From Thermasporomyces composti (GTDB taxonomy: Bacteria > Actinomycetota > Actinomycetes > Propionibacteriales > Actinopolymorphaceae): 64,000 nt of DNA. Below, one piece after another: positions 1-64,000 of this stretch. The stretch is from assembly GCF_003386795.1 (NCBI RefSeq), contig NZ_QTUC01000001.1:3596001-3660000 (forward strand), written 5' to 3'. The stretch's first letter is position 1. Each line of letters opens with the position of its first letter. The position numbers were made by a program, and so were the translations under genes. Under the pieces are notes generated by a model. That model made no database searches. It worked only from the letters and a program-made list of their open reading frames with translations, and was not told the DNA's origin.

Positions 1-268
1 CACGCTCGGTGGCCGACCGGGTCCAGGCCTCACGGAGAGCGTCGGCGGTGGCGCGCGGATCCGACGGCAGCCAGAAGTCGCGCCAGCGCAGCCACCGGTA
101 CTCCCACGGGAGTGGTGGCGGTTCCTTGCCGAGCAGGTAGAGGCCGAACGTCGGCGCGGGGCCGGAGAGGAGTGGAGGACGCACTCCTCGGCCGCGGACG
201 AGGCGCCCAGACGGGAGACGGAGGACGCCCGGTGCCGTGGGCTCCCAGGTGGCGCTGACCGAGGACAT
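1..268 (-). CDS. Tyrosine-phosphatase-family protein, N-terminal part (cut by window edge)
   Basis: The reading frame opens at an ATG whose complement lies at 266-268 and runs off the left edge after 89 codons. The translation starts MSSVSATWEPTAPGVLRLPS and continues with an LVRGRG segment, GPAPTFGLYLLGKEPP and WEYRWLRWRDFWLPSDP. This resembles the N-terminus of small actinobacterial proteins annotated as protein-tyrosine-phosphatase family. In that family the catalytic Cys-x5-Arg loop would follow, but it lies outside the window. The gene is divergent from the beta-propeller gene. The family call is from memory of related actinobacterial proteins and the activity cannot be confirmed here. 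Confidence 0.65.
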   Translation of the reverse strand, partial: MSSVSATWEPTAPGVLRLPSGRLVRGRGVRPPLLSGPAPTFGLYLLGKEPPPLPWEYRWLRWRDFWLPSDPRATADALREAWTRSATER

Positions 269-400
269 ACCCGGCAGCGTAGTGCCGGTGATCGACTCGG
301 GTCCCCGCCGGACCAGCGACGGGCCAGGCCGGTGACACACTTACGCGCCCGTCCGGAATTGGACGCGGTTCGCGAGATGATCAATGGCCGCCCCACCTCC

Positions 401-406
401 TAGATT
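401..406 (+). promoter_or_regulatory. Candidate -10 element for the beta-propeller gene
   Basis: TAGATT fits an actinobacterial -10 box and would place transcription start near 412. The hexamer 17 bases upstream (TGATCA) is a poor -35. If real, the gene starting at 484 would have a leader of about 70 bases carrying its Shine-Dalgarno sequence. Confidence 0.3.
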
Positions 407-483
407 AGGCCATGACCGGAAGTGGGGGCGGTGTCGCCGCTGTGCCGTCGCGCTCCGCCTCGACCGAACCGAAGGAGGACCCG

Positions 484-2478
484 GTGTCCGCACTCCGATC
501 AACCCTGCTGCCAGGAGTCGCGGCACTCGCGCTGGTCTGCGCCGGGACCGTGGCGGTCCCCCCGTCGGCGCAGGCGCACCGGCACGAGCCGCCGCTCGGA
601 ACCGTCACCGACTTCGGCGTCCAGGCGGAGGCGTTGACGCTGCACGAGGGGTACTTCGGCGTCGACGGTGACGGCCGGCCCGTCGTCTACGGCATCCAGA
701 TGGGCACCCCAGGCGTCATCTCCGTGGTCGACCCGATCGGCAGGGAGCTGATCCGCACGGTGCAGATGCCCGGCTCGTCTGGAGGGTGGGGCATCACCCA
801 GGCCAGCGACGGGCGGGTCTACGGCGGCACGTACAGCGAAGGTCACCTCTACCAGTACGACCCGGCGACCGACACGCTCACCGACCTGGGGCAAGCCGTC
901 GAGGGGCAGAGCTACATCTACGGTCTGAGGCCCGGCGCGGACGGTCGGGTCTACGGCGGCACCTACCCGGACGCCCACGTGTTCTCCTACTCGCCGTCAG
1001 AGGGGTTCCACGACTACGGCCCGATGGTCGAGGGGGAGATGTACGCCATCGACACGGCGGTCGACCCCGAGCGGCAGGTGCTGTGGGCGGCCATCGGGAC
1101 CGGCGGGCACCTCGTGCGACTGGACCTCGCCACCGGCGAGAAGCGGGACATCTGGCCCGCTGAGCTGCGCGGCGACCCGAACTACCCCTACGACATCAAC
1201 CTCATCGGCGACCGGCTCTTCGTCAAGCGCAACCGGCTCGACGCGCTCGTGCTCAACCCGGACACCGGCGAGGTGATCGCGGACGAGTTCACGATCACCT
1301 CCCGGGGCACCTCGCCGCTGTCCCCGGACGGCAGGTACGTGTACTTCACCTCGACCGGCAACCAGCTCTGGCGCTACGACCTCACGACGGACACGCCGGA
1401 GCCCGTCCTCGACTCCTCCGGCAACCCCATCCCCGCCGGAGGGCCGGGTGTCGGATGGGGCTTCATCGACGGCGTGCTCTACGCCGCGATCGGCAACTAC
1501 GCCGGCCAGGCGCTGTGGTACGACCCGGCGACCGGTGAGTACGAGCGGTTCACTCTGCCGTTCCCGCCGCAGGCCATCGACATCGGCAACCTCACCGCCG
1601 GCCCGGATGGCAAGGTCTACACCAACCTGTTCATCAACGGGAACCTGTCCACCTTGGAGCCGGACACCGGCACCGTCACCACGCTCGGTCGGCTCGGTCA
1701 GGCCGACGGCTTCGGCTGGCACGACGGTCTGCTCTACGCCGGCGTGTACCCCTACGGCGGCGTCCTCGTCTACGACCCGTCCCAGCCGTACCAGCTCGGG
1801 ACCAACCCACGTGAGCTCTTCCGGCTCCAGGACGACCACGGCCAGAACCGACCGGTGGCGATCGTGTCGACACCGACGACGCTCTACGTCGGCAGCACCC
1901 CGGACTACGGCCAGTGGGGTGGCGCGCTTACCGCGTACGACCACGCGAGCGGCACCCACACCGTGCGCCGGAACATCGTGCCCGACCAGGGCGTGACGTC
2001 CTTGACGCTGCTCGGCACGACGCTGTGGGGCGGCACGTCCATCTTCGGCGGCGGTGGCACCGAGCCCAAGGCCACCGAGGCCAAGCTGTTCACCGTCGAC
2101 ACGACGACGGGGGAGAAGACCGGCGAGTTCACGCCGGTTCCCGGTGCGGCGTCCATCGACGCCCTCACCGTGGGACCCGACGGCATGCTGTGGGGTCTGG
2201 CCAGCGGCACGCTGTTCGTCGTCGACCCGGTGAAGAAGAAGGTCAAGGCTCGGCGTGACCTCCCGGGTGGGTCCTCGCACTGGCAGGACGAGCTGTTCGT
2301 CAACCCGGACGGTTTCGTCTACGCCTCGTCGGCCGGCCAGCTGCTCCGCATCCATCCCCGGACCTTGCGGGCGACGGTGGTCCGCGCGTCCGGGACCTAC
2401 CGGCTCGACCAGGACGACGACGGCAACCTGTGGTTCCGCGACGGGCCCAGGCTGCTCCGCTACACCCCCGCGCGCTAG
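484..2478 (+). CDS. Secreted beta-propeller protein, function unknown
   Basis: The GTG at 484 is preferred because GAAGGAGGA sits just upstream (471-479) and the N-terminus then reads as a clean signal peptide ending near SAQA. An ATG at 412 in the same frame gives an implausible charged extension. The 664-residue product contains many repeats of roughly 45-60 residues with Gly-rich turns such as GRVYGGTYSEGHLYQYDPAT and VYGGTYPDAHVFSYSP, the look of a PQQ/NHL-like propeller. No catalytic motif is recognised. It converges on a GH9 gene only seven bases away and lies near a GH123-like gene, so a role in binding or breaking down an extracellular polysaccharide is a fair inference. A propeller-fold lyase or a plain adhesion protein remain possible. 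Confidence 0.8.
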   Translation: MSALRSTLLPGVAALALVCAGTVAVPPSAQAHRHEPPLGTVTDFGVQAEALTLHEGYFGVDGDGRPVVYGIQMGTPGVISVVDPIGRELIRTVQMPGSSGGWGITQASDGRVYGGTYSEGHLYQYDPATDTLTDLGQAVEGQSYIYGLRPGADGRVYGGTYPDAHVFSYSPSEGFHDYGPMVEGEMYAIDTAVDPERQVLWAAIGTGGHLVRLDLATGEKRDIWPAELRGDPNYPYDINLIGDRLFVKRNRLDALVLNPDTGEVIADEFTITSRGTSPLSPDGRYVYFTSTGNQLWRYDLTTDTPEPVLDSSGNPIPAGGPGVGWGFIDGVLYAAIGNYAGQALWYDPATGEYERFTLPFPPQAIDIGNLTAGPDGKVYTNLFINGNLSTLEPDTGTVTTLGRLGQADGFGWHDGLLYAGVYPYGGVLVYDPSQPYQLGTNPRELFRLQDDHGQNRPVAIVSTPTTLYVGSTPDYGQWGGALTAYDHASGTHTVRRNIVPDQGVTSLTLLGTTLWGGTSIFGGGGTEPKATEAKLFTVDTTTGEKTGEFTPVPGAASIDALTVGPDGMLWGLASGTLFVVDPVKKKVKARRDLPGGSSHWQDELFVNPDGFVYASSAGQLLRIHPRTLRATVVRASGTYRLDQDDDGNLWFRDGPRLLRYTPAR

Positions 2479-2485
2479 CGGGTGT

Positions 2486-4429
2486 TCAGGCTGAGGTGCG
2501 TCCTTCCTCGCGGGCGACGTCCGCGAGGAAGGACGCCACCCACGACAGCGCGGAGTTCCAGTTGATGGCCACCTCGTTGGTCGAGAACGACTGGATGTGG
2601 TCGAGGTAGCACAGCTGCGGACGGCAGTCCTTCAGCGAGCGCTCGGCCACCGGGTCCTGCAAGCCGGTGTTGGCGCCTCCGGCGAGTGAGCCGGCGGGCG
2701 GGTGGGGCAGGCGGGGATCGAGCTGGTGCGCGTACATCCGGCTGTGCTGGTTGCGGGCCGCGCGGTCCCCGTGCCCGGTGACGTAGGAGAGGTTGAGCGC
2801 GTTGCGCCCGAGGACGTAGTCGATGCCCTCGATCGCGGCGTCACGGTACGTCTTCCGGCCGGTCAGGTCGTACGCCGTGACCAGCACCACGATGTTGTTG
2901 AGCACGTTGCTGTTGGACCCCCAGGCGTAGAACTCCGCGTTCTCCGGTAGCGGATGTCCGTAGGCCTGGCGGCGTGCGGTCTGGACGTAGCGGTCGGCGG
3001 CGTGGGTGAGGGAGTCCCGCACCCGCTCGAGCTCGTCCCTCGGCAGGTCGCTGGGAGCCGTCGCGAGCTGCAGCCGGCCCAACGCCGCGACGCTCTGCCA
3101 GCCGAAGCCACCGTCGGAGAAGACCTGCGCGGTGTGCATGGGAGAGGTGAGAACCTCGCGCAGGTACGCGGCCTCGCCCGTCGTGAGATAGAGCTCGACG
3201 GCCGCCCAATAGAACTCGTCCTCCACGTGCCGGTCGCCGTAGGCGCCGCCACCTTGGCTGTCGGCGTCGCTGGCATAGCGGTCGGGGTGTCGTTTCGCGG
3301 CGGCCCACGCCGTCCGCGCGGCGGCCAGGTTGCGGTCGGCGAAGGACGGGTCGTACGGGCGGAACACCCGGGCCGCCTGGGCGGCGACGGCCGCGAGGTT
3401 CAACGTGGCGGCCGTGGAGGGCGGGCGCAGCTCACGCGGCTCCGGGTCCTCGTGGGGCGCCATCGGCAGGCCGGTCCAGTTCCGATCGTGGACCTTGTGG
3501 TGCGCCATGCCGGCCAGCGGCTTGCCGGGCGGGACCTGCATGCGCAGCAGGAACTCGACCTCCCACCGCGCCTCGTCGAGGACGTCGGGGACGCCGTTGC
3601 CGCGTTCGGGGACGCGCAGTCGGCTGTCGCCCACCGCGTGCGGGTCGCCGGCGCGGCGTGCCCGCTCCCACAGGCTCAGCAGCTGGTGAGTGGCGATACC
3701 CCCGTTCACCACGTACTTGCCGTGGTCGGCGGCGTCGTACCAGCCGCCGCGGACGTCGAGACGGTAGCGGCACACGCCCGGAGCGCAGGGAACGTCGGTA
3801 TCACCCTTGTTCGGCGGAACACCGAGGTGTCCGGCTGGACGGGCGTAGTCGGCGCCGGCCAGCGCGCCGTCGATGGGGATACCGCTGCGCTGGACGTAGA
3901 AGAACCGCAGGGCGTCGGACCGTAGGTCGGCGTAGACGCGATCAGAGATGTCGAAGGGGATGCTGCGATCGCCGTCCGCCGTCAGTGTGTAGCTGGATCC
4001 GGAACGCCGAACGTCACTGAAGTCGATGGTGTGGACGCGCTGCCCGGACGCCTCGTCGACACCGCGAGGCGTGGATCTCCCGCGAGCCACCTCACGGTCG
4101 GAGCTGTCGCGGAGGGTCCAGGTGAGCGGTTCGGTCCGCTCGGTCACGACCGTGGCGTTCTTCGGGCCGTCGGGCACGTAGCCGACCTGGTTGACCCGGA
4201 CGCGCGGCACGTCTGCCGCCGGCGGGTTGTCGGCTCGCCGCGAGCCCGTCGACGCGGGGTCGAGAGCGCCGACGTCTCCGGACGCTGCGGCTGACGGGCG
4301 TTGCGGTGACCTGGGGGCGGCGTGCGCGAGATCGGTCGGCGCGCTGACACCGACCGCGGCGACGACGAGAGCGGCGGCGAGGCAGGCACGCACCAGGCGG
4401 CTTCCTCCTCGGGCGTGGGGGCTGGGCAT
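2486..4429 (-). CDS. Secreted GH9 endoglucanase with N-terminal Ig-like domain
   Basis: This is a glycoside hydrolase family 9 cellulase that hydrolyses beta-1,4-glucan outside the cell. Residues 1-37 form a signal peptide. Residues about 74-165 form the CelD_N immunoglobulin-like domain, starting [16 protein letters not shown]. The catalytic domain starts near 165 and carries GGWYDAADH at 228-236, with catalytic aspartates D232 and D235. Near the C-terminus [20 protein letters not shown] (from residue 608) is the GH9 signature with the proton-donor glutamate E619. There is no carbohydrate-binding module or dockerin, so this is a free enzyme. The two-domain layout and length of 647 residues match bacterial CelD-like GH9 proteins. 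Upstream is a 323-base divergent intergenic region. Confidence 0.93.
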
Positions 4430-4752
4430 GTCCGAAGGTCACGCGGAGCGCGGGAGCGACGACCACCGAGCCAGGGGGCCGGAGTCCCGCGCCGATGCTG
4501 ACAACCTCCCTCCCGCGGTGTCAACGTGACCTTGCTGAACGTGAGGTTTGCTCGAGGTGTCCGTCCGGTTCGAGCGGGTGGCCCGCTTCTCGTAGAGATC
4601 TCACGCTCTCGGCGAGCCTGACCGAGCTGGCCGGCCGGAAGAGGTCTGGCCGGTCCGCGACGCTTCACCGCATGCCGGGACGACCCCGATGATCAAGGCG
4701 GCTCGATGATGACCACGGTGGTGGGGTTGGCTCGAACACGGAGGAGGGGCCG
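4430..4752. other. Intergenic region between divergent GH9 and GH123-like genes
   Basis: No gene is seen in this 323-base stretch, which must hold the divergent promoters. A TTGACA hexamer on the minus strand (4519-4524) could be a -35 for the GH9 gene, but no good -10 follows. The only other clear element is the Shine-Dalgarno CGGAGGAGG just before 4753. Confidence 0.4.
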
Positions 4753-7620
4753 ATGCCAAGGACCGTCCCGACACGGCCGGGACTCACCCGACGAACGAGG
4801 CGTGGGCGTGTCGCTTCCCTCGCGGCCACGACCGTGCTCGTGGTGACGACGGTCCTGCACGGGATCCCGGCGACGGCCTCGCCGCAGGATGCCGACACGA
4901 CGGCGGCAGGCTTCACGACGTGGGTGCCCACCGGCTCGTTCGCGTCATCGTCGTTCGAGCGGGTCCCGCGCGAGCCGGACGGCGACGCTCCCGAGCCAGC
5001 ACCGACCACGTTGCGCATCGCGACGGTTCGGAACGCACCCACCTCCGCACAACTTGGCGTCCTCGCGCGCACGGATCTGCGCGACCTCCGAGTCGACATC
5101 GTTCGAGCACGACCACGAGCAGGTCAGCGGTCGCTTCCGCCCGGTGCGGTGACCGTGCGGTATCCCGCCTACATCCCGGTCGAGGGAACCGACGAGGTGA
5201 CCGCCGACCCGCTGCGCGACGGGCCGGTCGACGTTCCCGAGGGATCGAACCAGCCCGTCTGGTTGACCATCAGGCCGTCGGCCAGCCTGCCCGCGGGCAC
5301 GTACGTCGCCGGTGTGCGCGTGTCGGCGAGAGGGCAGCGACCGCTGGTCCACGAGCTGGTGGTGGACGTCGCCGACGTCACCCTCCCTGACCCCGAGGAC
5401 TACGACTTCTACCTCAACCTGTGGCTGCAGCCGGACGCGATCGCCTACGCCCACCAGGTGCCCTTGTACTCCGAGGAGCATTGGCGGCTGCTCGACGTCT
5501 ATCTCGCGGACATGGCGTCACGAGGCCAGAAGGTCATCAACGCCGCCATCATCGAGGACCCGTGGGAGATCCAGTGGCCGGACGGCACCTGGCGGGCGCA
5601 GACGTACTACCCGTTCCACAGCCTGGTCGAGTGGCGCTACGACGGCGCCTCGTGGGAGTTCGACTACACCGTCTTCGACCGGTACGTCGAGGCGTCGCTG
5701 CGAGCCGGCATCGGGCCCGACATCCGGGTGTATGCCCTGCTGCTGTTCGGCGGTCGGGAGCGCCTCTTCTACACCGACACGCGAACGGGCGAGAAGGTGC
5801 GCGAGGTCGTCCAGCTGGGCGACGCGCGCTGGCGTGAGGCCTGGTCGGCGTTCCTCGCCGACTTCGAACGACACTTGCGGGAACGCGGCTGGTTCGAGCA
5901 CACGATGCTCGCCTTCGACGAGCGTCCGGCCTCGACCATGGCGGTCGTTCGAGACTTCCTGGCCGAGTCGGCGCCCGCGTTCGCCGACAAGATCCACATC
6001 GCCGTCTACAGCATGGACGTCGACCTGAGCATCCCCGACATCAGCTTCTCCCACGGACTGCTGCCGGAGCTGACCCCGGAGCTGGTGAACGAGCGCCGCG
6101 AAGCTGGCTACCGCACGACGTTCTACACCACCGGCAGCCCGCTGACGCCCAACACGATCACGGCCACCCCGCCCATCGGCGCGCGGCTCCTGCCGTGGAT
6201 ACCGGTGCAGAAGAACCTCGACGGCTACCTCCGCTGGTCGTACAACAGCTGGCCCGCCGACCCCTTCACCGATCCGGCCTACCGATACGCACAGGGCGAC
6301 GAGTACATCGTCTATCCCGGCGACGACGCTCCCATGTCGAGCATTCGGTGGGAGACGTTCCGGGACGGGGTGGTCGACCACGAGCTGTTGCGACAGCTGG
6401 CGCGTCGCGCAGGCGAGGACAACGCCGTCTACCGCCGGGCGCTCGCGCTGGTGGACGCGAACGCCCGCCCGTCACCGGAGCTGTACCGAGCCGTGCTCGA
6501 CGCCCGCGCGATGGTCGTCGCCGAGCTGGAGCGGTACCAGGACGTCGACGTCGACGTCGCGGTCGAGCCGGCGGCCATCGTCGCCGGTGACCGCACCGAA
6601 GTCGAGCTGACGGTGCGCAACGACGGCACTCGGCCGTTCACCGACGTCGAGGTTCAGCTGCGGGGTGACGACGGCTGGACGGTGGAGACGGTCGAGGGCG
6701 GGCGCGCGCCACGCCTCGGCCCGGGCGAGGTACTGCGGACCCGCTTCCTCGTCACCGCCGCACGGTCGACGCCGACCGCGGTGCACGAGCTGGTGGCGAC
6801 CCTGGCGCTTCGCCGGAGTGGGCGGTCCGTGTCGCTGGACGTCCCCGTGCCGCTCGACGTCCGCGCGGCGGTGGGTGTCGACTCGGTGATCGCGGAGCCG
6901 ACCGAGCTGGCGGCGGGTGAGCCGGCGACAGTGCGGATCGACCTGACGAACCGCAGGTCGGACGCCAGCTCCGTACGCGTCACGGTCACGACCCCGGACG
7001 GGTGGGTGGTCGAGCCCGCCGCCCAGGACGTCGAGCTGGACCCCCACGGCGCGGAGACGGTCACCGCGACCGTTCGGCCCACGACCGCGTCCGCCGGTCG
7101 ACACGAGTTCGCCGTCGCCCTCGAGGTGGACGGTCAGGTCGTGGAGCGGGGACACGTGACCGTGCTCTACGACGAGGCGCCGGTTGAGGGCCTCGCCATC
7201 CACTCGGTGTCCAGTGAGGAGCTGGTGGGGGAGGACGGCGCCGCCGCGAACCTCATCGACGGCGACCCGCTCACCATCTGGCACAGCCGCTGGTTCGACG
7301 AGGTCGCCGGCCCACCGCACGAGGTGGTGCTCGACCTCGGTCGGGTACGAGCCGTCCACGCGGTGACGTACCTGCCGCGCCAGACCGGCACGATGAACGG
7401 CACCGTCAAGGACTACGAGATCTACGTCGGCAACGACCCAGAGACCTGGGGCGAGGCCGTCGCCGCCGGCGCCTTCGACGGCGGGCGGGACGAGAAGCGC
7501 GTGGACTTCCCCGTGACCGAGGGCCGCTACCTGCGCTTCGTCGTCTTGTCCGAGCAGGCGGGCCAGCCCTTCGCCTCCGGCGCTGAGCTGACCCCGCTCA
7601 CGTCACGGTCGAGCCCATGA
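4753..7620 (+). CDS. Exported GH123/DUF4091-like glycoside hydrolase with C-terminal discoidin-type domain
   Basis: The ATG at 4753 follows a strong GGAGGAGG and opens a signal peptide of about 38 residues. Residues about 190-560 form a TIM-barrel hydrolase of the DUF4091 type, the fold of GH123 beta-N-acetylgalactosaminidases. The Asp-Glu pair used for substrate-assisted catalysis in GH123 is present as D389-E390 in MLAFDERP, and the DUF4091 C-terminal motif follows (PGDDAPMSSIRWETFRDG). Two Ig-like NEW3-type domains occupy about 597-700 and 706-805. A galactose-binding-like F5/8 type C domain with DGDPLTIWHSRW spans about 811-945. The modular layout suggests an extracellular enzyme acting on a glycan, possibly HexNAc-containing. 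The substrate is inferred from the family only. Confidence 0.83.
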   Translation: MPRTVPTRPGLTRRTRRGRVASLAATTVLVVTTVLHGIPATASPQDADTTAAGFTTWVPTGSFASSSFERVPREPDGDAPEPAPTTLRIATVRNAPTSAQLGVLARTDLRDLRVDIVRARPRAGQRSLPPGAVTVRYPAYIPVEGTDEVTADPLRDGPVDVPEGSNQPVWLTIRPSASLPAGTYVAGVRVSARGQRPLVHELVVDVADVTLPDPEDYDFYLNLWLQPDAIAYAHQVPLYSEEHWRLLDVYLADMASRGQKVINAAIIEDPWEIQWPDGTWRAQTYYPFHSLVEWRYDGASWEFDYTVFDRYVEASLRAGIGPDIRVYALLLFGGRERLFYTDTRTGEKVREVVQLGDARWREAWSAFLADFERHLRERGWFEHTMLAFDERPASTMAVVRDFLAESAPAFADKIHIAVYSMDVDLSIPDISFSHGLLPELTPELVNERREAGYRTTFYTTGSPLTPNTITATPPIGARLLPWIPVQKNLDGYLRWSYNSWPADPFTDPAYRYAQGDEYIVYPGDDAPMSSIRWETFRDGVVDHELLRQLARRAGEDNAVYRRALALVDANARPSPELYRAVLDARAMVVAELERYQDVDVDVAVEPAAIVAGDRTEVELTVRNDGTRPFTDVEVQLRGDDGWTVETVEGGRAPRLGPGEVLRTRFLVTAARSTPTAVHELVATLALRRSGRSVSLDVPVPLDVRAAVGVDSVIAEPTELAAGEPATVRIDLTNRRSDASSVRVTVTTPDGWVVEPAAQDVELDPHGAETVTATVRPTTASAGRHEFAVALEVDGQVVERGHVTVLYDEAPVEGLAIHSVSSEELVGEDGAAANLIDGDPLTIWHSRWFDEVAGPPHEVVLDLGRVRAVHAVTYLPRQTGTMNGTVKDYEIYVGNDPETWGEAVAAGAFDGGRDEKRVDFPVTEGRYLRFVVLSEQAGQPFASGAELTPLTSRSSP

Positions 7621-7788
7621 CGTCACCAGCGCATTTCCGGCGTCTTGGGCAACCCGACCTTGCGCGGCCTCGCCCGAGCCGACGGCGCGCCCGAACTCGA
7701 CCGGGCTGGGTGTCGGCGGCCGGTCGACGGGTACCCGCGTGGGAACGCCGAGCACGCGTCCGCGTGGATCGACCCGCGTGGGAGGGGG

Positions 7789-9588
7789 ATGGCCGTGGCT
7801 CCGACAGTCGCCGAGTACCTGTTGGGACGCTTGCGTGAGTGGGGCGTCGAGTACGTGTTCGCCTACCCAGGCGACGGGATCAATGGGATCGTCGTGGCGT
7901 TCGGCAAAGCGGACAACCAGCCGCGCTTCATCCAGTCCCGGCACGAGGAGATGTCGGCCCTCCAGGCGGTCGGCTACGCCAAGTTCAGCGGCCAGCTCGG
8001 GGTCTGCATGGCGACCAGCGGCCCTGGTGCGATCCACCTCCTCAACGGTCTGTACGACGCGAAGCTCGACCACGTGCCCGTTGTCGCCATCCTCGGGCAG
8101 ACCGCCCGAAGCGCGATGGGCGGCAGCTACCAGCAAGAGGTCGACCTCCAGGCGCTCTTCAAGGATGTCGCCAGCGAGTACCTCGTCGAGGTGAACGTCG
8201 CCGAGCAGCTGCCGAACGCGATCGACCGCGCGATCCGTACCGCGTACGCGCGGCACGCGCCGACGGCGGTGATCATCCCGTCCGACCTCCAGGAGGAGAC
8301 GTACCGACCTCCCCGACACGTCTTCCGGGATGTGCCCTCCAGCCCGCCGGACAGCCTGAACCCGCCCGTGATCGTGCCCGCGGAGGAGGACCTCGCCAGG
8401 GCGGCGGACGTGCTCAACGCGGGCAGCAAGGTCGCCATTCTGGTCGGGCAGGGCGCCCGCGGCGCCGCTGAGGAAGTCGTCCGTGTGGCGGACCTCACCG
8501 GCGCGGGGGTGGCCAAGGCCCTGTTGGGCAAGGACGTTCTCTCCGACGACCTGCCGTACGTGACGGGTGCCATCGGTCTGCTCGGCACGCGCCCGAGCTA
8601 CGAGCTCATGCGCGACTGCGACACCCTGCTGATCGTGGGATCGAGCTTCCCCTACACGCAGTTCCTGCCCGAGTTCGGCCAGGCGCGAGCGGTCCAGATC
8701 GACCTGGACCCCAGCATGATCGGGATGCGATATCCGATCGAGGTCAGTCTGCTCGGTGACGCGAAGGCCACGCTGACCGAGCTGATTCCCCGTCTGCGTC
8801 GGAAGGAGGACCGTACCTGGCGCGAGACCATCGAGCGCAACGTCGCGGCGTGGTGGACCACCGTCGAGAGGCAAGCCATGCTTGACGCTCGCCCGGTCAA
8901 CCCCATGCGCATCGTGTGGGAGCTGTCGTCGAGGATCCCGGAGAACGCCATCGTGGCCGCCGACTCCGGCTCGGCCGCCGACTGGTACGCCCGGGACCTG
9001 CGGATGCGCGGTCAGATGCGCGGCTCGCTCTCGGGGACCCTCGCCACCATGGGCGCGGGCGTGCCGTATGGGATCGGGGCGAAGTTCGCGCACCCCGACC
9101 GTCCCGTGGTCGCTCTGGTGGGCGACGGCGCGATGCAGATGAACGGGATGGCCGAGCTCATCACCGTGGCGAAGTACTACCGGCGGTGGGCGGATCCCAG
9201 GTTCGTCGTCTGCGTCTTCCACAACAACGACCTCAACCAGGTGACGTGGGAGCTTCGGGCGATGGGTGGCGCGCCGAAGTTCGAGGAGTCGCAGAGCCTG
9301 CCCGACGTGTCGTACGCGGACTTCGCTCACGACCTGGGCTTCGCGGCCTTCAGCGTCGACTCGCCCGACGCTCTCGGCTCGGCGTGGGACAACGCGCTGC
9401 GCGCGGACCGTCCCGCGCTGCTGGACGTCATGTGTAACCCCAACGTCCCGCCGATCCCACCGCATGCCAGCTGGGACCAGATCAAGTCGACGATTGAGGC
9501 CATGCTCAAAGGCGACCCCGACGCCTGGCCCGTCATCGTGCAAGGGCTGAAGCTGAAGGCCCAGGAGCTCGCCCACGGCCGGGGCTGA
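7789..9588 (+). CDS. Thiamine-pyrophosphate-dependent enzyme (pyruvate oxidase/acetolactate synthase type)
   Basis: The product is a three-domain ThDP enzyme of about 599 residues. The N-terminal PYR domain has YPGDGINGI at 27-34 and RHEE with the cofactor-activating glutamate E53. A central Rossmann-like domain follows. The C-terminal PP domain carries the metal/ThDP motif GDGAMQMNG at 445-453, closed by HNND (N479). Members of this group decarboxylate 2-keto acids, but sequence alone does not separate pyruvate oxidase, acetolactate synthase-like and orphan enzymes. The start is placed at 7789 (ATG) or 7795 (GTG) because GGAGGGGG lies immediately upstream. An in-frame ATG at 7645 would add a basic, low-quality extension. 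It appears to be a single-gene unit. Confidence 0.86.
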   Translation: MAVAPTVAEYLLGRLREWGVEYVFAYPGDGINGIVVAFGKADNQPRFIQSRHEEMSALQAVGYAKFSGQLGVCMATSGPGAIHLLNGLYDAKLDHVPVVAILGQTARSAMGGSYQQEVDLQALFKDVASEYLVEVNVAEQLPNAIDRAIRTAYARHAPTAVIIPSDLQEETYRPPRHVFRDVPSSPPDSLNPPVIVPAEEDLARAADVLNAGSKVAILVGQGARGAAEEVVRVADLTGAGVAKALLGKDVLSDDLPYVTGAIGLLGTRPSYELMRDCDTLLIVGSSFPYTQFLPEFGQARAVQIDLDPSMIGMRYPIEVSLLGDAKATLTELIPRLRRKEDRTWRETIERNVAAWWTTVERQAMLDARPVNPMRIVWELSSRIPENAIVAADSGSAADWYARDLRMRGQMRGSLSGTLATMGAGVPYGIGAKFAHPDRPVVALVGDGAMQMNGMAELITVAKYYRRWADPRFVVCVFHNNDLNQVTWELRAMGGAPKFEESQSLPDVSYADFAHDLGFAAFSVDSPDALGSAWDNALRADRPALLDVMCNPNVPPIPPHASWDQIKSTIEAMLKGDPDAWPVIVQGLKLKAQELAHGRG

Positions 9589-9709
9589 GCAGCGTCCATG
9601 ATGTGGCTCGTGGCACGCCCTGGTGCGTGGGTGTCGGTCGTTCTTCGGGTTCCGCAGCTCGACGAAGGTGGCTGAGGCGAAAGGGCCGAGTGGTCCGCTT
9701 CCTCGCCAT

Positions 9710-10108
9710 TCAGTGGTCGAGAATGAGATCGATCACCGACACAATCAAAGAGCCGATCGTGGCCAGGCCCGCGCCGCAGTTGATGAGGGTGATGGGATTC
9801 TTCACGAGGAGCCGGCCCAACCTCCTCCAGCTCGCAGGGGCCAGCATCATCAGCTTCTGCCACTTGTGCTGTCGAAGATGACAGCCCATGAGCAGCCCGC
9901 GCGCGTTGTTGCGACAGTAGTCGTCCCCGCGTGTCTTCGCGCCGCACCATCCGGGTGCCTGGAAGAAGATCCACAGACCTGAGAGGACCGAAAGTCCGGC
10001 GAGCAGCGCTGGGTCGAAGCCCCAACGGAACCACCCGCCGAGAACGACGAGGAGCAACAGATATCCCCAGTACTTGGAGACGAAGGTCCCCGAGTTGATC
10101 TTCCTCAT
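9710..10108 (-). CDS. Small membrane protein with a Cys/His zinc-ribbon-like motif, unknown function
   Basis: The 132-residue product begins [20 protein letters not shown]. It has two adjacent hydrophobic segments (about 14-50), a basic cytoplasmic-looking middle and a third hydrophobic segment near the C-terminus. Between them is [19 protein letters not shown] followed by GCHLRQH, a spaced Cys, Cys, Cys, His set like the small CxxxTxxGxxC metal-binding motifs found in uncharacterised actinobacterial proteins. The start at 10108 is chosen because upstream codons give an atypical basic stretch. No Shine-Dalgarno is obvious. It converges on the ThDP enzyme gene. No function is proposed. Confidence 0.65.
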
Positions 10109-10292
10109 ATTTCGGAACGTAAGGACCGAGACGCGACCTGTGAAGCGTCGAACGAGGTCATGTGGACGACCCCGTGGCATGAGCCGGTGTGGGACACCCG
10201 GGGCCGAGGCGCCACGTCTCGCGACCATCACGAACGACAGCGGGGAGCATGACGTCTGCGTGACGGCTGAGTCACGGGCAAGAATGACAGGT

Positions 10293-11273
10293 ATGCGCAC
10301 TACCACACTCGGGGCGGGCGGACCGGAGGTCGGCCGGATCGGGCTCGGTTGCATGGGCATGTCGTGGGCCTACGACGAGGGCGGCCGTGACGACGCCACC
10401 TCCGTCGAGGTCATTCGCCGGGCCATCGACCTTGGCGTCACGCTCATCGACACGGCCGACGTCTACGGGCCGTACTCGAACGAACAGCTCGTCGGCCGGG
10501 CCCTCGCCGGTCGCCGTGACGAGGTCGTTCTCGCGACGAAGGTCGGGCTGTTGGCTGACGGCAGCCGGGCCGTCCACCGCAACGGGCGACCGGAGTACAT
10601 CAAGGGCGCGATCGACGGCAGCCTCGCGCGGCTCGGCGTCGACCACGTGGACCTGTACCAGCTGCACCGCATCGACCCGGCGGTGCCGCTGGAGGAGAGC
10701 TGGGGCGCCATGGCCGAGCTCGTGGAAGCGGGCAAGGTCCGCGCGATCGGTCTGTCGGAGGTGAGCGTCGAGGACATCCGGCGGGCGCAGGCGATCCACC
10801 CGGTGGCGAGCGTGCAGTCGGAGCTCTCCTTGTGGACGCGGGACGCCCTCGCCGAGGTCGTGCCCTACTGTGAGGAGCAGGGCATCGCCTTCCTGCCCTT
10901 CTCGCCGCTCGGTCGGGGCTTCCTCACTGGCTCGATCACCTCACCCGACCAGCTTCCGGAGGGTGACTTCCGGCGCCACCTGCCGAGGTTCCAGAAGGAG
11001 GCGTTCGACGCCAACCGGGCCATCGTCGATGCTGTGCGCCGCGTGGCCGAGCGCGTCGGCGCCACGCCTGCCCAGGTGGCGCTGGCGTGGGTCATCGCGC
11101 AAGGCGACTACGTGGTGCCGATCCGCGGTACCAAGCGGCTGCGCTACCTCGAGGAGAACGCCGCGGCGGGCGACCTGGAGCTGCCGCCTGACGCGCTCGC
11201 GGAGCTGGACGCGCTGCCCGCGCCTGTCGGCGACCGCTACGGCACGGCGCTCCCCGGTGTCCGTGGCCGTTGA
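10293..11273 (+). CDS. Aldo/keto reductase
   Basis: This is a 326-residue NADPH-dependent aldo/keto reductase of the IolS/YakC-like branch. The conserved catalytic tetrad is visible: D53 and Y58 in [17 protein letters not shown]83 in LATKVGL and H125 in LYQLHRID. The cofactor-binding end is seen in [18 protein letters not shown]. It would reduce aldehydes or ketones in the cytoplasm, and the natural substrate cannot be told. An in-frame ATG three codons upstream (10284) is an equally possible start. A strong bidirectional hairpin follows at 11285-11327. Confidence 0.9.
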
Positions 11274-11284
11274 ACGCCCACGAT

Positions 11285-11327
11285 GTGGACGGCCTCGACA
11301 ACGCCTCGCGCTCCCGAGGCCGTCCAC
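11285..11327. terminator. Bidirectional hairpin terminator between convergent genes
   Basis: Perfect 13-bp inverted repeat GTGGACGGCCTCG / CGAGGCCGTCCAC with a 17-base loop, lying between the ends of the aldo/keto reductase gene and the ABC permease gene. There is no clear U-tract, as is common in high-GC actinomycetes. Confidence 0.75.
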
Positions 11328-11368
11328 GACCTGGTGGCGTCTCCATCACGCCGGCGCTGAGGCCTCAC

Positions 11369-13024
11369 TCAGCCAGGGACGATGTCGCGTCGCCGGTAGG
11401 TCACGAAGCCGACCACGGTGAGGAGGAGCGCGAGACCGGCCATGGCGAGGAGCGGAGCGGCCTCGACGTCAGCGCTCGGGACCAACGGCGTGTGCGTGAA
11501 CGGCGACAGGTCCATCGCCCACGAGGGCAGGTCCAGCAACGTGCCGAGGAAGAGCGTGAAGGCCACCCAGATGACCGGCAGCCAGGTCACGGTGGCCCAG
11601 CGCGGCGCGCTGCCGTAGAGGGCGACGGCGACCGCGGCGACCAGGTAGGTCGCCGGCAGGTACGCCAGCGCGCCGGTGGCGAGGCGCCCGACCCACGCAA
11701 CGTCCCCTGTCACCGCCCACATGCCCAGACCCAGGCCGAGCCCGGTGAGCACCGCCATGAGGAGCGTCTGGACGGCCACGCAGCCGAGCCAGCCGCCCAG
11801 GAAACCCAGGCGCGAGCTGCCGGTGACGAGCACCGCCTCGACCCGGCCCGCCTCCTCCTCCGTGCGTAGTCGCAGGACGGCCGAGACGGCGAACGCGAGG
11901 AGGGCGACCGCGACGAACGACAGCATCGAGGCGGCGAAGCTCGACGTGAGGTCGTCGAGGTCCACAGCGATCCATTCGCCGAGCTCGGGGATCTCCACGA
12001 CGGCGTCCTCAAGCGAGGTGGCCATGGAGCCGCAGGCGAGCGCGAACGCGAAGGTGCCGAGTGCCCAGCCGAGGAACGCCCCACGGAGCAGTCGACGCGC
12101 CAATCCCACCGGCGAGAGCAGGGTTCGTGTCGCCTCCGCCGGGCCAGGCCTGCCCTTGCGGAGTCCGGCGCCGAGGTCACGACGTTGGGACAGCGCCACC
12201 GCGACAGCGAGCAGCACGACGACCGTCATCGCCGACAGCGCGAGCGGCCACCACCGCAGGTCGACGTACATCCGCGTCTGCTGGGCCCAGGCGAGCGGGG
12301 AGAACCACGACAACCACGACCCCTGGTTGTCGATGACGTCACCGACCGCGCGCACGAGGAACGCGGTGCCCAACGTCGCGAGGGCCATGCCCGTGGCGGC
12401 CCGGCTGTGCTCGGTGAGCTGGGCCGTCACCACCGCGACGGCGCCGAACACCAGGCCGGTCAAGGCGGTGCCGACACCCATCGCGAGCGAGCTGGCCGCC
12501 TCCATCCCGGTGCCGACCAGCGCGACGACGAGGGCGGCGCCGACGAGCAGGTTGGCGAGCGTGACGGTGAGCGCGGCGGCCGTCGCGGGTGCGAAGCGGC
12601 CGACGGGAAGCGCCCGCAGGATCTCCAGCCGCCCGGCTTCCTCGTCAGCGCGCGTGTGCCGGACGACGAGCAGGATGCTCATGATCGCCGCCGCCAGAAG
12701 GAGGTAGAGCGACAGCTCGTTGGCGACCATCGCGCCGAAGGTGTAGTTGTCCAGACCGAACGCTGGGCCGGTCATCATGACCGCCGACGGGTTGGCCATG
12801 AGCGCCGCCCGAGCCTGGAGTGACTCCGGAGTGGAGTAGATCTCCTCCATCGAGGCGACCGAGCCGGCGACGAGGAGGCCGACCGCAGCCGTCCACACCG
12901 GAATGCGAACGCGGTCCAGACGCAGGTAGAGGCGAAGCAAGGCGAGGGTGCCCGCCCACGGCTCGGCGGTGCCGGGGCGGCTACGGGCTCCGCGTTCGGC
13001 CGGGGCCATCGTGCTGGCGGTCAT
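11369..13024 (-). CDS. ABC exporter permease (polyketide-antibiotic exporter-like)
   Basis: A 551-residue integral membrane protein with about twelve hydrophobic segments arranged as two similar halves. Both halves contain an EEAGR motif ([18 protein letters not shown] and [19 protein letters not shown]), as in the TnrB3-like permeases described as exporters of polyketide antibiotics. Its ATG at 13024 overlaps the stop of the upstream ATPase gene by four bases (ATGA), so the two are translationally coupled. With the ATPase and the TetR gene it forms a minus-strand operon. A drug or self-made-compound efflux role is inferred from family and regulator. Confidence 0.87.
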
Positions 13025-13932
13025 CTCGTGGTCACCTCCTCGCGCACCTGGTCGCCGTAGTGACGGAGGAAGAGCTCTTCCAGCGAGGGCGGCGCGACGG
13101 TGAGGTTCTCCACCCCAGCGTCGGCGAGCAGCCGCAAGACGGACGCGATCTCTGTGTTGTCGACGTCGAAGCGCACGTGACCGTTCTCGACGGTGAGGTC
13201 GTGAACGCCGGGTGCGCCGCTCACGACGGCCGGGTTCCGCAGCGAGGCGGTGACGGTGGACCGGGTGAGGTGTCGGAGCTGGCTGAGCGTGCCGCTCTCC
13301 ACGTCCTTGCCGGCTCGGATGATCGTGACGGTGTCGCAGAGCTTCTCCACCTCGGCGAGGATGTGGCTGGAGAGCAGCACCGTGCGGCCCTGGTTGCGCA
13401 GGGCGCGGACCTCCTCGGTGAAGACGGCCTCCATGAGCGGGTCCAGACCGGAGGTCGGCTCGTCGAGGAGGAACAGCTCGGCGTCGGAGGCCAGCGCCGC
13501 GACGAGAGCGACCTTCTGGCGGTTGCCCTTGGAGTAGGTGCGGACTCGCTTGGTGGGATCGAGCTCGAAGCGTTCCAACAGCTCGGCGCGGCGGCGGGAG
13601 CGCGGCTTTCCGCCGCGAGTCCGGATCAGCAGGTCGATCACCTCGCCGCCGGTGAGGTTCGGCCACAGGCTCGTGTCACCGGCCACGTAGGCGATGCGCC
13701 GGTGGATGGTGACGGCGTCCGACCACGGATCGAGGCCGAGGACGCGGGCCGTGCCGGAGTCGGCGCGCAGCATGCCGAGGAGGATGCGGATCGTCGTGGA
13801 CTTGCCGGCCCCGTTGGGGCCGAGGAAGCCCGCGACCTGGCCGGTCTCGACACGCAGCGAGAGGCCATCCAAGGCACGAGTGCTGCCGTAGGACTTGGTG
13901 AGGTCGTGCGTCTCAATCGCGAGACTTGTCAT
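13021..13932 (-). CDS. ABC transporter ATPase, partner of the exporter permease
   Basis: A 303-residue nucleotide-binding subunit. Walker A is GPNGAGKST at 38-46, the signature is the degenerate YSKGNRQ at 133-139 usual for this exporter group, and Walker B is [12 protein letters not shown] at 153-164. A C-terminal accessory domain of about 80 residues follows. It is encoded 42 bases downstream of the TetR gene and overlaps the permease start by four bases. It powers export through the permease, and a single ATPase with a two-half permease fits the DrrA/TnrB type. Confidence 0.92.
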
Positions 13933-13974
13933 GGGGCGCTCCGTCCGTCGTCGGAATCGTGTCGCGGCCCGGCA

Positions 13975-14637
13975 TCACGTGGCCGATCGCTGGCGGGCCG
14001 CGAGGTAGGCGTCGAGGAACGACCTGTCGGTGAACAGCGGCTCGGTGAACAGCTCGAGCAGGGGAAGCAGGATCCGCTCGGTGTAGGAGCGGAACCAGGC
14101 GGGCAGCTCGTCGAGGTCGAGGTGCTCCTGGCGGGCGGGTAGCTGGAGGAGCAGCGCTCCCACGGCCATCTCCACCAGCACCCGGGCGCGGCCCTCGGGG
14201 TCACGACTCGGCCGGATCACGCCGGAGCGAACGCCGTCCTCGATGTAGACGATGGCGTCGGCGACCATCTGCTCGACGAAGTCGCTGGCGAGCTTGCCGC
14301 CGGCTTGCAGGCAGCGCAGCACGTAGCCGACCAAGGGCGCGTACTCCTCCGCCTCGGCCATCTGGCTCAGCAGGGCGCCTGGCGGGTGCTGGGCGCCGAT
14401 GACCGACGACTTGGTGCGTCGGATCTGCTCCAGGACGTACTCGTCGCAGGCCTGCCGCAGCCCGGCGCGGGAGCCGAAGTGGTGGACGATCAGGCCCGGG
14501 CTCACTCCCGCGTCGGCGGCGATGGCGCGCAGCGGCGCGTCCATGCCGTCGGCCGCATAGCGGCGAACGGCGGCGTCCCGAATCCGCGCCTTGGCGGTGA
14601 GGTCCTCCGCCACACTCGTTGAACGCATGTTCATCAT
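13975..14637 (-). CDS. TetR-family regulator of the ABC exporter operon
   Basis: The protein of about 220 residues has an N-terminal TetR helix-turn-helix (IRDAAVRRYAADGMDAPLRA, then DAGVSPGLIVHHFGSRAGL) and a helical C-terminal ligand domain. Four clustered ATG codons (14646, 14637, 14634, 14628) can start it and none has a Shine-Dalgarno, suggesting a leaderless message. A perfect palindrome covers exactly this start cluster, pointing to autorepression. It is the first gene of the tetR-ATPase-permease operon, so it probably represses export until its ligand, perhaps the exported compound, binds. Confidence 0.88.
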   Translation of the reverse strand: MMNMRSTSVAEDLTAKARIRDAAVRRYAADGMDAPLRAIAADAGVSPGLIVHHFGSRAGLRQACDEYVLEQIRRTKSSVIGAQHPPGALLSQMAEAEEYAPLVGYVLRCLQAGGKLASDFVEQMVADAIVYIEDGVRSGVIRPSRDPEGRARVLVEMAVGALLLQLPARQEHLDLDELPAWFRSYTERILLPLLELFTEPLFTDRSFLDAYLAARQRSAT

Positions 14638-14652
14638 GCTAAACATGCGTTC
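14621..14652. promoter_or_regulatory. Palindromic operator over the tetR start codons
   Basis: Perfect 11-bp inverted repeat GAACGCATGTT / AACATGCGTTC separated by ten bases. It covers the tetR initiation codons and faces the divergent repeat-protein gene at 14792. Arm length, symmetry and position are those of a TetR operator. Confidence 0.8.
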
Positions 14653-14791
14653 AGTGCCTGTCGGGCTCAGGTCGCGCCCGGGTGATGTGAAGGACGTCAC
14701 ACAGCCCAACAGTCCGGCCGTTCGTCCGTCTTCTCGGGTGTACGACACGTGCCCGGCGGGGAGGCCGGGCGTGACAGCGAAGGGATGAGCC

Positions 14792-15769
14792 ATGACGAGC
14801 GTCCAGGGCCGACGGATCGAGAACCTGCCCCTCCTCGACCTCTCGCACATCACCTCAGCAGAGGACCTGGCCGGTATCGAGGAGATCCGGAACGTGGCCG
14901 CGGTCGTGGTACCGGACAGCCTCAGCCCCGCGCTTACCGGCGTCAGGATGCGGAACGTCGGCGCGGTCGTCCCCGTCCCGACCGGCGCGCGGGTGCGTGT
15001 CCACACCGGCACGGTGCTGCTGGGCGGTGACGCGCTCGCCGACCCCGCCAACGAGGACGTCGTTCTCTTCGTCACCGGAAGCCTGGTGATCACCAGCCCG
15101 GTCACCAAGGTGACCTTCCGGGAGATCGTCGTCACCGGGACGGTCCTCGCCCCCAAGGGCAGCGAGTCGGCGCTCGGGGCCGGCCTGACCCGGGTGACGG
15201 GCGAGGTCAACTACTACCGCCATGCCGAGGGACAGGAGTTCCGTCAGCTGACCGGCCAGGTGCGGATCTCCGGGGAGAGCTTGGCCAACACGGGAGGATC
15301 GCCCGACGACGTGCTGCTCCTCGCCGGCCAGGTCATCGTCACCAGCCCGGTGGAAAGCGTGGGATACCAGCGCATCTTCTACACCGGGCAGCTCGTTCTG
15401 CCGCGCGCCAGTGAAGCGGTCCTGGCGAGCGTGCTGTCCGGCAGCGGCCAGGTCGCCTGGTACACCGGACAGCCGAGGTTCTTCCTGGGCAAGGACGTGC
15501 TCAGCCGTGGCTTCTTCGAGCTGGTGGAGGAGCCGATCGCGATCGCGGTGGTGGGCTCGTTGCGCATCGACGACGACGTGCCGGCCGAGCTGCTCCGTGC
15601 CAAGGTCAGCGAGGTCACCCTGGTCGGTGAGCTCACCGCCCCGCGAGAGCTCCTGCCCGTCCTGCAGCTGCTCACGACCGAGCGTTACGGCGCCCTGCGC
15701 GCGACCGGAGAGGACGAGGAAGAACAGGACGCGGAAGGCGAGGGCACCGCAGGCGACGACGCGGACTGA
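14792..15769 (+). CDS. Repeat protein with beta-rich 70-80-residue units, encoded with an ECF sigma factor
   Basis: Not assigned to a known family. The 325-residue product lacks a signal peptide and transmembrane segments and is built of about four related units. Unit cores are VVLFVTGSLVITSPVTKV at about 90-107, VLLLAGQVIVTSPVESV at about 174-190, IAIAVVGSLRIDDDV at about 249-263, and a shorter N-terminal unit with VAAVVVPDSLSPALTGV at about 35-51. Each unit is rich in alternating hydrophobic residues and Gly turns, suggesting a beta-helix or bactofilin-like stack. The tail (about 307-325) is strongly acidic. The start follows GAAGGGA. One base separates it from the sigma-factor gene, so the two are co-transcribed. 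It could be an assembled scaffold or a partner that senses or sequesters the sigma factor. Confidence 0.75.
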   Translation: MTSVQGRRIENLPLLDLSHITSAEDLAGIEEIRNVAAVVVPDSLSPALTGVRMRNVGAVVPVPTGARVRVHTGTVLLGGDALADPANEDVVLFVTGSLVITSPVTKVTFREIVVTGTVLAPKGSESALGAGLTRVTGEVNYYRHAEGQEFRQLTGQVRISGESLANTGGSPDDVLLLAGQVIVTSPVESVGYQRIFYTGQLVLPRASEAVLASVLSGSGQVAWYTGQPRFFLGKDVLSRGFFELVEEPIAIAVVGSLRIDDDVPAELLRAKVSEVTLVGELTAPRELLPVLQLLTTERYGALRATGEDEEEQDAEGEGTAGDDAD

Positions 15770-15770
15770 C

Positions 15771-16313
15771 GTGGCCACCCCGGAACAGCTGTTCACCGAG
15801 ATCTTCGAGGCGAACCACCGGGCCGTCCACGCCTACCTGCTGGGTCGGGTCGGAGATCGGGAGCTGGCGCGCGACCTCGTGCAGGAGACGTTCCTGCGGG
15901 TGTGGCGGCGGCTCGACGAGGTGGCGGCACTGCCATCGGAACGGCGACAAGCCTGGATCTTCACGGTGGCCCGCAACCTCGCGACCGACACCCACCGGTC
16001 GCGCGCCACCCGAGACGCCACGATCCGAGCGTTGGACGTCACGGCTCAGGCGGAGTCCGCGGCCGCGGAGAACCCCGAGACCCGGGTCCAGCGCGATGAG
16101 CTGCTCGAGGAGCTGGGTGAGGCGGTGCGTGCTCTTCCGGAAGACTTGAGGGTGGTGCTCGCCATGCGGGTCGTCGGTGAGCTGACCAGCGCTGAGATCG
16201 GCGCGGCGTTGGGGCAACCCGCCGGAACGGTCCGCTACAAGCTGGCGAAGGCGCGCCGCGCGCTCGCGGAGCGTCTCCAACTCGTCGAGCCCGAGGTGGG
16301 GGAGAGTGGATGA
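15771..16313 (+). CDS. ECF-type RNA polymerase sigma factor
   Basis: A 180-residue extracytoplasmic-function sigma factor. Region 2 is at about 5-75 (AYLLGRVGDRELARDLVQET, FLRVWRRLDEV). Region 4 is at about 118-168 with helix-turn-helix SAEIGAALGQPAGTVRYKL. It starts at a GTG one base after the stop of the repeat-protein gene. Its own stop overlaps the ATG of the following small gene (ATGA), so the three are translationally coupled. The usual position of an anti-sigma factor is taken by that small protein. Confidence 0.9.
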   Translation: MATPEQLFTEIFEANHRAVHAYLLGRVGDRELARDLVQETFLRVWRRLDEVAALPSERRQAWIFTVARNLATDTHRSRATRDATIRALDVTAQAESAAAENPETRVQRDELLEELGEAVRALPEDLRVVLAMRVVGELTSAEIGAALGQPAGTVRYKLAKARRALAERLQLVEPEVGESG

Positions 16314-16612
16314 TGACGGGACGTTCTGACCTCGACAGGTTGCTGGACGTGTGGGCGCGGCGGGTGCGGCTCACGCCCGCCGAGGTGGCGGACATCCGTC
16401 AACGAATCCTTGCCACCCCCTCGCCCGCGCTCCATGACCGCACGGCGAGCGCACGGAGCGGAGGCGAGGAGGAGAGGCCGTCGCCCACACTGCCGGCGCC
16501 GCTGGACCCGACCTGGTGGCAGTCGTTCGCGAGCCAGGTGGCGACGGTGATCGTCTCGGCGACCCGGTCGGGCCCCTTCGCCACCGGCGCGTTGACCGCG
16601 TCCTATCGCTGA
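16310..16612 (+). CDS. Small protein coupled to the ECF sigma factor, possible regulator
   Basis: A 100-residue protein starting at 16310, overlapping the sigma stop codon. The N-terminal half (DLDRLLDVWARRVRLTPAEV, then IRQRIL) is helical and resembles the cytoplasmic N-terminus of some anti-sigma factors. The C-terminal part (WWQSFASQVATVIVSATRSG) is mildly hydrophobic but too polar for a confident membrane helix. No zinc-binding HxxxCxxC anti-sigma motif is present. The tight coupling suggests it modulates the sigma factor. That is inference from position only. Confidence 0.55.
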   Translation: MMTGRSDLDRLLDVWARRVRLTPAEVADIRQRILATPSPALHDRTASARSGGEEERPSPTLPAPLDPTWWQSFASQVATVIVSATRSGPFATGALTASYR

Positions 16613-16806
16613 CCTCGCTCGGTCCGTCGTCACCGCCACGTCGTCGCTGAGGGGACCGAGCGCCGAGAGGTCGTCGCCATGAGGACAGCTCGGGCTGTTG
16701 ACGTGACCGCCGCAGCTCTTCACACTCAGCGCAAAGGCCGCACCACCAGCCCGTACCCCGACGTCATTCCCGGCTTGACGTCACCGGACACCGATGGAGC
16801 GACGAC

Positions 16807-18771
16807 GTGGCCACCAAACGAGCAGGCGTCGGCTTCACCAGACGCGCGATGCTCCGGGCCGGTGCGCTGGCCGGAGCCGTGACCGCAGCCACGGCGTGCG
16901 ATCTGCTGAGCACCGAGCCATCGAAGAAGTCGAACGGCGACGACGGGCGTCGACGAGCCAACGGCAAGGAAGCGCCCATGCTGGCCTCGCTCGTCGCGGC
17001 CGGCAAGCTGCCGCCTGTCGAGGAGCGCCTGCCAGTGGAGCCGCCCGTCGTCGAGCCGGTCGAGCGCATCGGCCAGTACGGCGGAGCATGGGACACCCCC
17101 ATGCTGGGCGCCAGCGACAACTACTGGATCCAGCGGACGATCTGCTACGAGGGCTTGGTGCGCTGGCCCCGCGAATGGAAAGGGCTCGCCGGCACGAGCG
17201 AGATCATCCCGGGGGTGGCGAAGGAGTTCACCGCCAACGAGGACGGCACCGAGTTCACCTTCACCTTGCGCGAGGGCATGAAGTGGTCCGACGGTGAGCC
17301 TTTCACCGCCGACGACATCGTCTTCGCCCAGAACGACGTCCTCAACAACACCGAGCTGTACCCGCTGCAGGACAACAACCCGACCGCGGAGAAGGTCGAC
17401 GACTACACGGTCAGGTTCGTCTTCGAGCGGCCCTACAGCATCTTCGTGCAGGACCAGGCGACCTCGCGTGGCCTGGCGCTGGTCAGCCACCCGGCGCACT
17501 ACCTCAGGCGGTTCCACAAGGACTACAACGACGACATCGACAGCCTGGTCCGCGAGGAGGGCGCCGAGGACTGGGTGGAGCTGTTCGGGTCGAAGGCGAC
17601 GCTGTGGGAGAACCCCGAGCTGCCGACCATCTGCGCGTGGCGGGTCGTCGAGCGGAACGCCCAGCGCGTGATCGCGGAGCGCAACCCGTACTACTGGAAG
17701 GTCGACCCCGAGGGACGCCAGCTTCCCTACCTCGACCGGGTCGTCTTCCACATGGTCAACGACCCCGAGGTCATGCTGCTCCGGGCGAGCTCCGGCGCGT
17801 ACGACATGCACATCCGGCACATCAACACCCTGCGCAACAAGCCGGTCCTGGCGCGAGGGCGCGAGAAGGGCGGCTACGACTTCTTCGAGGCTCCGCGCGA
17901 CGACATGAACGAAGCCATCCTGATGTTCAACCTCACCCACAAGGACCCGGTCAAGCGGCAGATCTTCAACGCCAGGGACTTCCGCATCGGGCTGTCGTAC
18001 GCGATCAACCGGCAGGAGATCATCGACGTCGCCTTCCAGCGGCAGGGTGAGCCCTGGCAGGTGGCGCCTCGTCCGGAGGACCAGCTGTACGACGAGGAGA
18101 TGGCCAAGCAGTACACCGAGTACGACGTCGACCGCGCCAACCAGCACCTGGACCGAGTGTTCCCCGAACGAGATGGTGAGGGCAGGAGGCTCGGACCGGA
18201 CGGGAGGCCGATCAGCTTCACGATCGACTATCCCACGGGGCAGGTGCCGGAGTTCCCGGCGCTCCTGGAGCTGGTCCGCACCTACTGGAAGGCGGTCGGT
18301 GTCGAGGTCCGGATCCAGCCGGAGGACTATGGGCTGTGGAGCGAGCGGATCAAGTCCAACGACCACGACGCGCTCATCTGGATCGGGGACACCGGCTTCA
18401 CCGCGTCCATCACCCTGGAGCCCCGCTACTTCTGCGTCGCCGGCTACAACCTTTACGCGGTGCTGTGGCGCGACTGGTACGCGAGCGGTGGCCGACAGGG
18501 GGAGCGTCCGCCTGAGCCCATGCTGCGGCAGCTCCAGCTGTACGACCGGCTGCTGGCCACCACGGACGACGCCGAGCAGGCCGACTACCTTCGCCAGATC
18601 CTGCAGATCGCGAAGGAGGAGTTCTACACCATCGGCACCGTCCTCCCCGCGCCCGGCTACGGCATCGTCCGGAACGACTTCCACAACGTGCCGACCATGA
18701 TCGACGGCTGGCAGTGGCCGACGCCGGGACCCAGCGACCCGGAGCAGTACTTCACGACGGCCGACGAGTGA
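16807..18771 (+). CDS. Family-5 extracellular solute-binding protein, orphan, Tat-type signal
   Basis: A 654-residue SBP_bac_5 protein of the type that delivers peptides, oligosaccharides or similar ligands to an ABC importer. The N-terminus has a twin-arginine-like motif TRRAMLRAG followed by a hydrophobic stretch and Cys31 in TAATACD, a weak lipobox. The SBP core is recognisable in GMKWSDGEPFTADDIVFAQ and RIGLSYAINRQEIIDVAF. The length, about 100 residues more than common DppA proteins, fits the longer actinobacterial subgroup. It starts at GTG 16807. No permease or ATPase gene adjoins it; the next gene is hutF. It must use a transporter encoded elsewhere or serve another role. Confidence 0.85.
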   Translation: MATKRAGVGFTRRAMLRAGALAGAVTAATACDLLSTEPSKKSNGDDGRRRANGKEAPMLASLVAAGKLPPVEERLPVEPPVVEPVERIGQYGGAWDTPMLGASDNYWIQRTICYEGLVRWPREWKGLAGTSEIIPGVAKEFTANEDGTEFTFTLREGMKWSDGEPFTADDIVFAQNDVLNNTELYPLQDNNPTAEKVDDYTVRFVFERPYSIFVQDQATSRGLALVSHPAHYLRRFHKDYNDDIDSLVREEGAEDWVELFGSKATLWENPELPTICAWRVVERNAQRVIAERNPYYWKVDPEGRQLPYLDRVVFHMVNDPEVMLLRASSGAYDMHIRHINTLRNKPVLARGREKGGYDFFEAPRDDMNEAILMFNLTHKDPVKRQIFNARDFRIGLSYAINRQEIIDVAFQRQGEPWQVAPRPEDQLYDEEMAKQYTEYDVDRANQHLDRVFPERDGEGRRLGPDGRPISFTIDYPTGQVPEFPALLELVRTYWKAVGVEVRIQPEDYGLWSERIKSNDHDALIWIGDTGFTASITLEPRYFCVAGYNLYAVLWRDWYASGGRQGERPPEPMLRQLQLYDRLLATTDDAEQADYLRQILQIAKEEFYTIGTVLPAPGYGIVRNDFHNVPTMIDGWQWPTPGPSDPEQYFTTADE

Positions 18772-18870
18772 GCGTCGCGACGGTCGCGCATGCTCGGTGC
18801 TCGCGGGCCGCGCCTGCGCGGCGGGCTCTGGCTCGCGTTCGCGGCGTCGCCGGCCGGGCAGGATGCGACC

Positions 18871-20211
18871 GTGGCCTCCTGGTGGTGTGAGTACGCCTGG
18901 CTGCCGTCCGGTGAGGTGGTTCCGGGCGTGCTCGTGGACGTCGCCGGCGACACGATCAGCGCGGTCACCCCGGGAGTACCGCGGCCACCGGGGACAGCCC
19001 GGCGGCTGCGTGGACTCACCATCCCAGGGCTGGCGAACGTCCACTCACACGCCTTCCATCGCGCGTTGCGGGGACACGCCCAGCGCGGTCGTGGCTCGTT
19101 CTGGACCTGGCGGGAGCGTATGTACGCGCTGGCCAGCCGTCTCGCCCCGGACTCCTACCAGCGGCTGGCTCGTGCGGTGTTCACCGAGATGGTGCTCGCC
19201 GGCGTGACGTGTGTGGGGGAGTTCCACTACGTCCACCACACCCGCGACGGGACGCCGTACGCGGACCCGAACGCGATGGGCAACGCCCTCATCGCGGCCG
19301 CGCACGAGGTGGGGATCCGGATCACCCTGCTCGACACGTGCTACCTCGCTGGCGGTCTCGGCCGGCCCGTGGCAGGGGTCCAGCTTCGGTTCAGCGACGA
19401 AACGGCGGCACGGTGGGCGGAACGGGTCGACCGGCTGTCCTCCGACGCCACGACTCGCATCGGTGCCGCGCTGCACTCTGTTCGGGCCGTACCGCTCACC
19501 GAGATTCCGGACGTGGTGGCGTGGGCTCGGGCTCGTGGCGCGCCGCTGCACGTGCACGTGGCGGAGCAACCGGCGGAGGTGGCCGCCTGCGTCGAGCTGC
19601 TGGGTCGGACGCCCGTACGAGTTCTGGCCGACGCGGGAGCGTTGGGCGAGGAGACGACGGCGATCCACGCCGTCCACCTCGACGACGACGACGTGAGGGT
19701 GCTCGGTGAGACGAGGACCGGCGTGTGCGTGTGCCCCACCACCGAGCGCGATCTCGCCGACGGCATCGCGCCGGCGCGCCGGTTGGCGGACACAGGGGTG
19801 AGGCTCACCCTCGGCTCGGACAGCCATGCGGTCGTGGACCTGTTCGAGGAGGCTCGCGCCGTCGAGCTCCACACCCGCCTCCAGACGCTCGTGCGCGGGA
19901 GCTTCGACGCGGCCGAGCTGCTGACGGCGGCGACGGTGAACGGACACCGCGCCCTGGGGTGGCCGCAGGCCGGGCGGATCGCGCCGGGTGCCCTCGCCGA
20001 CCTCGTGACGATTCGCCTCGATTCGGTCCGGACCGCGGGGTGTGGGCCCACGCCGGAGACCGTGGTCTTCGCGGCCACGGCCGCCGACGTGACCGATGTC
20101 GTCGTCGGCGGCCGCGTCGTCGTCCAGGAGGGCCGCCACCAGTGGCTCGCTGAGGCGGGACAGACGCTCGAGGTCGCGATCGCGGAGATCACGGAGGACC
20201 TCCCGAGGTGA
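18871..20211 (+). CDS. hutF: Formimidoylglutamate deiminase-like amidohydrolase (HutF)
   Basis: HutF removes ammonia from N-formimidoyl-L-glutamate to give N-formyl-L-glutamate in the five-step histidine degradation route. The 446-residue product has the amidohydrolase metal site HSH at 58-60 (NVHSHAFHRALRG), then HVHVAEQ, HAVHLDDDD and SDSHAVVDLFEEAR, in the order and spacing typical of HutF. The GTG at 18871 gives the usual family length; an in-frame ATG upstream (18790) adds an unrelated basic segment. No other hut gene is nearby. A related deaminase of unknown substrate cannot be excluded. Confidence 0.85.
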   Translation: MASWWCEYAWLPSGEVVPGVLVDVAGDTISAVTPGVPRPPGTARRLRGLTIPGLANVHSHAFHRALRGHAQRGRGSFWTWRERMYALASRLAPDSYQRLARAVFTEMVLAGVTCVGEFHYVHHTRDGTPYADPNAMGNALIAAAHEVGIRITLLDTCYLAGGLGRPVAGVQLRFSDETAARWAERVDRLSSDATTRIGAALHSVRAVPLTEIPDVVAWARARGAPLHVHVAEQPAEVAACVELLGRTPVRVLADAGALGEETTAIHAVHLDDDDVRVLGETRTGVCVCPTTERDLADGIAPARRLADTGVRLTLGSDSHAVVDLFEEARAVELHTRLQTLVRGSFDAAELLTAATVNGHRALGWPQAGRIAPGALADLVTIRLDSVRTAGCGPTPETVVFAATAADVTDVVVGGRVVVQEGRHQWLAEAGQTLEVAIAEITEDLPR

Positions 20212-20291
20212 CGAGACCGGGCCCGCGCCGCGGCCACGATCCCACGTCAGGTGGTCGCCCGCCGGTCACCTTCAGGTTGACGCCAGCGGTG

Positions 20292-20951
20292 TCAGTCCTT
20301 CGCGAGGTGACGGACCATGCGACCGAGCTGCTCGGCGTACCGCTCGAGGAACTCCGGGGAGTCTGGCTCGAGGCCGGTGATGCTCCGGGTGAGATGTGGG
20401 AGGGCGGCGGGCGCGCTGGCGGCCGCCATGAACGCCAGGAGAAAGCATCCGGGGTCGATGTCGTCGGCCAGCTCGCCGTCGCGCTGGCGCCTCTCCAGAT
20501 CGGCCACCGCCTCCCGCATGCGGGAGCCGCGCTCCTCACCTCCTGGGTCTCCGCCGGCGGGCATCAGGCCGTCCCAGAACAGGAGCCGGACGAGACTGCG
20601 CTGGTGTGCGGAGCGGGGTAGGTAGCTGGTGACGAGCTCCGCGAGGGTCATCCTCTGCTGCTCGGTCGACGCCTCGGTCTCCTGCCGTCGCCAACTCGAC
20701 GCGATGGCCCGGTAGAGCCCCTCCTTCCCGCCGAAGTAGTAGGAGATCAGCTGCTTGTTGACTCCCGCTCGCTCGGCGATCTCGTTCACCCGCGCCCCCG
20801 CGTAGCCCCTCGCCGCGAACTCCGTGAGTGCGGCGTCCAGGATGCGCTCGCGGGTCCGTTCCGGGTCGCGGCGGCGCTCGTCCGGTCCGGGCGCTCGCCG
20901 CGATCGAGCGGAGCTGGCAGGCGTCGCCTCAGCGGCTTGCCGACGTTCCAT
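20292..20951 (-). CDS. TetR-family regulator, divergent from a flavin monooxygenase
   Basis: A 219-residue TetR protein with the helix-turn-helix ARVNEIAERAGVNKQLISYY followed by FGGKEGLYRAIA, and a C-terminal helical ligand domain. The ATG at 20951 is preferred because a TAGGAT -10 box (complement of 20958-20963) lies seven bases upstream, which implies a leaderless transcript. Three phased palindromes lie directly upstream, between this gene and the monooxygenase gene. It most likely represses both itself and the monooxygenase. Confidence 0.88.
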   Translation of the reverse strand: MERRQAAEATPASSARSRRAPGPDERRRDPERTRERILDAALTEFAARGYAGARVNEIAERAGVNKQLISYYFGGKEGLYRAIASSWRRQETEASTEQQRMTLAELVTSYLPRSAHQRSLVRLLFWDGLMPAGGDPGGEERGSRMREAVADLERRQRDGELADDIDPGCFLLAFMAAASAPAALPHLTRSITGLEPDSPEFLERYAEQLGRMVRHLAKD

Positions 20952-20971
20952 GTCCTCGATCCTAGCGCAAT

Positions 20972-21029
20972 TCATCCATCTGGATGACTCTTTCATCCGT
21001 ACGGTTGACTACCTCATCCGGATGGTTGA
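20972..21029. promoter_or_regulatory. Three tandem palindromic operators with exact 21-bp phasing
   Basis: Three 16-base copies of TCATCC-N4-GG(A/T)TGA start at 20972, 20993 and 21014, each followed by five bases. All would therefore lie on the same face of the helix, two turns apart. The second and third copies contain a TTGACT -35 (21005-21010) that pairs with GATACT (21028-21033) at 17 bp. The predicted monooxygenase promoter is thus built into the operators. The TetR protein encoded next door is the obvious ligand. Confidence 0.75.
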
Positions 21030-21150
21030 TACTGCTGGTGTCGATGTCGGCTGTGGCGCTCGAAGGGTGCCCGGTGGTCCTCGAGCGTGCGGGACCGAAC
21101 CGGTGCTCCTCGTCACCGCAGACCTACGGAGGGAAGAGAGGGAGCAGACA

Positions 21151-22773
21151 GTGAACGTCCAGACGCAGCCCACCCGCACGTCCGTGCTCGTCGTCGGTGG
21201 CTCGCTGACCGGGCTGTCGAGCGCCGTGTTCCTCGCCTGGCACGGCGTACCGACCCTGCTCGTCGAACGCCACCCCGACCTGCTCATGCACCCGCGGCTG
21301 CGTGGGATCACCCCGCGGACGGTCGAGATCTTCCGGCAGGTGGGCATCGAGCAGGCGATCAAGGACTCGAGCTTCGCGGGGGCGGAGTTCGCCTGGCGGC
21401 CTGTGCGGGCCGAGACGATGGCCGACGAGCACTACGACGCCGTCGAGGACGAGGAAGACGACGACGTGCCGGAGGACGCCGGCGCGGTCAGCCCCTGCGG
21501 GTTCGGCCCCATCGACCAGGACAAGCTGGAGCTCATCCTGCGGAGTCGTGCGGTCGAGCTCGGGGCGGACGTGCGGTTCTCGACCGAGCTCGTGTCGTTC
21601 GATCAGGACGACGAGGGCGTCACCGCGCACATCCGTGACCGCCGTACCGGCGAGACCACGACAGTGCGGGCGGACTACCTCATCGCCTGCGATGGCTGGG
21701 CGAGCCCGATCCGGCAGCACCTCGGCATCTCGCTCGACGGGCCTGGTCCGCTGTTCCACACGATCACCGCGATCGTCGACGCCGACCTCCGACCCGCGAC
21801 TCGCGGCCGCAAGGTCACCGTCGCCTATCTGCAGCGGCCCCAGCCCTTCACGATCATGCTCGCGCACAACGAGGAGGGCACCCGCTGGGTGTTCGGCACC
21901 GGCTACTCGCCCGAGCACGAGAAGCTCGAGGAGTACACCGACGAGCGAGTCACAGAGCTGGTCCGCGCGGCGGCTGGACTACCCGACCTCCAGGTCACCG
22001 TCCGCCCGCAGATTCCGGGGACACAGCACAAGATCTTCGGCTTCAGCATCGGCGCGCAGGTGGCGAGGCAGTACCGGTCGGGACGGGTGTTCCTCGTCGG
22101 TGACGCCGCCCACCTGGTCCCGCCGACCGGTGGCTTCGGTGGGAACGCCGGGATCCAGGACGCGCACAACCTCGCCTGGAAGCTGGCAGCCGTGGTGCGA
22201 GGCGAGGCCGGGCCTTCCCTCCTCGACACCTACCACGACGAGCGCCGACCGGTCGGGCTCCTGACGATGACGCAAGCGCTCGCGCGCTTCGGCGATCGGA
22301 TGGGGCCCGGTGCCGAGACCCCGCTGCTGGACCACGCGGCGGTCTCCATGGGCTACCGCTACCAGTCGGCGGCGATCCTGGATCCGGTGGAGGGCGACCC
22401 GGTGACGCCCGCGAAGCTGCGCGGCGAACCCGGGACTCGAGCGCCCCACGTTCCGATCGACGGTGGGGTGGCTGGCGCCCAGTCGACGATCGACCTGTAC
22501 GGCAAGAACGCCGTGCTGCTCGCCGGCCCTGGCGGGTCCGACTGGGTCAACGGCGCGACGTCCGCCGCCAAGGAACTCGGCATTCCGCTCGACGCGTACC
22601 GGTTCGGAGGCGAGATCGCGGGGGAGGACGGCCCCGAGCGCTACGGCATCGGGACGGACGGGGCCGTCCTGATCCGGCCGGACGGGTTCGTCGCCTGGCG
22701 GAGCACCGGCTCGGTCGCCGATCCCGCACGCGAGGTCGAGCGGGTTCTGCGGACCGTGTGGTGCCGGTCCTGA
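21151..22773 (+). CDS. FAD-dependent aromatic monooxygenase (PheA/TfdB-like)
   Basis: A 540-residue class A flavoprotein hydroxylase. It has the N-terminal FAD Rossmann motif GGSLTG at 16-21, a DG motif (DGWASPIRQHLG) for FAD/NADPH contact, the GD motif GRVFLVGDAAHLVPPTGGFG at about 311-330, and a thioredoxin-like C-terminal domain. Such enzymes hydroxylate phenols or polyketide aromatics using NAD(P)H and oxygen. GTG 21151 follows GGGAG; the long in-frame upstream extension overlaps the tetR promoter and is rejected. The gene is divergent from tetR and probably induced by the regulator's aromatic ligand. Confidence 0.9.
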   Translation: MNVQTQPTRTSVLVVGGSLTGLSSAVFLAWHGVPTLLVERHPDLLMHPRLRGITPRTVEIFRQVGIEQAIKDSSFAGAEFAWRPVRAETMADEHYDAVEDEEDDDVPEDAGAVSPCGFGPIDQDKLELILRSRAVELGADVRFSTELVSFDQDDEGVTAHIRDRRTGETTTVRADYLIACDGWASPIRQHLGISLDGPGPLFHTITAIVDADLRPATRGRKVTVAYLQRPQPFTIMLAHNEEGTRWVFGTGYSPEHEKLEEYTDERVTELVRAAAGLPDLQVTVRPQIPGTQHKIFGFSIGAQVARQYRSGRVFLVGDAAHLVPPTGGFGGNAGIQDAHNLAWKLAAVVRGEAGPSLLDTYHDERRPVGLLTMTQALARFGDRMGPGAETPLLDHAAVSMGYRYQSAAILDPVEGDPVTPAKLRGEPGTRAPHVPIDGGVAGAQSTIDLYGKNAVLLAGPGGSDWVNGATSAAKELGIPLDAYRFGGEIAGEDGPERYGIGTDGAVLIRPDGFVAWRSTGSVADPAREVERVLRTVWCRS

Positions 22774-22798
22774 CGGCGTACACCGCCGCAATTCGGTG

Positions 22799-22839
22799 GG
22801 CCGCTTGGCACGTTCGATCGCGCACCGTGCCAAGCGGCC
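22799..22839. terminator. Bidirectional hairpin terminator
   Basis: Perfect 14-bp inverted repeat GGCCGCTTGGCACG / CGTGCCAAGCGGCC with a 13-base loop between the convergent monooxygenase and GNAT genes. Confidence 0.8.
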
Positions 22840-22851
22840 TACGCCATTTGC

Positions 22852-23388
22852 TCACGGCCTCGCGTCCGCGCCCCGCCCAGTGGGCGAGCTGTCGATACTC
22901 AACGCCTTCTCGAAGAGCGCGCCACTCATGCGGCCTTCCACGATCTCGGTCCGGACATGCCGAAACCCCTGCGTCCGGTAGTACTCGTGGAGGCGTGTGT
23001 TGGTGCGCCAGCAGTCCAGTCGGATGTAGCGCTGCCCGCGGCTGGCCTCGCGTTCGGCGAGGGCGCGCAGCAGGCTGGCGCCGTAGCCGTGGCCGTGCTC
23101 CCGCGCCATGAAGCGAGTGATGTACGTGACGCCGGGCTCGGCCATCTCCTCGCGCGTCCAGAAGTCGGGATCGTGCTCATCGATGGCGAGAACCGCCTTG
23201 ACGTCGCCGTCGATGACCCAGCCGACGAAGGCGCCCTTGTCGAAGAGCCGGTCAATGTCCGGATGGACGAGGTGCGACCGTGGGCCGCGGTACTGGTCCA
23301 GCCCTTTCGCCGCGAGCCATTGCTCGGCGTGGGTTCGCAGCTGATGGATGAGGACCCGGTTGTGCTCGTCTCGAAGTTCGACCAGCAT
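22852..23388 (-). CDS. GNAT-family N-acetyltransferase
   Basis: A 178-residue acetyltransferase. The acetyl-CoA pyrophosphate-binding motif A appears as REHGHGYGASLLRALAERE, and the end of the fold as LDCWRTNTRLHEYYRTQGF. The substrate is not predictable. The N-terminal part (EQWLAAKGLDQYRGP) is typical of actinobacterial GNAT proteins that act on small metabolites. It lies alone on the minus strand behind the terminator shared with the monooxygenase gene. Confidence 0.85.
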   Translation of the reverse strand: MLVELRDEHNRVLIHQLRTHAEQWLAAKGLDQYRGPRSHLVHPDIDRLFDKGAFVGWVIDGDVKAVLAIDEHDPDFWTREEMAEPGVTYITRFMAREHGHGYGASLLRALAEREASRGQRYIRLDCWRTNTRLHEYYRTQGFRHVRTEIVEGRMSGALFEKALSIDSSPTGRGADARP

Positions 23389-23460
23389 GCTCGGCTAGCC
23401 TTCGGCGCGTCGGTTCTGAGCGCCCCACTCGCACTTCAGCGGACGGTCCGTCGGCGAGAA

Positions 23461-24285
23461 CTAGGGCTTCCGGGCGACCGCGCAGTAGATCCAGCGAGAG
23501 CCGTCGCTGTCGGCGTCGGCGGGCTCTTCAGCGCCCCACAGCCCGGAGAACGTCACCACGGGTGGAGCGCCGTCGTACGGTGGCACGATCTCGAGGCCGT
23601 CGAAGAAGCGCTCCACGTCGGGCTTCGACCGGAAGTGCGCCTGCTCGTTGGCGTTGTCGTACACCCGGCGGAAACGCTCGATGACCTCGGGGTGGATGCG
23701 GTCGTAGGTGGCATGGGAGAGGGCCAGGTAGCTCCCGGACACCAGCGGAGCCATGTAGCGGTCGACGAGTCCCCACGGGTCGTCGTCGTCGGAGACGAAA
23801 TGCAGGACCGCGGCGAGCACGATGGCGACTGGTTCGTCGAAGTCGATGAGCTCGCGGACCTCCGGATGGCTGAGGATACCGTCCGGGGCCCGCAGGTCAC
23901 CTTGGATGAAGACCGTGTGCGGGGTGTCCTTGAGCAGGTCGCGGCCGTGCGCGACGATCATGGGATCGATGTCGACGTAGACGACGCGAGCGTCTGGTGC
24001 CACCGCCTGGGCCGCCTCGTGCGTGTTGTTCCGCGTCGGAAGGCCCGCGCCGACGTCGATGAACTGTCGGATTCCGTGCTCCGCGAGCCACTTGGTGGCC
24101 CTCTGGAGGAAGCCTCGGTTCGCCCACACGATGTCCTCTGTCTCGGGGACGAACTGGCGAATGGCCTCGACCGCCTTCACATCGGCTTCGAAGTAGTTGG
24201 TGCCACCGAGCACCAGGTCATACATGCGTCCGACGTTGGGCTTGGTGGGATCGACACCAGGGGGAACCGGCGTGTCGGTGGCCAT
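23461..24285 (-). CDS. SAM-dependent methyltransferase, DUF574 type
   Basis: A 274-residue protein of the DUF574/methyltransferase-19 family, which is greatly expanded in actinomycetes. The family N-terminus is clear (PNVGRMYDLVLGGTNYFEAD), followed by the SAM-binding loop QFIDVGAGLPTRNNTHEAAQ and YVDIDPMI, then DEPVAIVLAAVLHFV. The ATG at 24285 has a good GGAGG and gives the standard family N-terminus; the longer frame from 24309 is not needed. Physiological substrates of this family are mostly unknown. Confidence 0.9.
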   Translation of the reverse strand: MATDTPVPPGVDPTKPNVGRMYDLVLGGTNYFEADVKAVEAIRQFVPETEDIVWANRGFLQRATKWLAEHGIRQFIDVGAGLPTRNNTHEAAQAVAPDARVVYVDIDPMIVAHGRDLLKDTPHTVFIQGDLRAPDGILSHPEVRELIDFDEPVAIVLAAVLHFVSDDDDPWGLVDRYMAPLVSGSYLALSHATYDRIHPEVIERFRRVYDNANEQAHFRSKPDVERFFDGLEIVPPYDGAPPVVTFSGLWGAEEPADADSDGSRWIYCAVARKP

Positions 24286-24428
24286 TTGCCTGCTACCTCC
24301 GTGCGGCACGCTGCAAAGGGGGCGACGGGTCGTCGTGGGCGACAGCCGGACCTTATCCGATCACGCTGCGTCAAGATCATCCGGAGTCGACGACTGACAG
24401 AGTGACCCAGTGCCCAGGCAGCAGCTCG

Positions 24429-24453
24429 GGCGGGACCCTGGGAGGGTCCCGCC
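24429..24453. terminator. Hairpin terminator after the SDR gene
   Basis: Perfect 10-bp inverted repeat GGCGGGACCC / GGGTCCCGCC with a five-base loop, about 100 bases past the stop of the minus-strand SDR gene at 24557 and upstream of the methyltransferase gene. Confidence 0.65.
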
Positions 24454-24556
24454 GTCGCCGCCGGACCGTCCACGGGCAGCCCCTCCGGGACGAGGACGGG
24501 GAGTGCTCACAGCCGACGCGTGGACGTCCTTCTCACCAGGGCACGGCGCTGGAGTC

Positions 24557-25282
24557 TCACCAGGGGACGGTGCCGAAGCGGTCGACGAAGCGACCTGTGC
24601 CGCCGTCCGGGCCCTCGGTCGCCAGCGCGACGATCGCGTCGGTGCCCTCGGTGACGGTCTGGGTGCCGCTGAAGCCGTTGAGGTCGGTCGCCGTGTATCC
24701 GGGGTCGACGGCGTTGACCCGGATGTCCGGCAGCGCCTTGGCCAGCTGTGTCGTCATCATCGTCAGCGCTGCCTTCGACGATCCGTACAGCGGGCTGGCG
24801 AACTGCGATTCGACGCGCTCGGGGTCGTGCGTCAGCCCCTGCGAGCCCATACCGCTGCTGACGTTGATCACTGCGGGGTGTTCCGAGCGTCGGAGCAGCG
24901 GAAGGAACGCCATCGTCACGCGCAGCGCGCCGAACACGTTCGTGTCGTAGACCCGCAGCGCCTCGGCGGCGGTGAGCAGCTCCATTGTGTTCAGCCCATT
25001 GCCGTCATTCGTGTCCGCTCGGTTCGTCATGACACCGGCGTTGTTGATGAGCACGTTGAGGCGGCCTTCGTGCGCCTCGACGTCGGCCACCGCGGCCTTG
25101 ATGGACTCCTCGTCGGTGACGTCCATCCGCACGAAGCGCGCGCCGAGCCGTTCGGCCGCCGACCTGCCGCGCTCAAGATCGCGGGCGGTCACGATCACGG
25201 TGCGGCCCAGCTCGATGAGGCGGCGGGCGCTCTCGTAGCCGAGGCCCTTGTTGGCCCCCGTGATGAGGATGATGTCGCTCAT
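24557..25282 (-). CDS. Short-chain dehydrogenase/reductase
   Basis: A 241-residue classical SDR with cofactor motif TGANKGLG near residues 8-15, NNAG in NVLINNAGVMTNR, a serine in INVSSGMGSQG, and the catalytic YxxxK in PLYGSSKAALTMM. The start at 25282 (MSDIILITG) gives the normal N-terminus. It is divergent from an MmyB-like XRE regulator with a gap of about 100 bases, an arrangement very common in actinomycetes where the regulator controls the SDR. NADPH-dependent carbonyl reduction is likely; the substrate is unknown. Confidence 0.92.
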   Translation of the reverse strand: MSDIILITGANKGLGYESARRLIELGRTVIVTARDLERGRSAAERLGARFVRMDVTDEESIKAAVADVEAHEGRLNVLINNAGVMTNRADTNDGNGLNTMELLTAAEALRVYDTNVFGALRVTMAFLPLLRRSEHPAVINVSSGMGSQGLTHDPERVESQFASPLYGSSKAALTMMTTQLAKALPDIRVNAVDPGYTATDLNGFSGTQTVTEGTDAIVALATEGPDGGTGRFVDRFGTVPW

Positions 25283-25384
25283 ACGTTCAGCCTTCGCGGC
25301 CTCCGTTCGGGCCGCCAGGGACGCCTTGACGGTAGGACTGCCGGTACCAGTCACATCGTGTCGGCGCGCCGGAGAATGGGCGGT

Positions 25385-26263
25385 ATGAGCGAGGAGACCG
25401 GGCTCGGTCCCACCCTCCGTGCCTGGCGTGACCGGCTGAGCCCGGCGGCGGTCGGTCTGCCCGCCGGGCGCAAACGTCGCGCTCGAGGATTGCGCCGCGA
25501 GGAGCTGTCGGAGCTCGCGGGGATCTCGGTGGACTACGTCATCCGCCTGGAGCAGGGACGAGCGACCAGGCCGTCTCCCCAGGTCGTCGCCTCGCTCGCC
25601 CGAGCGCTCCAGCTGAATCGGGAGGAGCGGGACCACCTCTACCGCCTCGCCGGGCTGCGTCCCCCGTCCGACCGGCACATCGTCGACCACATTCCTCCTG
25701 GGATGCAGAGAGTCTTGACCCGCCTGGGCGAGACGCCGGCGGCCGTCTTCGCCGCCGACTGGCGGCTGATCTGGTGGAATCGCGCATGGTCCGCGGTGCT
25801 CGGCGACCCCAGCGGGATCGACCCGGAGGATCGGAACCTGGTCAAAGCCCACTTTCCCGTCCCCGGCGACTGCGGTCGTGTCGGGCTCTGGCCCGTCGTT
25901 CTCCGGGACCGCGAGAGCACCGGGCGCGCCATCGTCGCCGACCTGCGCCGGGCCTCGGCGAAGTACCCGGATGACCCGCGACTGTCCGCCCTCATCGAGC
26001 GGACGTTGGCCGGCAACGCACGCTTCGCGCAGCTCTGGCGGGAAGGCGCGGTCGCGGGACACCCCGAGGACCGCAAGACGGTCATCCGACCGGGCGTCGG
26101 CGAGATCACTCTCGACTGCGACGTTCTCACGGACACCGACACCGATCTCAAGGTGGTGATCTTCACCGCCGAGCCCGGCAGTGAGGACGAGAGCCGGCTC
26201 AAGCTCGCGCTCGTCGCTGGAGCGGTGCCGTCGATGACCATCACCCAGACCGAGGAGACGTAA
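25385..26263 (+). CDS. XRE-family regulator with MmyB-like ligand-binding domain
   Basis: A 292-residue regulator. The helix-turn-helix spans about 30-85 with GLRREELSELAGISVDYVIR and the conserved LEQGRATRPSPQVVASLARA. The C-terminal MmyB-like PAS-type domain starts at about 105 with TPAAVFAADWRLIWWNRAW and ends near ITLDCDVLTDTDTDLKVVIF. Regulators of this type usually control the divergent SDR gene. The start at 25385 has a -10-like GAGAAT about nine bases upstream and no Shine-Dalgarno, suggesting a leaderless mRNA. Confidence 0.9.
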   Translation: MSEETGLGPTLRAWRDRLSPAAVGLPAGRKRRARGLRREELSELAGISVDYVIRLEQGRATRPSPQVVASLARALQLNREERDHLYRLAGLRPPSDRHIVDHIPPGMQRVLTRLGETPAAVFAADWRLIWWNRAWSAVLGDPSGIDPEDRNLVKAHFPVPGDCGRVGLWPVVLRDRESTGRAIVADLRRASAKYPDDPRLSALIERTLAGNARFAQLWREGAVAGHPEDRKTVIRPGVGEITLDCDVLTDTDTDLKVVIFTAEPGSEDESRLKLALVAGAVPSMTITQTEET

Positions 26264-26317
26264 GGCGCCGGTCTGCCAGGAGAGGCGTTTCGTTCGTCGG
26301 TGTCGGAGTCGTCGGTG

Positions 26318-27325
26318 TTACGGACGACCCAGCCGTGGTGGATCGGCCTCTTCCGATGCGTCGTCGGGGCCGTCGACGGCGCGGAGACAGCGCAGCCCGT
26401 GTGCCCGCAAGGCAACGCGCACCTCGGGCGGCCCGCTGATCAGCGTGAAGTCCGCGTCGACCGAGGTGATCATCCAAACCAGCGCCCATGGGCTGTCGGC
26501 GCCGACGTGCAGCAGGCAGCTGCGATCGTCGACGGCCTCGACGGCTCCCATGCCCGGCCACACCCGGTCGGCCACGGCGGTGGCGGATTCGTGCAGCGCC
26601 ACCGTAGCCTGGTAGGGCCAAGCCGCCTGGGACAGCTGGCGCGCCACGTACGTCGCGACGTCGTCGTACGGCAACGGACGCGGTTCAAAGCGCGGCCCCG
26701 TCGGGGTACGGGGCCGCAGTCGGTCGACGCGGAACGTACGCCACTCGGAGCGGTCGAGGTCGAACGCGACGAGGTACCACCGCCGGCCGAAGCTGACCAG
26801 CGTCTGCGGCTCGACGGTGCGGACAGTCTCAGCGCCGTGCGCGTCGGTGTAGTCGAAGCGCAGCCGTTCGCGTCGGCGACAGGCTTCGGCGACGGCCATC
26901 AGCGTCTCCGCGGCGACTCGCGGTCCGGGCTCGTCGCCGGCTCGGACGGTCGCGGTGTGCAGGGTGGTGACGCGGTAGCGCAGCCGCGACGGCAGCACCT
27001 GCTCGAGCTTGGTGAGCGCCCGCAGCGACGGCTCCTCCAGTCCGGCGACCGATCCGCCCGCGGCTGTCCGCAGACCGACGACCACCGCGACCGCCTCCTC
27101 GTCGTCGAGCAACAGCGGCGGCAGCGACGCTCCGGCGCCGAGCCGATAGCCGGCCGTACCCCGCGTCGCGTGCACGGGGTAGCCGAGCTCCCGGAGCCGC
27201 TCGACGTCGCGGCGGATGGTGCGGGTGGTGACACCCAGCCGCTCGGCGAGCTCCGTGCCGGTCCACTCACGTGGTGTCTGCAGCAGTGAGAGCAGCTTGA
27301 GCAACCGGGCCGACGTCTCCGACAT
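26318..27325 (-). CDS. HTH/WYL-domain (YafY-like) transcriptional regulator
   Basis: A 335-residue protein with an N-terminal winged helix (TGTELAERLGVTTRTIRRDV), a central linker, and a WYL domain around residues 140-215 (RLRFDYTDAHGAETVRTVEP, GRRWYLVAFDL) followed by the WCX-type C-terminal extension. It is divergent from the epoxide hydrolase gene with only about 60 bases between starts, and that gap contains a palindrome. It most likely regulates the epoxide hydrolase and itself. Confidence 0.9.
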   Translation of the reverse strand: MSETSARLLKLLSLLQTPREWTGTELAERLGVTTRTIRRDVERLRELGYPVHATRGTAGYRLGAGASLPPLLLDDEEAVAVVVGLRTAAGGSVAGLEEPSLRALTKLEQVLPSRLRYRVTTLHTATVRAGDEPGPRVAAETLMAVAEACRRRERLRFDYTDAHGAETVRTVEPQTLVSFGRRWYLVAFDLDRSEWRTFRVDRLRPRTPTGPRFEPRPLPYDDVATYVARQLSQAAWPYQATVALHESATAVADRVWPGMGAVEAVDDRSCLLHVGADSPWALVWMITSVDADFTLISGPPEVRVALRAHGLRCLRAVDGPDDASEEADPPRLGRP

Positions 27326-27347
27326 GTGCAGGAGCCTTCTGGTCGCC

Positions 27348-27366
27348 TAGGACTGTTCTTGTCCTA
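27348..27366. promoter_or_regulatory. Palindromic operator between WYL regulator and epoxide hydrolase genes
   Basis: TAGGAC-N7-GTCCTA is a perfect 6-bp inverted repeat 22 bases before the epoxide hydrolase start. A CATAGC -10-like box (27374-27379) about eight bases before the ATG would place the -35 region inside this palindrome and suggests a leaderless message. It is the natural candidate site for the WYL regulator. Confidence 0.6.
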
Positions 27367-27387
27367 AGTCGACCATAGCCTCACGCC

Positions 27388-28539
27388 ATGACGATCACCC
27401 ACGAGGACATCCGTCCCTTCCACATCGACATTCCTGACACCCAGCTGGACGACCTCAAGGCCCGCTTGGCCGACACCCGCTGGCCGGACGAGCTGCCGGA
27501 CGTCGGTTGGGACTACGGCGTTCCGGTCAGCTACCTCAAACAGCTCGCCGAGTACTGGCGGACGACGTACGACTGGCGTGCGCAGGAGAAGCGGCTCAAC
27601 GGCTACGACCAGTTCGTCACCGAGATCGATGGTGTCAACGTCCACTTCCTGCACGTTCGCTCGCCGGAGCCGGACGCGCTGCCGTTGCTGCTGATCCACG
27701 GTTGGCCCGGCACCTTCGTCGAGTTCCTCGACGTGATCGGCCCGCTCAGCGATCCCCGCTCGTACGGCGGCGACCCGCGGGACGCGTTCCACCTCGTGAT
27801 CCCATCGCCGCCGGGATTCGCGTTCTCTGGACCGACGCGCCGAGTCGGCGACGCGAACAGTGACCGGTACGCCGAGGTGTTCGCCGCGTTGATGGCGAAG
27901 CTCGGCTACGACCGGTACGGCACGCAGGGTGGCGACCTGGGCTCGATCGTCGGGCCACAGCTCGGCCGCATCGACACCGAGCACGTCGTCGGCGTCCATG
28001 TCAACGGACTCCTGACGATGGGCGCCGCGTGGGGAGCCGATCCCAGCACGTTCGACGAGGCCGACCAGAAGCGGTTCGCTGAGCTGCAGAACTTCGACGC
28101 GATCGGTGGCTACGCCGCGATCCAGTCGACTCGCCCGCAGTCACTCGCCGTCGGCATGCACGACTCGCCGGCCGGGCTGCTGTGCTGGCTGGCCGACATC
28201 TTCCACAACTTCAGCAACCCGGCCAAGGAGCTGCCCGAGGACGCGGTCGACAAGGACGCGTTCCTCACCAACGTCTCGATCTACTGGTTCACCGAGACGT
28301 TCGCGTCCTCGACCCGAATCTACAAGGAGTCGCAGCAGTGGGGCGCTGAGCTGCGAAGCTCTGGCGTGCCGACCGGGTGCGCGCTGTTCCCCGGCGATAC
28401 GACGATCCGAGCGATCGCGGAACGGGAGAACAACGTCGTCCACTGGAAGGAGTACGACCGTGGCGGCCACTTCGCCGCCATGGAGGCACCCGACCTTCTG
28501 GTCGCGGACGTTCGGGCGTTCTTCCGCACGCTGCGCTGA
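27388..28539 (+). CDS. Epoxide hydrolase (EHN-type alpha/beta hydrolase)
   Basis: A 383-residue enzyme with the N-terminal EHN domain (about 8-115: [35 protein letters not shown]) and an alpha/beta-hydrolase core. HGWPG at 104-108 forms the oxyanion hole, D183 in [12 protein letters not shown] is the nucleophile, and H361 in [11 protein letters not shown] is the catalytic histidine. It opens epoxides to vicinal diols in the cytoplasm. It is followed by a strong hairpin terminator, so it forms a single-gene unit opposite its WYL regulator. Confidence 0.92.
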
Positions 28540-28542
28540 CGC

Positions 28543-28580
28543 GATGGGCGCCCGGCATTTCCGCAGGCCGGGCGCCCATC
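28543..28580 (+). terminator. Hairpin terminator after epoxide hydrolase
   Basis: Perfect 14-bp inverted repeat GATGGGCGCCCGGC / GCCGGGCGCCCATC with a ten-base loop, starting three bases after the stop codon. Confidence 0.82.
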
Positions 28581-29426
28581 CCCCTGAGCGGAAAGTCCAT
28601 GAGGTGTGCCACCAGCTCAGCTCATGGCATCCAAGCCCGCAGCTTGTCGGGAACCAGACGTGATCGATCGTCCCGTGCCGATGGCTGAGGCCGGCTTGGA
28701 CGGCTCCGCCGCCTGTGGCCACGAGCCCGAGTTGGCCGTTGCCCTCCTCACCGGGCCTCTCGTGCGGGTCACTGGTCCGTCCCGAGCGCGGCGCTGTCGT
28801 CCGTGAGCTCGTGCCGACGCCGCGACGCCAGAACGTCGTCCAGGTGCGCTTTGCGCCACGCGCGGGCGGCGTCGATGACCTCCATCAAGCTCACGCGCCC
28901 CGTACCGGCCGGTACGAGCTCGGCGACGACCATGCCGACACGACGAAGTGGCAGCGGCCGCTGTCGTACGCCGACCTCGCGGTCGCGGCCCTCGACCAGA
29001 TCGAGCGACCCACGCGCCATCGTGAGCAGGTCGCCGTCTACGGCGCGTGAAGCCGTGGCCACTTCGGTAGGCACGCGCCAACGAGGCGGAACGGAGGGGT
29101 GTCCCGAGGCGCGCCCTGACACTCGACGAGGGTGCGCGGATCGACGCCTTCGACGTGGCGGACGACCTGCTTGGCGTGTATCGGATCGTGCGGGCAGACC
29201 TGAGCGCGGTGCTGGTTGCGATGGCTTCGGGGTGAGCTTCGCCTTGTCGCCGGTGCCCTGTGGGAATGGCAGTGGGAATGGCATCGGCGAGCCGTCGCCG
29301 GAGCTCGGGCAGCCGCTGATCCACGTCTTCGGCCGCGCTGTCGACGAGCCGCAGAACCTTCGAGGTTCTCGCTCGACGGATCGCCCTGTTGCCCGCCAGC
29401 TGAGAGGGGTGCAGTCGTCCGCGTGC
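28581..29426. other. Non-coding or decayed stretch with an oxidoreductase remnant
   Basis: No intact gene is supported here. The best-matching piece is an NAD(P)-binding oxidoreductase C-terminus at 28895-29050 (listed separately). A second protein-like patch on the plus strand (about 29129-29236) reads IDAFDVADDLLGVYRIVRAD before a stop but has no credible start or upstream domain. Longer minus-strand frames across the region have Arg/Pro/Ser-rich compositions typical of antisense shadows. This looks like an old deletion scar. Confidence 0.5.
28895..29050 (+). pseudogene. C-terminal remnant of an NAD(P)H-binding (NmrA-like) oxidoreductase
   Basis: About 51 codons ending in a stop read APRTGRYELGDDHADTTKWQ, then LSYADLAVAALDQIERPTRH. 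This matches the closing segment of small NAD(P)-dependent oxidoreductases of the NmrA/YwnB type (RTGRYxLG, then SYxDxAVALxDEIExP). The upstream Rossmann domain with GxxGxxG is absent in all frames, so the gene has lost its 5' four-fifths. Confidence 0.55.
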
Positions 29427-30203
29427 TCATCGCCGGTAGCGGCTGGCCAGCTCAGGGCTCTGCCCGCCGAACGCGGCGAGATCGGCGGCGAACACCGCAT
29501 CGAGGAGGGAGGTGTCCTCCACGCCGGGCGCGGTGACCGTCTCGCCGAGCTCGAGCCCGCGGAGGCTGGCGGTGACCACGTCGTCGGGTGACATGCGTGG
29601 GACGGCGCTGAGGTCCATGCCCTGGCGGGTGTGGAACTCGGTCGCGACGACGCCGGGCAGGAGGGCCTGGACGCGGATGCCGGTGCCTTCCAGCTCGGCT
29701 CGAAGAAGCTGGGAGAAGGCGAGCAGGTAGGCGAGCGCGCCGCCGTAGACGGCCCGTCGGGGCATGACGGACGACGGCGCAGGGCCGCTGAACGCGATCA
29801 TGCCGCTGACGTTGATGATCGTGCCGGAACGTCGTTGCAGCATTCCGCCCAGCACCGCCCGCGCGAGCTGGGTAGCCGCGAGGATCTTGACGTTGATCAC
29901 CTCGCTGGCTTTGTGCGGGGGAAGATCGGCCAAGGGCATGTAGTGCGCGACGCCGGCATTGTTGATGAGCATGTCGACGGGCTCCTCCGAGGCCACGGCC
30001 GCGACCGTCGCGATGCCCTCGGGTGTTGACAGGTCGGCGGCGAGTGGGCGGACGGCGACGTGTGAGTGGGCGGCGACCAGGTCGTCCAGCCGGGCCGTAT
30101 CCCGTCCAACCGCGATGAGGTCGTATCCGTCGGAGGCCAGGCGGTCAGCGAAGGCACGCCCGATCCCGGACGTGGCACCGGTGACGAGTGCGAGTGAGCT
30201 CAT
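29427..30203 (-). CDS. Short-chain dehydrogenase-like protein with catalytic Lys replaced by Leu
   Basis: A 258-residue SDR with an intact cofactor motif TGATSGIG near residues 8-15, NNAG in DMLINNAGVAHY and a serine in INVSGMIAFSG. In the active-site helix Y153 is followed by Gly-Gly-Ala and then Leu157 (VYGGALAYLLAFSQLLRAEL), where classical SDRs have YxxxK. Codon 157 is CTC (complement of 29733-29735), so the change is in the DNA and is not a misreading. The rest of the protein is well conserved, with GAGAGGAAG upstream of ATG 30203. It may be an inactive or altered dehydrogenase. Function is unknown. Confidence 0.85.
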   Translation of the reverse strand: MSSLALVTGATSGIGRAFADRLASDGYDLIAVGRDTARLDDLVAAHSHVAVRPLAADLSTPEGIATVAAVASEEPVDMLINNAGVAHYMPLADLPPHKASEVINVKILAATQLARAVLGGMLQRRSGTIINVSGMIAFSGPAPSSVMPRRAVYGGALAYLLAFSQLLRAELEGTGIRVQALLPGVVATEFHTRQGMDLSAVPRMSPDDVVTASLRGLELGETVTAPGVEDTSLLDAVFAADLAAFGGQSPELASRYRR

Positions 30204-30560
30204 GCGGTGATCTTCCTCTCCAGACCTAGGCATCCTGGCGAGCCCAGCGGGCGGCCCCAGACCGGACACGTCCCGACAGCGGAGGACGGTCGTACCTAGT
30301 GTTCCCTCGGGGCTGCCGGACCATCCGCGTGGCTGAAGCGACGCCTGGCGGCAACCTTGCCTTGACCCACGTGCACGTCTCACCGTTCCGGGAGGTACGC
30401 GGAAGCCGTGCCTCCGAGTCCGTCACGCCCCGCGTAGCGAGGGGTGAGGAAGGGCATCGTCGCTGGTCAGCGCGCCTCTCGACGAGGAAGTGAAGCCGCG
30501 CAACCACGGTTTCACAAACGCGCATAGCGGTGGCAAACGTCTGCCCACAGCCTTACCTGC
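30204..30560. other. Divergent intergenic region before the GntR operon
   Basis: No gene is seen. The stretch separates the SDR start from the GntR start and must contain the operon promoter. The most structured element is the inverted repeat at 30490-30515. Confidence 0.45.
30490..30515. promoter_or_regulatory. Candidate GntR operator
   Basis: Imperfect inverted repeat GTGAAGCCG-N8-CGGTTTCAC (8 of 9 positions pair) lies 46 bases before the GntR start codon, a suitable place for an autoregulatory site. Confidence 0.45.
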
Positions 30561-31364
30561 ATGCATGCGCTGCCGGACACCCTCACGAGCGGGTCACTGC
30601 GGACAGACCGCCTGTCGCAGGGGGTCTATGGGCTTTGTGAGCTGCTCCGGGAACGGATCCGTGCCGGCCACTACGGCGAGGAGGGCCGGCTGCCGAGCGA
30701 GTTCGTGTTGATCAGGGAGCTCGGTGTCAGCCGGACCCGGCTTCGAGCCGCGCTCGAGATCTTGCGAAACGAGGGAACGCTCACGCGCAAACGAGGCCAT
30801 GGCACCTTCGCCTCCGGCAGGCGACTGGTGCACAGGCCACGTCGCGTCCGCGGTTTCGCGGCGACGGTCGCGGCACGTCACCTGACCGTCACGCGTGAGG
30901 TTCTGTCCGCCTCCACGTGGGCGATGGATCCCTTGACGGCCGACGACTTCGGGGTCGCGCCCGGGACGCCGATGCACGTGGTCGAGCGGCTGACCCGCCT
31001 GGACGGTGAGCCGTTCTCGCTGGGCGCCTACGTCGTCCGAGGAGACCTCGCTCCAGACCTGCTCACCCAGGAGTTCCGTGGGCTCGACATGCGTGACTGG
31101 CTCGCCGCCTCCTCCGTGGTCCCGCTCACCTCCGTCGACGTCACGGTCGAGGCGGTCGCGGCCGACGCCCGTGCCGCGGCGTATCTGCGGTGCGCCGAGG
31201 GGAGCCCGCTGCTTCGGATGAACCGCCACTTCCTGGTCAGCGACGACGAGCTGCTGGCGTTCGGCTCCGCGACCATGCGGGGTGATCGCTTCGTCTACCA
31301 GGCCGCCCGCCAGCCGCTCGATCTCGCGGCCGAACGATCTCAGGGAAAGGTGTCCTCACCATGA
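30561..31364 (+). CDS. GntR/HutC-family regulator heading the amidohydrolase-transport operon
   Basis: A 267-residue regulator with a GntR winged helix at about 22-85 (LPSEFVLIRELGVSRTRLRA, RKRGHGTFASG) and a UTRA ligand-binding domain at about 105-250 (APGTPMHVVERLTRLDGEPF, LLRMNRHFLVSDDELLAFGS). Its stop overlaps the start of the first hydrolase gene (ATGA), so the regulator and enzyme are translated together. It probably represses the downstream operon and responds to the transported or hydrolysed compound. Confidence 0.9.
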   Translation: MHALPDTLTSGSLRTDRLSQGVYGLCELLRERIRAGHYGEEGRLPSEFVLIRELGVSRTRLRAALEILRNEGTLTRKRGHGTFASGRRLVHRPRRVRGFAATVAARHLTVTREVLSASTWAMDPLTADDFGVAPGTPMHVVERLTRLDGEPFSLGAYVVRGDLAPDLLTQEFRGLDMRDWLAASSVVPLTSVDVTVEAVAADARAAAYLRCAEGSPLLRMNRHFLVSDDELLAFGSATMRGDRFVYQAARQPLDLAAERSQGKVSSP

Positions 31365-32086
31365 CGAGAATCTGGGACGCGTACCTGACCGAGCAGGACA
31401 AGGCGCATCTCGCCGCCAGCGGCGAGCGTCCACCGTTCGGCTTCGGCGAGTCGCCCGTCGTGCTCTCCATCGACAACTACCGGGCGGTCGTCGGCGACGA
31501 ACCACAACCCCTCTTGGAGTCCATCAAGACCTGGCCGAGCAGCACCGGGCTCGCCGGCTGGAAAGCCCTCGCGCAGATCGAGAAGCTGTTCGCCCGTGCC
31601 CGCGAGGTCGGCATCCCCATCGTGCACATCACGGGCTTGTCGCCGGCCGAGTCAGGGGTGGCGTCCTGGGGCCGAGGCCGTGGCGTTCCCGGGCCGAAGG
31701 ACGCGGCAGCGCTCGACCGTGAGGCGCGTCGCTTCGACATCGTGGAGCAGGCGGCGCCGCTGCCCGGTGAGGCGGTGCTCCGCAAGACGGCCCCGAGCGC
31801 CTTCTTCGGCACGCCCCTGATGGCGCACCTCAACGCCATCGGCGCCGACACGCTCATCGTGTGCGGCGAGTCGACGTCGGGTTGTGTCCGCGCGAGCGTG
31901 GTCGACGCGCGCTCCTACCGCTTCCGTGTGGTCGTGGTCGAGGAATGCGTGTACGACCGGCACGAGGCCTGCCACGCGATCAACCTCTTCGACATGAACC
32001 AGAAGTACGCCGACGTGCTGCCGCTCGCGGACGTCCTCGCCTGGATGGACAAGTACGCCGCCGCCAAGCGGAGCACCGCCGCCTGA
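31361..32086 (+). CDS. Isochorismatase-fold cysteine hydrolase 1 (N-carbamoylsarcosine amidase-like)
   Basis: A 241-residue cysteine amidohydrolase. The catalytic triad is D38 (LSIDNYRAVV), K142 (RKTAPSAFFG) and C175 (GESTSGCVRASVVD), and the non-prolyl cis-peptide region precedes the cysteine as in N-carbamoylsarcosine amidase. Enzymes of this group hydrolyse carbamoyl, ureido or simple amide bonds, releasing ammonia and CO2 or an acid. It has a close paralogue immediately downstream. The shared operon with an ABC importer suggests that the imported compound is the substrate or its precursor. Confidence 0.88.
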   Translation: MTRIWDAYLTEQDKAHLAASGERPPFGFGESPVVLSIDNYRAVVGDEPQPLLESIKTWPSSTGLAGWKALAQIEKLFARAREVGIPIVHITGLSPAESGVASWGRGRGVPGPKDAAALDREARRFDIVEQAAPLPGEAVLRKTAPSAFFGTPLMAHLNAIGADTLIVCGESTSGCVRASVVDARSYRFRVVVVEECVYDRHEACHAINLFDMNQKYADVLPLADVLAWMDKYAAAKRSTAA

Positions 32087-32140
32087 GTCCGGCCCACGGG
32101 TCGCCTGCCCCACGCTGACGCCACACGAAGGAGTCCTCTC

Positions 32141-32887
32141 ATGAATGCTTCCCTGTCCTGGAACGACTTCCTGACCGAGCAGGACAAGGCTCACCTCGAG
32201 AAGGTGTGGAAGAAGACCGAGCCGTTCGGGTTCGGCGCCAAGCCCGCGATCCTCGTCATCGACGCCTACTACGGTGCTCTCGGTCTGGCGCGTGAGCCGC
32301 TCCTGACGTCGGTCGAAACCTGGCCCATGAGCTGTGGACTCGAGGGATGGGCGGCGATCGACCGCACGGTCGAGCTGCTCGCCGTGGCGCGGAGCGCGGG
32401 TGTGCCCGTGATCTACGTCAAGGGGATGGACGGTGGGTTCCCAGCTCCCTGGGCACGGCGCTCGGGAGGAGACCGGCTCGCGCACCTGCCTCCCGAGATG
32501 CGGGCGAAGGCGAACGAGATCGTTGCCGAGATCGCGCCCGAGCCGGGAGACCTCGTCATCCAGAAGACCGCGCCGAGCGCCTTCTGGGGAACACCGTTGG
32601 CGTTCTACCTGCAGTACCACGGCATCGATACGTTGATCTGCTGCGGCGAGACGACCTCCGGCTGTGTCCGCGCGACCGTCGTCGACGGCGCGACGCTCCG
32701 CTACCGGATGGGCGTGGTCGCCGAATGCTGCTTCGACCGCACACAGGCGTCGCACTACATCAACCTCTTCGACATGAACCAGAAGTACGCCGACGTCATC
32801 TCGATCCCTGACGTGGCGGCCTATCTCGACTCCCTTTCCTCCGCGACCAGCTCCTCCGCCGAGCAGCTCGTCGGCGCTTCGACCTGA
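32141..32887 (+). CDS. Isochorismatase-fold cysteine hydrolase 2 (paralogue)
   Basis: A 248-residue paralogue of the preceding protein. It shares the N-terminal LTEQDKAHL element and the C-terminal NLFDMNQKYADV element almost letter for letter. Its triad is D41 (LVIDAYYG), K142 (IQKTAPSAFWGTPL) and C175 (GETTSGCVRATVVDG). The insert between residues 95 and 130 (GMDGGFPAPWARRSGGDRL) differs most, so the two may act on different substrates, form a heteromer or catalyse successive steps. The start follows GAAGGAG. The pair probably arose by tandem duplication. Confidence 0.88.
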   Translation: MNASLSWNDFLTEQDKAHLEKVWKKTEPFGFGAKPAILVIDAYYGALGLAREPLLTSVETWPMSCGLEGWAAIDRTVELLAVARSAGVPVIYVKGMDGGFPAPWARRSGGDRLAHLPPEMRAKANEIVAEIAPEPGDLVIQKTAPSAFWGTPLAFYLQYHGIDTLICCGETTSGCVRATVVDGATLRYRMGVVAECCFDRTQASHYINLFDMNQKYADVISIPDVAAYLDSLSSATSSSAEQLVGAST

Positions 32888-32943
32888 CATCGATCGAGAC
32901 CCGACGTCGACCTGGACCTGGCATCGAACTGGAGAGGACGTCG

Positions 32944-34596
32944 ATGACCACATCTTCTCGTCGTGCGGGCAGGCTTGTGCTCGCATGTGTGGCCATGCTC
33001 GGCATGCTGCTCCCCGCCTGCGCGGCGAGCGGGTCATCACCCGGTGCGGCGGCGGAGGGCAGCGACAGGCCGTCCGCCGCCCCCGCGATCGAGTGGATCA
33101 CCACGGCGGATCCACCGGCCGAGCGAGCCGAGAACGTCGTGAAGGACGGGGTCCTCAGGGTCCGGTTCTACGACGAGCCGAGTGGATTCGATCCCGCGAC
33201 CATCTTCCGCGTCGAGAGCGAGAACATCGCCTTCAACATCTATAGCGGCCTGGTGACCTACGACGGCGTGACGGGCGAGATCATCCCCGATGTCGCCGAG
33301 CGCTGGGAGACGGAGGACAACAAGAGGTGGACGTTCTACCTGCGTGACGATGTGACCTTCCATCGCGGCTACGGCAAGCTCACCTCCACCGACGTCCGCT
33401 ACAGCTACGAGCGGATCATGGACCCGGCGACCGGTTCGCCGTACGCCAGTGAGTTCGCCGACATCACCTCGATCGAGACACCGGACGACTACACCGTCGT
33501 CATCGAGCTCGCCGAGCCGGACGGCAACTTCCTGCACAAGGTGGCCAACTACCACCAGGGTCAGATCGTCTCCCGCAAGGCGATCGAGGAGTTCGGCGAC
33601 GACTACGCCTTCAACCCGATCGGCACCGGGCCGTTCATGTTCGCCAACTACAAGCCGGGACACTCGTTTACCTTGATCCGCTTCGACGACTACTTCCGCG
33701 GCCCCGCCCCGTTGCAGCGGATCGAGTACTCGATCATCAAGGACGACGAGACCGCGGCCATCGCCTTGCAGAACGGCGAGGTCGACGTCGTCATGCGTCA
33801 GCGCGGAGACGAGCGGATCGCGGAGCTCGCCAACGAGGGTTACCGCATGTACTTCCGCGAGGCGTACGGGATCAGCGTGAAGATGTTCAACCCGGACGTG
33901 AAGCCGTTGGCCGACCCACGGGTGCGTCGGGCCTGGGCCCACGCCGTCGACTGGAAGACGATCCGTGAGACCGTCTCGCCGTTGTCCTCGTCGCCGGCGT
34001 CCAACATCCTCCCGCCCTGGATGGACGTCCACACCGACGACGTGCCGCGCTACGAGTACAACCCCGAGAAGGCGCGCAAGCTCCTGGCCGAGGCCGGATA
34101 CCCGAACGGGTTCACGGTCACGCAGCTCGGGCGCACCTCCGACGGCGTGACCCAGGAGGACCAGCTCGAGCAGTCCTACCTTGCCGAGGTGGGCATCAAG
34201 GTCGAGTTCGAGCTGGTCGACACGGCAGTCAACAACGAGCGTCGGAACGCCGGGGACTTCGAGGTCGCGGGGCGGCTGCTTCCGGCCATCAACCCCGACA
34301 CGATCCTCTTCAGCTACCTGGCGCCGGAGAACATCGCGCCCAAAGGCATGAACGGCTCGCGGTACGACAACCCCGAGCTCTACCAGAAGCTACGGCGGGC
34401 CCGCGCGACCACGGACCCGGACGAGCGCAAGCGGCTCTACGCCGAGGTGCAGCGGATCGCGATGACCGACCTTCCGTACCTTCCGACCTCGGCGGCCCAC
34501 CAGATCTGGCCGGCGGCGCCCAACGTCCGTGGCATCGCGATCAACCCGCTGGCGCAGGTCAACCTCCATGACGTCTACCTCGTGGAGGAGTCGTGA
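32944..34596 (+). CDS. Family-5 ABC transporter solute-binding lipoprotein (GntR operon)
   Basis: A 550-residue SBP_bac_5 lipoprotein with a basic N-terminus, a hydrophobic stretch and the lipobox LLPAC (LGMLLPACAASGSS). Family features include VAERWETEDNKRWTFYLRDD, VTFHRGYGKLTSTDVRYSYE and ARKLLAEAGYPNGF. The start has GGAGAGGA upstream. Its stop overlaps the GTG of the first permease gene. It captures the substrate outside the cell for the DppBCDF-like importer; the ligand is not necessarily a peptide. Confidence 0.92.
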   Translation: MTTSSRRAGRLVLACVAMLGMLLPACAASGSSPGAAAEGSDRPSAAPAIEWITTADPPAERAENVVKDGVLRVRFYDEPSGFDPATIFRVESENIAFNIYSGLVTYDGVTGEIIPDVAERWETEDNKRWTFYLRDDVTFHRGYGKLTSTDVRYSYERIMDPATGSPYASEFADITSIETPDDYTVVIELAEPDGNFLHKVANYHQGQIVSRKAIEEFGDDYAFNPIGTGPFMFANYKPGHSFTLIRFDDYFRGPAPLQRIEYSIIKDDETAAIALQNGEVDVVMRQRGDERIAELANEGYRMYFREAYGISVKMFNPDVKPLADPRVRRAWAHAVDWKTIRETVSPLSSSPASNILPPWMDVHTDDVPRYEYNPEKARKLLAEAGYPNGFTVTQLGRTSDGVTQEDQLEQSYLAEVGIKVEFELVDTAVNNERRNAGDFEVAGRLLPAINPDTILFSYLAPENIAPKGMNGSRYDNPELYQKLRRARATTDPDERKRLYAEVQRIAMTDLPYLPTSAAHQIWPAAPNVRGIAINPLAQVNLHDVYLVEES

Positions 34597-35540
34597 CGGC
34601 GTACGCGGTTCGTAGGCTGGCTGAGGTCGTGCCCACGGTCGCGGGCATCACCCTCCTCACCTTCCTGATCATCCGACTGATCCCAGGTGACCCGGCGGAG
34701 TTCATCGCGGGCGACAACCTGAGCGCCGAGAATCTCGCGGCCGTGCGCGAACGACTCGGGCTTGACCAGCCCATCACGATGCAGCTGGTCGACTACGTGC
34801 TCGGCGTCTGCCGACTGGACTTCGGAACGTCGTTGCTCACCAACCTGCCGGTGAGCACGCTCGTCGCCAGCGCGCTGCCGGTCACCATCGTCCTCGCCGT
34901 GAGCGGGATGGTGCTCGGAACCGTCATCGCGATTCCCCTCGGCGCGCTGGCCGCCTACCAGGGATGGCGCGGTCGCAAGCTGCTCGACCAGGCGATGACC
35001 TGGTGCGTGATGGTCGTCGACCAGATGCCGTCGTTCTGGCTGGGCTTGATCTTCATGCTGGTGTTCGTGCTGCACCTGGGGTGGTTCCCCGCGACCGGCC
35101 CGATCGTGTGGGACGACCCAGCTGCTCTGGCGGTGCGGCTTCTCCCGGCGGTCCTCATCTTGGGCATCGACCAAGTCGCCAGCCTGTCGCGGATCACCCG
35201 CACCTCCGTGCGGGAGGTGCTCGACGAGGACTACATCCGGACCGCACGGTCGCTCGGCGAGTCGGGCCTCTCGACCCTCTTCCGGCAAGCGGTCCGCAAC
35301 GGGCTCCTGCCCGTCGTGACCGCCATGGGGCTGTCGTTCGGTCGCCTCCTCGGCGGCACTGTGATCCTCGAGTCGATCTTCGCGCTGCCAGGCCTCGGGA
35401 CGCTCTTGGTGAACGCCATCAACGGTCGGGACTATCCCATCGTCCAAGGCGTGGTGTTCGTCTACGCGTTGCTCTTCGTCCTCCTCAACCTGGCTACCGA
35501 CCTGACCTATCGCTGGATCGACCCGCGGGTGCGCTACTAG
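34593..35540 (+). CDS. ABC importer permease, DppB-like
   Basis: A 315-residue permease with six transmembrane segments. It has the DppB N-terminal layout (VAGITLLTFLIIRLIPGDPA), LGLDQPI, and the EAA loop REVLDEDYIRTARSLGESGL. The end reads LATDLTYRWIDPRVRY, the standard DppB C-terminus. It starts at a GTG that overlaps the stop of the binding-protein gene. Confidence 0.93.
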   Translation: MTAYAVRRLAEVVPTVAGITLLTFLIIRLIPGDPAEFIAGDNLSAENLAAVRERLGLDQPITMQLVDYVLGVCRLDFGTSLLTNLPVSTLVASALPVTIVLAVSGMVLGTVIAIPLGALAAYQGWRGRKLLDQAMTWCVMVVDQMPSFWLGLIFMLVFVLHLGWFPATGPIVWDDPAALAVRLLPAVLILGIDQVASLSRITRTSVREVLDEDYIRTARSLGESGLSTLFRQAVRNGLLPVVTAMGLSFGRLLGGTVILESIFALPGLGTLLVNAINGRDYPIVQGVVFVYALLFVLLNLATDLTYRWIDPRVRY

Positions 35541-35558
35541 AGAGGGAGGTTGCGGGTC

Positions 35559-36434
35559 GTGACAACGCACGCTGACACGGCGACGAGGCCCGGTCTGCTG
35601 ACCGGCTTCCTGAGCCGACGGAGGAGGCCAGCGTTCGCCCACGTGACGCTGGTGCTCGGTCTCGCGATCCTGCTTCCGGTGATCATCCTCGGGCTCTGCT
35701 CCCCGTTGCTCCCGTTGCCGAGCCCGACCGCGCCGAACCCTGCCGAGGCCCTGCAGCCGCCGTCGCTGTCGCATCCGTTAGGAACCGACCGGATCGGCCG
35801 GGACGTCCTGGCACGCACGTTGGCGGGCGCTCGGGTCTCCCTCCTGGTCGGACTCACCGCGGCGATCCTCGCCGTCGCGGGTGGCATGGTGATCGGAACA
35901 CTCGCCGGATTCTTGGGCCGCAAGGTCGACGCCATCCTCATGGCGGTCACGAACGTCTTCTTGTCGTTCCCGTCCCTGCTGCTGGCCGTCGCCCTCGTGG
36001 CCATCTTCGGGGCGGGCGTGTGGCAGGTGATCCTCGCGATCACCGTCGCGGATCTGCCCCGCGCGGTGCGCATGCAGCGGTCGATGGTGTTGAGTCTCAA
36101 GAGCCGGCCGTTCATGGACGCGGCCAGGATGGCGGCGGCTCACACCTGGTGGCTGCTCGTGCGACACGTCGTCCCGAACACCGTGGCGCCGATGGTTGTC
36201 GTCGCCAGCATGTACGCGGCCACCGCCATCGTGGTGGAGTCCGCGCTGAGCTTCCTCGGCCTCGGCATCGTGCCGCCGACGCCGTCGTGGGGCAACCTCA
36301 TCGCCGATGGGCGCCCCTACCTGCGGGAAGGCTGGTGGATCTCGACCTTCCCCGGTGTCGCCATCGTCTTGGTGTCGATCTCGCTGCACCTGCTCGCCGA
36401 CGGTCTACGGGAACGCCTCAGCCTCGCCGACTGA
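35559..36434 (+). CDS. ABC importer permease, DppC-like
   Basis: A 291-residue DppC-type permease. HPLGTDRIGRDVLARTLAGA marks the OppC N-terminal domain, the EAA loop is near MDAARMAAAHTWWLLVRHVV, and ESALSFLGLGIVPPTPSWGN is the family C-terminal motif. GTG 35559 is preferred to the TTG at 35550 because GGGAGG at 35544-35549 would then be at the right distance. Eighteen bases separate it from dppB. Confidence 0.93.
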   Translation: MTTHADTATRPGLLTGFLSRRRRPAFAHVTLVLGLAILLPVIILGLCSPLLPLPSPTAPNPAEALQPPSLSHPLGTDRIGRDVLARTLAGARVSLLVGLTAAILAVAGGMVIGTLAGFLGRKVDAILMAVTNVFLSFPSLLLAVALVAIFGAGVWQVILAITVADLPRAVRMQRSMVLSLKSRPFMDAARMAAAHTWWLLVRHVVPNTVAPMVVVASMYAATAIVVESALSFLGLGIVPPTPSWGNLIADGRPYLREGWWISTFPGVAIVLVSISLHLLADGLRERLSLAD

Positions 36435-36471
36435 CCCGCTTGGTCACCTGAACGCTTCTTCGGAGGAACCG

Positions 36472-37560
36472 ATGACGACCGCGCCACTCGCAGGGGAGGT
36501 GGGTCATGCCACCACCGTGCCCCACGCACGTTCGAAGGCCGGCACGAGCGTCGCGCCGGGCCTGCGGGTTCGTGACCTTCGCGTCTCCTTCGCCCTCGAG
36601 GACGGGACGTACCCCGTCGTGAGCGGTGTGGACCTCACCCTCCAGCCCGGGGAGCGGATGGCCTTGGTCGGCGAGTCGGGCAGCGGCAAGACCGTCACCA
36701 TCCTCTCGCTGCTGCGCCTCCTCCCGGGCATGGCGCGGCTCGAGGCGCGCGAGCTGCACGTCGCGGGTCATGACGTGCTGACGTTGGACGATCGTCGGCT
36801 GGACGGCATACGCGGCAAGGACGTGGCGATGATCTTCCAGGACCCGATGTCGTCACTCAACCCGGTGCTCCGCGTCGAACGCCAGATCACGGCACCCATG
36901 CGACGACACCTCGGTCTGTCCGCGAAGGACGCGAGAGAGCAAGCCGCCGCCCTGCTCGGGCGAGTCGGGATTCCGGATCCCGCACGGTGCCTGCGTGCCT
37001 ATCCACACGAGCTGTCCGGGGGCATGCGGCAGCGGGTCATGATCGCGATCGCGCTGGCGTGCCGTCCACGGGTGCTGCTCGCGGACGAGCCGACGACCGC
37101 GCTCGACGTGACGATTCAGGCGCAGATCATCCGCCTGCTCACCGAGCTTTGTGACGACCTCGGGCTGGTGTGCCTGCTGGTCACGCACGACCTCGGGGTC
37201 GTCGCCCGGTTCGCTCACCGGGTGGCCGTGATGTACGCCGGGAGAGTGGTCGAGGAAGGCCCGGTCGGTGACGTGTTCGCGACACCACGCCATCCCTACA
37301 CCAGGGCGCTGCTGGCGAGCGTTCCGACGACAGACCGACGGGCGTCCCTCAAGCAGATCGACGGCGCCCCGCCGGGACTGCGCGCCCGACCGAGCGGCTG
37401 TCCCTTCCATCCACGCTGTCCCGACGCGGTCGACATCTGCCGCGTCGCAACCCCGGCGCTCGCGGACCACGGTTTCCAGCATCTCGCCGCGTGTCACGTC
37501 ACCGCGCCCAACGACGGCGTGAGCCCGCCATCCCCGAGTGCCGAGGGGAGAGCGAGCTGA
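36472..37560 (+). CDS. ABC importer ATPase, DppD-like
   Basis: A 362-residue ATPase with Walker [10 protein letters not shown]-loop [11 protein letters not shown], signature LSGGM, and Walker [13 protein letters not shown]. The oligopeptide-transporter C-terminal domain has the Cys cluster [19 protein letters not shown] 36472 follows CGGAGGAA. Its TGA shares a base with the ATG of the next ATPase gene, indicating coupled translation. Confidence 0.93.
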
Positions 37561-38540
37561 TGGTCGGCACCAGGCCTGTCCTCGAGGCGGACGACCTCGT
37601 CAAGCACTTCGTGGTACGGGTGAACGGCGTGAAGCGCACGGTCCGCGCGGTCGACGGTGTGTCGCTGCGTCTGGACCGCGGGCGCTGCCTGGGCCTTGTC
37701 GGGGAGTCTGGTTGCGGCAAGACCACGACGGGGCGGCTCATCGTCGGGCTGGACGAGCCCACGAGCGGCCGGATCGTGCTCGACGGCCAGCCCTTGCACC
37801 GGTTGAACGGCCGAGTCTCCCGCGCCGTCCGGCGTCGAATCCAGATGGTGTTCCAGGATCCTCACGCGTCGCTCGACCCCCGCATGACGGCGGCGCAGTC
37901 GGTCGCCGAGCCGCTTCGGGTGAGCGGTGTTCCGCGGCGGGAGATCGCCTCCAGGGTGAGCGAGCTGCTGCGCCGAGTGGGGCTCGACGACGACATCGGT
38001 CGGAGGCGACCCGGCGCGCTGTCAGGAGGGCAACGCCAGCGGGTCGGCATCGCCAGGGCGCTCGCCCTCCGACCCAGCGTGCTCGTCGCGGACGAGCCGA
38101 CCTCCGCGCTCGACGTGTCCGTGCGAGCGCAGGTGGTGAACCTGCTGCGTGACCTGCAACGCGAGCTGTCGCTCACGATGCTGTTCATCTCCCACGACCT
38201 GTCGACCGTGCGGTACCTGTGCGACGAGGTGGCGGTGATGTATCTCGGCCGTATCGTCGAATACGGCCCGACCGACGAGGTGTTCGACCATCCGCGGCAC
38301 CCCTACACGCGTGCCCTTCTTGACGCGGTGCCGGTGCCCGACCCCGCGGTCGAGCGGGCGCGTGCGAGCGTCGTGCTGGAGGGCGACGTCCCGGATCCGT
38401 CCGCGCCGCCGTCCGGGTGCGCGTTCCGGACGCGCTGCCCTCGTGTCGTGGAGGAGTGTGCCGTGGAGCGGCCGCGGCTTCGAAGCGTCGGCACGGGTTG
38501 GCTGGCGGCCTGCCACCGCGCGGACAACGCCCGCTCATGA
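37560..38540 (+). CDS. ABC importer ATPase, DppF-like
   Basis: A 326-residue ATPase. Walker [11 protein letters not shown]-loop VFQDPHASLDPRM, signature [15 protein letters not shown], and Walker B LVADEPTSALDVSVR are all present. The C-terminal OppF region has SGCAFRTRCPRVVEEC. It completes a full importer (binding protein, two permeases, two ATPases). Its TGA overlaps the ATG of the first MFS gene. Confidence 0.93.
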   Translation: MVGTRPVLEADDLVKHFVVRVNGVKRTVRAVDGVSLRLDRGRCLGLVGESGCGKTTTGRLIVGLDEPTSGRIVLDGQPLHRLNGRVSRAVRRRIQMVFQDPHASLDPRMTAAQSVAEPLRVSGVPRREIASRVSELLRRVGLDDDIGRRRPGALSGGQRQRVGIARALALRPSVLVADEPTSALDVSVRAQVVNLLRDLQRELSLTMLFISHDLSTVRYLCDEVAVMYLGRIVEYGPTDEVFDHPRHPYTRALLDAVPVPDPAVERARASVVLEGDVPDPSAPPSGCAFRTRCPRVVEECAVERPRLRSVGTGWLAACHRADNARS

Positions 38541-39754
38541 GTCTGCTGGGGGAGTTCCGGAACCCACTGCGAACGCTTCGTCATCGTGACTTTCGCCTGC
38601 TCTGGACGGGCGAGGTCCTGCGAACGTCCGCCCAGTGGATGGACACCATCACCCGTGGGTTCCTCGTTCTCGAGCTCGTCAACTCGAGCGCGCACCTCGC
38701 CCTAGTGAACGCGGTTCGGAGCGCACCCTTGCTCGTCCTGGGTCTGCTCGCCGGAATCCTCGCCGACCGGGTGAGCCGGCTCCGGCTGCTGCTGGCGAGC
38801 CAGACGATGAACGTGGTGGGGAACCTCGCGATCGCCGTGCTGACGTTCACCGGACTGGTGTCCCTGTGGCACGTCTACCTCACGGCTGTGCTCATCGGCT
38901 TCGGGATGGCCCTGAACGCCCCGGCGCGGCAGTCAGCGTTGCCCTCCCTCGTTCCCGAGCGGGACCTGCAGAGCGCTGTCGTCCTCAACACCGCGACGTT
39001 GAACATCGGACAGGCGATCGGCCCGATCATCGGAGGCGTCAGCGTGGGTCTCGTCGGCGTCGCCGGCAGCTACCTGGTGCAGGCCGCGATGTTCGCGGTG
39101 GCAGGGTTGCTCATCCGCCGGATCAACCTCCCGGCGCGCAAGGGCAAGCCACAGGGTCGGCTGCGCGACAGCGCGGTCGACGGCATCCGGTACCTGCGAC
39201 ACCACGAGCTGCTCCCCGGACTCCTGCTCATCTCGGTCTCCACCATGCTGCTGGTGCAGCCGTTCCGGGGTGTGGTCCCCGCGATCGCCGTGCTGCGACT
39301 CGGCCTTGACGCCACCCGGGCGGGCCTGCTCATGGCGGCGTTGGGTGCGGGCTCCCTGCTGTCGGTCATCGTGCTCGCCGCGCGTCCTCCGGTGCCGCGG
39401 CCGGGCCGCCGCATCGTCACGAGCGCCGTGGGATTCGGAGTCGCCATCACCGTCTTCGCGCTCTCGACCGACCTGGTCGTGGCCGGGGTCGCGCTCTTCG
39501 CCGCGGGCCTGCTCCAGGCGAACAACCGGACGCTCACCCAGTCGCTCGTTCTCAGTGACACTGAGGACGCGTACCGCGGGCGCGTCTCGAGCGTCTGGGT
39601 GGTCAACCGAGGAGCCATGCCGGTCGGCTCGACGGCGTTGGCGGCTCTCACGACCGTCACCGGGGTCGGGCCCGCCGTTGCGGCGATGAGCGTCGCCGGT
39701 GCGATCGGTGCGGGATACGTGGGATGGAGGGTACGGGCACTGTGGCGACGGTGA
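38537..39754 (+). CDS. MFS transporter 1 (EntS/MFS_3-like)
   Basis: A 405-residue major-facilitator protein with about twelve transmembrane helices. The N-terminus LRHRDFRLLWTGEVLRTSAQ and the early GILADRVSRLRLL loop are typical of the MFS_3 exporters related to EntS. It overlaps the end of the DppF gene by four bases (ATGA). A second MFS gene overlaps its end. In this operon it is best read as an exporter of a hydrolysis product or of the toxic substrate, but the direction is not proven. Confidence 0.87.
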   Translation: MSLLGEFRNPLRTLRHRDFRLLWTGEVLRTSAQWMDTITRGFLVLELVNSSAHLALVNAVRSAPLLVLGLLAGILADRVSRLRLLLASQTMNVVGNLAIAVLTFTGLVSLWHVYLTAVLIGFGMALNAPARQSALPSLVPERDLQSAVVLNTATLNIGQAIGPIIGGVSVGLVGVAGSYLVQAAMFAVAGLLIRRINLPARKGKPQGRLRDSAVDGIRYLRHHELLPGLLLISVSTMLLVQPFRGVVPAIAVLRLGLDATRAGLLMAALGAGSLLSVIVLAARPPVPRPGRRIVTSAVGFGVAITVFALSTDLVVAGVALFAAGLLQANNRTLTQSLVLSDTEDAYRGRVSSVWVVNRGAMPVGSTALAALTTVTGVGPAVAAMSVAGAIGAGYVGWRVRALWRR

Positions 39755-41043
39755 AGGGTCGAGGAGCCGGATCGGCATCCGGGGGGTGGCGGGATCGGAT
39801 ACGGGACGTCGACCCCGTTCTGCTCGTCGTCTGCTTGACCGTCGCCACGACCCAAGCCGCGTGGTCCGTCGTCGTGCCCGTCCTGCCTGCCTACACCGCC
39901 ACCTTCGGCGCGACCGCGACCGAACTCGGTCTCGTCATCGCGATGTTCGGCGTCGGGCGACTGCTCATGAACCTCCCCGCGGGGGTCCTCAGCACCCGGG
40001 TCGATGCGAGGAAGCTCTTGGTCGTCGCGGTGGTCGGCGTGGTGGCCTTCCAGGCCGCGACGGCGTTCGCGCCTTCGCTGGAGGCGCTGCTCGCCTTGCG
40101 GCTCGCCACCGGACTCGCCGGTGGCGCGGCCATCACGAGCGGCATGACGCTCATCGCGGACCTCACGCACACGACGAACCGCGGCCGTGCCATGGCGCTT
40201 CTCCAAGGTGTGCAGCTCGTGGGAGGAGCGATCGGACCTCCCTTGGGCGGCTTGGTCGCCATGCTGTGGGACTACCGCATGCCGTTCCTCGTGTGTGGAA
40301 CGTTGGCGGGGCTGGTCTTGGCCTTCGGGGGGCGCACGCTGCTGCGTGCACCTCAAGGGGTGTCGGAGCCCTCTTCCCGTCAAGGCGTGTCGAGGTACCG
40401 AACGGAGTCGGACGGCGAGCGACGGGGGAGTCTCCGACGCTTGCTCGCCGACCGGAGCTACCTCGCCATCTGCGCCGTCGGGTTCTCCGTGTTCCTGCAC
40501 CGGTTCGGCGGCGTGCAGTCGCTGATCCCGCTCATCGCCTACACGGTCGTGGGGCTCAGCGTCAGCGAGCTCGGACTCGTCCTCGGGATCGTGACCGCGT
40601 GCAACCTGGTCATGCTGTCGCTGGCCGGTGCGTTGAGCGACCGTGTGGGGCGGAAGCGGGTGATCGTGCCGGGCATGCTCGTCATCGCGACGTTCCTGCC
40701 CCTCTACCTCGTCTCCACACACGCGGCGTGGTTCATCGCGGTCACCGTCGTCACGGGGGTCGCCGCCGGTTTCTCCGGGCCGACCCCGGCCGCGTACGTT
40801 GCGGACGTCGCGCCGAGCAACGGGCGCGGGCCCGCCGTGGGCATGTACCGCACCTTCGGTGACCTCGCCGGCATCGTCGGCCCGATCAGCTTGGGCTGGC
40901 TGGTCGACCACACCGGCTACCAGATGGCGGTCGTCGTGCTCGCCGCCGTGATCATGACGACGATCCTGGTCTTCGCCTTCGTGGCGCGCGAGACCGTGCA
41001 GTGGACGTCCCGCCGTGTGCTGAGGAACCAGGTGGCCGGCTGA
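39742..41043 (+). CDS. MFS transporter 2 (MFS_1 drug-efflux-like)
   Basis: A protein of about 433 residues with twelve predicted transmembrane helices and the MFS loop-2 motif variant GVGRLLMNLPAGVLSTRVDA. The second-half loop is GALSDRVGRKRVIVPGML, and PTPAAYVADVAPSNGRGPAV is typical of drug:H+ antiporter-like proteins. Candidate starts are ATG 39724, GTG 39742 and GTG 39751. 39742 is chosen because GGAGG (39726-39730) lies eleven bases upstream. It overlaps the end of the first MFS gene and is the last gene of the operon. No terminator hairpin is visible after it. Confidence 0.85.
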   Translation: MATVKGRGAGSASGGWRDRIRDVDPVLLVVCLTVATTQAAWSVVVPVLPAYTATFGATATELGLVIAMFGVGRLLMNLPAGVLSTRVDARKLLVVAVVGVVAFQAATAFAPSLEALLALRLATGLAGGAAITSGMTLIADLTHTTNRGRAMALLQGVQLVGGAIGPPLGGLVAMLWDYRMPFLVCGTLAGLVLAFGGRTLLRAPQGVSEPSSRQGVSRYRTESDGERRGSLRRLLADRSYLAICAVGFSVFLHRFGGVQSLIPLIAYTVVGLSVSELGLVLGIVTACNLVMLSLAGALSDRVGRKRVIVPGMLVIATFLPLYLVSTHAAWFIAVTVVTGVAAGFSGPTPAAYVADVAPSNGRGPAVGMYRTFGDLAGIVGPISLGWLVDHTGYQMAVVVLAAVIMTTILVFAFVARETVQWTSRRVLRNQVAG

Positions 41044-41056
41044 CCCCATCGACCCC

Positions 41057-41452
41057 GAATCTCGCCTTGTCCTTGAACGCGGGGATGATGTTGTCGTAGC
41101 GAGGGACCAGTCGACAAACGTCGGTCGCCGCGTGCTGCCTTTCCAACCCCTTGAGATCCATCAGGCGCTCGCCTCGCGGGCCCTCCAGCCATGTCGGCGA
41201 ATCCGCGCACGAGTCGATGGCCTCGCGCCAATGTCCCACACCGGTGAAGTAGGCGAGGTCTTCCTCCGTCGCTGGTCCGAACGCCGCCGAGTACGGCTCC
41301 AGGAGTGCCGTCCGGCCGACGTCCGCGCTGGGCGGATTCCCGAGCCATGTCTCGCAGTCCTGGTGGTGCGGTGACTGGTCCCATCCCCACCATGAGGCCG
41401 TCGGGACCTGGACGAGCGGAACACACATCCGCGCAAGGAAACCGAGCGCATT
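41057..41452 (-). pseudogene. Remnant of a winged-helix DNA-binding-domain (PF06224-type) protein
   Basis: A minus-strand frame without a usable start reads NALGFLARMCVPLVQVPTAS, ETWLGNPPSADV, YSAAFGPATEEDLAYFTGVG and VCRLVPRYDNIIPAFKDKARF. This matches the middle of actinobacterial winged-helix DNA-binding domain proteins (CVPLVQVPP, AFGPAxxxDxxxxSG, LLPxFDNLLLxHxDRxR). Both the N-terminal third and the end are missing. The homology stops at about 41057, right at the end of the MFS operon, marking a junction. It is the left edge of a decayed segment. Confidence 0.7.
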
Positions 41453-41759
41453 CGTGCCGACACCGGGTTAGCCCCGTCGCGCGGTTCCTTCCCCCATGCG
41501 GCTCTCGAGAGGGGACGTTGCGACAGCTTTTTTGTCGCCGTGTTCGGAACTCGTCGAGGTCGAGAGTGGTGACGACGCGGGGAAACTCCTTCCGCATCGT
41601 CGCTTCGGAGATCGGAGACAGAAGTCCTCGCCACGCGAGATAGTCGTCAGAAAAGAAAGCGCCAGCCCGGTCCCTGGTAGCTCGCCTGCCCTTGTCCCGC
41701 AAACGAAGCCGACCGCAGTGCGACTGATCGTGTCGCCTGCCTGGGATAGCGTCAGACAC
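41453..41759. other. Gene-free stretch before the NUDIX gene
   Basis: No intact gene is seen. A minus-strand frame at about 41540-41660 reads DDYLAWRGLLSPISEATMRK and then EFPRVVTTLDLDEFRTRRQ, which looks protein-like but matches nothing recognised and has no bounded gene. A short hairpin GCGACA-N7-TGTCGC with a T-run lies at 41520-41538. Base composition is less GC-rich than the neighbouring operon. Confidence 0.4.
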
Positions 41760-42341
41760 GTGACCTACCACGAGAAGCAGTCCGATGCAACGCGGTGGAT
41801 CGTCCACGGTGAGCGGTCGATCTACGAGAGCGAGTGGGTGCGGCTCTCGCTGGTGGACGTCGAGCTGCCGGATGGGCAGCGCTTCGATCACCACGTGGTC
41901 AGAATGCCGGCGGCTGCGATGTCGGTTGTGCTCGACGAACAGGATCGTGTCCTGCTGATGTGGCGTCACCGGTTCGTATCTGACATATGGAACTGGGAGT
42001 TGCCCGGCGGGATCGTTGAGGAAGGTGAGGAGCCTGCACAGACTGCTGTGCGAGAGATCGAGGAGGAGACCGGTTACCGGGCGCACTCTGTTGAGCATCT
42101 GGTGACGTTCCAGCCCCGGATCGGGATGCTCGACTGTCCGCACTACGTCTTCCTTGCGCGGCGAGGGGAATGCGTCGGGGAGCCGGTCGAGAAGACCGAG
42201 ATGCAACGCATGGAGTGGGTTCCGCTGGAAGAGGTTCCCCGGTTGATCAAGCGTGGGGAGATCGCGAACTCAGGCACGTTGGTCGCGCTGCTTCACGTGC
42301 TTGCGATGGGGCATGTAGCTGCGGTGTCACACGGCGAGTAG
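41760..42341 (+). CDS. NUDIX hydrolase
   Basis: A 193-residue NUDIX protein with a complete Nudix box GGIVEEGEEPAQTAVREIEE followed by ETGY (pattern GX5EX7REUXEEXGU), embedded in a beta fold (DRVLLMWRHRFVSDIWNWEL). It hydrolyses a nucleoside diphosphate linked to another group; an ADP-ribose-pyrophosphatase-like activity is plausible but not proven. The GTG at 41760 has TAGCGT as a -10-like box seven bases upstream, suggesting a leaderless transcript. It is the only clearly intact enzyme gene in the decayed segment. Confidence 0.88.
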   Translation: MTYHEKQSDATRWIVHGERSIYESEWVRLSLVDVELPDGQRFDHHVVRMPAAAMSVVLDEQDRVLLMWRHRFVSDIWNWELPGGIVEEGEEPAQTAVREIEEETGYRAHSVEHLVTFQPRIGMLDCPHYVFLARRGECVGEPVEKTEMQRMEWVPLEEVPRLIKRGEIANSGTLVALLHVLAMGHVAAVSHGE

Positions 42342-42391
42342 CTGGGCGATCCGGCGTTGCTGGCGTGAAGATCGGGTCGACGTGGCGAGGA

Positions 42392-42757
42392 CGCCGTCTC
42401 TCTGGCTTGGCGACATGCCTCCTCTCGCTCGCCACATACGAGGTGCGCTGGCGCTAGATCGCAACGGAGTCCCGCTTCGGCTCGGGCGAAGTTCTTGCCC
42501 ATCGGCCTCAGCGCGGCCGTGGGGTCGTCGACAGCCTCACTGGCACCCAGTCGGGCGAGGCAGTGGCTACGCCACCGAGCAAGGTGGACGTCACCGAGCA
42601 CGAGGAACGGCATGTCAGGGTCCGCAGCGTCCCTTGGCAGGAGACGCTCAGCCGCATCGATTGCCTGGCGGCAACCGACCTCGTTGCCAAGAGTCGCGAG
42701 GATCTCGCCTTCCGCCATAGAGAGCCATGCGCGGAGCAGGGATCGCAGCCGTGATGC
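42392..42757 (-). pseudogene. C-terminal remnant of an XRE-type regulator (TPR-like region)
   Basis: A minus-strand frame reads SRLRSLLRAWLSMAEGEILA, then AIDAAERLLPRDAADPDMPF, LGDVHLARWRSHCLARLGAS and RAEAGLRCDLAPAHLVCGER. This is the helical repeat region found behind the helix-turn-helix in many actinomycete XRE regulators (AERLLP, FLDExHLARWRGHCLARLG, GLRxDLA). No helix-turn-helix is found upstream in any frame and the C-terminus is garbled, so this is a truncated relic. Confidence 0.65.
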
Positions 42758-42885
42758 ATCTACCCGACACCGAGCGGTCCAGCCGCGCGACAACGGGACA
42801 CTCGTGGGGCGCAACGCCCAGACCGGATCCGAGACCGTTACCGGGCCGGTTCACAGCCGACCTCAGCTTCCGGGAGCTCCCTCTC

Positions 42886-43080
42886 GTGTCTGGCATCGGT
42901 GCAACGACTTGTTGCGACGGGTTTCCCCTCACGCGCACCTGGCCGAACAACGAGGTCAATGCCGAGGAGGAGCTCGGCAGGATCACCCGAATCGGTGACG
43001 AGTTCACCGTAGAGGTCGCGGCCGGCAAGCACGTTCGCCACCTGCTCACGGAGATGGAGGCTCACGGAGATGGAGCCTGA
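42886..43080 (+). CDS. Small hypothetical protein in the decayed segment
   Basis: A possible 64-residue protein whose second half (NAEEELGRITRIGDEFTVEV, AAGKHVRHLLTEMEA) has coding-like third-position GC bias. The start is uncertain; GTG 42886 is one option. It overlaps the next small frame by 11 bases. No family is recognised. It may be a gene fragment. Confidence 0.35.
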   Translation: MSGIGATTCCDGFPLTRTWPNNEVNAEEELGRITRIGDEFTVEVAAGKHVRHLLTEMEAHGDGA

Positions 43081-43291
43081 GGAGAAGTGGCCTGATGGCG
43101 AGTACGCGAGGCATCCTGGAATGACAACAGGCACCCCGCATGACAGGCACATCTTCGAGCAGATCATGGAGTGCTGGCGGTGTGTCGTTCTGCGCGACGA
43201 CATCGTGATCGCGCGGTTGTATTGGTTCTTCCAGGAGGTATGGGAGACCGTCCACGGTCCCATCGCCCCTCATGCATCGGCGAAGCGGTGA
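43070..43291 (+). CDS. Small hypothetical protein, Trp/His-rich
   Basis: A 73-residue frame beginning MEPEEKWPDGEYARHPGMTT with GGAG immediately upstream, and containing DDIVIARLYWFFQEVWETV. It overlaps the preceding small frame, a spacing typical of co-translated genes. It is not recognised. Codon use is less GC-biased than in the surrounding chromosome, in line with foreign origin. Confidence 0.4.
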   Translation: MEPEEKWPDGEYARHPGMTTGTPHDRHIFEQIMECWRCVVLRDDIVIARLYWFFQEVWETVHGPIAPHASAKR

Positions 43292-43387
43292 GGGCGAGGC
43301 CGGGCCTGTGTGCCCGGTCGGCGGTGCGGAGACCTCCGTCCTGACGTGCCAAGCCACCAACACACACCAACCCCGCAGGAGCCGACC

Positions 43388-44020
43388 ATGACCGTTGCCC
43401 TCTCTATGCGCGCAGCCGCCTACCTACGTGACTTCGACACCGCCGCGACCGAGCTCCGTCTCGCCAAGGACGTGGCCCGCGTCCACGCTGACCAGGTGCG
43501 CGAGGACGACCACACCAAGTACCCCGAAGGCTTCGGCAGCCCGCTGTGGGACGGTCGGCTTCGGATCAGCGGCTCAGCTGACATCCACGTCGCGTGGCTC
43601 GCGCACCACTACGAGGAGATGGTCGCCCGATACTGCAACGTCGCAATGACCGCGCTCACCCGAACCGTTGACGGGCAGCCAGTGACGATCGACGACTTGC
43701 GTGACGCGGACAATGCCTACCGGGCACGGTCGCCTGTCATGCCGCTCCTCCCGCCGCTACCGACGAGAGAGCAGCTGCTGGCCCTCACCGAAGGGCGCCC
43801 CTTTGTCGAGATCCGGTCGGCGTGGCTCACCGCACAGGAGGCTCTTGACGCCACCCTCGAAATACGTGACCTGGAGGAAGCTCTGGAACGGCTCGGCGAC
43901 GTCGACCGGGACCGGCTGGACCAGCTCCGCGCCGAGGCCGCCAACCTCTGGCCACGGACCCACGTGTTCGCCCAGGCGGTTACTCGTGCAGTGGTCGACC
44001 TGGCGAGTCTGGTGTCCTAG
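43388..44020 (+). CDS. Hypothetical protein, largely helical
   Basis: A 210-residue protein starting at ATG 43388 after AGGAG (43377-43381). It is soluble and mostly helical, with an N-terminal SMRAAAYLRDFDTAATELRL and a C-terminal coiled-coil-like LEEALERLGDVDRDRLDQLR. No signal peptide, membrane helix or catalytic motif is seen. It is a complete, well-formed gene lying between a decayed regulator and a recombinase remnant, so it probably arrived with the mobile element once inserted at the adjacent tRNA. Function is unknown. Confidence 0.7.
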   Translation: MTVALSMRAAAYLRDFDTAATELRLAKDVARVHADQVREDDHTKYPEGFGSPLWDGRLRISGSADIHVAWLAHHYEEMVARYCNVAMTALTRTVDGQPVTIDDLRDADNAYRARSPVMPLLPPLPTREQLLALTEGRPFVEIRSAWLTAQEALDATLEIRDLEEALERLGDVDRDRLDQLRAEAANLWPRTHVFAQAVTRAVVDLASLVS

Positions 44021-44125
44021 GCGATCGTCGTCGTCCACCACGCGACGACACCGGCGCCACGATCCTGCGCGACCTGCGCCACCACCCCCGAGCAGATCCC
44101 GGAAGCCACAAGCCGTCGCGTCGGC

Positions 44126-44226
44126 CATGAACGCCTACAGCCACGTAGCCCCCGGAGGTGTCCCGCGAAGCAGCCGAGCGTATAGCCGGCGTGCTGTGGC
44201 AGGGCACCGACGACGCGCGCGTCCTA
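44126..44226 (+). pseudogene. C-terminal remnant of a tyrosine recombinase (integrase)
   Basis: Two frames joined by a frameshift read MNAYSHVAP and then EVSREAAERIAGVLWQGTDD. Together they give the end of an actinomycete phage or plasmid integrase, including the catalytic-tyrosine motif (TxxYSHVxPEVSREAAER). The rest of the gene is absent. The remnant lies about 105 bases from the 3' end of a tRNA gene, the usual insertion site of such integrases. Confidence 0.65.
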
Positions 44227-44330
44227 ACCGCGAGCAGCAGCGCGAGCGCCGTTGCTGCTCGCGTTGCTGCTCGCACCGGAAGGCAAGCTGGCGGTCCAAG
44301 GGCGAAAGTGGCCCTGACCTGCGGTTTTGC

Positions 44331-44407
44331 TGGCGCGCCCGGCAGGATTCGAACCTGCGACCATCGGATTAGAAGTCCGGTGCTCTATCCAGCTGAGCTA
44401 CGGGCGC
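44331..44407 (-). tRNA. tRNA-Arg (anticodon UCU)
   Basis: The minus strand folds into a complete cloverleaf: acceptor GCGCCCG/CGGGCGC, D-arm GCTC/GAGC, anticodon loop CTTCTAA with UCU (reads AGA, Arg), and T-arm GCAGG-TTCGAAT-CCTGC. CCA appears to be encoded at the 3' end (complement of 44331-44333). One C-A mismatch tops the anticodon stem. Its 3' end faces the integrase remnant, marking it as the likely attachment site of a former integrated element. Confidence 0.95.
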
Positions 44408-44615
44408 CGGGGCGGTCGGGAGACCACCACCGAGAAGCCTAGTGGAGCGCCTGTCACGCTCGCGGAGGTCGATCCGCTCCTGTGGACGACGTCTCCTGCG
44501 CGTTCGTCCACAGCCGGACGTATTGATCGCATTGTCCACATCTGCGCCGTACGTCGTAGCTGGGGTCCTGGCGGGGCGGGCACGGTGGTGGCGAAGAGCT
44601 CACGGAGGGTCGCCC

Positions 44616-45209
44616 ATGAACGAGACGATGATCAGCATCACCGGCAACGTCGCCACCGACCTGCGGTTCGTGCGGTCCGAGCGTGGGACGCCGCTCGCGT
44701 CCTTTCGGCTGGCGTCCACCGAGCGTCGCTATGACCGAGGCCGAGGTGAATGGACCGACGGCCGCACCACCTTCGTCACCGTGGTGTGCTGGCGCTCTCT
44801 CGCCGAGAACGCCGCCGCGAGCCTGCGCAAGGGCGACCCGGTCGTGGTCCTCGGCCGCCTCCGAGTGGAGCCGTGGGAGCGAGAAGACGGCCGAACTGGA
44901 ACGTCAGTCGAGGTCGTCGCCCATGCGATCGGTCACGACTTGTCGCGCGGCACCTCCGCCTTCCGACGGACGCGCCGCGAGCCCGGCGACGCGATCTCCG
45001 ATGGGCAGATCGAGCAGCTCGCTGGCGGCGAGGTCGAGGTACGTCAGCCGACCGACTCCTCATCGGCCGGCTCGCCGGCGGACGGCTCGCCTAGGGCTCG
45101 GGTGAGCGGCGCGACGGAGCCGGCGCCACTCGTCGCCCCCGCCGCAACTGGCGAAGGTGTCGGCGTCACCGACGCACCGGAGGTGGACGTCGACTCGCGG
45201 GCCGCCTGA
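44616..45209 (+). CDS. ssb: Single-stranded DNA-binding protein paralogue (SsbB-like)
   Basis: A 197-residue OB-fold SSB. The N-terminal domain (about 1-110) has ISITGNVATDLRFVRSERGT, FRLASTERRYDR and FVTVVCWRSLAENAAASLRK, typical of actinobacterial SSB. The C-terminal tail (about 130-197) is Ser/Pro/Ala-rich and ends DVDSRAA. It lacks the acidic DDDxPF tip through which canonical SSB recruits partner proteins, so this is probably the SsbB-type paralogue linked to special DNA processing and not the replicative SSB. ATG 44616 follows CGGAGGG. Confidence 0.88.
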   Translation: MNETMISITGNVATDLRFVRSERGTPLASFRLASTERRYDRGRGEWTDGRTTFVTVVCWRSLAENAAASLRKGDPVVVLGRLRVEPWEREDGRTGTSVEVVAHAIGHDLSRGTSAFRRTRREPGDAISDGQIEQLAGGEVEVRQPTDSSSAGSPADGSPRARVSGATEPAPLVAPAATGEGVGVTDAPEVDVDSRAA

Positions 45210-45366
45210 CGCGGTCCGCGTGGAATGTGCGGAAGGAGCCCTGCGCCTCCCGCCGCTGCCGGGCGGTCCCGGTCTCGCCCCATGGCCCGTCCCCCCGCCA
45301 ACCCCCCGTGGGCGCGTTGCGAGGGCCGCCCGGCAGCTCCATCCCGGTGGGGCGGATCTCGATCGG

Positions 45367-45372
45367 TAGAAT
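45367..45372 (+). promoter_or_regulatory. Candidate -10 element of ettA
   Basis: TAGAAT lies about 50 bases before the ettA start in an otherwise featureless 211-base gap. No convincing -35 is seen. Confidence 0.3.
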
Positions 45373-45420
45373 GGCCATCAGTCTGCTCCCATCCCCTCCA
45401 CGCTTGCAAGGTGAAGGCCT

Positions 45421-47103
45421 GTGCCTGAGTTCATCTACACGCTTCGCGGCGTCCGCAAGGCGCACGGCGACAAGGTCGTGCTCGACAACGTGACCCTTTC
45501 GTTCCTTCCTGGGGCGAAGATCGGCGTTGTCGGGCCGAACGGCACCGGCAAGTCGACCTTGCTCAAGATCATGGCCGGCCTGGAGGAGCCCTCCAACGGT
45601 GAGGCCAAGCTGGCTCCCGGTGCCACGGTCGGCCTGCTCCAGCAGGAGCCACCGCTGACCGAGGGCAAGACCGTCTGGGAGAACGTCCAGGAGGGTGTCG
45701 CCGAGACCAAGCGGATGCTCGACCGCTTCAACGAGATCTCGGCCGAGCTCTCCAACCCAGACGCCGACTACGACAAGCTGCTCGAGGAGATGGGCGAGCT
45801 GCAGACTCGCCTCGACCAGCTCGACGCGTGGGACCTCGACTCGCGCCTGGAGATGGCGATGGACGCCCTCCGGTGTCCGCCGCCCGACGTCGTGGTCGAC
45901 CGACTCTCCGGGGGTGAGCGCCGGCGCGTCGCGCTGTGCAAGCTGCTGCTCTCGCAGCCCGACCTGCTCCTGCTCGACGAGCCGACCAACCACCTGGACG
46001 CGGAGAGCGTCCAGTGGCTGGAGCAGCACCTCGCCTCGTACCCGGGCACGGTGCTCGCCGTCACGCACGACCGGTACTTCCTCGACAACGTCGCCGGGTG
46101 GATCCTCGAGCTCGACCGTGGCAAGGCGTACCCCTACACAGGGAACTACTCCACCTACCTCGAGACGAAGCGTGAGCGGCTGACGATCGAGGGGCGCAAG
46201 GACGCCAAGCGCAAGCGGATCCTGGAGCAGGAGCTCGAGTGGGTTCGGTCGAACCCCAAGGCGCGACAGGCCAAGAGCAAGGCCCGCCTCCAGCGCTACG
46301 AGGAGCTGGCCGCTGAGGCCGAGCGGGCGAAGAAGATCGACTTCGAGGAGATCCAGATCCCGCCGGGTCCTCGGTTGGGCAACGTCGTCCTCGAGGTCAA
46401 GAACCTCACCAAGAGCTTTGGCGACCGCAAGCTCATCGACAACCTGTCCTTCACCCTGCCTCGGGCCGGCATCGTCGGCGTCATCGGGCCGAACGGCGTG
46501 GGCAAGACCACCCTGTTCCGGATGATCGTCGGTGAGGAGAAGCCCGACTCCGGCGAGATCAACGTGGGAGAGACGGTCAAGATCTCCTACGTTGACCAGA
46601 CGCGTGCCAGGATCCCAGCCGACAAGACCGTCTGGGAGACCGTCTCCGACGGCCTGGACTGGATCCGGGTGGCGAGCTTCGAGATGCCCAGCCGGGCCTA
46701 CGTCGCGTCGTTCGGCTTCAAGGGCCCCGACCAGCAGAAGCCGGCGGGAGTGCTGTCGGGTGGCGAGCGCAACCGGCTGAACCTCGCCCTCACGCTCAAG
46801 CAGGGCGGCAACCTTCTCTTGCTCGACGAGCCGACCAACGACCTGGACGTGGAGACCCTCCAGTCGCTGGAGAACGCGCTTCTCGAGTTCCCCGGCTGCG
46901 CCGTGGTGACGTCCCACGACCGGTGGTTCCTCGACCGGGTCGCGACCCACATCCTCGCGTGGGAGGGCGACGAGGAGAACCCGGCGAAGTGGTTCTGGTT
47001 CGAGGGCAACTTCGCCGACTACGAGGCGAACAAGATCCAGCGGCTCGGGCCAGAAGCGGCCCGTCCACACCGGGTCACCTACCGCCGGCTCACCCGCGAC
47101 TGA
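45421..47103 (+). CDS. ettA: Energy-dependent translational throttle EttA (ABC-F)
   Basis: A 560-residue ABC-F protein with two ATPase domains and no membrane part. It binds the ribosomal E site and gates the first elongation cycle according to ATP/ADP. Domain 1 has Walker A GPNGTGKST (38-46), signature LSGGERRRVAL (about 162) and LLLLDEPTNHLD. The arm insert follows Walker A, and the linker is at about 240-310. Domain 2 has GPNGVGKTT (about 357), LSGGERNRLNLALTL (about 446) and LLLLDEPTNDLDVETL. Length, arm, and the C-terminal KWFWFEGNFADYEANK are characteristic of EttA. It starts at GTG 45421. Confidence 0.95.
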   Translation: MPEFIYTLRGVRKAHGDKVVLDNVTLSFLPGAKIGVVGPNGTGKSTLLKIMAGLEEPSNGEAKLAPGATVGLLQQEPPLTEGKTVWENVQEGVAETKRMLDRFNEISAELSNPDADYDKLLEEMGELQTRLDQLDAWDLDSRLEMAMDALRCPPPDVVVDRLSGGERRRVALCKLLLSQPDLLLLDEPTNHLDAESVQWLEQHLASYPGTVLAVTHDRYFLDNVAGWILELDRGKAYPYTGNYSTYLETKRERLTIEGRKDAKRKRILEQELEWVRSNPKARQAKSKARLQRYEELAAEAERAKKIDFEEIQIPPGPRLGNVVLEVKNLTKSFGDRKLIDNLSFTLPRAGIVGVIGPNGVGKTTLFRMIVGEEKPDSGEINVGETVKISYVDQTRARIPADKTVWETVSDGLDWIRVASFEMPSRAYVASFGFKGPDQQKPAGVLSGGERNRLNLALTLKQGGNLLLLDEPTNDLDVETLQSLENALLEFPGCAVVTSHDRWFLDRVATHILAWEGDEENPAKWFWFEGNFADYEANKIQRLGPEAARPHRVTYRRLTRD

Positions 47104-47176
47104 TACGGCACAGGGGCCCGCTCGGCGCGTCGCACTGCCTCGACGTGGCTGGGCTGCGAGCACGCTCGTGGGCGCC

Positions 47177-47665
47177 CTACTCGCCAGCGGGCTCCTGGAC
47201 TCCGCAGTCCTTCTCGCACCCGCTGGCGCGACGAACCGCCTCGAAGGCACGGCCGATCGCCGCGAAATCCTCCGGGCTCACAAGGTCGACGAACGCCTCC
47301 CGGACGCCGGCGACGTGGATCGGAGCCGCCTCCACCAGCCTCGCGTACCCCGCGTCGGTGAGCCTGGCCAAGACGCCGCGACGATCCGACGGGCACGGCA
47401 GCCGCTCCACGAGCCCCATCGCCTCCATCCGACACACTGTGTGGGTGAGGCGGCTCCGCGAGTGGTGCACCGACGCGGCCAGCTCGGCCATCCGAAGCGT
47501 CCGCTCCGGCGCCTCTGACAGCCGCACCATGATCTCGTACTCCGCCAGAGACAGACCTATCCCGCGCAGGTCGTTCTCCAGGCGCTCCATCAGGCACGCG
47601 GTGCCCACGAGATAGTTGCGCCACACCCGCTGCTGCTCCGCCGTCAGCCACCGCACCGTCGCCAT
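47177..47665 (-). CDS. MarR-family regulator, divergent from yceI-like gene
   Basis: A 162-residue MarR protein with the winged helix RTLRMAELAASVHHSRSRLT, HTVCRMEAMGLVERLPCPSD and the wing DRRGVLARLTDAG. Candidate -10 TAGGCT (complement of 47672-47677) lies six bases before the ATG and TTGAAG (complement of 47694-47699) is a -35 at 16 bp, so the transcript is probably leaderless. The -35 lies inside a palindrome shared with the divergent YceI promoter. It most likely represses both genes. Confidence 0.9.
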   Translation of the reverse strand: MATVRWLTAEQQRVWRNYLVGTACLMERLENDLRGIGLSLAEYEIMVRLSEAPERTLRMAELAASVHHSRSRLTHTVCRMEAMGLVERLPCPSDRRGVLARLTDAGYARLVEAAPIHVAGVREAFVDLVSPEDFAAIGRAFEAVRRASGCEKDCGVQEPAGE

Positions 47666-47686
47666 GGAACCAGCCTATGTGACACC

Positions 47687-47700
47687 GTTGACTCTTCAAC
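47687..47700. promoter_or_regulatory. MarR operator 1 carrying the -35 boxes of both divergent promoters
   Basis: The palindrome GTTGA-CTCT-TCAAC contains TTGACT on the plus strand and TTGAAG on the minus strand. The plus-strand hexamer pairs with TAGGAT at 47712-47717 (18-bp spacer) to drive the yceI-like gene. The minus-strand hexamer pairs with TAGGCT to drive marR. Confidence 0.7.
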
Positions 47701-47725
47701 AATCTCGCCACTAGGATGAGCGACT

Positions 47726-47741
47726 GATTGAAGTTTCAATC
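47726..47741. promoter_or_regulatory. MarR operator 2 at the yceI transcription start
   Basis: The perfect 7-bp inverted repeat GATTGAA-GT-TTCAATC shares the TTGAA/TTCAA core with the first palindrome. It sits at the predicted transcription start of the yceI-like gene, just before the AAGGAGAG ribosome-binding site. Confidence 0.7.
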
Positions 47742-47763
47742 GCCTACAAGGAGAGTCGCCGCG

Positions 47764-48324
47764 ATGACCATCACCTCCGTTCCAGGCCTTCTTCCGGGCG
47801 TGTGGACGATCGACCCCGTTCACTCCGAGATCGGTTTCACCGTACGTCACCTTATGTCCAAAGTGCGCGGAGTGTTTCGGGAGTTCGAGGGCGCCGTGGA
47901 GGTCGCCGAGGATGTGGCGGCGTCTCGGGCGACCGCGACGGTCAAGATGGCCTCGATCGACACCGGTAACCAGCAGCGGGACGACCACCTGCGGTCGAGC
48001 GACTTCTTCGAGATCGACAAATACCCGGAGATGACCTTCGTCTCCACCGGCCTCCGCCCCAACGGCGACGACCCCAGCTCCTTCATCCTCGTCGGCGACC
48101 TCAGCCTGAAGGGCGTGACCAAGCAGATCGAGCTCGCCGCGGAGTTCCTCGGGGTCGACCAGGACGCCTTCGGTGCCACGCGGGCCGGATTCGAGGCCAC
48201 CGGGAAGATCAACCGGAAGGACTTCGGCGTCAACGGCAACGTTCCCCTCAGCGGGGAGAAGTTCCTCATCGGTGATGAGGTGACCATCAACATCACCGTG
48301 GAGGCTGTCTTCAAGAAGGAGTAG
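47764..48324 (+). CDS. YceI-family lipid/isoprenoid-binding protein (cytoplasmic)
   Basis: A 186-residue YceI protein. Its fold is a lipocalin-like barrel that binds isoprenoid or amide-type lipids in characterised members. Family markers are GVWTIDPVHSEIGFTVRHLM, FEIDKYPEMTFVSTGL, GDLSLKGVTKQIEL and DFGVNGNVPLSGEKFLIGDE. No signal peptide is present, as in most actinobacterial homologues. ATG 47764 has AAGGAGAG at a good distance. It is regulated by the divergent MarR protein through two palindromes. Confidence 0.92.
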   Translation: MTITSVPGLLPGVWTIDPVHSEIGFTVRHLMSKVRGVFREFEGAVEVAEDVAASRATATVKMASIDTGNQQRDDHLRSSDFFEIDKYPEMTFVSTGLRPNGDDPSSFILVGDLSLKGVTKQIELAAEFLGVDQDAFGATRAGFEATGKINRKDFGVNGNVPLSGEKFLIGDEVTINITVEAVFKKE

Positions 48325-48392
48325 GTCCACGGGACGGCCCAGGGGCAGGACCCGGTGTGCCGGACCGGTTCAGCGTCCTGATCGTGACCACC

Positions 48393-48435
48393 GTCGGGGT
48401 GGCCGACCGCACGAGCGGCGAGCGGCCACCCCGAC
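48393..48435 (+). terminator. Hairpin terminator after the yceI-like gene
   Basis: Perfect 12-bp inverted repeat GTCGGGGTGGCC / GGCCACCCCGAC with a 19-base loop, located between the yceI-like and thioesterase genes. Confidence 0.65.
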
Positions 48436-48520
48436 GCGTGTTCGACAACGTCGACCGACGCCTGCCGCGGCGCGCCGAGCCGGTGGATTACCAACCAGGT
48501 CGCCGCGAGAGGATCAGCAC

Positions 48521-48925
48521 GTGGCTCGATTCGTCTACCCGTGCCCGCTTCGCTGGTCGGACATGGACGCCTACGGGCACATCAACAACGTCAGCTTCGT
48601 GCGGTACCTGGAGGACGCCCGGATCGCGGTCTTCTTCGCCGCCGCCAAGGAGGCCAATCTCACCAGCTTCGAGGGCCAACTCGTCGTCGTCCGGCATGAG
48701 ATCGACTACGAGCAGCCGTTGGTCTACCGCCCCGAGCCCGTGCTGGTCGAGCTGTGGGTGAGCGAGATACGGAACTCGTCGTTCACCGTGAACTACGAGA
48801 TCCGTGATGACGAGGCCCGCTATGCCACTGCCCGGAGCGTCTTGGCGGCGTACAACCCGAGCGCGGGGCGTGCGAGACGTCTCTCACCGGAGGAACGGCA
48901 GTGGCTGGAGCGCTACCGGGAGTGA
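48521..48925 (+). CDS. Acyl-CoA thioesterase, 4HBT hotdog fold
   Basis: A 134-residue hotdog-fold protein with the 4-hydroxybenzoyl-CoA thioesterase type I motif RWSDMDAYGHINNVSFVRYL, in which Asp16 matches the catalytic aspartate. It continues with the central strand VVRHEIDYEQPLVYRP. It hydrolyses an acyl-CoA; chain-length preference is unknown. It starts at GTG 48521, downstream of the hairpin, and has its own transcription unit. Confidence 0.9.
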   Translation: MARFVYPCPLRWSDMDAYGHINNVSFVRYLEDARIAVFFAAAKEANLTSFEGQLVVVRHEIDYEQPLVYRPEPVLVELWVSEIRNSSFTVNYEIRDDEARYATARSVLAAYNPSAGRARRLSPEERQWLERYRE

Positions 48926-48932
48926 GGCCGGG

Positions 48933-49568
48933 TCAGGAGCCGATGGCCTTCCGGTTCCGCTTGCTGGGCTTGCGCGGCTTGCGCTTGACCTCGACGCCAC
49001 CCCAGAACGCCAGCCCGGTCACCCGGACGGTCACGCCACCAGGGGCGAGGTCGGTGGGCTGACCGGACTCGTCGAAGCCGCCCATGATCCCAATACCGTC
49101 GACGATCACCGTGATGTCGTCGGGCACGATGATCTCGACACCACCCATCACGGCGAACGCACGGATGGTGACCTCGCGTTGCGCGAAGCGCGCGTTACGG
49201 AGGTCGAGCTGCACGCCTCCCATGAAGGCGACGGCCGTGTAGGCCGCTGGCACGACCCAGGGCCCCCGTCGGCTGGCGCCGGACATGATGGCGATGGAGA
49301 ACGACTGCCCCGCGGTTCCACCGATCAACGCGCTGCTGGGAGCGGGGCTGACCGACGGCCTCCCCCCTGGCGTGGGGAGATCACGCGTGTAGCGCTCCAA
49401 CTCCGCGTACGTCTTCGCGGCGAAGACGCCGTCGAGGCGCTCCTGAAGCTCGTCGAAGGTCAGACGGCCGTCTGCCGCGGCCTCGCGCAGCACCTCGGCG
49501 GCCTGGTGTCGATCGGCGTCCGAGGCGCGGATGTCGCCGGGGCCAATGGGTTCGGGCGGCAGACTCAC
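48933..49568 (-). CDS. DUF1707 and LiaF-like domain protein
   Basis: A 211-residue protein. Residues about 12-64 form the DUF1707 domain (IRASDADRHQAAEVLREAAA, GRLTFDELQERLDGVFAAKT). The C-terminal half is a beta-rich cell-wall-active-antibiotic-response (LiaF-like) domain with repeated AFMGGVQLDLRNARF, AVMGGVEIIVP and FWGGVEVKR turns. No transmembrane helix lies between them. Such proteins are common in actinobacteria, probably linked to envelope stress, but are poorly studied. GTG 49568 is chosen because TACACT lies about seven bases upstream as a -10 box, which suggests a leaderless message. Confidence 0.87.
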   Translation of the reverse strand: MSLPPEPIGPGDIRASDADRHQAAEVLREAAADGRLTFDELQERLDGVFAAKTYAELERYTRDLPTPGGRPSVSPAPSSALIGGTAGQSFSIAIMSGASRRGPWVVPAAYTAVAFMGGVQLDLRNARFAQREVTIRAFAVMGGVEIIVPDDITVIVDGIGIMGGFDESGQPTDLAPGGVTVRVTGLAFWGGVEVKRKPRKPSKRNRKAIGS

Positions 49569-49902
49569 GGCGCAAAGTGTAGGGCCTGAAAAGCCTGCGG
49601 CGAACCCGTGAGGCGGCCGCGAGCGGGGCACCGAATTCTCTCCGGTGGGTCTTTCAGGTGGTGGCCGCGCCAGTTCCGGTCAGGCCTCCCATTGCCGCGC
49701 GCGTTTCCGCCAGGTTTGCCCGAGAATCGGGATGGCCACTGGCCGCTGAGTCGCTGGTCCGCGCACACAGATGACCACCTCGGAGAGGGAGGGTGTCGCG
49801 GCGAAACAGCGGCGAGAACGCGGGTGCGTCTCGTCACAGACGCCGTGCGACGAGTCGCAGACACCGTGCAAAGGGAGCGCAAGGGGAGCGAGAGGAGCCG
49901 CG
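49569..49902. other. Divergent intergenic region with 21-bp-phased direct repeats
   Basis: No gene is seen in this 334-base stretch. It holds a direct repeat CAGAC(G/A)CCGTGC at 49837-49848 and 49858-49869, with starts exactly 21 bases apart, about 35-65 bases before the dehydrogenase gene. Two helical turns apart is a typical spacing for tandem activator sites. Confidence 0.5.
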
Positions 49903-51264
49903 ATGACCGGTGAGCCGTCGCCTGGATACCAACGTTCGAGTGCGCGCGACGCCCGCGTACGGTACGCCGTCGTCGGGCTGGGTTCGCGTTCTCGCATGTT
50001 CACCACGGCGTTGCTCACCGACTACAAGGACCGTGGCGAGCTCGTCGCGCTCTGCGACCTCAACCAGACCCGCATGGCCTACTACAACCGGGTCTTCACC
50101 GAGTCCTACGGAGTGGATCCGGTGCCGACGTACCGGCCGGAGAAGTTCGTCCAGATGCTGGACGAGCAGCGGGTGGACGTGGTGATCGTGACCTCGATCG
50201 ACCGCACGCACGACCACTACATCGTCGCCGCGATGGAGGCCGGCCGCGACGTCATCACGGAGAAGCCGCTGACGACGGACGCCGCGAAGTGTCAACGCAT
50301 CCTGGACACCCAGGCACGGACCGGGCGGCGGCTCACCGTCTCCTTCAACTACCGGTACGCACCGCGCAACTCCGCCGTGAAGGAGCTCATCCAGTCTGGC
50401 GCGATCGGGGAGGTCCTCTCGGTCCACTTCGAGTGGTTGCTCGACACACGACACGGCGCGGACTACTTCCGCCGCTGGCACCGAGACAAGCGCAACTCCG
50501 GCGGTCTCATGATCCACAAGGCGAGCCACCACTTCGACTTGGTGAACTGGTGGCTCGGGACTGTTCCCGACACGGTCTTCGGCTTCGGCGATCTGCGCTT
50601 CTACGGACGCGACAACGCCGAACGTCGGGGCGAGGTCGTCCGCAGCTACCGCAGCCATGGCAGCCCTGACGTGGACAAGGACCCGTGGGCGATCAACATG
50701 GCGGCCGACCCCGTCTTGCGCGCGCTGTACCTGGAGGCTGAGCACGAGGACGGCTACATCCGCGACCGCAACGTCTTCAGCGACGGCATCAGCATCGAGG
50801 ACGACATGGCGGTCCTGGTCCGCTACGAGAGCGGCGCGACGATGACCTACCACCTCACGGCGTACTCGCCGTGGGAGGGATACCGGGTCATGTTCAACGG
50901 CACCAAGGGACGGTTGGAGCTGGAGGTCGAGGAGCGCTCCTACGTCAGCGGTGCCGCGCAGGACCCGAACCAACCCGGGCAGCCGATCACCGAGCCGATC
51001 GACCGGACTCGGCTCACGCTTCGTCCCTTGTGGGAGGTTCCACGTCGGATCGAGGTGGAGGAAGGGGCGGGTGGCCACGGTGGCGGCGACCGCCGCCTGT
51101 TGAACGACCTGTTCGGTGGCAAGCGTGAACCCGATCCGCTTGGCCGTGCCGCTACCCACCTCGACGGCGCTTACGCGATGCTCGTCGGCGCCGCCGCGAA
51201 CCAGTCGTTCGCGACTGGCTTGCCGGTGCGTATCCGTGACCTCGTGCGCTTCCCTGGTCGGTAG
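49903..51264 (+). CDS. Gfo/Idh/MocA-family oxidoreductase
   Basis: A 453-residue NAD(P)-dependent sugar or inositol dehydrogenase-like protein. The Rossmann motif is YAVVGLGSRSRMFTTALL, EKPLTTDAAKCQRILD contains the conserved EKP lysine, and HKASHHFDLVNWWLG has the catalytic-site histidine region (HxxxD). ATG 49903 follows GAGAGGAG; the upstream in-frame extension (from 49771) has two near-identical short repeats that are better read as regulatory DNA. It converges on the GH95-like gene. With the nearby glycosidases it probably takes part in catabolism of a released sugar. Confidence 0.9.
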   Translation: MTGEPSPGYQRSSARDARVRYAVVGLGSRSRMFTTALLTDYKDRGELVALCDLNQTRMAYYNRVFTESYGVDPVPTYRPEKFVQMLDEQRVDVVIVTSIDRTHDHYIVAAMEAGRDVITEKPLTTDAAKCQRILDTQARTGRRLTVSFNYRYAPRNSAVKELIQSGAIGEVLSVHFEWLLDTRHGADYFRRWHRDKRNSGGLMIHKASHHFDLVNWWLGTVPDTVFGFGDLRFYGRDNAERRGEVVRSYRSHGSPDVDKDPWAINMAADPVLRALYLEAEHEDGYIRDRNVFSDGISIEDDMAVLVRYESGATMTYHLTAYSPWEGYRVMFNGTKGRLELEVEERSYVSGAAQDPNQPGQPITEPIDRTRLTLRPLWEVPRRIEVEEGAGGHGGGDRRLLNDLFGGKREPDPLGRAATHLDGAYAMLVGAAANQSFATGLPVRIRDLVRFPGR

Positions 51265-51279
51265 GCGACCGCCCTCGAC

Positions 51280-53427
51280 TCACCGACCTCCACCGTCTGT
51301 TGGGGTGAGCCGCAGGACCTGACCCCCGTCGGCGCGTAGCCTCACCTCGTCGCCCTCGCGACTGTGCGGCGCGACTCGACCGGTCGCCAGGTCCATCACG
51401 TCGTAGGAGAGCGTGGCGAACGCCTGTGCTCGCAACCGCAGCGTGACGGCTTGGCGAGTCGCGAGCTCGATGTGGACCGGGCGGGAGTCTCGCCACGCGA
51501 CGTCGACGGTGAGACCGCCTCGTGCGCGCAACCCGCTGACCCGTCCGTGCCTCCACGCCGTGGGCAGTGCGGGCAGGAGATGGACGACGGTCTCGTCTGG
51601 GCTCCACTGGCTCTGGAGCAGCATGTGCGTCATCGCGGCCGTCACCCGCACTGTGCCTTCGGCGTGGAAGGGGGACAGGCCACCCATCAGGTTCGGCGGG
51701 GTGAGCTCGCGCAGCAGGTCTCGCACCAGCCGGTGCGCGTGGTCACCGTGGCCGAGTCGGGCCCACCGGTCGATGTGCCACGCCTTGGTCGGATCCACGT
51801 CGTCGGGGACGCGTGGTCGTGGGATGGGCGTGACCGGTTCGTCCGGTTCGGGCGCGGCCAGGACTACCTCAGCCGAGGGCACGGTCCCGAGGTGGAGGAG
51901 GGGGTCTGGGTGGCGGAGGGACCGTTGGGTGTCCACCGGGTCGACCGTCGCCGCGCGCGACGTCGCGCCGACGCGGGTGGCCGGGTCGAACCGATCCAAC
52001 GTGTCGACGAGCCGCTTGCGGAACTCCGGATCCTCGTCGAGAACCTCGTTGGCGATGAGGGTGTGACGCAGCACGTCCCACACGCCCCACCGCGACATCC
52101 ACACCTGGGCGTGAGCGGGGACGGTCCTCGAGGGCTCGTCGGACGGGCCGTCGGCGAGGATGTCCAACCAGATCGCCGCCACTGTCGCCAGGACCGGGTA
52201 GGCCTCGGTCCGAAGGAAGTCCTGATCAGCGCTGAACTCGTAGTGCTCCCACACGTGCTGGCACAGCCATGCCGCTGTCTCGAGGAAACGGCGGTGACCA
52301 CGCCTCGCGCATTCCCACGGAGAGCCATGTGGGTGCCACCCAGGTGTGCGGTTGACGTCACCGGCACGGTGGACCAACCCGAGCCCGTCGACGGTGTCGA
52401 ACAGGGGGAGCGCGGTCTCGGTGAGGTTGGTGGCGTGCACCGGCCAGTCGACCAGGTCGAGCGTGCCGCTCGTGGCCCGCGACCCGTGCGGACCACACGC
52501 CGGCGTGACAGCCGGCGTGCCTTCCCGCGAGGACGCGATCGCGAGGTAGCGGCCGTAGTGGAAGTACAACGCCTCGACCGCGCGGGCGCGAGGTCCGACG
52601 CCGTCGTACGTCGCGAGCGCCTGGTCGGTGGGAACGTCGGTGACCGCCGGTTGCCCGACATCGAGAGCAACTCGGTCGAACAGACGGCGGTGGTCGGCGA
52701 CGTGCACGGCTCGCAGCGTTGGGTAGGGCTGCGCGGCTGCCGTGTTGATCCGGCGGGTCACTCGGCGGTGAGGGTCCTTGCCGCGGTACGTCGGGTAACC
52801 GGGCACGTAGTCGGTGGCGGCGCTGACGAGGACGGTGACCGCGCGCGCCTCCCACACGGTCACGCTGTCCTCGCCGTCGTGGAGGGCGCCGTCCTCGGCG
52901 ACCACCAGGACTTGTGTCTCGTACCGCAAGCCGCTGGTGGGCGACGCTCCGCGCGCGGTGATGCGTCCATCGTGAACGTCGACGCTGACGCCCTTCTGCG
53001 ACGGGCGGAACTCAACCGTCAAGGAAAGCTTGCTTGGCTGGCTGGCCTGGAACCGGCTGACGATCACCCGGGCCGGGTGACTCGCCAGATGCTCACGGCG
53101 GTAGCGCACCCCATCGAGCACGTACTCGACCCGCGCGATCGCTGAGCCGAGGTCGAGGTCGCGGCGATAGTCATCGACCACGATCCCGGCGTCGTGGACG
53201 TGCACGAAGAGGTCGCCAAGGGTCGCACTCGGCTGGCCCCACCGCATGGTCTTCTCGCTGAGCCGGAGGCGTTCGGAGACCACGCCGCCGAAGACCATGG
53301 CACCCAGTTGCCCGTTGCCAATGGGCAGGGCTTCGTCCCCGTCATCACCGGCCGGCTCGGAGTACCACAGAGTGGGGCCCTGCGGGTTGGAGAAGGCGGG
53401 GTGACCGCCCGAGACCGGACGTGACAC
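51280..53427 (-). CDS. GH95-fold protein with degenerate active-site motifs (putative fucosidase-like pseudoenzyme)
   Basis: A 715-residue cytoplasmic protein with the overall layout of GH95 alpha-1,2-L-fucosidases: LWYSEPAGDDGDEALPIGNG at 20-39, QLGAMVFGG, a (alpha/alpha)6 region with LYFHYGRYLAIASSREGTP, LLPALPTAWRHGRVSGLRAR and a C-terminal beta domain. Key motifs are changed. The NIN of TTNINLQMNYWP, whose asparagines position the catalytic water, aligns with S320, G321 and T322 before W328. The base-bearing QIDGNFG segment is HAEGTVR with Glu590 in place of Asp, and the SPEN-type acid loop is not recognisable. GTG 53427 has GGAGG eight bases upstream. It may be inactive, or a hydrolase of different specificity. 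Confidence 0.78.
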   Translation of the reverse strand: MSRPVSGGHPAFSNPQGPTLWYSEPAGDDGDEALPIGNGQLGAMVFGGVVSERLRLSEKTMRWGQPSATLGDLFVHVHDAGIVVDDYRRDLDLGSAIARVEYVLDGVRYRREHLASHPARVIVSRFQASQPSKLSLTVEFRPSQKGVSVDVHDGRITARGASPTSGLRYETQVLVVAEDGALHDGEDSVTVWEARAVTVLVSAATDYVPGYPTYRGKDPHRRVTRRINTAAAQPYPTLRAVHVADHRRLFDRVALDVGQPAVTDVPTDQALATYDGVGPRARAVEALYFHYGRYLAIASSREGTPAVTPACGPHGSRATSGTLDLVDWPVHATNLTETALPLFDTVDGLGLVHRAGDVNRTPGWHPHGSPWECARRGHRRFLETAAWLCQHVWEHYEFSADQDFLRTEAYPVLATVAAIWLDILADGPSDEPSRTVPAHAQVWMSRWGVWDVLRHTLIANEVLDEDPEFRKRLVDTLDRFDPATRVGATSRAATVDPVDTQRSLRHPDPLLHLGTVPSAEVVLAAPEPDEPVTPIPRPRVPDDVDPTKAWHIDRWARLGHGDHAHRLVRDLLRELTPPNLMGGLSPFHAEGTVRVTAAMTHMLLQSQWSPDETVVHLLPALPTAWRHGRVSGLRARGGLTVDVAWRDSRPVHIELATRQAVTLRLRAQAFATLSYDVMDLATGRVAPHSREGDEVRLRADGGQVLRLTPTDGGGR

Positions 53428-53613
53428 GAAGCGAGCCTCCTGACGTGAGGTCTGGGACGGGCTCGGGACTTTGATCGTACATCTGACGACTGATCTCGCG
53501 AGGGCCATCCTCGGTCACGTCAGCCACGACCGCTGCGCGCTACCAGCGCACACGTGTCACGGGTTGGCAGCTCCGCAGGGGCGCGGTCGTCCTCACGCCC
53601 GCGAGGCGAGGCA

Positions 53614-53643
53614 GTGGCGTGGCGGGTGACACCGCCACGCCAC
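53614..53643 (-). terminator. Hairpin terminator after the GH13 gene
   Basis: Perfect 12-bp inverted repeat GTGGCGTGGCGG / CCGCCACGCCAC with a six-base loop, lying 18 bases past the stop of the minus-strand GH13 gene. Confidence 0.8.
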
Positions 53644-53660
53644 CTTCATCCAGCGTGGGG

Positions 53661-55325
53661 TCACGTCAAGCGCAGCCAAACGGCGGTGTTGCCGGGTAGC
53701 TGGTCGCGCGCGTCGCCCTCCAGCGGCCCGCTCGCCAAGGCGACCTCGGTGTGTGGCGGAAGCGGAACGGGGCGGTCGGTGAAGTTGACCACGCACCGGA
53801 AGCCGTCACCGCGGTCGAAGGCGAGCACACCGTCGGGCACTTCGTCGTACCAGGTGAGCGGCTGCTCGGCCAGGCCCGGCCACGACCGGCGCAAGCTGAT
53901 CGCCGACCGGTAGAGCTCGAGCATCGAGGTGTCGTCGCCGGTCTGGGCCTCGACGCTGAGCGTCTTCCACTCCGCCGGCTGCGGCAGCCACGGTGGCGCG
54001 GCACCGAATCCGAGGGCGGGTGACTCACCCGTCCACGGAAGTGGAACTCGACAGCCGTCCCGACCACGCCTCGTGCCGCCGGAACGCCTCCAGATCGGGT
54101 CCTGCAAGGCCTCGACCGGCAGGTCTTCCACCTCGGGCAGTCCGAGCTCCTCGCCTTGGTAGATGTAGGCGGACCCGGGGAGCCCGAGCATGAGGAGCGC
54201 GGCCGCCCTCGCCCGCCGCACGCCCAAAGCGACGTCACACGGCGTGGTCCCCGCGGGCTCGTGCTCCCGACCGGCTGGGCGTCCGTAGCGGGTGACGTGC
54301 CGGATGACGTCGTGGTTGGACAGCACCCAGGTCGTGGGTGCGCCGACGTCCGCCAGCATCCGCAGGTTGTGGTCGATGGTGGCCCGGAACTTCTCGGCGT
54401 CCCACGGGCACCGGAGCAGGTCGAAGTTGAACGCCGTGTGCAGCTCGTCGGGGCGCAGGTAGTGGGCGAGCCGGTTGGCTTCGGTGCGGACCCACGCCTC
54501 GGCGACGAAGATGCGCGGGCCCTGCGGAGTGTCGGCGTAGGAGTCGGCGACCTTGCGCCACGCGCGGTAGATCTCGTGGACGCCGTCGCGGTCCCAGTGT
54601 GGGTGGTCGGCGATCTCGGACTCGGCGAGCAGCTCTTCCTTGTCCCAGCCGATGTCGGGGAGGGCCGGGTGCTTGACCAGACCGTGTGCCACGTCGATCC
54701 GGAAGCCGTCCACACCGCGGTCGAACCAGAACCGCAGGATGTCCTCGAACTCGGCGCGGACCTCGGGGTTCTCCCAGTTCAGGTCAGGCTGCTCGGGCGC
54801 GAACAGGTGCAGGTACCACTCCTCGGGCACGCCCTCCTCGTCGCGAACCCGCGTCCAGGCCGGTCCACCGAAGACCGACCGCCAGTCGTTGGGTGGGAAG
54901 GCGCCGTCTGGGCCGCGTCCGGGCCGGAACCAGTACCGGGCCCGGGCCGGCGAGCCGGGCTCGGACGCCAAGGCTTCCCGGAACCAGGGGTGCTGGTCGG
55001 AGGTGTGGTTGGGAACGATGTCGAGGATGACGCGCAGACCGTGCTCGTGCGCCTCCTCGATCATCTGCTCGGCCTCGGCCAACGTGCCGAACTCGGGCGC
55101 GATGGCGCGGAAGTCGGCCACGTCGTAGCCGCCGTCGGCCATGGGCGAGACGTACCACGGCGTGATCCAGATGGCGTCGACGCCCAGCGCGGCGAGGTAG
55201 GGCAGCCGTGACCGAATACCGGCGATGTCGCCGATCCCATCGCCGTTCCCGTCAGCGAAGCTGCGGATGTAGATCTGGTAGATCACGGCCGTCCGCCACC
55301 ATGGGCTCGGCGTGTTCGCGCTCAT
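53661..55325 (-). CDS. GH13 alpha-glucosidase (oligo-1,6-glucosidase type)
   Basis: A 554-residue cytoplasmic GH13 enzyme that releases glucose from alpha-gluco-oligosaccharides. The conserved regions are ILDIVPNHTSD (100-110), GFRIDVAHG with nucleophile D211, FVAEAWV with acid/base E276, and LSNHDV with stabiliser D339. ADGNGDGIGDIAGIRSRLPY at the N-terminus is typical of the oligo-1,6-glucosidase/alpha-glucosidase subgroup. ATG 55325 is preferred to GTG 55334 because AGGAAGG lies eight bases before it. No signal peptide. Whether it prefers alpha-1,4 or alpha-1,6 links cannot be told. Confidence 0.93.
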   Translation of the reverse strand: MSANTPSPWWRTAVIYQIYIRSFADGNGDGIGDIAGIRSRLPYLAALGVDAIWITPWYVSPMADGGYDVADFRAIAPEFGTLAEAEQMIEEAHEHGLRVILDIVPNHTSDQHPWFREALASEPGSPARARYWFRPGRGPDGAFPPNDWRSVFGGPAWTRVRDEEGVPEEWYLHLFAPEQPDLNWENPEVRAEFEDILRFWFDRGVDGFRIDVAHGLVKHPALPDIGWDKEELLAESEIADHPHWDRDGVHEIYRAWRKVADSYADTPQGPRIFVAEAWVRTEANRLAHYLRPDELHTAFNFDLLRCPWDAEKFRATIDHNLRMLADVGAPTTWVLSNHDVIRHVTRYGRPAGREHEPAGTTPCDVALGVRRARAAALLMLGLPGSAYIYQGEELGLPEVEDLPVEALQDPIWRRSGGTRRGRDGCRVPLPWTGESPALGFGAAPPWLPQPAEWKTLSVEAQTGDDTSMLELYRSAISLRRSWPGLAEQPLTWYDEVPDGVLAFDRGDGFRCVVNFTDRPVPLPPHTEVALASGPLEGDARDQLPGNTAVWLRLT

Positions 55326-55503
55326 GAACGCCACCTTCCTGTCGGCATGAGCTCGCTCGTCTGGGCTGGGCGAGGCGCCACCATTGTGGTGGACGCTGTG
55401 TGGGAGGTGGGGTCGGGTGCGTCGACAGGTCGTCTGGTCGAACGAAGAGACGATCGTCGAAACAGCACGTCGACCACAAGGCGACGGGGCGTGAGGGCGG
55501 ACC

Positions 55504-55956
55504 TCAGCTCAGGAGGTTGGGACGCGACTCGTCGAACGTGTTGACCAGGGAGTGGGCGGCCATGACGAGGTAGTTCCACAGCCGCTCCTCGTGCTCGGGC
55601 GCGAGCTTGAGCTCATCGAGCGCCACACGCATGTGGTGGAGCCAGCGGTCGCGAGCATCCTCGTCGATCGGGAACGGTGCGTGACGCATCCGCAACCGTG
55701 GGTGTCCGCGCCGTTCCGAGTAGGTGGTGGGACCACCCCAGTACTGCTCGAGGAACATCCGCAGGCGGGTCTCAGCGCCACGCAGCGTCTTCCCCGGATA
55801 CATGGGTCGGAGCACGGGATCCTCGGCGACGCCCTCGTAGAAGCGCTGGACCAGCCGCCGGAAGGTCTCGTGTCCGCCGACGGCTTCGTAGAAGGTCTGC
55901 GGCTCCGTGCCGGCGCCGTCGGTCTGGGGTCCGGGAGAGTGTGTCTGCTCGCTCAT
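55504..55956 (-). CDS. glbO: Group II truncated haemoglobin (GlbO-like)
   Basis: A 150-residue 2-on-2 globin. The N-terminal [40 protein letters not shown] and [18 protein letters not shown] are hallmark actinobacterial GlbO segments. The proximal heme ligand is H92 in [10 protein letters not shown], and W105 occupies the G8 position typical of group II. A B10 tyrosine is at Y40. It binds oxygen or NO in the cytoplasm, and redox or NO defence is the usual suggestion. ATG 55956 gives the usual length; the in-frame upstream extension is not conserved-looking. Confidence 0.92.
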
Positions 55957-56114
55957 CGCCGTCCATTGTGCAACTGGCCGCAAGGCCGGGTGACCGACGT
56001 GTCCGGCGACCGGACGGCCGGAAGGACGTCGCGCTCCCAGATGGACCGATCGCCGCGGGTCGGCCAGGTCCGACATGCCTCGGATGAGGGAGCCAGGCTC
56101 CGGCTGCGCCGACG

Positions 56115-57131
56115 CTAGCCGGACACAGAACCCGCCTCGGCCGCCTTGGTCGGTCGGGCCATGCGCAGGTGGCAGGCGACGACGTGCTGGTGGGGGTCAG
56201 CGGGGAGGACCGGCAGCGGCGTCCGTCGACACGCGTCCGCGACCCCGGCCGCGGCCGCCCCTCCGGAGGCGAGCTCGGGACAGCGCGGGTGGAAGCGACA
56301 TCCAGCCGGGATGCGCGTGGCGTCCGGCGGCTCGCCCGAGAGCACGACAGGCTCGGACACGGGGGAGTCCGGCAGGACCGACACCAGCGCCCGTGTGTAG
56401 GGATGCTGGGGGTCGGTGAGCACCCGCTCGGTCGGTCCCGACTCGACGATCCGGCCGAGGTACATGACGGCGAGCCGGTCCGCAATGCTCCACGCCAGCC
56501 CGAGGTCGTGCGTGACGACGAGCGCCGCGAGCCCGAACTGCTCCCGGAGCCGAAGCAGCAGGGCGAGGATCTCACCGCGGACAGACGCGTCCAAGGAGGC
56601 GACCGGCTCGTCGGCAATGAGCACCTTCGGCTCGAGGACCAGTGCCCCCGCGATGACGACCCGCTGGCGCTGACCACCGGACAGCTCGTGAGGGTAGGCC
56701 AGGAAGAACCGCTCGGGTGGTCGCAAGCCGCAGTGGGCGAGCGCTTCCGCCACTCGGTCGCGCTCGTTGTCGGTGATGCCGTGGATGCGCAGGCCCTCCG
56801 CGACCGCCTCGTAGACCGTGTGTCGGGGGTTCAAGGCACCGGTGGGGTCCTGCAGGATCAGCTGGACCGCCCGACGGTACGCCTTGAGCCCGGACGAGGT
56901 CGAGGCCAGCGGCTCGCCGGCGTAGGTGATCGTGCCGGATGTCGGCTTGACCAGCCCGAGCAGTGCCCGGGCGAGCGTCGTCTTCCCACACCCGGACTCG
57001 CCCGCCAACGCCAGCACCTCGCCGGGCGCCAAGTCAAGGTCGACACCGTCGACCGCACGAGCGCGTCGGCCGCCGCGCAAGCGGAAGTCGACGGTGAGCC
57101 CGCGGGCCGACAGGATCGGTTGCTCGGTCAT
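56115..57131 (-). CDS. ABC importer ATPase, DppF-like (second importer)
   Basis: A 338-residue ATPase. Walker [11 protein letters not shown]-loop [13 protein letters not shown], signature [15 protein letters not shown] and Walker [14 protein letters not shown] are intact. The C-terminal oligopeptide domain carries [11 protein letters not shown]. Its ATG (57131) overlaps the stop of the DppD gene by four bases. It is the last gene of the five-gene importer operon running from 61978. Confidence 0.93.
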
Positions 57132-58111
57132 GACGCCTCCCTCGACGAACCGGCTGGCAGGACACGGACACACGAGGCGACACGGTCCGGGCCCGCCGGC
57201 CACAGCTCCACGTCGGTCGTGGCGCACTCCGGTCGGGCGAGAGGACACCGGGGATGGAAGGCACACCCGGACGGAACGGCGGCGGGATCCGGTGGGTCGC
57301 CGCCGAGCCCACGAGGACGTCCGCGGGCGGCCGGGTCGCCGATCTTGGGGAAGGCGGCCGCAAGGGCTCCCGAGTACGGGTGTCGTGGATCGCCGAACAG
57401 CTCCTGGGCCGGTCCCATCTCGACGACTCGACCCGCGTACATGACCGCGAGGCGGCGACAGGTGGACGACAGGATCGACAGGTCGTGACTGATCATGAGG
57501 AGCGCGATGCCGCGCTCCGCGACCAGGCTGGTGATGAGGTCGAGGACCTGGGCCTGGATCATCACGTCGAGCGCCGTCGTGGCCTCGTCCGCGACGATCA
57601 GCCGCGGGGAGCAGGCCAGCGCCATCGCGATCATGACCCGCTGTCGCTGCCCACCGGAGAGCTCGTGGGGGTAGCTGCGCGCCCGCCACGCCGGCAGACC
57701 GACCTGGGTGAGGAGCTCCTCGGCGCGGGCGAGCGCCTCGGACTCGCGCACCCGCTCGTGCAGCATGATCGGCTCGGCGATTTGACGCCCGACCCGGTGG
57801 ACGGGGTTGAGGGCGTGCATGGCGCCCTGGAAGACGATGGACGCGCCGGCCCAGCGGACCGCGCGGAGCTTGCCCCACGACATGGTGAGGACGTCCTCGC
57901 CGTCGAGCAGGATCTGCCCGGTGATGGTGGCGGTCCGGGGGAGGAGCCGCAGCAGCGCCAGCGCCAGCGTTGACTTGCCGCAGCCGGACTCCCCGGCGAT
58001 CCCCAATGTCTCACCCGCGTCGAGGGTCAGGTCGACGCCGCGGACAGCGGGCACGGGGCCGCGCGCGGACTGGTACGTGACCCGCAGATCTCGAACGTCC
58101 AGCAGGGGCAT
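57128..58111 (-). CDS. ABC importer ATPase, DppD-like (second importer)
   Basis: A 327-residue ATPase with Walker [11 protein letters not shown]-loop VFQGAMHALNPVH, signature [15 protein letters not shown] and Walker B LIVADEATTALDV. The C-terminal region has SGCAFHPRCPLARPEC. Walker B reads DEAT where the partner subunits have DEPT, a tolerated variant. ATG 58111 is four bases from the end of the DppC gene. Coupled to DppF by an ATGA overlap. Confidence 0.92.
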   Translation of the reverse strand: MPLLDVRDLRVTYQSARGPVPAVRGVDLTLDAGETLGIAGESGCGKSTLALALLRLLPRTATITGQILLDGEDVLTMSWGKLRAVRWAGASIVFQGAMHALNPVHRVGRQIAEPIMLHERVRESEALARAEELLTQVGLPAWRARSYPHELSGGQRQRVMIAMALACSPRLIVADEATTALDVMIQAQVLDLITSLVAERGIALLMISHDLSILSSTCRRLAVMYAGRVVEMGPAQELFGDPRHPYSGALAAAFPKIGDPAARGRPRGLGGDPPDPAAVPSGCAFHPRCPLARPECATTDVELWPAGPDRVASCVRVLPAGSSREAS

Positions 58112-58115
58112 CGCG

Positions 58116-59102
58116 TCACCGACCTCGCAGCCGAGGGTTGAACACAGCCTCCAGGGCTCGGCCGCACAGTGTGAAGCAGAGCACCACGACGAGGATCGCC
58201 AGACCGGGCGTGAGCAGGTACCACCACGCGCCATAGGTCACCGCGCCCGACGCGTTGGCCCGGCTGAGCATCCCACCCCACGAGACACGCGCGGGGTCGC
58301 CGAGGCCGAGGAAGGACAAGGTGGCCTCGGCCAGGACGGCACTGGCCACCTCGAGCGTGGTGCTGGCGAGCACGAGCGGCATGACGTTCGGCAGCACGTG
58401 GCGGGTCATCTGGTGCCAGTGGCCGGCGCCGAGCGCCCGCGCGCGTTCGAGATACGGGCGGGCCTCGACGGCGAGCGTCTGGGCGCGGATCAACCGTGCC
58501 GTTCCGGCCCACGACGTGACACCGATGGCGACGACGATGGTCACGATGGTGGGTCCGAGCAGCGCGGCGAGCGCGATCGCGAGCACCAGGCGGGGGAGGA
58601 CGATGAACCAGTCCGTCACGCGCATGAGCACGCTGGAGACCCAGCCGCCGAAGTGGCCGGCCGTGATGCCGACCAGCGTCCCGATGCCGATCGCGAGCAG
58701 GGTGGCGGTCACGCCGACCAACAGTGAGACGCGAGCCCCCCAGAGCGTGAGCAGCGCCACCGACCGGCCCGTCTCGTCGGTGCCGAGGAAGAACTCACCC
58801 GCCTCGCCCGGACCCCACGGCCACCAGCTCGGAGGTTCCAGCCGCTTCCCGGGCGCCCGAGTGACGTCGAGGCCGCTGGCGTCGGTGATGAGGGGTGCGG
58901 CGAGGGCGGCCACGACGATGAGGGCGAGACCGACGAGCCCGACGACGCCGGCGCGCTGTTGCCGGTAGTCCCTCCAGAAACGGGCCAATGCCGCCCGGCG
59001 GCGTTGCCAGACCACCGCGCGCGTGGACGTCAAGCGGCTCGGCTCCTCCGGCGAGGTGTCCGGGGACGTGGGTGGGGGTGTTCCGGTCGTCGACGCGGTC
59101 AT
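58116..59102 (-). CDS. ABC importer permease, DppC-like (second importer)
   Basis: A 328-residue permease. The N-terminal cytoplasmic tail is long and Thr/Pro-rich. FFLGTDETGRSVALLTLWGA is the OppC domain motif, ERARALGAGHWHQMTRHVLP the EAA loop, and AEATLSFLGLGDPARVSWGG the C-terminal motif. ATG 59102 overlaps the DppB stop (ATGA). Confidence 0.93.
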   Translation of the reverse strand: MTASTTGTPPPTSPDTSPEEPSRLTSTRAVVWQRRRAALARFWRDYRQQRAGVVGLVGLALIVVAALAAPLITDASGLDVTRAPGKRLEPPSWWPWGPGEAGEFFLGTDETGRSVALLTLWGARVSLLVGVTATLLAIGIGTLVGITAGHFGGWVSSVLMRVTDWFIVLPRLVLAIALAALLGPTIVTIVVAIGVTSWAGTARLIRAQTLAVEARPYLERARALGAGHWHQMTRHVLPNVMPLVLASTTLEVASAVLAEATLSFLGLGDPARVSWGGMLSRANASGAVTYGAWWYLLTPGLAILVVVLCFTLCGRALEAVFNPRLRGR

Positions 59103-60142
59103 GACTGGCGCACCCTCGGGTCGAGGAATCGGTAGACGATGTCGGCGGCGGTGTTGGCGAGGATCACGGCGGTGGAGAAGAACACGAAAGTGCCCTGCAG
59201 CAGGGGCAGGTCCGGGATCTTCAGCGCCTCGTACGCCAGCAGGCCAAGTCCGGGCCAGCTGAAGACCGTCTCGGTGAGAATCGCACCACCGACCACGCCC
59301 CCCAGGTGGAGGAAGAGCAACGTGACGGTGGGCAACAAGGCGTTCGGGACGGCGTGCCGGCGGCGTACCAGGTCGTCGCGGAGTCCCTTGGCCCGCGCCG
59401 TCGTCAGGTAGTCGTTGCCCATCTCGTCGAGGATGGACGAGCGCATCACCAGCACGTACTGCGCGTAGATCACCGCGGTCATCGTGACCGCCGGCAGCAC
59501 GAGGTGGTGGAGGGTGTCGAGCGTCTGCGGCCAGAATCCCGGAGGCGTGCGCGGCGACACCATGCCGTTGATGGGGAACAGCCCCAGGAAGCGGCCGAAG
59601 ACCATGACGACGATGAGGCCGAGCCAGAACGTGGGCGCCGACCAGAGGGTCAAGGCCACTCCGACGTGGAGGCGGTCGTAGCGGCTGCCCTGCCGCCAGC
59701 CCGCCTTGGTGCCGATCCACAGGCCCAGCGAGGCGGACAGCACCAGCGCGGTGCCGGTGAGCAGGACCGTGGGGCCGAGACGCTCCAGGATCAGCTCCAT
59801 GACCGGTCGCTGGTACTGGTAGGACTCGCCGAGGTCACCGGTGAGGACGCCGGTGAGGTAGTCGGCGAACTGCACAGGGAGCGGTCGGTCGAGCCCGAGC
59901 CTCTCCCGCAGGGCGGCGCGCTCCTCCGGCGTGGTCGGGATCTCGCGGGTCAGGGCGTCGACCGGGTCGCCGCCCAGGATGCGGAAGAGGAAGAAGGCCG
60001 AGAAGACCACCATGAACAGCGAGATCGCGGCGCCACCGAGCTTGGTCAGCAGGTAGCGGCCGAAGCCAGACCCCGACCGCTCGGGTGGTTCGCTGGTGGC
60101 CGAGCCCTCCGACCCGGCCACCAGCGAGGATTCGACCGTCAT
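59099..60142 (-). CDS. ABC importer permease, DppB-like (second importer)
   Basis: A 347-residue six-helix permease with a 25-residue polar N-terminal extension. Markers are FRILGGDPVDALTREIPTTP, LGLDRPLPVQFADYLTGVL and the EAA loop LDEMGNDYLTTARAKGLRDD, and it ends IVYRFLDPRVRQS. It starts six bases after the binding-protein gene and overlaps the DppC gene. Confidence 0.93.
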   Translation of the reverse strand: MTVESSLVAGSEGSATSEPPERSGSGFGRYLLTKLGGAAISLFMVVFSAFFLFRILGGDPVDALTREIPTTPEERAALRERLGLDRPLPVQFADYLTGVLTGDLGESYQYQRPVMELILERLGPTVLLTGTALVLSASLGLWIGTKAGWRQGSRYDRLHVGVALTLWSAPTFWLGLIVVMVFGRFLGLFPINGMVSPRTPPGFWPQTLDTLHHLVLPAVTMTAVIYAQYVLVMRSSILDEMGNDYLTTARAKGLRDDLVRRRHAVPNALLPTVTLLFLHLGGVVGGAILTETVFSWPGLGLLAYEALKIPDLPLLQGTFVFFSTAVILANTAADIVYRFLDPRVRQS

Positions 60143-60148
60143 CGGGCG

Positions 60149-61978
60149 CTACTCCCGCTCATCGGCGGTCTGGCGACGGCGGATGGCCACGAGCACGGCC
60201 GCCGCGGCCACGACGAGCACCGCAGCGCCGCCACCGAGGACGAGACCGATGCGGGAGCCGCCAGCGCTCTCCTCCTGCGTCTCGACCACGGGCGTGGCGG
60301 AGAGGAAGGCCCAGTGGCCTTGCTGGCCTGAGATCATGCCGCGCTCGGCGGGCTGCTTGACGAAGCCCGTCCAGCGGTCGCTGCGGTAGGCCTCGAGCTG
60401 GTCGGCGTAGACGAGCGTGATCACCGGCGCCTCGGTGTAGAGGATCTTCTGCATCTCGGCGATCAGCTCGGCTCGCTTCGTCAGGTCGGTCTCGAGCTTC
60501 TGCTGCTCGTGCAGCTCGTCGAAGCGCTCGTTGCAGTAGAAGGTGTCGGTGTTCCGCTCGGTCCCGCTGGTGTCGCTCGGCAGCGCGTCGCAGGTGTAGA
60601 GCGAGAGGATGCTGGTCGGGTCGGGCCCGACGCCCCAGCCGGAGAAGATGACGTCGAACTTCCCGGCGTACAGCATGTCGTTGAGCTTGGTGGAGTCGGT
60701 GCTCTGGACCTTGATGTCGATGCCGAGCTCCTTCCACCAGCCCTTCAGGTACTGCGCGATCGTCGCGTACTGGGGGTTGTCGGCGTGGTGGAGCAGCCGG
60801 AACGACAGCGGCCGACCGCTCTTCGGGTCGACGCGGATGCCGTCCGGACCCTTGCGGTAGCCGGCCTCGTCGAGGATCTGGTTGCCCTTCGCGATGTCGA
60901 ACTCGACCTTCTCGGGACCCTCGGGCTCCCAGAAGTAGTTGGAGAAGATCCGCGGGATGTAGCTGACGCCTGGTGTGGCCATCCCGTCGTAGACCTTCTC
61001 GATGATCTCCTCGCGGTTGACGGCGTGGTGCATGGCCTGGCGCACCCGGACGTCCTTCAGGGCGGGGTGGCCGTCGCCGAAGGGCTTGCCGTCCCGGGTC
61101 TGCGCGCCGACGTTGAACGTGATGGAGCTCGTCCGGCGGTTCTGCGCCTGGTTGCGGGTGATCCCCTTCTGGCCCTCCAAGCCACGGTACTGCGCGGGCG
61201 TCAGGCCGCTGACCAGGTCGACCGACCCGTTGATGAGGGCCTGCACCGCCGCGTCAGGCGTCTTGTAGTAGCGGAAGATCAGCTCGTCGTACTTCGGAGC
61301 CCCGCCCCAGTAGTCCTTGTTGGCCTTGAGCCGGATGAACTGGTCGGTCTTGAACTCCACGACCTGGAACGGGCCGGACCCGACGAGCGGGAAGTCGAAG
61401 TTCTTGTACTCGCCGAGGTTGTCGATCTTCTCCCAGATGTGCTTGGGGACGATCGGGTTGTCGAGCGCCAGCATCTGGTTGGTCGGCTCTTTGAGCTTGA
61501 TGACCAGGGTGTAGTCGTCCGGCGCGTCGACGCTCTCGAACTTCTCGACGAGGTCCGCCGAGGAGGCCCGCGCGGCCTCGTCGGTCATCATCAGGTTGAA
61601 GGTGAACTCCGCGTCGCGCGCGGTGAGCGGCGTGCCGTCGGAGAACTTGACGCCCTTCCGGATCTTGTAGGTCCACGTCAGCCGGTCCGGCGATTCCTCC
61701 CAGCTCGTCGCCAGGCCCGGGACCGGGCTGTAGTCCTCGGCGCTCCAGTCGATGAGCGAGTCGTAGGTCAGCCCGGAGATCGTGTAGCCGATCGCGAAGA
61801 AGGACAGGAAGGGGTTGAACGTGTCGACGGACTGGCTGACCGCCACGACCAGCTGGGTCGGCTGCTCGTCGGCCGTCTGGTCGGCGTACGCGGCGTTGGA
61901 TGACGCGAGGCCGGCCACACAGGCGAGTGCCGCCAGACCGGCCGTGACGCGTCGCCACCGACGTGGTGCGATCGGCAT
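60149..61978 (-). CDS. Family-5 solute-binding protein with C-terminal membrane anchor
   Basis: A 609-residue SBP_bac_5 protein with a Sec signal peptide ending near SNAAYA and no lipobox cysteine. The core has GVKFSDGTPLTARDAEFTFN, VRVRQAMHHAVNREEIIEKV and FDVIFSGWGVGPDPTSIL. After the domain a short linker leads to a hydrophobic helix (RIGLVLGGGAAVLVVAAAAV) and a basic tail RRRQTADERE, so it is held in the membrane by its C-terminus and not by lipid. It heads the complete importer operon. Peptides or oligosaccharides are both possible ligands; nearby glycosidases favour the latter, as inference. Confidence 0.92.
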   Translation of the reverse strand: MPIAPRRWRRVTAGLAALACVAGLASSNAAYADQTADEQPTQLVVAVSQSVDTFNPFLSFFAIGYTISGLTYDSLIDWSAEDYSPVPGLATSWEESPDRLTWTYKIRKGVKFSDGTPLTARDAEFTFNLMMTDEAARASSADLVEKFESVDAPDDYTLVIKLKEPTNQMLALDNPIVPKHIWEKIDNLGEYKNFDFPLVGSGPFQVVEFKTDQFIRLKANKDYWGGAPKYDELIFRYYKTPDAAVQALINGSVDLVSGLTPAQYRGLEGQKGITRNQAQNRRTSSITFNVGAQTRDGKPFGDGHPALKDVRVRQAMHHAVNREEIIEKVYDGMATPGVSYIPRIFSNYFWEPEGPEKVEFDIAKGNQILDEAGYRKGPDGIRVDPKSGRPLSFRLLHHADNPQYATIAQYLKGWWKELGIDIKVQSTDSTKLNDMLYAGKFDVIFSGWGVGPDPTSILSLYTCDALPSDTSGTERNTDTFYCNERFDELHEQQKLETDLTKRAELIAEMQKILYTEAPVITLVYADQLEAYRSDRWTGFVKQPAERGMISGQQGHWAFLSATPVVETQEESAGGSRIGLVLGGGAAVLVVAAAAVLVAIRRRQTADERE

Positions 61979-62281
61979 CTGGCACTCCTCAGAGGTGGAT
62001 GAAACTTTCTGCCGAAGAGGGCAGATCGTTGGTAAGTGAGGGCGATCGTGCCGCCGGTCCTGCCCACGGTCAAGACCTTCGGCGCAACAGTCACGGTGCT
62101 GTAACCCACACGAGTCGAGACCTCACTGGGGACGACAAGGCTCGGCACGCCGGTCGACGGCTCGTCGTCGCCTCGATCACCGGAGAGGGCAGGATGGACG
62201 AGTGCCTCGTTCACGGTCGACGCCTCAGCGAGCAGCCGGGATGAGGACCGTTAGTCGCTGATCCGCACGAAGGAGATGCCT
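61979..62281. other. Divergent intergenic region between importer operon and OsmC gene
   Basis: No gene is seen. A small inverted repeat TCTGCC-N6-GGCAGA (62008-62025) lies about 30 bases before the binding-protein start and could be an operator. Ribosome-binding sites are clear for both genes (GAGGAG on the minus strand, AAGGAG at 62270-62275). Confidence 0.4.
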
Positions 62282-62707
62282 ATGGCCACCACACGCACGG
62301 CGAACGCGCATTGGGAGGGTTCCCTCATGGAGGGGTCCGGCCGGGTCTCGCTCGACTCCTCCGGCCTTGGGACCTACGACGTCACGTGGCCATCGCGCGC
62401 GGAGCAGCCGGATGGGCGCACCAGCCCCGAAGAGCTCATCGCCGCGGCTCACGCCACCTGCTACTCGATGGCGCTCTCCCACGGGCTGGCCCAGGCCGGC
62501 AACCCACCGAGCAGCGTCGACACCAAGGCCGAGGTGACGTTCCAACCAGGTGAGGGGATCACCGGGATCCATCTCACGGTGCGCGCCAGCGTGCCGGGAC
62601 TCGACGCCGAGGCCTTCGCGCGGGCGGCGGAGAACGCCAAGGCCAACTGCCCCGTCTCCAAGGCGCTCGCGGGCACGAAGATCACCCTCGACGCCGCCCT
62701 GGTCTGA
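62282..62707 (+). CDS. OsmC-family peroxiredoxin-like protein
   Basis: A 141-residue OsmC/Ohr-fold protein with the two conserved cysteines C60 (AAHATCYSMALSHGL) and C123 (KANCPVSKALAG), which form the peroxidatic and resolving pair in OsmC. The N-terminal ANAHWEGSLMEGSGRVSLDS and the TSPEELIAAAHATC helix place it in the OsmC and not the Ohr branch. It reduces organic hydroperoxides. ATG 62282 fits the AAGGAG spacing better than ATG 62276. Confidence 0.92.
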   Translation: MATTRTANAHWEGSLMEGSGRVSLDSSGLGTYDVTWPSRAEQPDGRTSPEELIAAAHATCYSMALSHGLAQAGNPPSSVDTKAEVTFQPGEGITGIHLTVRASVPGLDAEAFARAAENAKANCPVSKALAGTKITLDAALV

Positions 62708-62718
62708 GGCTGGCCGGC

Positions 62719-62758
62719 CGCCGTGTCCGGTGCCGTCAGCGTGGCACCGGACACGGCG
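62719..62758. terminator. Bidirectional hairpin terminator
   Basis: Perfect 16-bp inverted repeat CGCCGTGTCCGGTGCC / GGCACCGGACACGGCG with an eight-base loop between the convergent OsmC-family and MscS genes. Confidence 0.85.
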
Positions 62759-62764
62759 CTCGTC

Positions 62765-63667
62765 TCACGCCGGCACCCGGACGCCCTCGGCGTCGAAGGC
62801 CTTCTTCAGCCGCGAGCGCAGCTCCCGCTGGATGCCGAACTGCTCGTTGGGCAGGCACTTGCCCTCGATCCGAATCGTGATCGACTGCCCGGTCACCTCT
62901 TCGACGCCGACGACGTGGGGCGTCTCGAGGATCTTGTCCTTCCACTGGTCGCTCGCCGCGATCTCGCGGGCCTGCTGGTCGACGAGCCGCTCGACGCGGT
63001 GGATGTCCTCGTCGTAGGCGACCGCGATGTCGAGCACGAGCGCGGACCATCCCTGGCTCTTGTTGCCGACCCGCAGGATCTCGCCGTTGCGGATGTGCCA
63101 GAGCACTCCGTCGCTGTCACGCACCCGCGTCACTCGCAGGCCCACGCTCTCCACCGTGCCGACGGCGACGTCGAGGTCCACGACGTCACCGACGCCGTAC
63201 TGGTCCTCCAGCAGCATGAAGATGCCGGCGAGGAAGTCCTTGACGAGGCTCTGGGCGCCGAAGCCGATCGCGATACCGGCGACACCGGCGCTGGCGAGCA
63301 GTGGCGCGAGCGAGTACCCGAGCTCGTCGAGGATCATGAGGACCACGACGACCCCGACGAGCGCGGTCGTGGCGCTCTTGAAGAGGGAGCCGAGTGCCTG
63401 AGCGCGCTGCGCGCGGCGCTCCTGCTGGAGCGTGGGGCGCTCCCGGGCGTCGTCACCCCGCCGGTCTCCGCGAAGCGGTTTCGGCAGGGTGAGGCCAACC
63501 GCTCGAGTGACGAGCCGGTCGATCAGCCGGTGCGCCAGATGCCGCAGGACGAGTCCGACCCCGACGAGCAGGGCGACTCGCAGCAGGATCCTGGCCGGGG
63601 TCTCCGCGGCTTCGACGACCTGGCTCCAGGTGAGGGCGACCAGAAGGTCAGGATGCGGCTTGATCAT
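62765..63667 (-). CDS. Small-conductance mechanosensitive channel (MscS family)
   Basis: A 300-residue MscS-type channel that releases solutes when membrane tension rises. An N-terminal hydrophobic helix (RILLRVALLVGVGLVLRHLA) and a charged loop lead to the pore region with VVVVLMILDELGYSLAPLLA, then SAGVAGIAIGFGAQSLVKDF (pore helix) and FMLLEDQYGVGDVVDL (start of the beta domain). The C-terminal domain ends KKAFDAEGVRVPA. The organisation fits the short MscS group without extra domains. Confidence 0.93.
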   Translation of the reverse strand: MIKPHPDLLVALTWSQVVEAAETPARILLRVALLVGVGLVLRHLAHRLIDRLVTRAVGLTLPKPLRGDRRGDDARERPTLQQERRAQRAQALGSLFKSATTALVGVVVVLMILDELGYSLAPLLASAGVAGIAIGFGAQSLVKDFLAGIFMLLEDQYGVGDVVDLDVAVGTVESVGLRVTRVRDSDGVLWHIRNGEILRVGNKSQGWSALVLDIAVAYDEDIHRVERLVDQQAREIAASDQWKDKILETPHVVGVEEVTGQSITIRIEGKCLPNEQFGIQRELRSRLKKAFDAEGVRVPA

Positions 63668-63880
63668 CGTGCGGCCTCGTCATGGGTCGGACGTCTGGGT
63701 CGAGCGCGTCACTGCAGGGTCTGGACGCGGGCGGGCCCACATCCGTCGGTCATTGTGCAAGGTTCTCCGAGGCCGAGACGGCGATGGCCCCCCGTGAGCA
63801 CCGTGGCGGCGGCCGCTGGACGCGACGGCGGCGGGGCGAGGACTGGCCGGTCCACTGTCGCGGGTACGGTGTCAACCGTG

Positions 63881-64000
63881 ATGAAAGGTCAGGGGATGAT
63901 CCGGGCGTTCCTGCGACGAGGTGTCACGATGGGTGTGACGTGCGCCACGGTCGTGTTGGCGACGAGCACGTCCGCCTCTGCGGCGACAGCGAGCTCGGCG
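63881..64000 (+). CDS. N-terminal signal peptide of an exported protein (cut by window edge)
   Basis: An open frame of 40 codons from ATG 63881 (or GTG 63878) runs off the right edge. It reads MKGQGMIRAFLRRGVTMGVT followed by CATVVLATSTSASAATASS, a typical signal peptide with a basic n-region, a hydrophobic core and Ala-rich cleavage region. ATG 63896 preceded by CAGGGG is another possible start. The mature protein lies outside the window. Confidence 0.6.
   Translation, partial: MKGQGMIRAFLRRGVTMGVTCATVVLATSTSASAATASSA

Follow-up and report, generated by a model that had tools for sequence, protein, structure and literature searches.

A divergent repressor and monooxygenase pair

The window, that is, the whole 64,000-nucleotide stretch of Thermasporomyces composti DNA that was analyzed, contains a tetR gene and a gene for an FAD-dependent monooxygenase that face away from each other across 199 bp (Table 1). 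The TetR protein joins a TetR_N helix-turn-helix to an all-helical ligand-binding domain, as expected of a TetR-family repressor, and its AlphaFold model (pLDDT 89) places SCO4008 (PDB 2d6y) at Foldseek rank 1. The mechanical start of the tetR open reading frame (20996) falls inside the operators described below; the ATG at 20951 was preferred because of the arrangement TAGGAT-7-ATG and the homologues.

The monooxygenase matches RubL (4e-116) and GrhO5 (7e-105) in the PDB. It reaches 503 bits with the NCBIfam equivalog model for RdmE (aklavinone 12-hydroxylase), below the cut-off of 700, and is therefore a relative of RdmE rather than a member. Its close neighbors encode a solute-binding protein, an amidohydrolase, a GNAT acetyltransferase, an S-adenosyl methyltransferase, a short-chain dehydrogenase, and an MmyB-like regulator; these immediate surroundings do not suggest a biosynthetic cluster. 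The short-chain dehydrogenase and the MmyB-like XRE regulator (MLTR_LBD) are themselves divergent (24557-26263), forming a second regulator/enzyme pair in the window.

Table 1. Features of the divergent control region and its two genes, in window coordinates.
Feature	Position	Strand	Basis or remark
tetR, 219 aa, TetR_N + TetR_C_21, ATG at 20951	20292..20951	-	Pfam TetR_N 4e-16, TetR_C_21 2e-8
Predicted tetR -10, TAGGAT	20959..20964	-	7 nt before ATG 20951; predicted leaderless start
Predicted operator copy 1, tetR-proximal, TCATCCATCTGGATGA	20972..20987		Adjoins the predicted tetR -10 on its upstream side; +21 third-copy offset favored in relatives
Predicted operator copy 2, TCATCCGTACGGTTGA	20993..21008		Right arm is the source of the predicted monooxygenase -35
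Predicted monooxygenase -35, TTGACT	21005..21010	+	Overlaps copy 2
Predicted operator copy 3, enzyme-proximal, TCATCCGGATGGTTGA	21014..21029		Right arm gives the first two bases of the predicted monooxygenase -10
Predicted monooxygenase -10, GATACT	21028..21033	+	Overlaps copy 3
Likely ribosome-binding site, GGGAG	21140..21144	+	6 nt before GTG start; sequence
FAD-dependent monooxygenase, 540 aa, FAD_binding_3 + Rng_hyd_C, RdmE/GrhO5/RubL-like	21151..22773	+	Pfam 2e-90

Between the genes, the dyad TCATCC-N4-GG(A/T)TGA occurs in three zero-mismatch copies at steps of 21 and 21 bp. A sequence-only reading of this DNA had reported repeats starting at 20972, 20993, and 21014 with 21-bp steps, and both the coordinates and the spacing are exactly right. 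Copy 1 is a perfect palindrome with the right arm GGATGA, the right arm of copies 2 and 3 being GGTTGA. Although a single dyad is unremarkable by itself (a reversed-pattern control gives one match per genome), the 4.37-Mb genome has exact matches at these three positions and nowhere else. Further genomic targets, as of a genome-wide regulon, were rejected on the same count, no other exact dyad being present anywhere in the genome. The predicted operators overlap the predicted promoters of both genes, which on the tetR side involves the -10 only; no convincing tetR -35 was found in the window.

Conservation of the dyads among TetR relatives

Relatives of the TetR were drawn from the whole genomes of related organisms, together with a collection of approximately 85,000 species genomes. 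The main search relied on peptide patterns that included the recognition-helix peptide NKQLISYY, through which many of the relatives were found, and the invariance of that helix is therefore partly ascertained; the whole-genome search, which is free of this bias, likewise shows the dyads. Among 73 non-redundant relatives, spanning about ten actinobacterial families, 71 have TCAWCC-N4-GGWTGA within 300 bp upstream of tetR at no more than two mismatches, against 21.6 in shuffles. A pair of dyads at exactly 21 bp is found in 47/73 (0.85 in shuffles), so the phased repeats are conserved upstream of orthologues, the opposite of the outcome that the sequence-only reading had named as refuting it. 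Spacings of 25 and 4, which rank next, are largely due to a variant palindrome found in Nonomuraea. Chains of three copies occur in nine loci, the window counted; in Actinopolymorpha pittospori all three copies are retained together with their 36-bp distance to the tetR ATG. About 15 relatives possess one dyad only, and phasing is thus not essential for every member.

The dyads remain while the gene across from tetR changes. An RdmE-like monooxygenase is the divergent partner in the window's family only (5 loci). Its place is taken at 54 loci by a smaller and barely similar FAD monooxygenase, at 9 by an NmrA-like NAD(P)-binding protein, and at 4 by an MFS transporter. In one locus (L098) the NmrA-like gene sits downstream rather than divergently. 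On the TetR tree these partner types form clades, with five changes in total. Distant monooxygenase homologues in two other genomes (G019 and G045, ∼40% identity) lie away from the array, and the 21-bp pair is absent upstream of 16 more distant, outgroup TetRs. Taken together, the persistence of the dyads through partner changes, the enzyme homologues off the array, and the outgroups devoid of the pair indicate that the motif is owned by the TetR. A motif belonging to the enzyme was rejected on these grounds, and one general to TetR relatives is disfavored by the outgroups, some of which nonetheless carry a related dyad (see below). When a two-dyad composite with 21-bp spacing was sought in 58 genomes (≤3 mismatches), it stood beside this tetR in six; elsewhere it gave two isolated 3-mismatch matches, in genomes with no detected TetR relative. 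The comparative evidence, with dyads conserved alongside the TetR, strongly supports the original proposal that they are TetR operators.

The start of tetR is conserved as well. A TANNNT hexamer lies 5-8 nt ahead of an in-frame tetR start in 72/74 loci (background 4% per position), which supports the leaderless tetR of the sequence-only reading well; its mRNA is probably leaderless. In several Nonomuraea loci (L028, L039, L048, and L062, at ∼2950-2990, and L057, at ∼1986-2005) the site nearest tetR frequently takes the form of a 20-bp palindrome, TCAACCATCCGGATGGATGA, which reaches right up to the tetR -10. A gap of 8 instead of 4 bp separates the outer arms, leaving room for two 16-bp dyads that overlap.

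The predicted enzyme promoter and the 21-bp step

TTGACT-17-GATACT is the sole sigma-70-like site in the 1.1 kb from 20200 to 21300 (shuffles 0.0, sd 0.2), its -10 being an imperfect match. Transcription from this predicted promoter would give the enzyme mRNA a leader of ∼110 nt. On the enzyme strand, the right arm of one dyad runs on into TTGAC(A/T), and the corresponding arm of the following dyad provides the first bases of GATAnT; a TTGA-type -35, a 17-bp spacer, and an nAnnnT -10 are placed in operator arms in this manner in ∼41/74 loci. In 23 of the 41 loci having the operator-arm promoter, an ATG follows the -10 by 6-7 nt, which independently supports the -10 and suggests that many partner genes are leaderless. 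A promoter running through copies 2 and 3, as had been predicted for the window, is thereby strongly supported on comparative grounds. Leaderless starts on both sides of the array are suggested in 23 relatives, where the start codons of the two divergent genes each lie 6-7 nt past the -10; examples are small-monooxygenase loci (L026-L032, L039, L048, and L058-L062) and MFS loci (L016 and L029).

The 21-bp step had been attributed to cooperative phasing of repressor dimers, an explanation that one part of the array does not need and that may apply to the other. Because the hexamers sit in equivalent operator arms, 21 equals the 17-bp spacer plus 4, and promoter spacing suffices for the step between copies 2 and 3 with no need of cooperativity. 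The whole step could then be a by-product of promoter geometry, with operators acquired at the two promoter hexamers and occupied by independent, non-cooperating dimers. Such a reading concerns the spacing only and leaves the assignment of repressor and operators as in our preferred explanation. It draws on the ∼41/74 loci with TTGAC and GATAnT in equivalent arms, on the existence of single-dyad loci, and on an extra constraint in the -35 arm, where the variable A/T base of each half-site is T in 48/50 cases versus 33/50 in the -10 arm (Fisher p = 2e-4) and where a C follows TTGA in 47/50 loci. However, it is somewhat doubtful as a full account, for a third copy also recurs at +21 outside the enzyme promoter. 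Measured from the -35 dyad, an extra tetR-ward dyad is found at +21 more than at any other offset examined from 6 to 49 (z 3.8). The TCA with which it starts falls there in 15/50 loci, versus no more than 4 loci for each of the other offsets between 6 and 44. These third copies belong to at least four groups (Actinopolymorphaceae, Sphaerisporangium, an Actinocrispum/Kibdelosporangium/Rhodococcus group, and Amycolatopsis), within which shared ancestry shrinks the effective sample. Since the enzyme promoter leaves the +21 copy unexplained, helical phasing likely plays a role for the third copy. The 21-bp spacing would also be compatible with several TetR dimers binding cooperatively at adjacent sites.

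Two other readings of the repeats fare less well. Half-sites alternate every 10-11 bp, and dimers might also occupy the outward dyads GGWTGA-N5-TCATCC, giving as many as five sites that overlap at intervals of 10-11 bp and hold dimers on both faces of the DNA. QacR and CprB offer a precedent for this register, binding cooperatively as dimers of dimers to sites of 22-28 bp (PMC4150764). We regard a QacR-type arrangement as unlikely here, as single-dyad loci retain the full N4 form (e.g., TCATCCATTTGGATGA in L056) and arrays open with TCAWCC and close with GGWTGA. It is far less probable still that the repeats are the sites of another regulator or form a transcribed hairpin or terminator. Copy 1 does score as terminator-like, but copies 2 and 3 are imperfect stems, and the predicted transcription starts flank the whole set, which would leave the copies out of both transcripts; on these grounds a terminator or RNA hairpin was rejected. 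Another regulator is at odds with an array that tracks this TetR through changes of partner gene.

Known TetR systems and the predicted switch

EthR of Mycobacterium tuberculosis is a TetR-family repressor whose gene adjoins that of a flavin monooxygenase, ethA. The two systems thus share a repressor beside a flavin monooxygenase gene. Cooperativity is experimental for EthR, whose cooperative octamerization on its operator is named in the title of a reference cited in PMC3511530, whereas for the window TetR it is a prediction. TetR/tetA of Tn10 also consists of divergent genes with palindromic operators, which repress both promoters (PMC3511530); in the window repression of both is only predicted. 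That system has two 15-bp operators and an efflux-pump target, in contrast to the three 16-bp dyads and the enzyme found here.

A similar layout is that of SCO7222/SCO7223 of Streptomyces coelicolor, in which a TetR-family repressor is divergent from a monooxygenase gene with three palindromes between them, three gel-shift complexes form, and repression of the neighbor was shown (PMC3511530). Three TetR operators ahead of a monooxygenase gene therefore already have a precedent. Its operator sequence is a different one, TGGAACGNCGTTCCA, and neither phasing nor a fusion of operator and promoter hexamers is described for it in the available portion of PMC3511530. The same text formulates a ‘200 bp’ rule, by which an intergenic gap of <200 bp predicts TetR repression of the divergent neighbor; the dyad-bearing region of 199 bp falls within this limit of ∼200 bp for divergent TetR targets and so counts in favor of such regulation. 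Among solved structures, SCO4008 is the best relative by sequence (3.5e-18) as well as by fold, although the fold alignment has only 26% identity and the recognition helices differ (NKQLIYAYYGNK vs NKQLISYYFGGK). An incomplete literature search, which covered SCO4008, the isoflavonoid-responsive regulator ifnR, and TetR operators in tandem or on the same face, found no characterized member of this TetR subfamily, which is weak evidence of novelty. The system belongs with TetR repressors of divergent targets; what stands out in it is that operator arms and promoter hexamers are exactly fused and that the partner gene has been exchanged.

In our preferred reading, which we hold with high confidence, the adjacent TetR has its operators in the three dyads, within one compact divergent control region, where it would repress both genes until released by a ligand. 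Bound as one dimer per 16-bp dyad, it would mask both hexamers of the monooxygenase promoter (copies 2 and 3) and the stretch just upstream of the -10 of the leaderless tetR (copy 1). The enzyme gene and tetR itself would be shut off until a small molecule, probably the substrate of the enzyme or a related aromatic compound, releases the repressor. The 21-bp step may play two roles, providing the 17-bp promoter spacer between copies 2 and 3, whose arms double as hexamers, and at copy 1 setting dimers two helical turns apart on the same face. From the comparative data we strongly infer repression and autoregulation by the adjacent TetR, and we infer its binding to the dyads and its induction. 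The layout very probably represents a genuine genetic switch, though one of a fairly conventional sort.

A bolder interpretation, plausible but tentative, is that these proteins constitute a new TetR subfamily in which the operator is the promoter. A single 21-bp register may serve both sigma spacing and cooperative packing; the cassette would have persisted in about ten actinobacterial families as its target switched among monooxygenases of two types, an NmrA-like protein, and an efflux pump. The analysis defines an operator motif and a promoter layout for a widespread TetR subfamily, and the regulated genes are therefore predictable in many actinobacteria. It also provides a compact natural promoter in which operator phasing and promoter spacing are separable. 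With targets exchanged behind a constant repressor-operator cassette, the class of compound sensed may be conserved as the response changes (oxidation or export), and such a cassette is of use in the search for inducers and the design of sensors.

Related dyads extend beyond these relatives. Some of the 16 outgroup regions contain a TAACC-N4-GGTTG dyad, and in L125, L133, and L134 the form TAACCGAC(T/C)GGTTGG is present in two copies ∼49-51 bp apart. These dyads hint that the TetR clade is wider, its members sharing an AACC-N4-GGTT core but differing in spacing.
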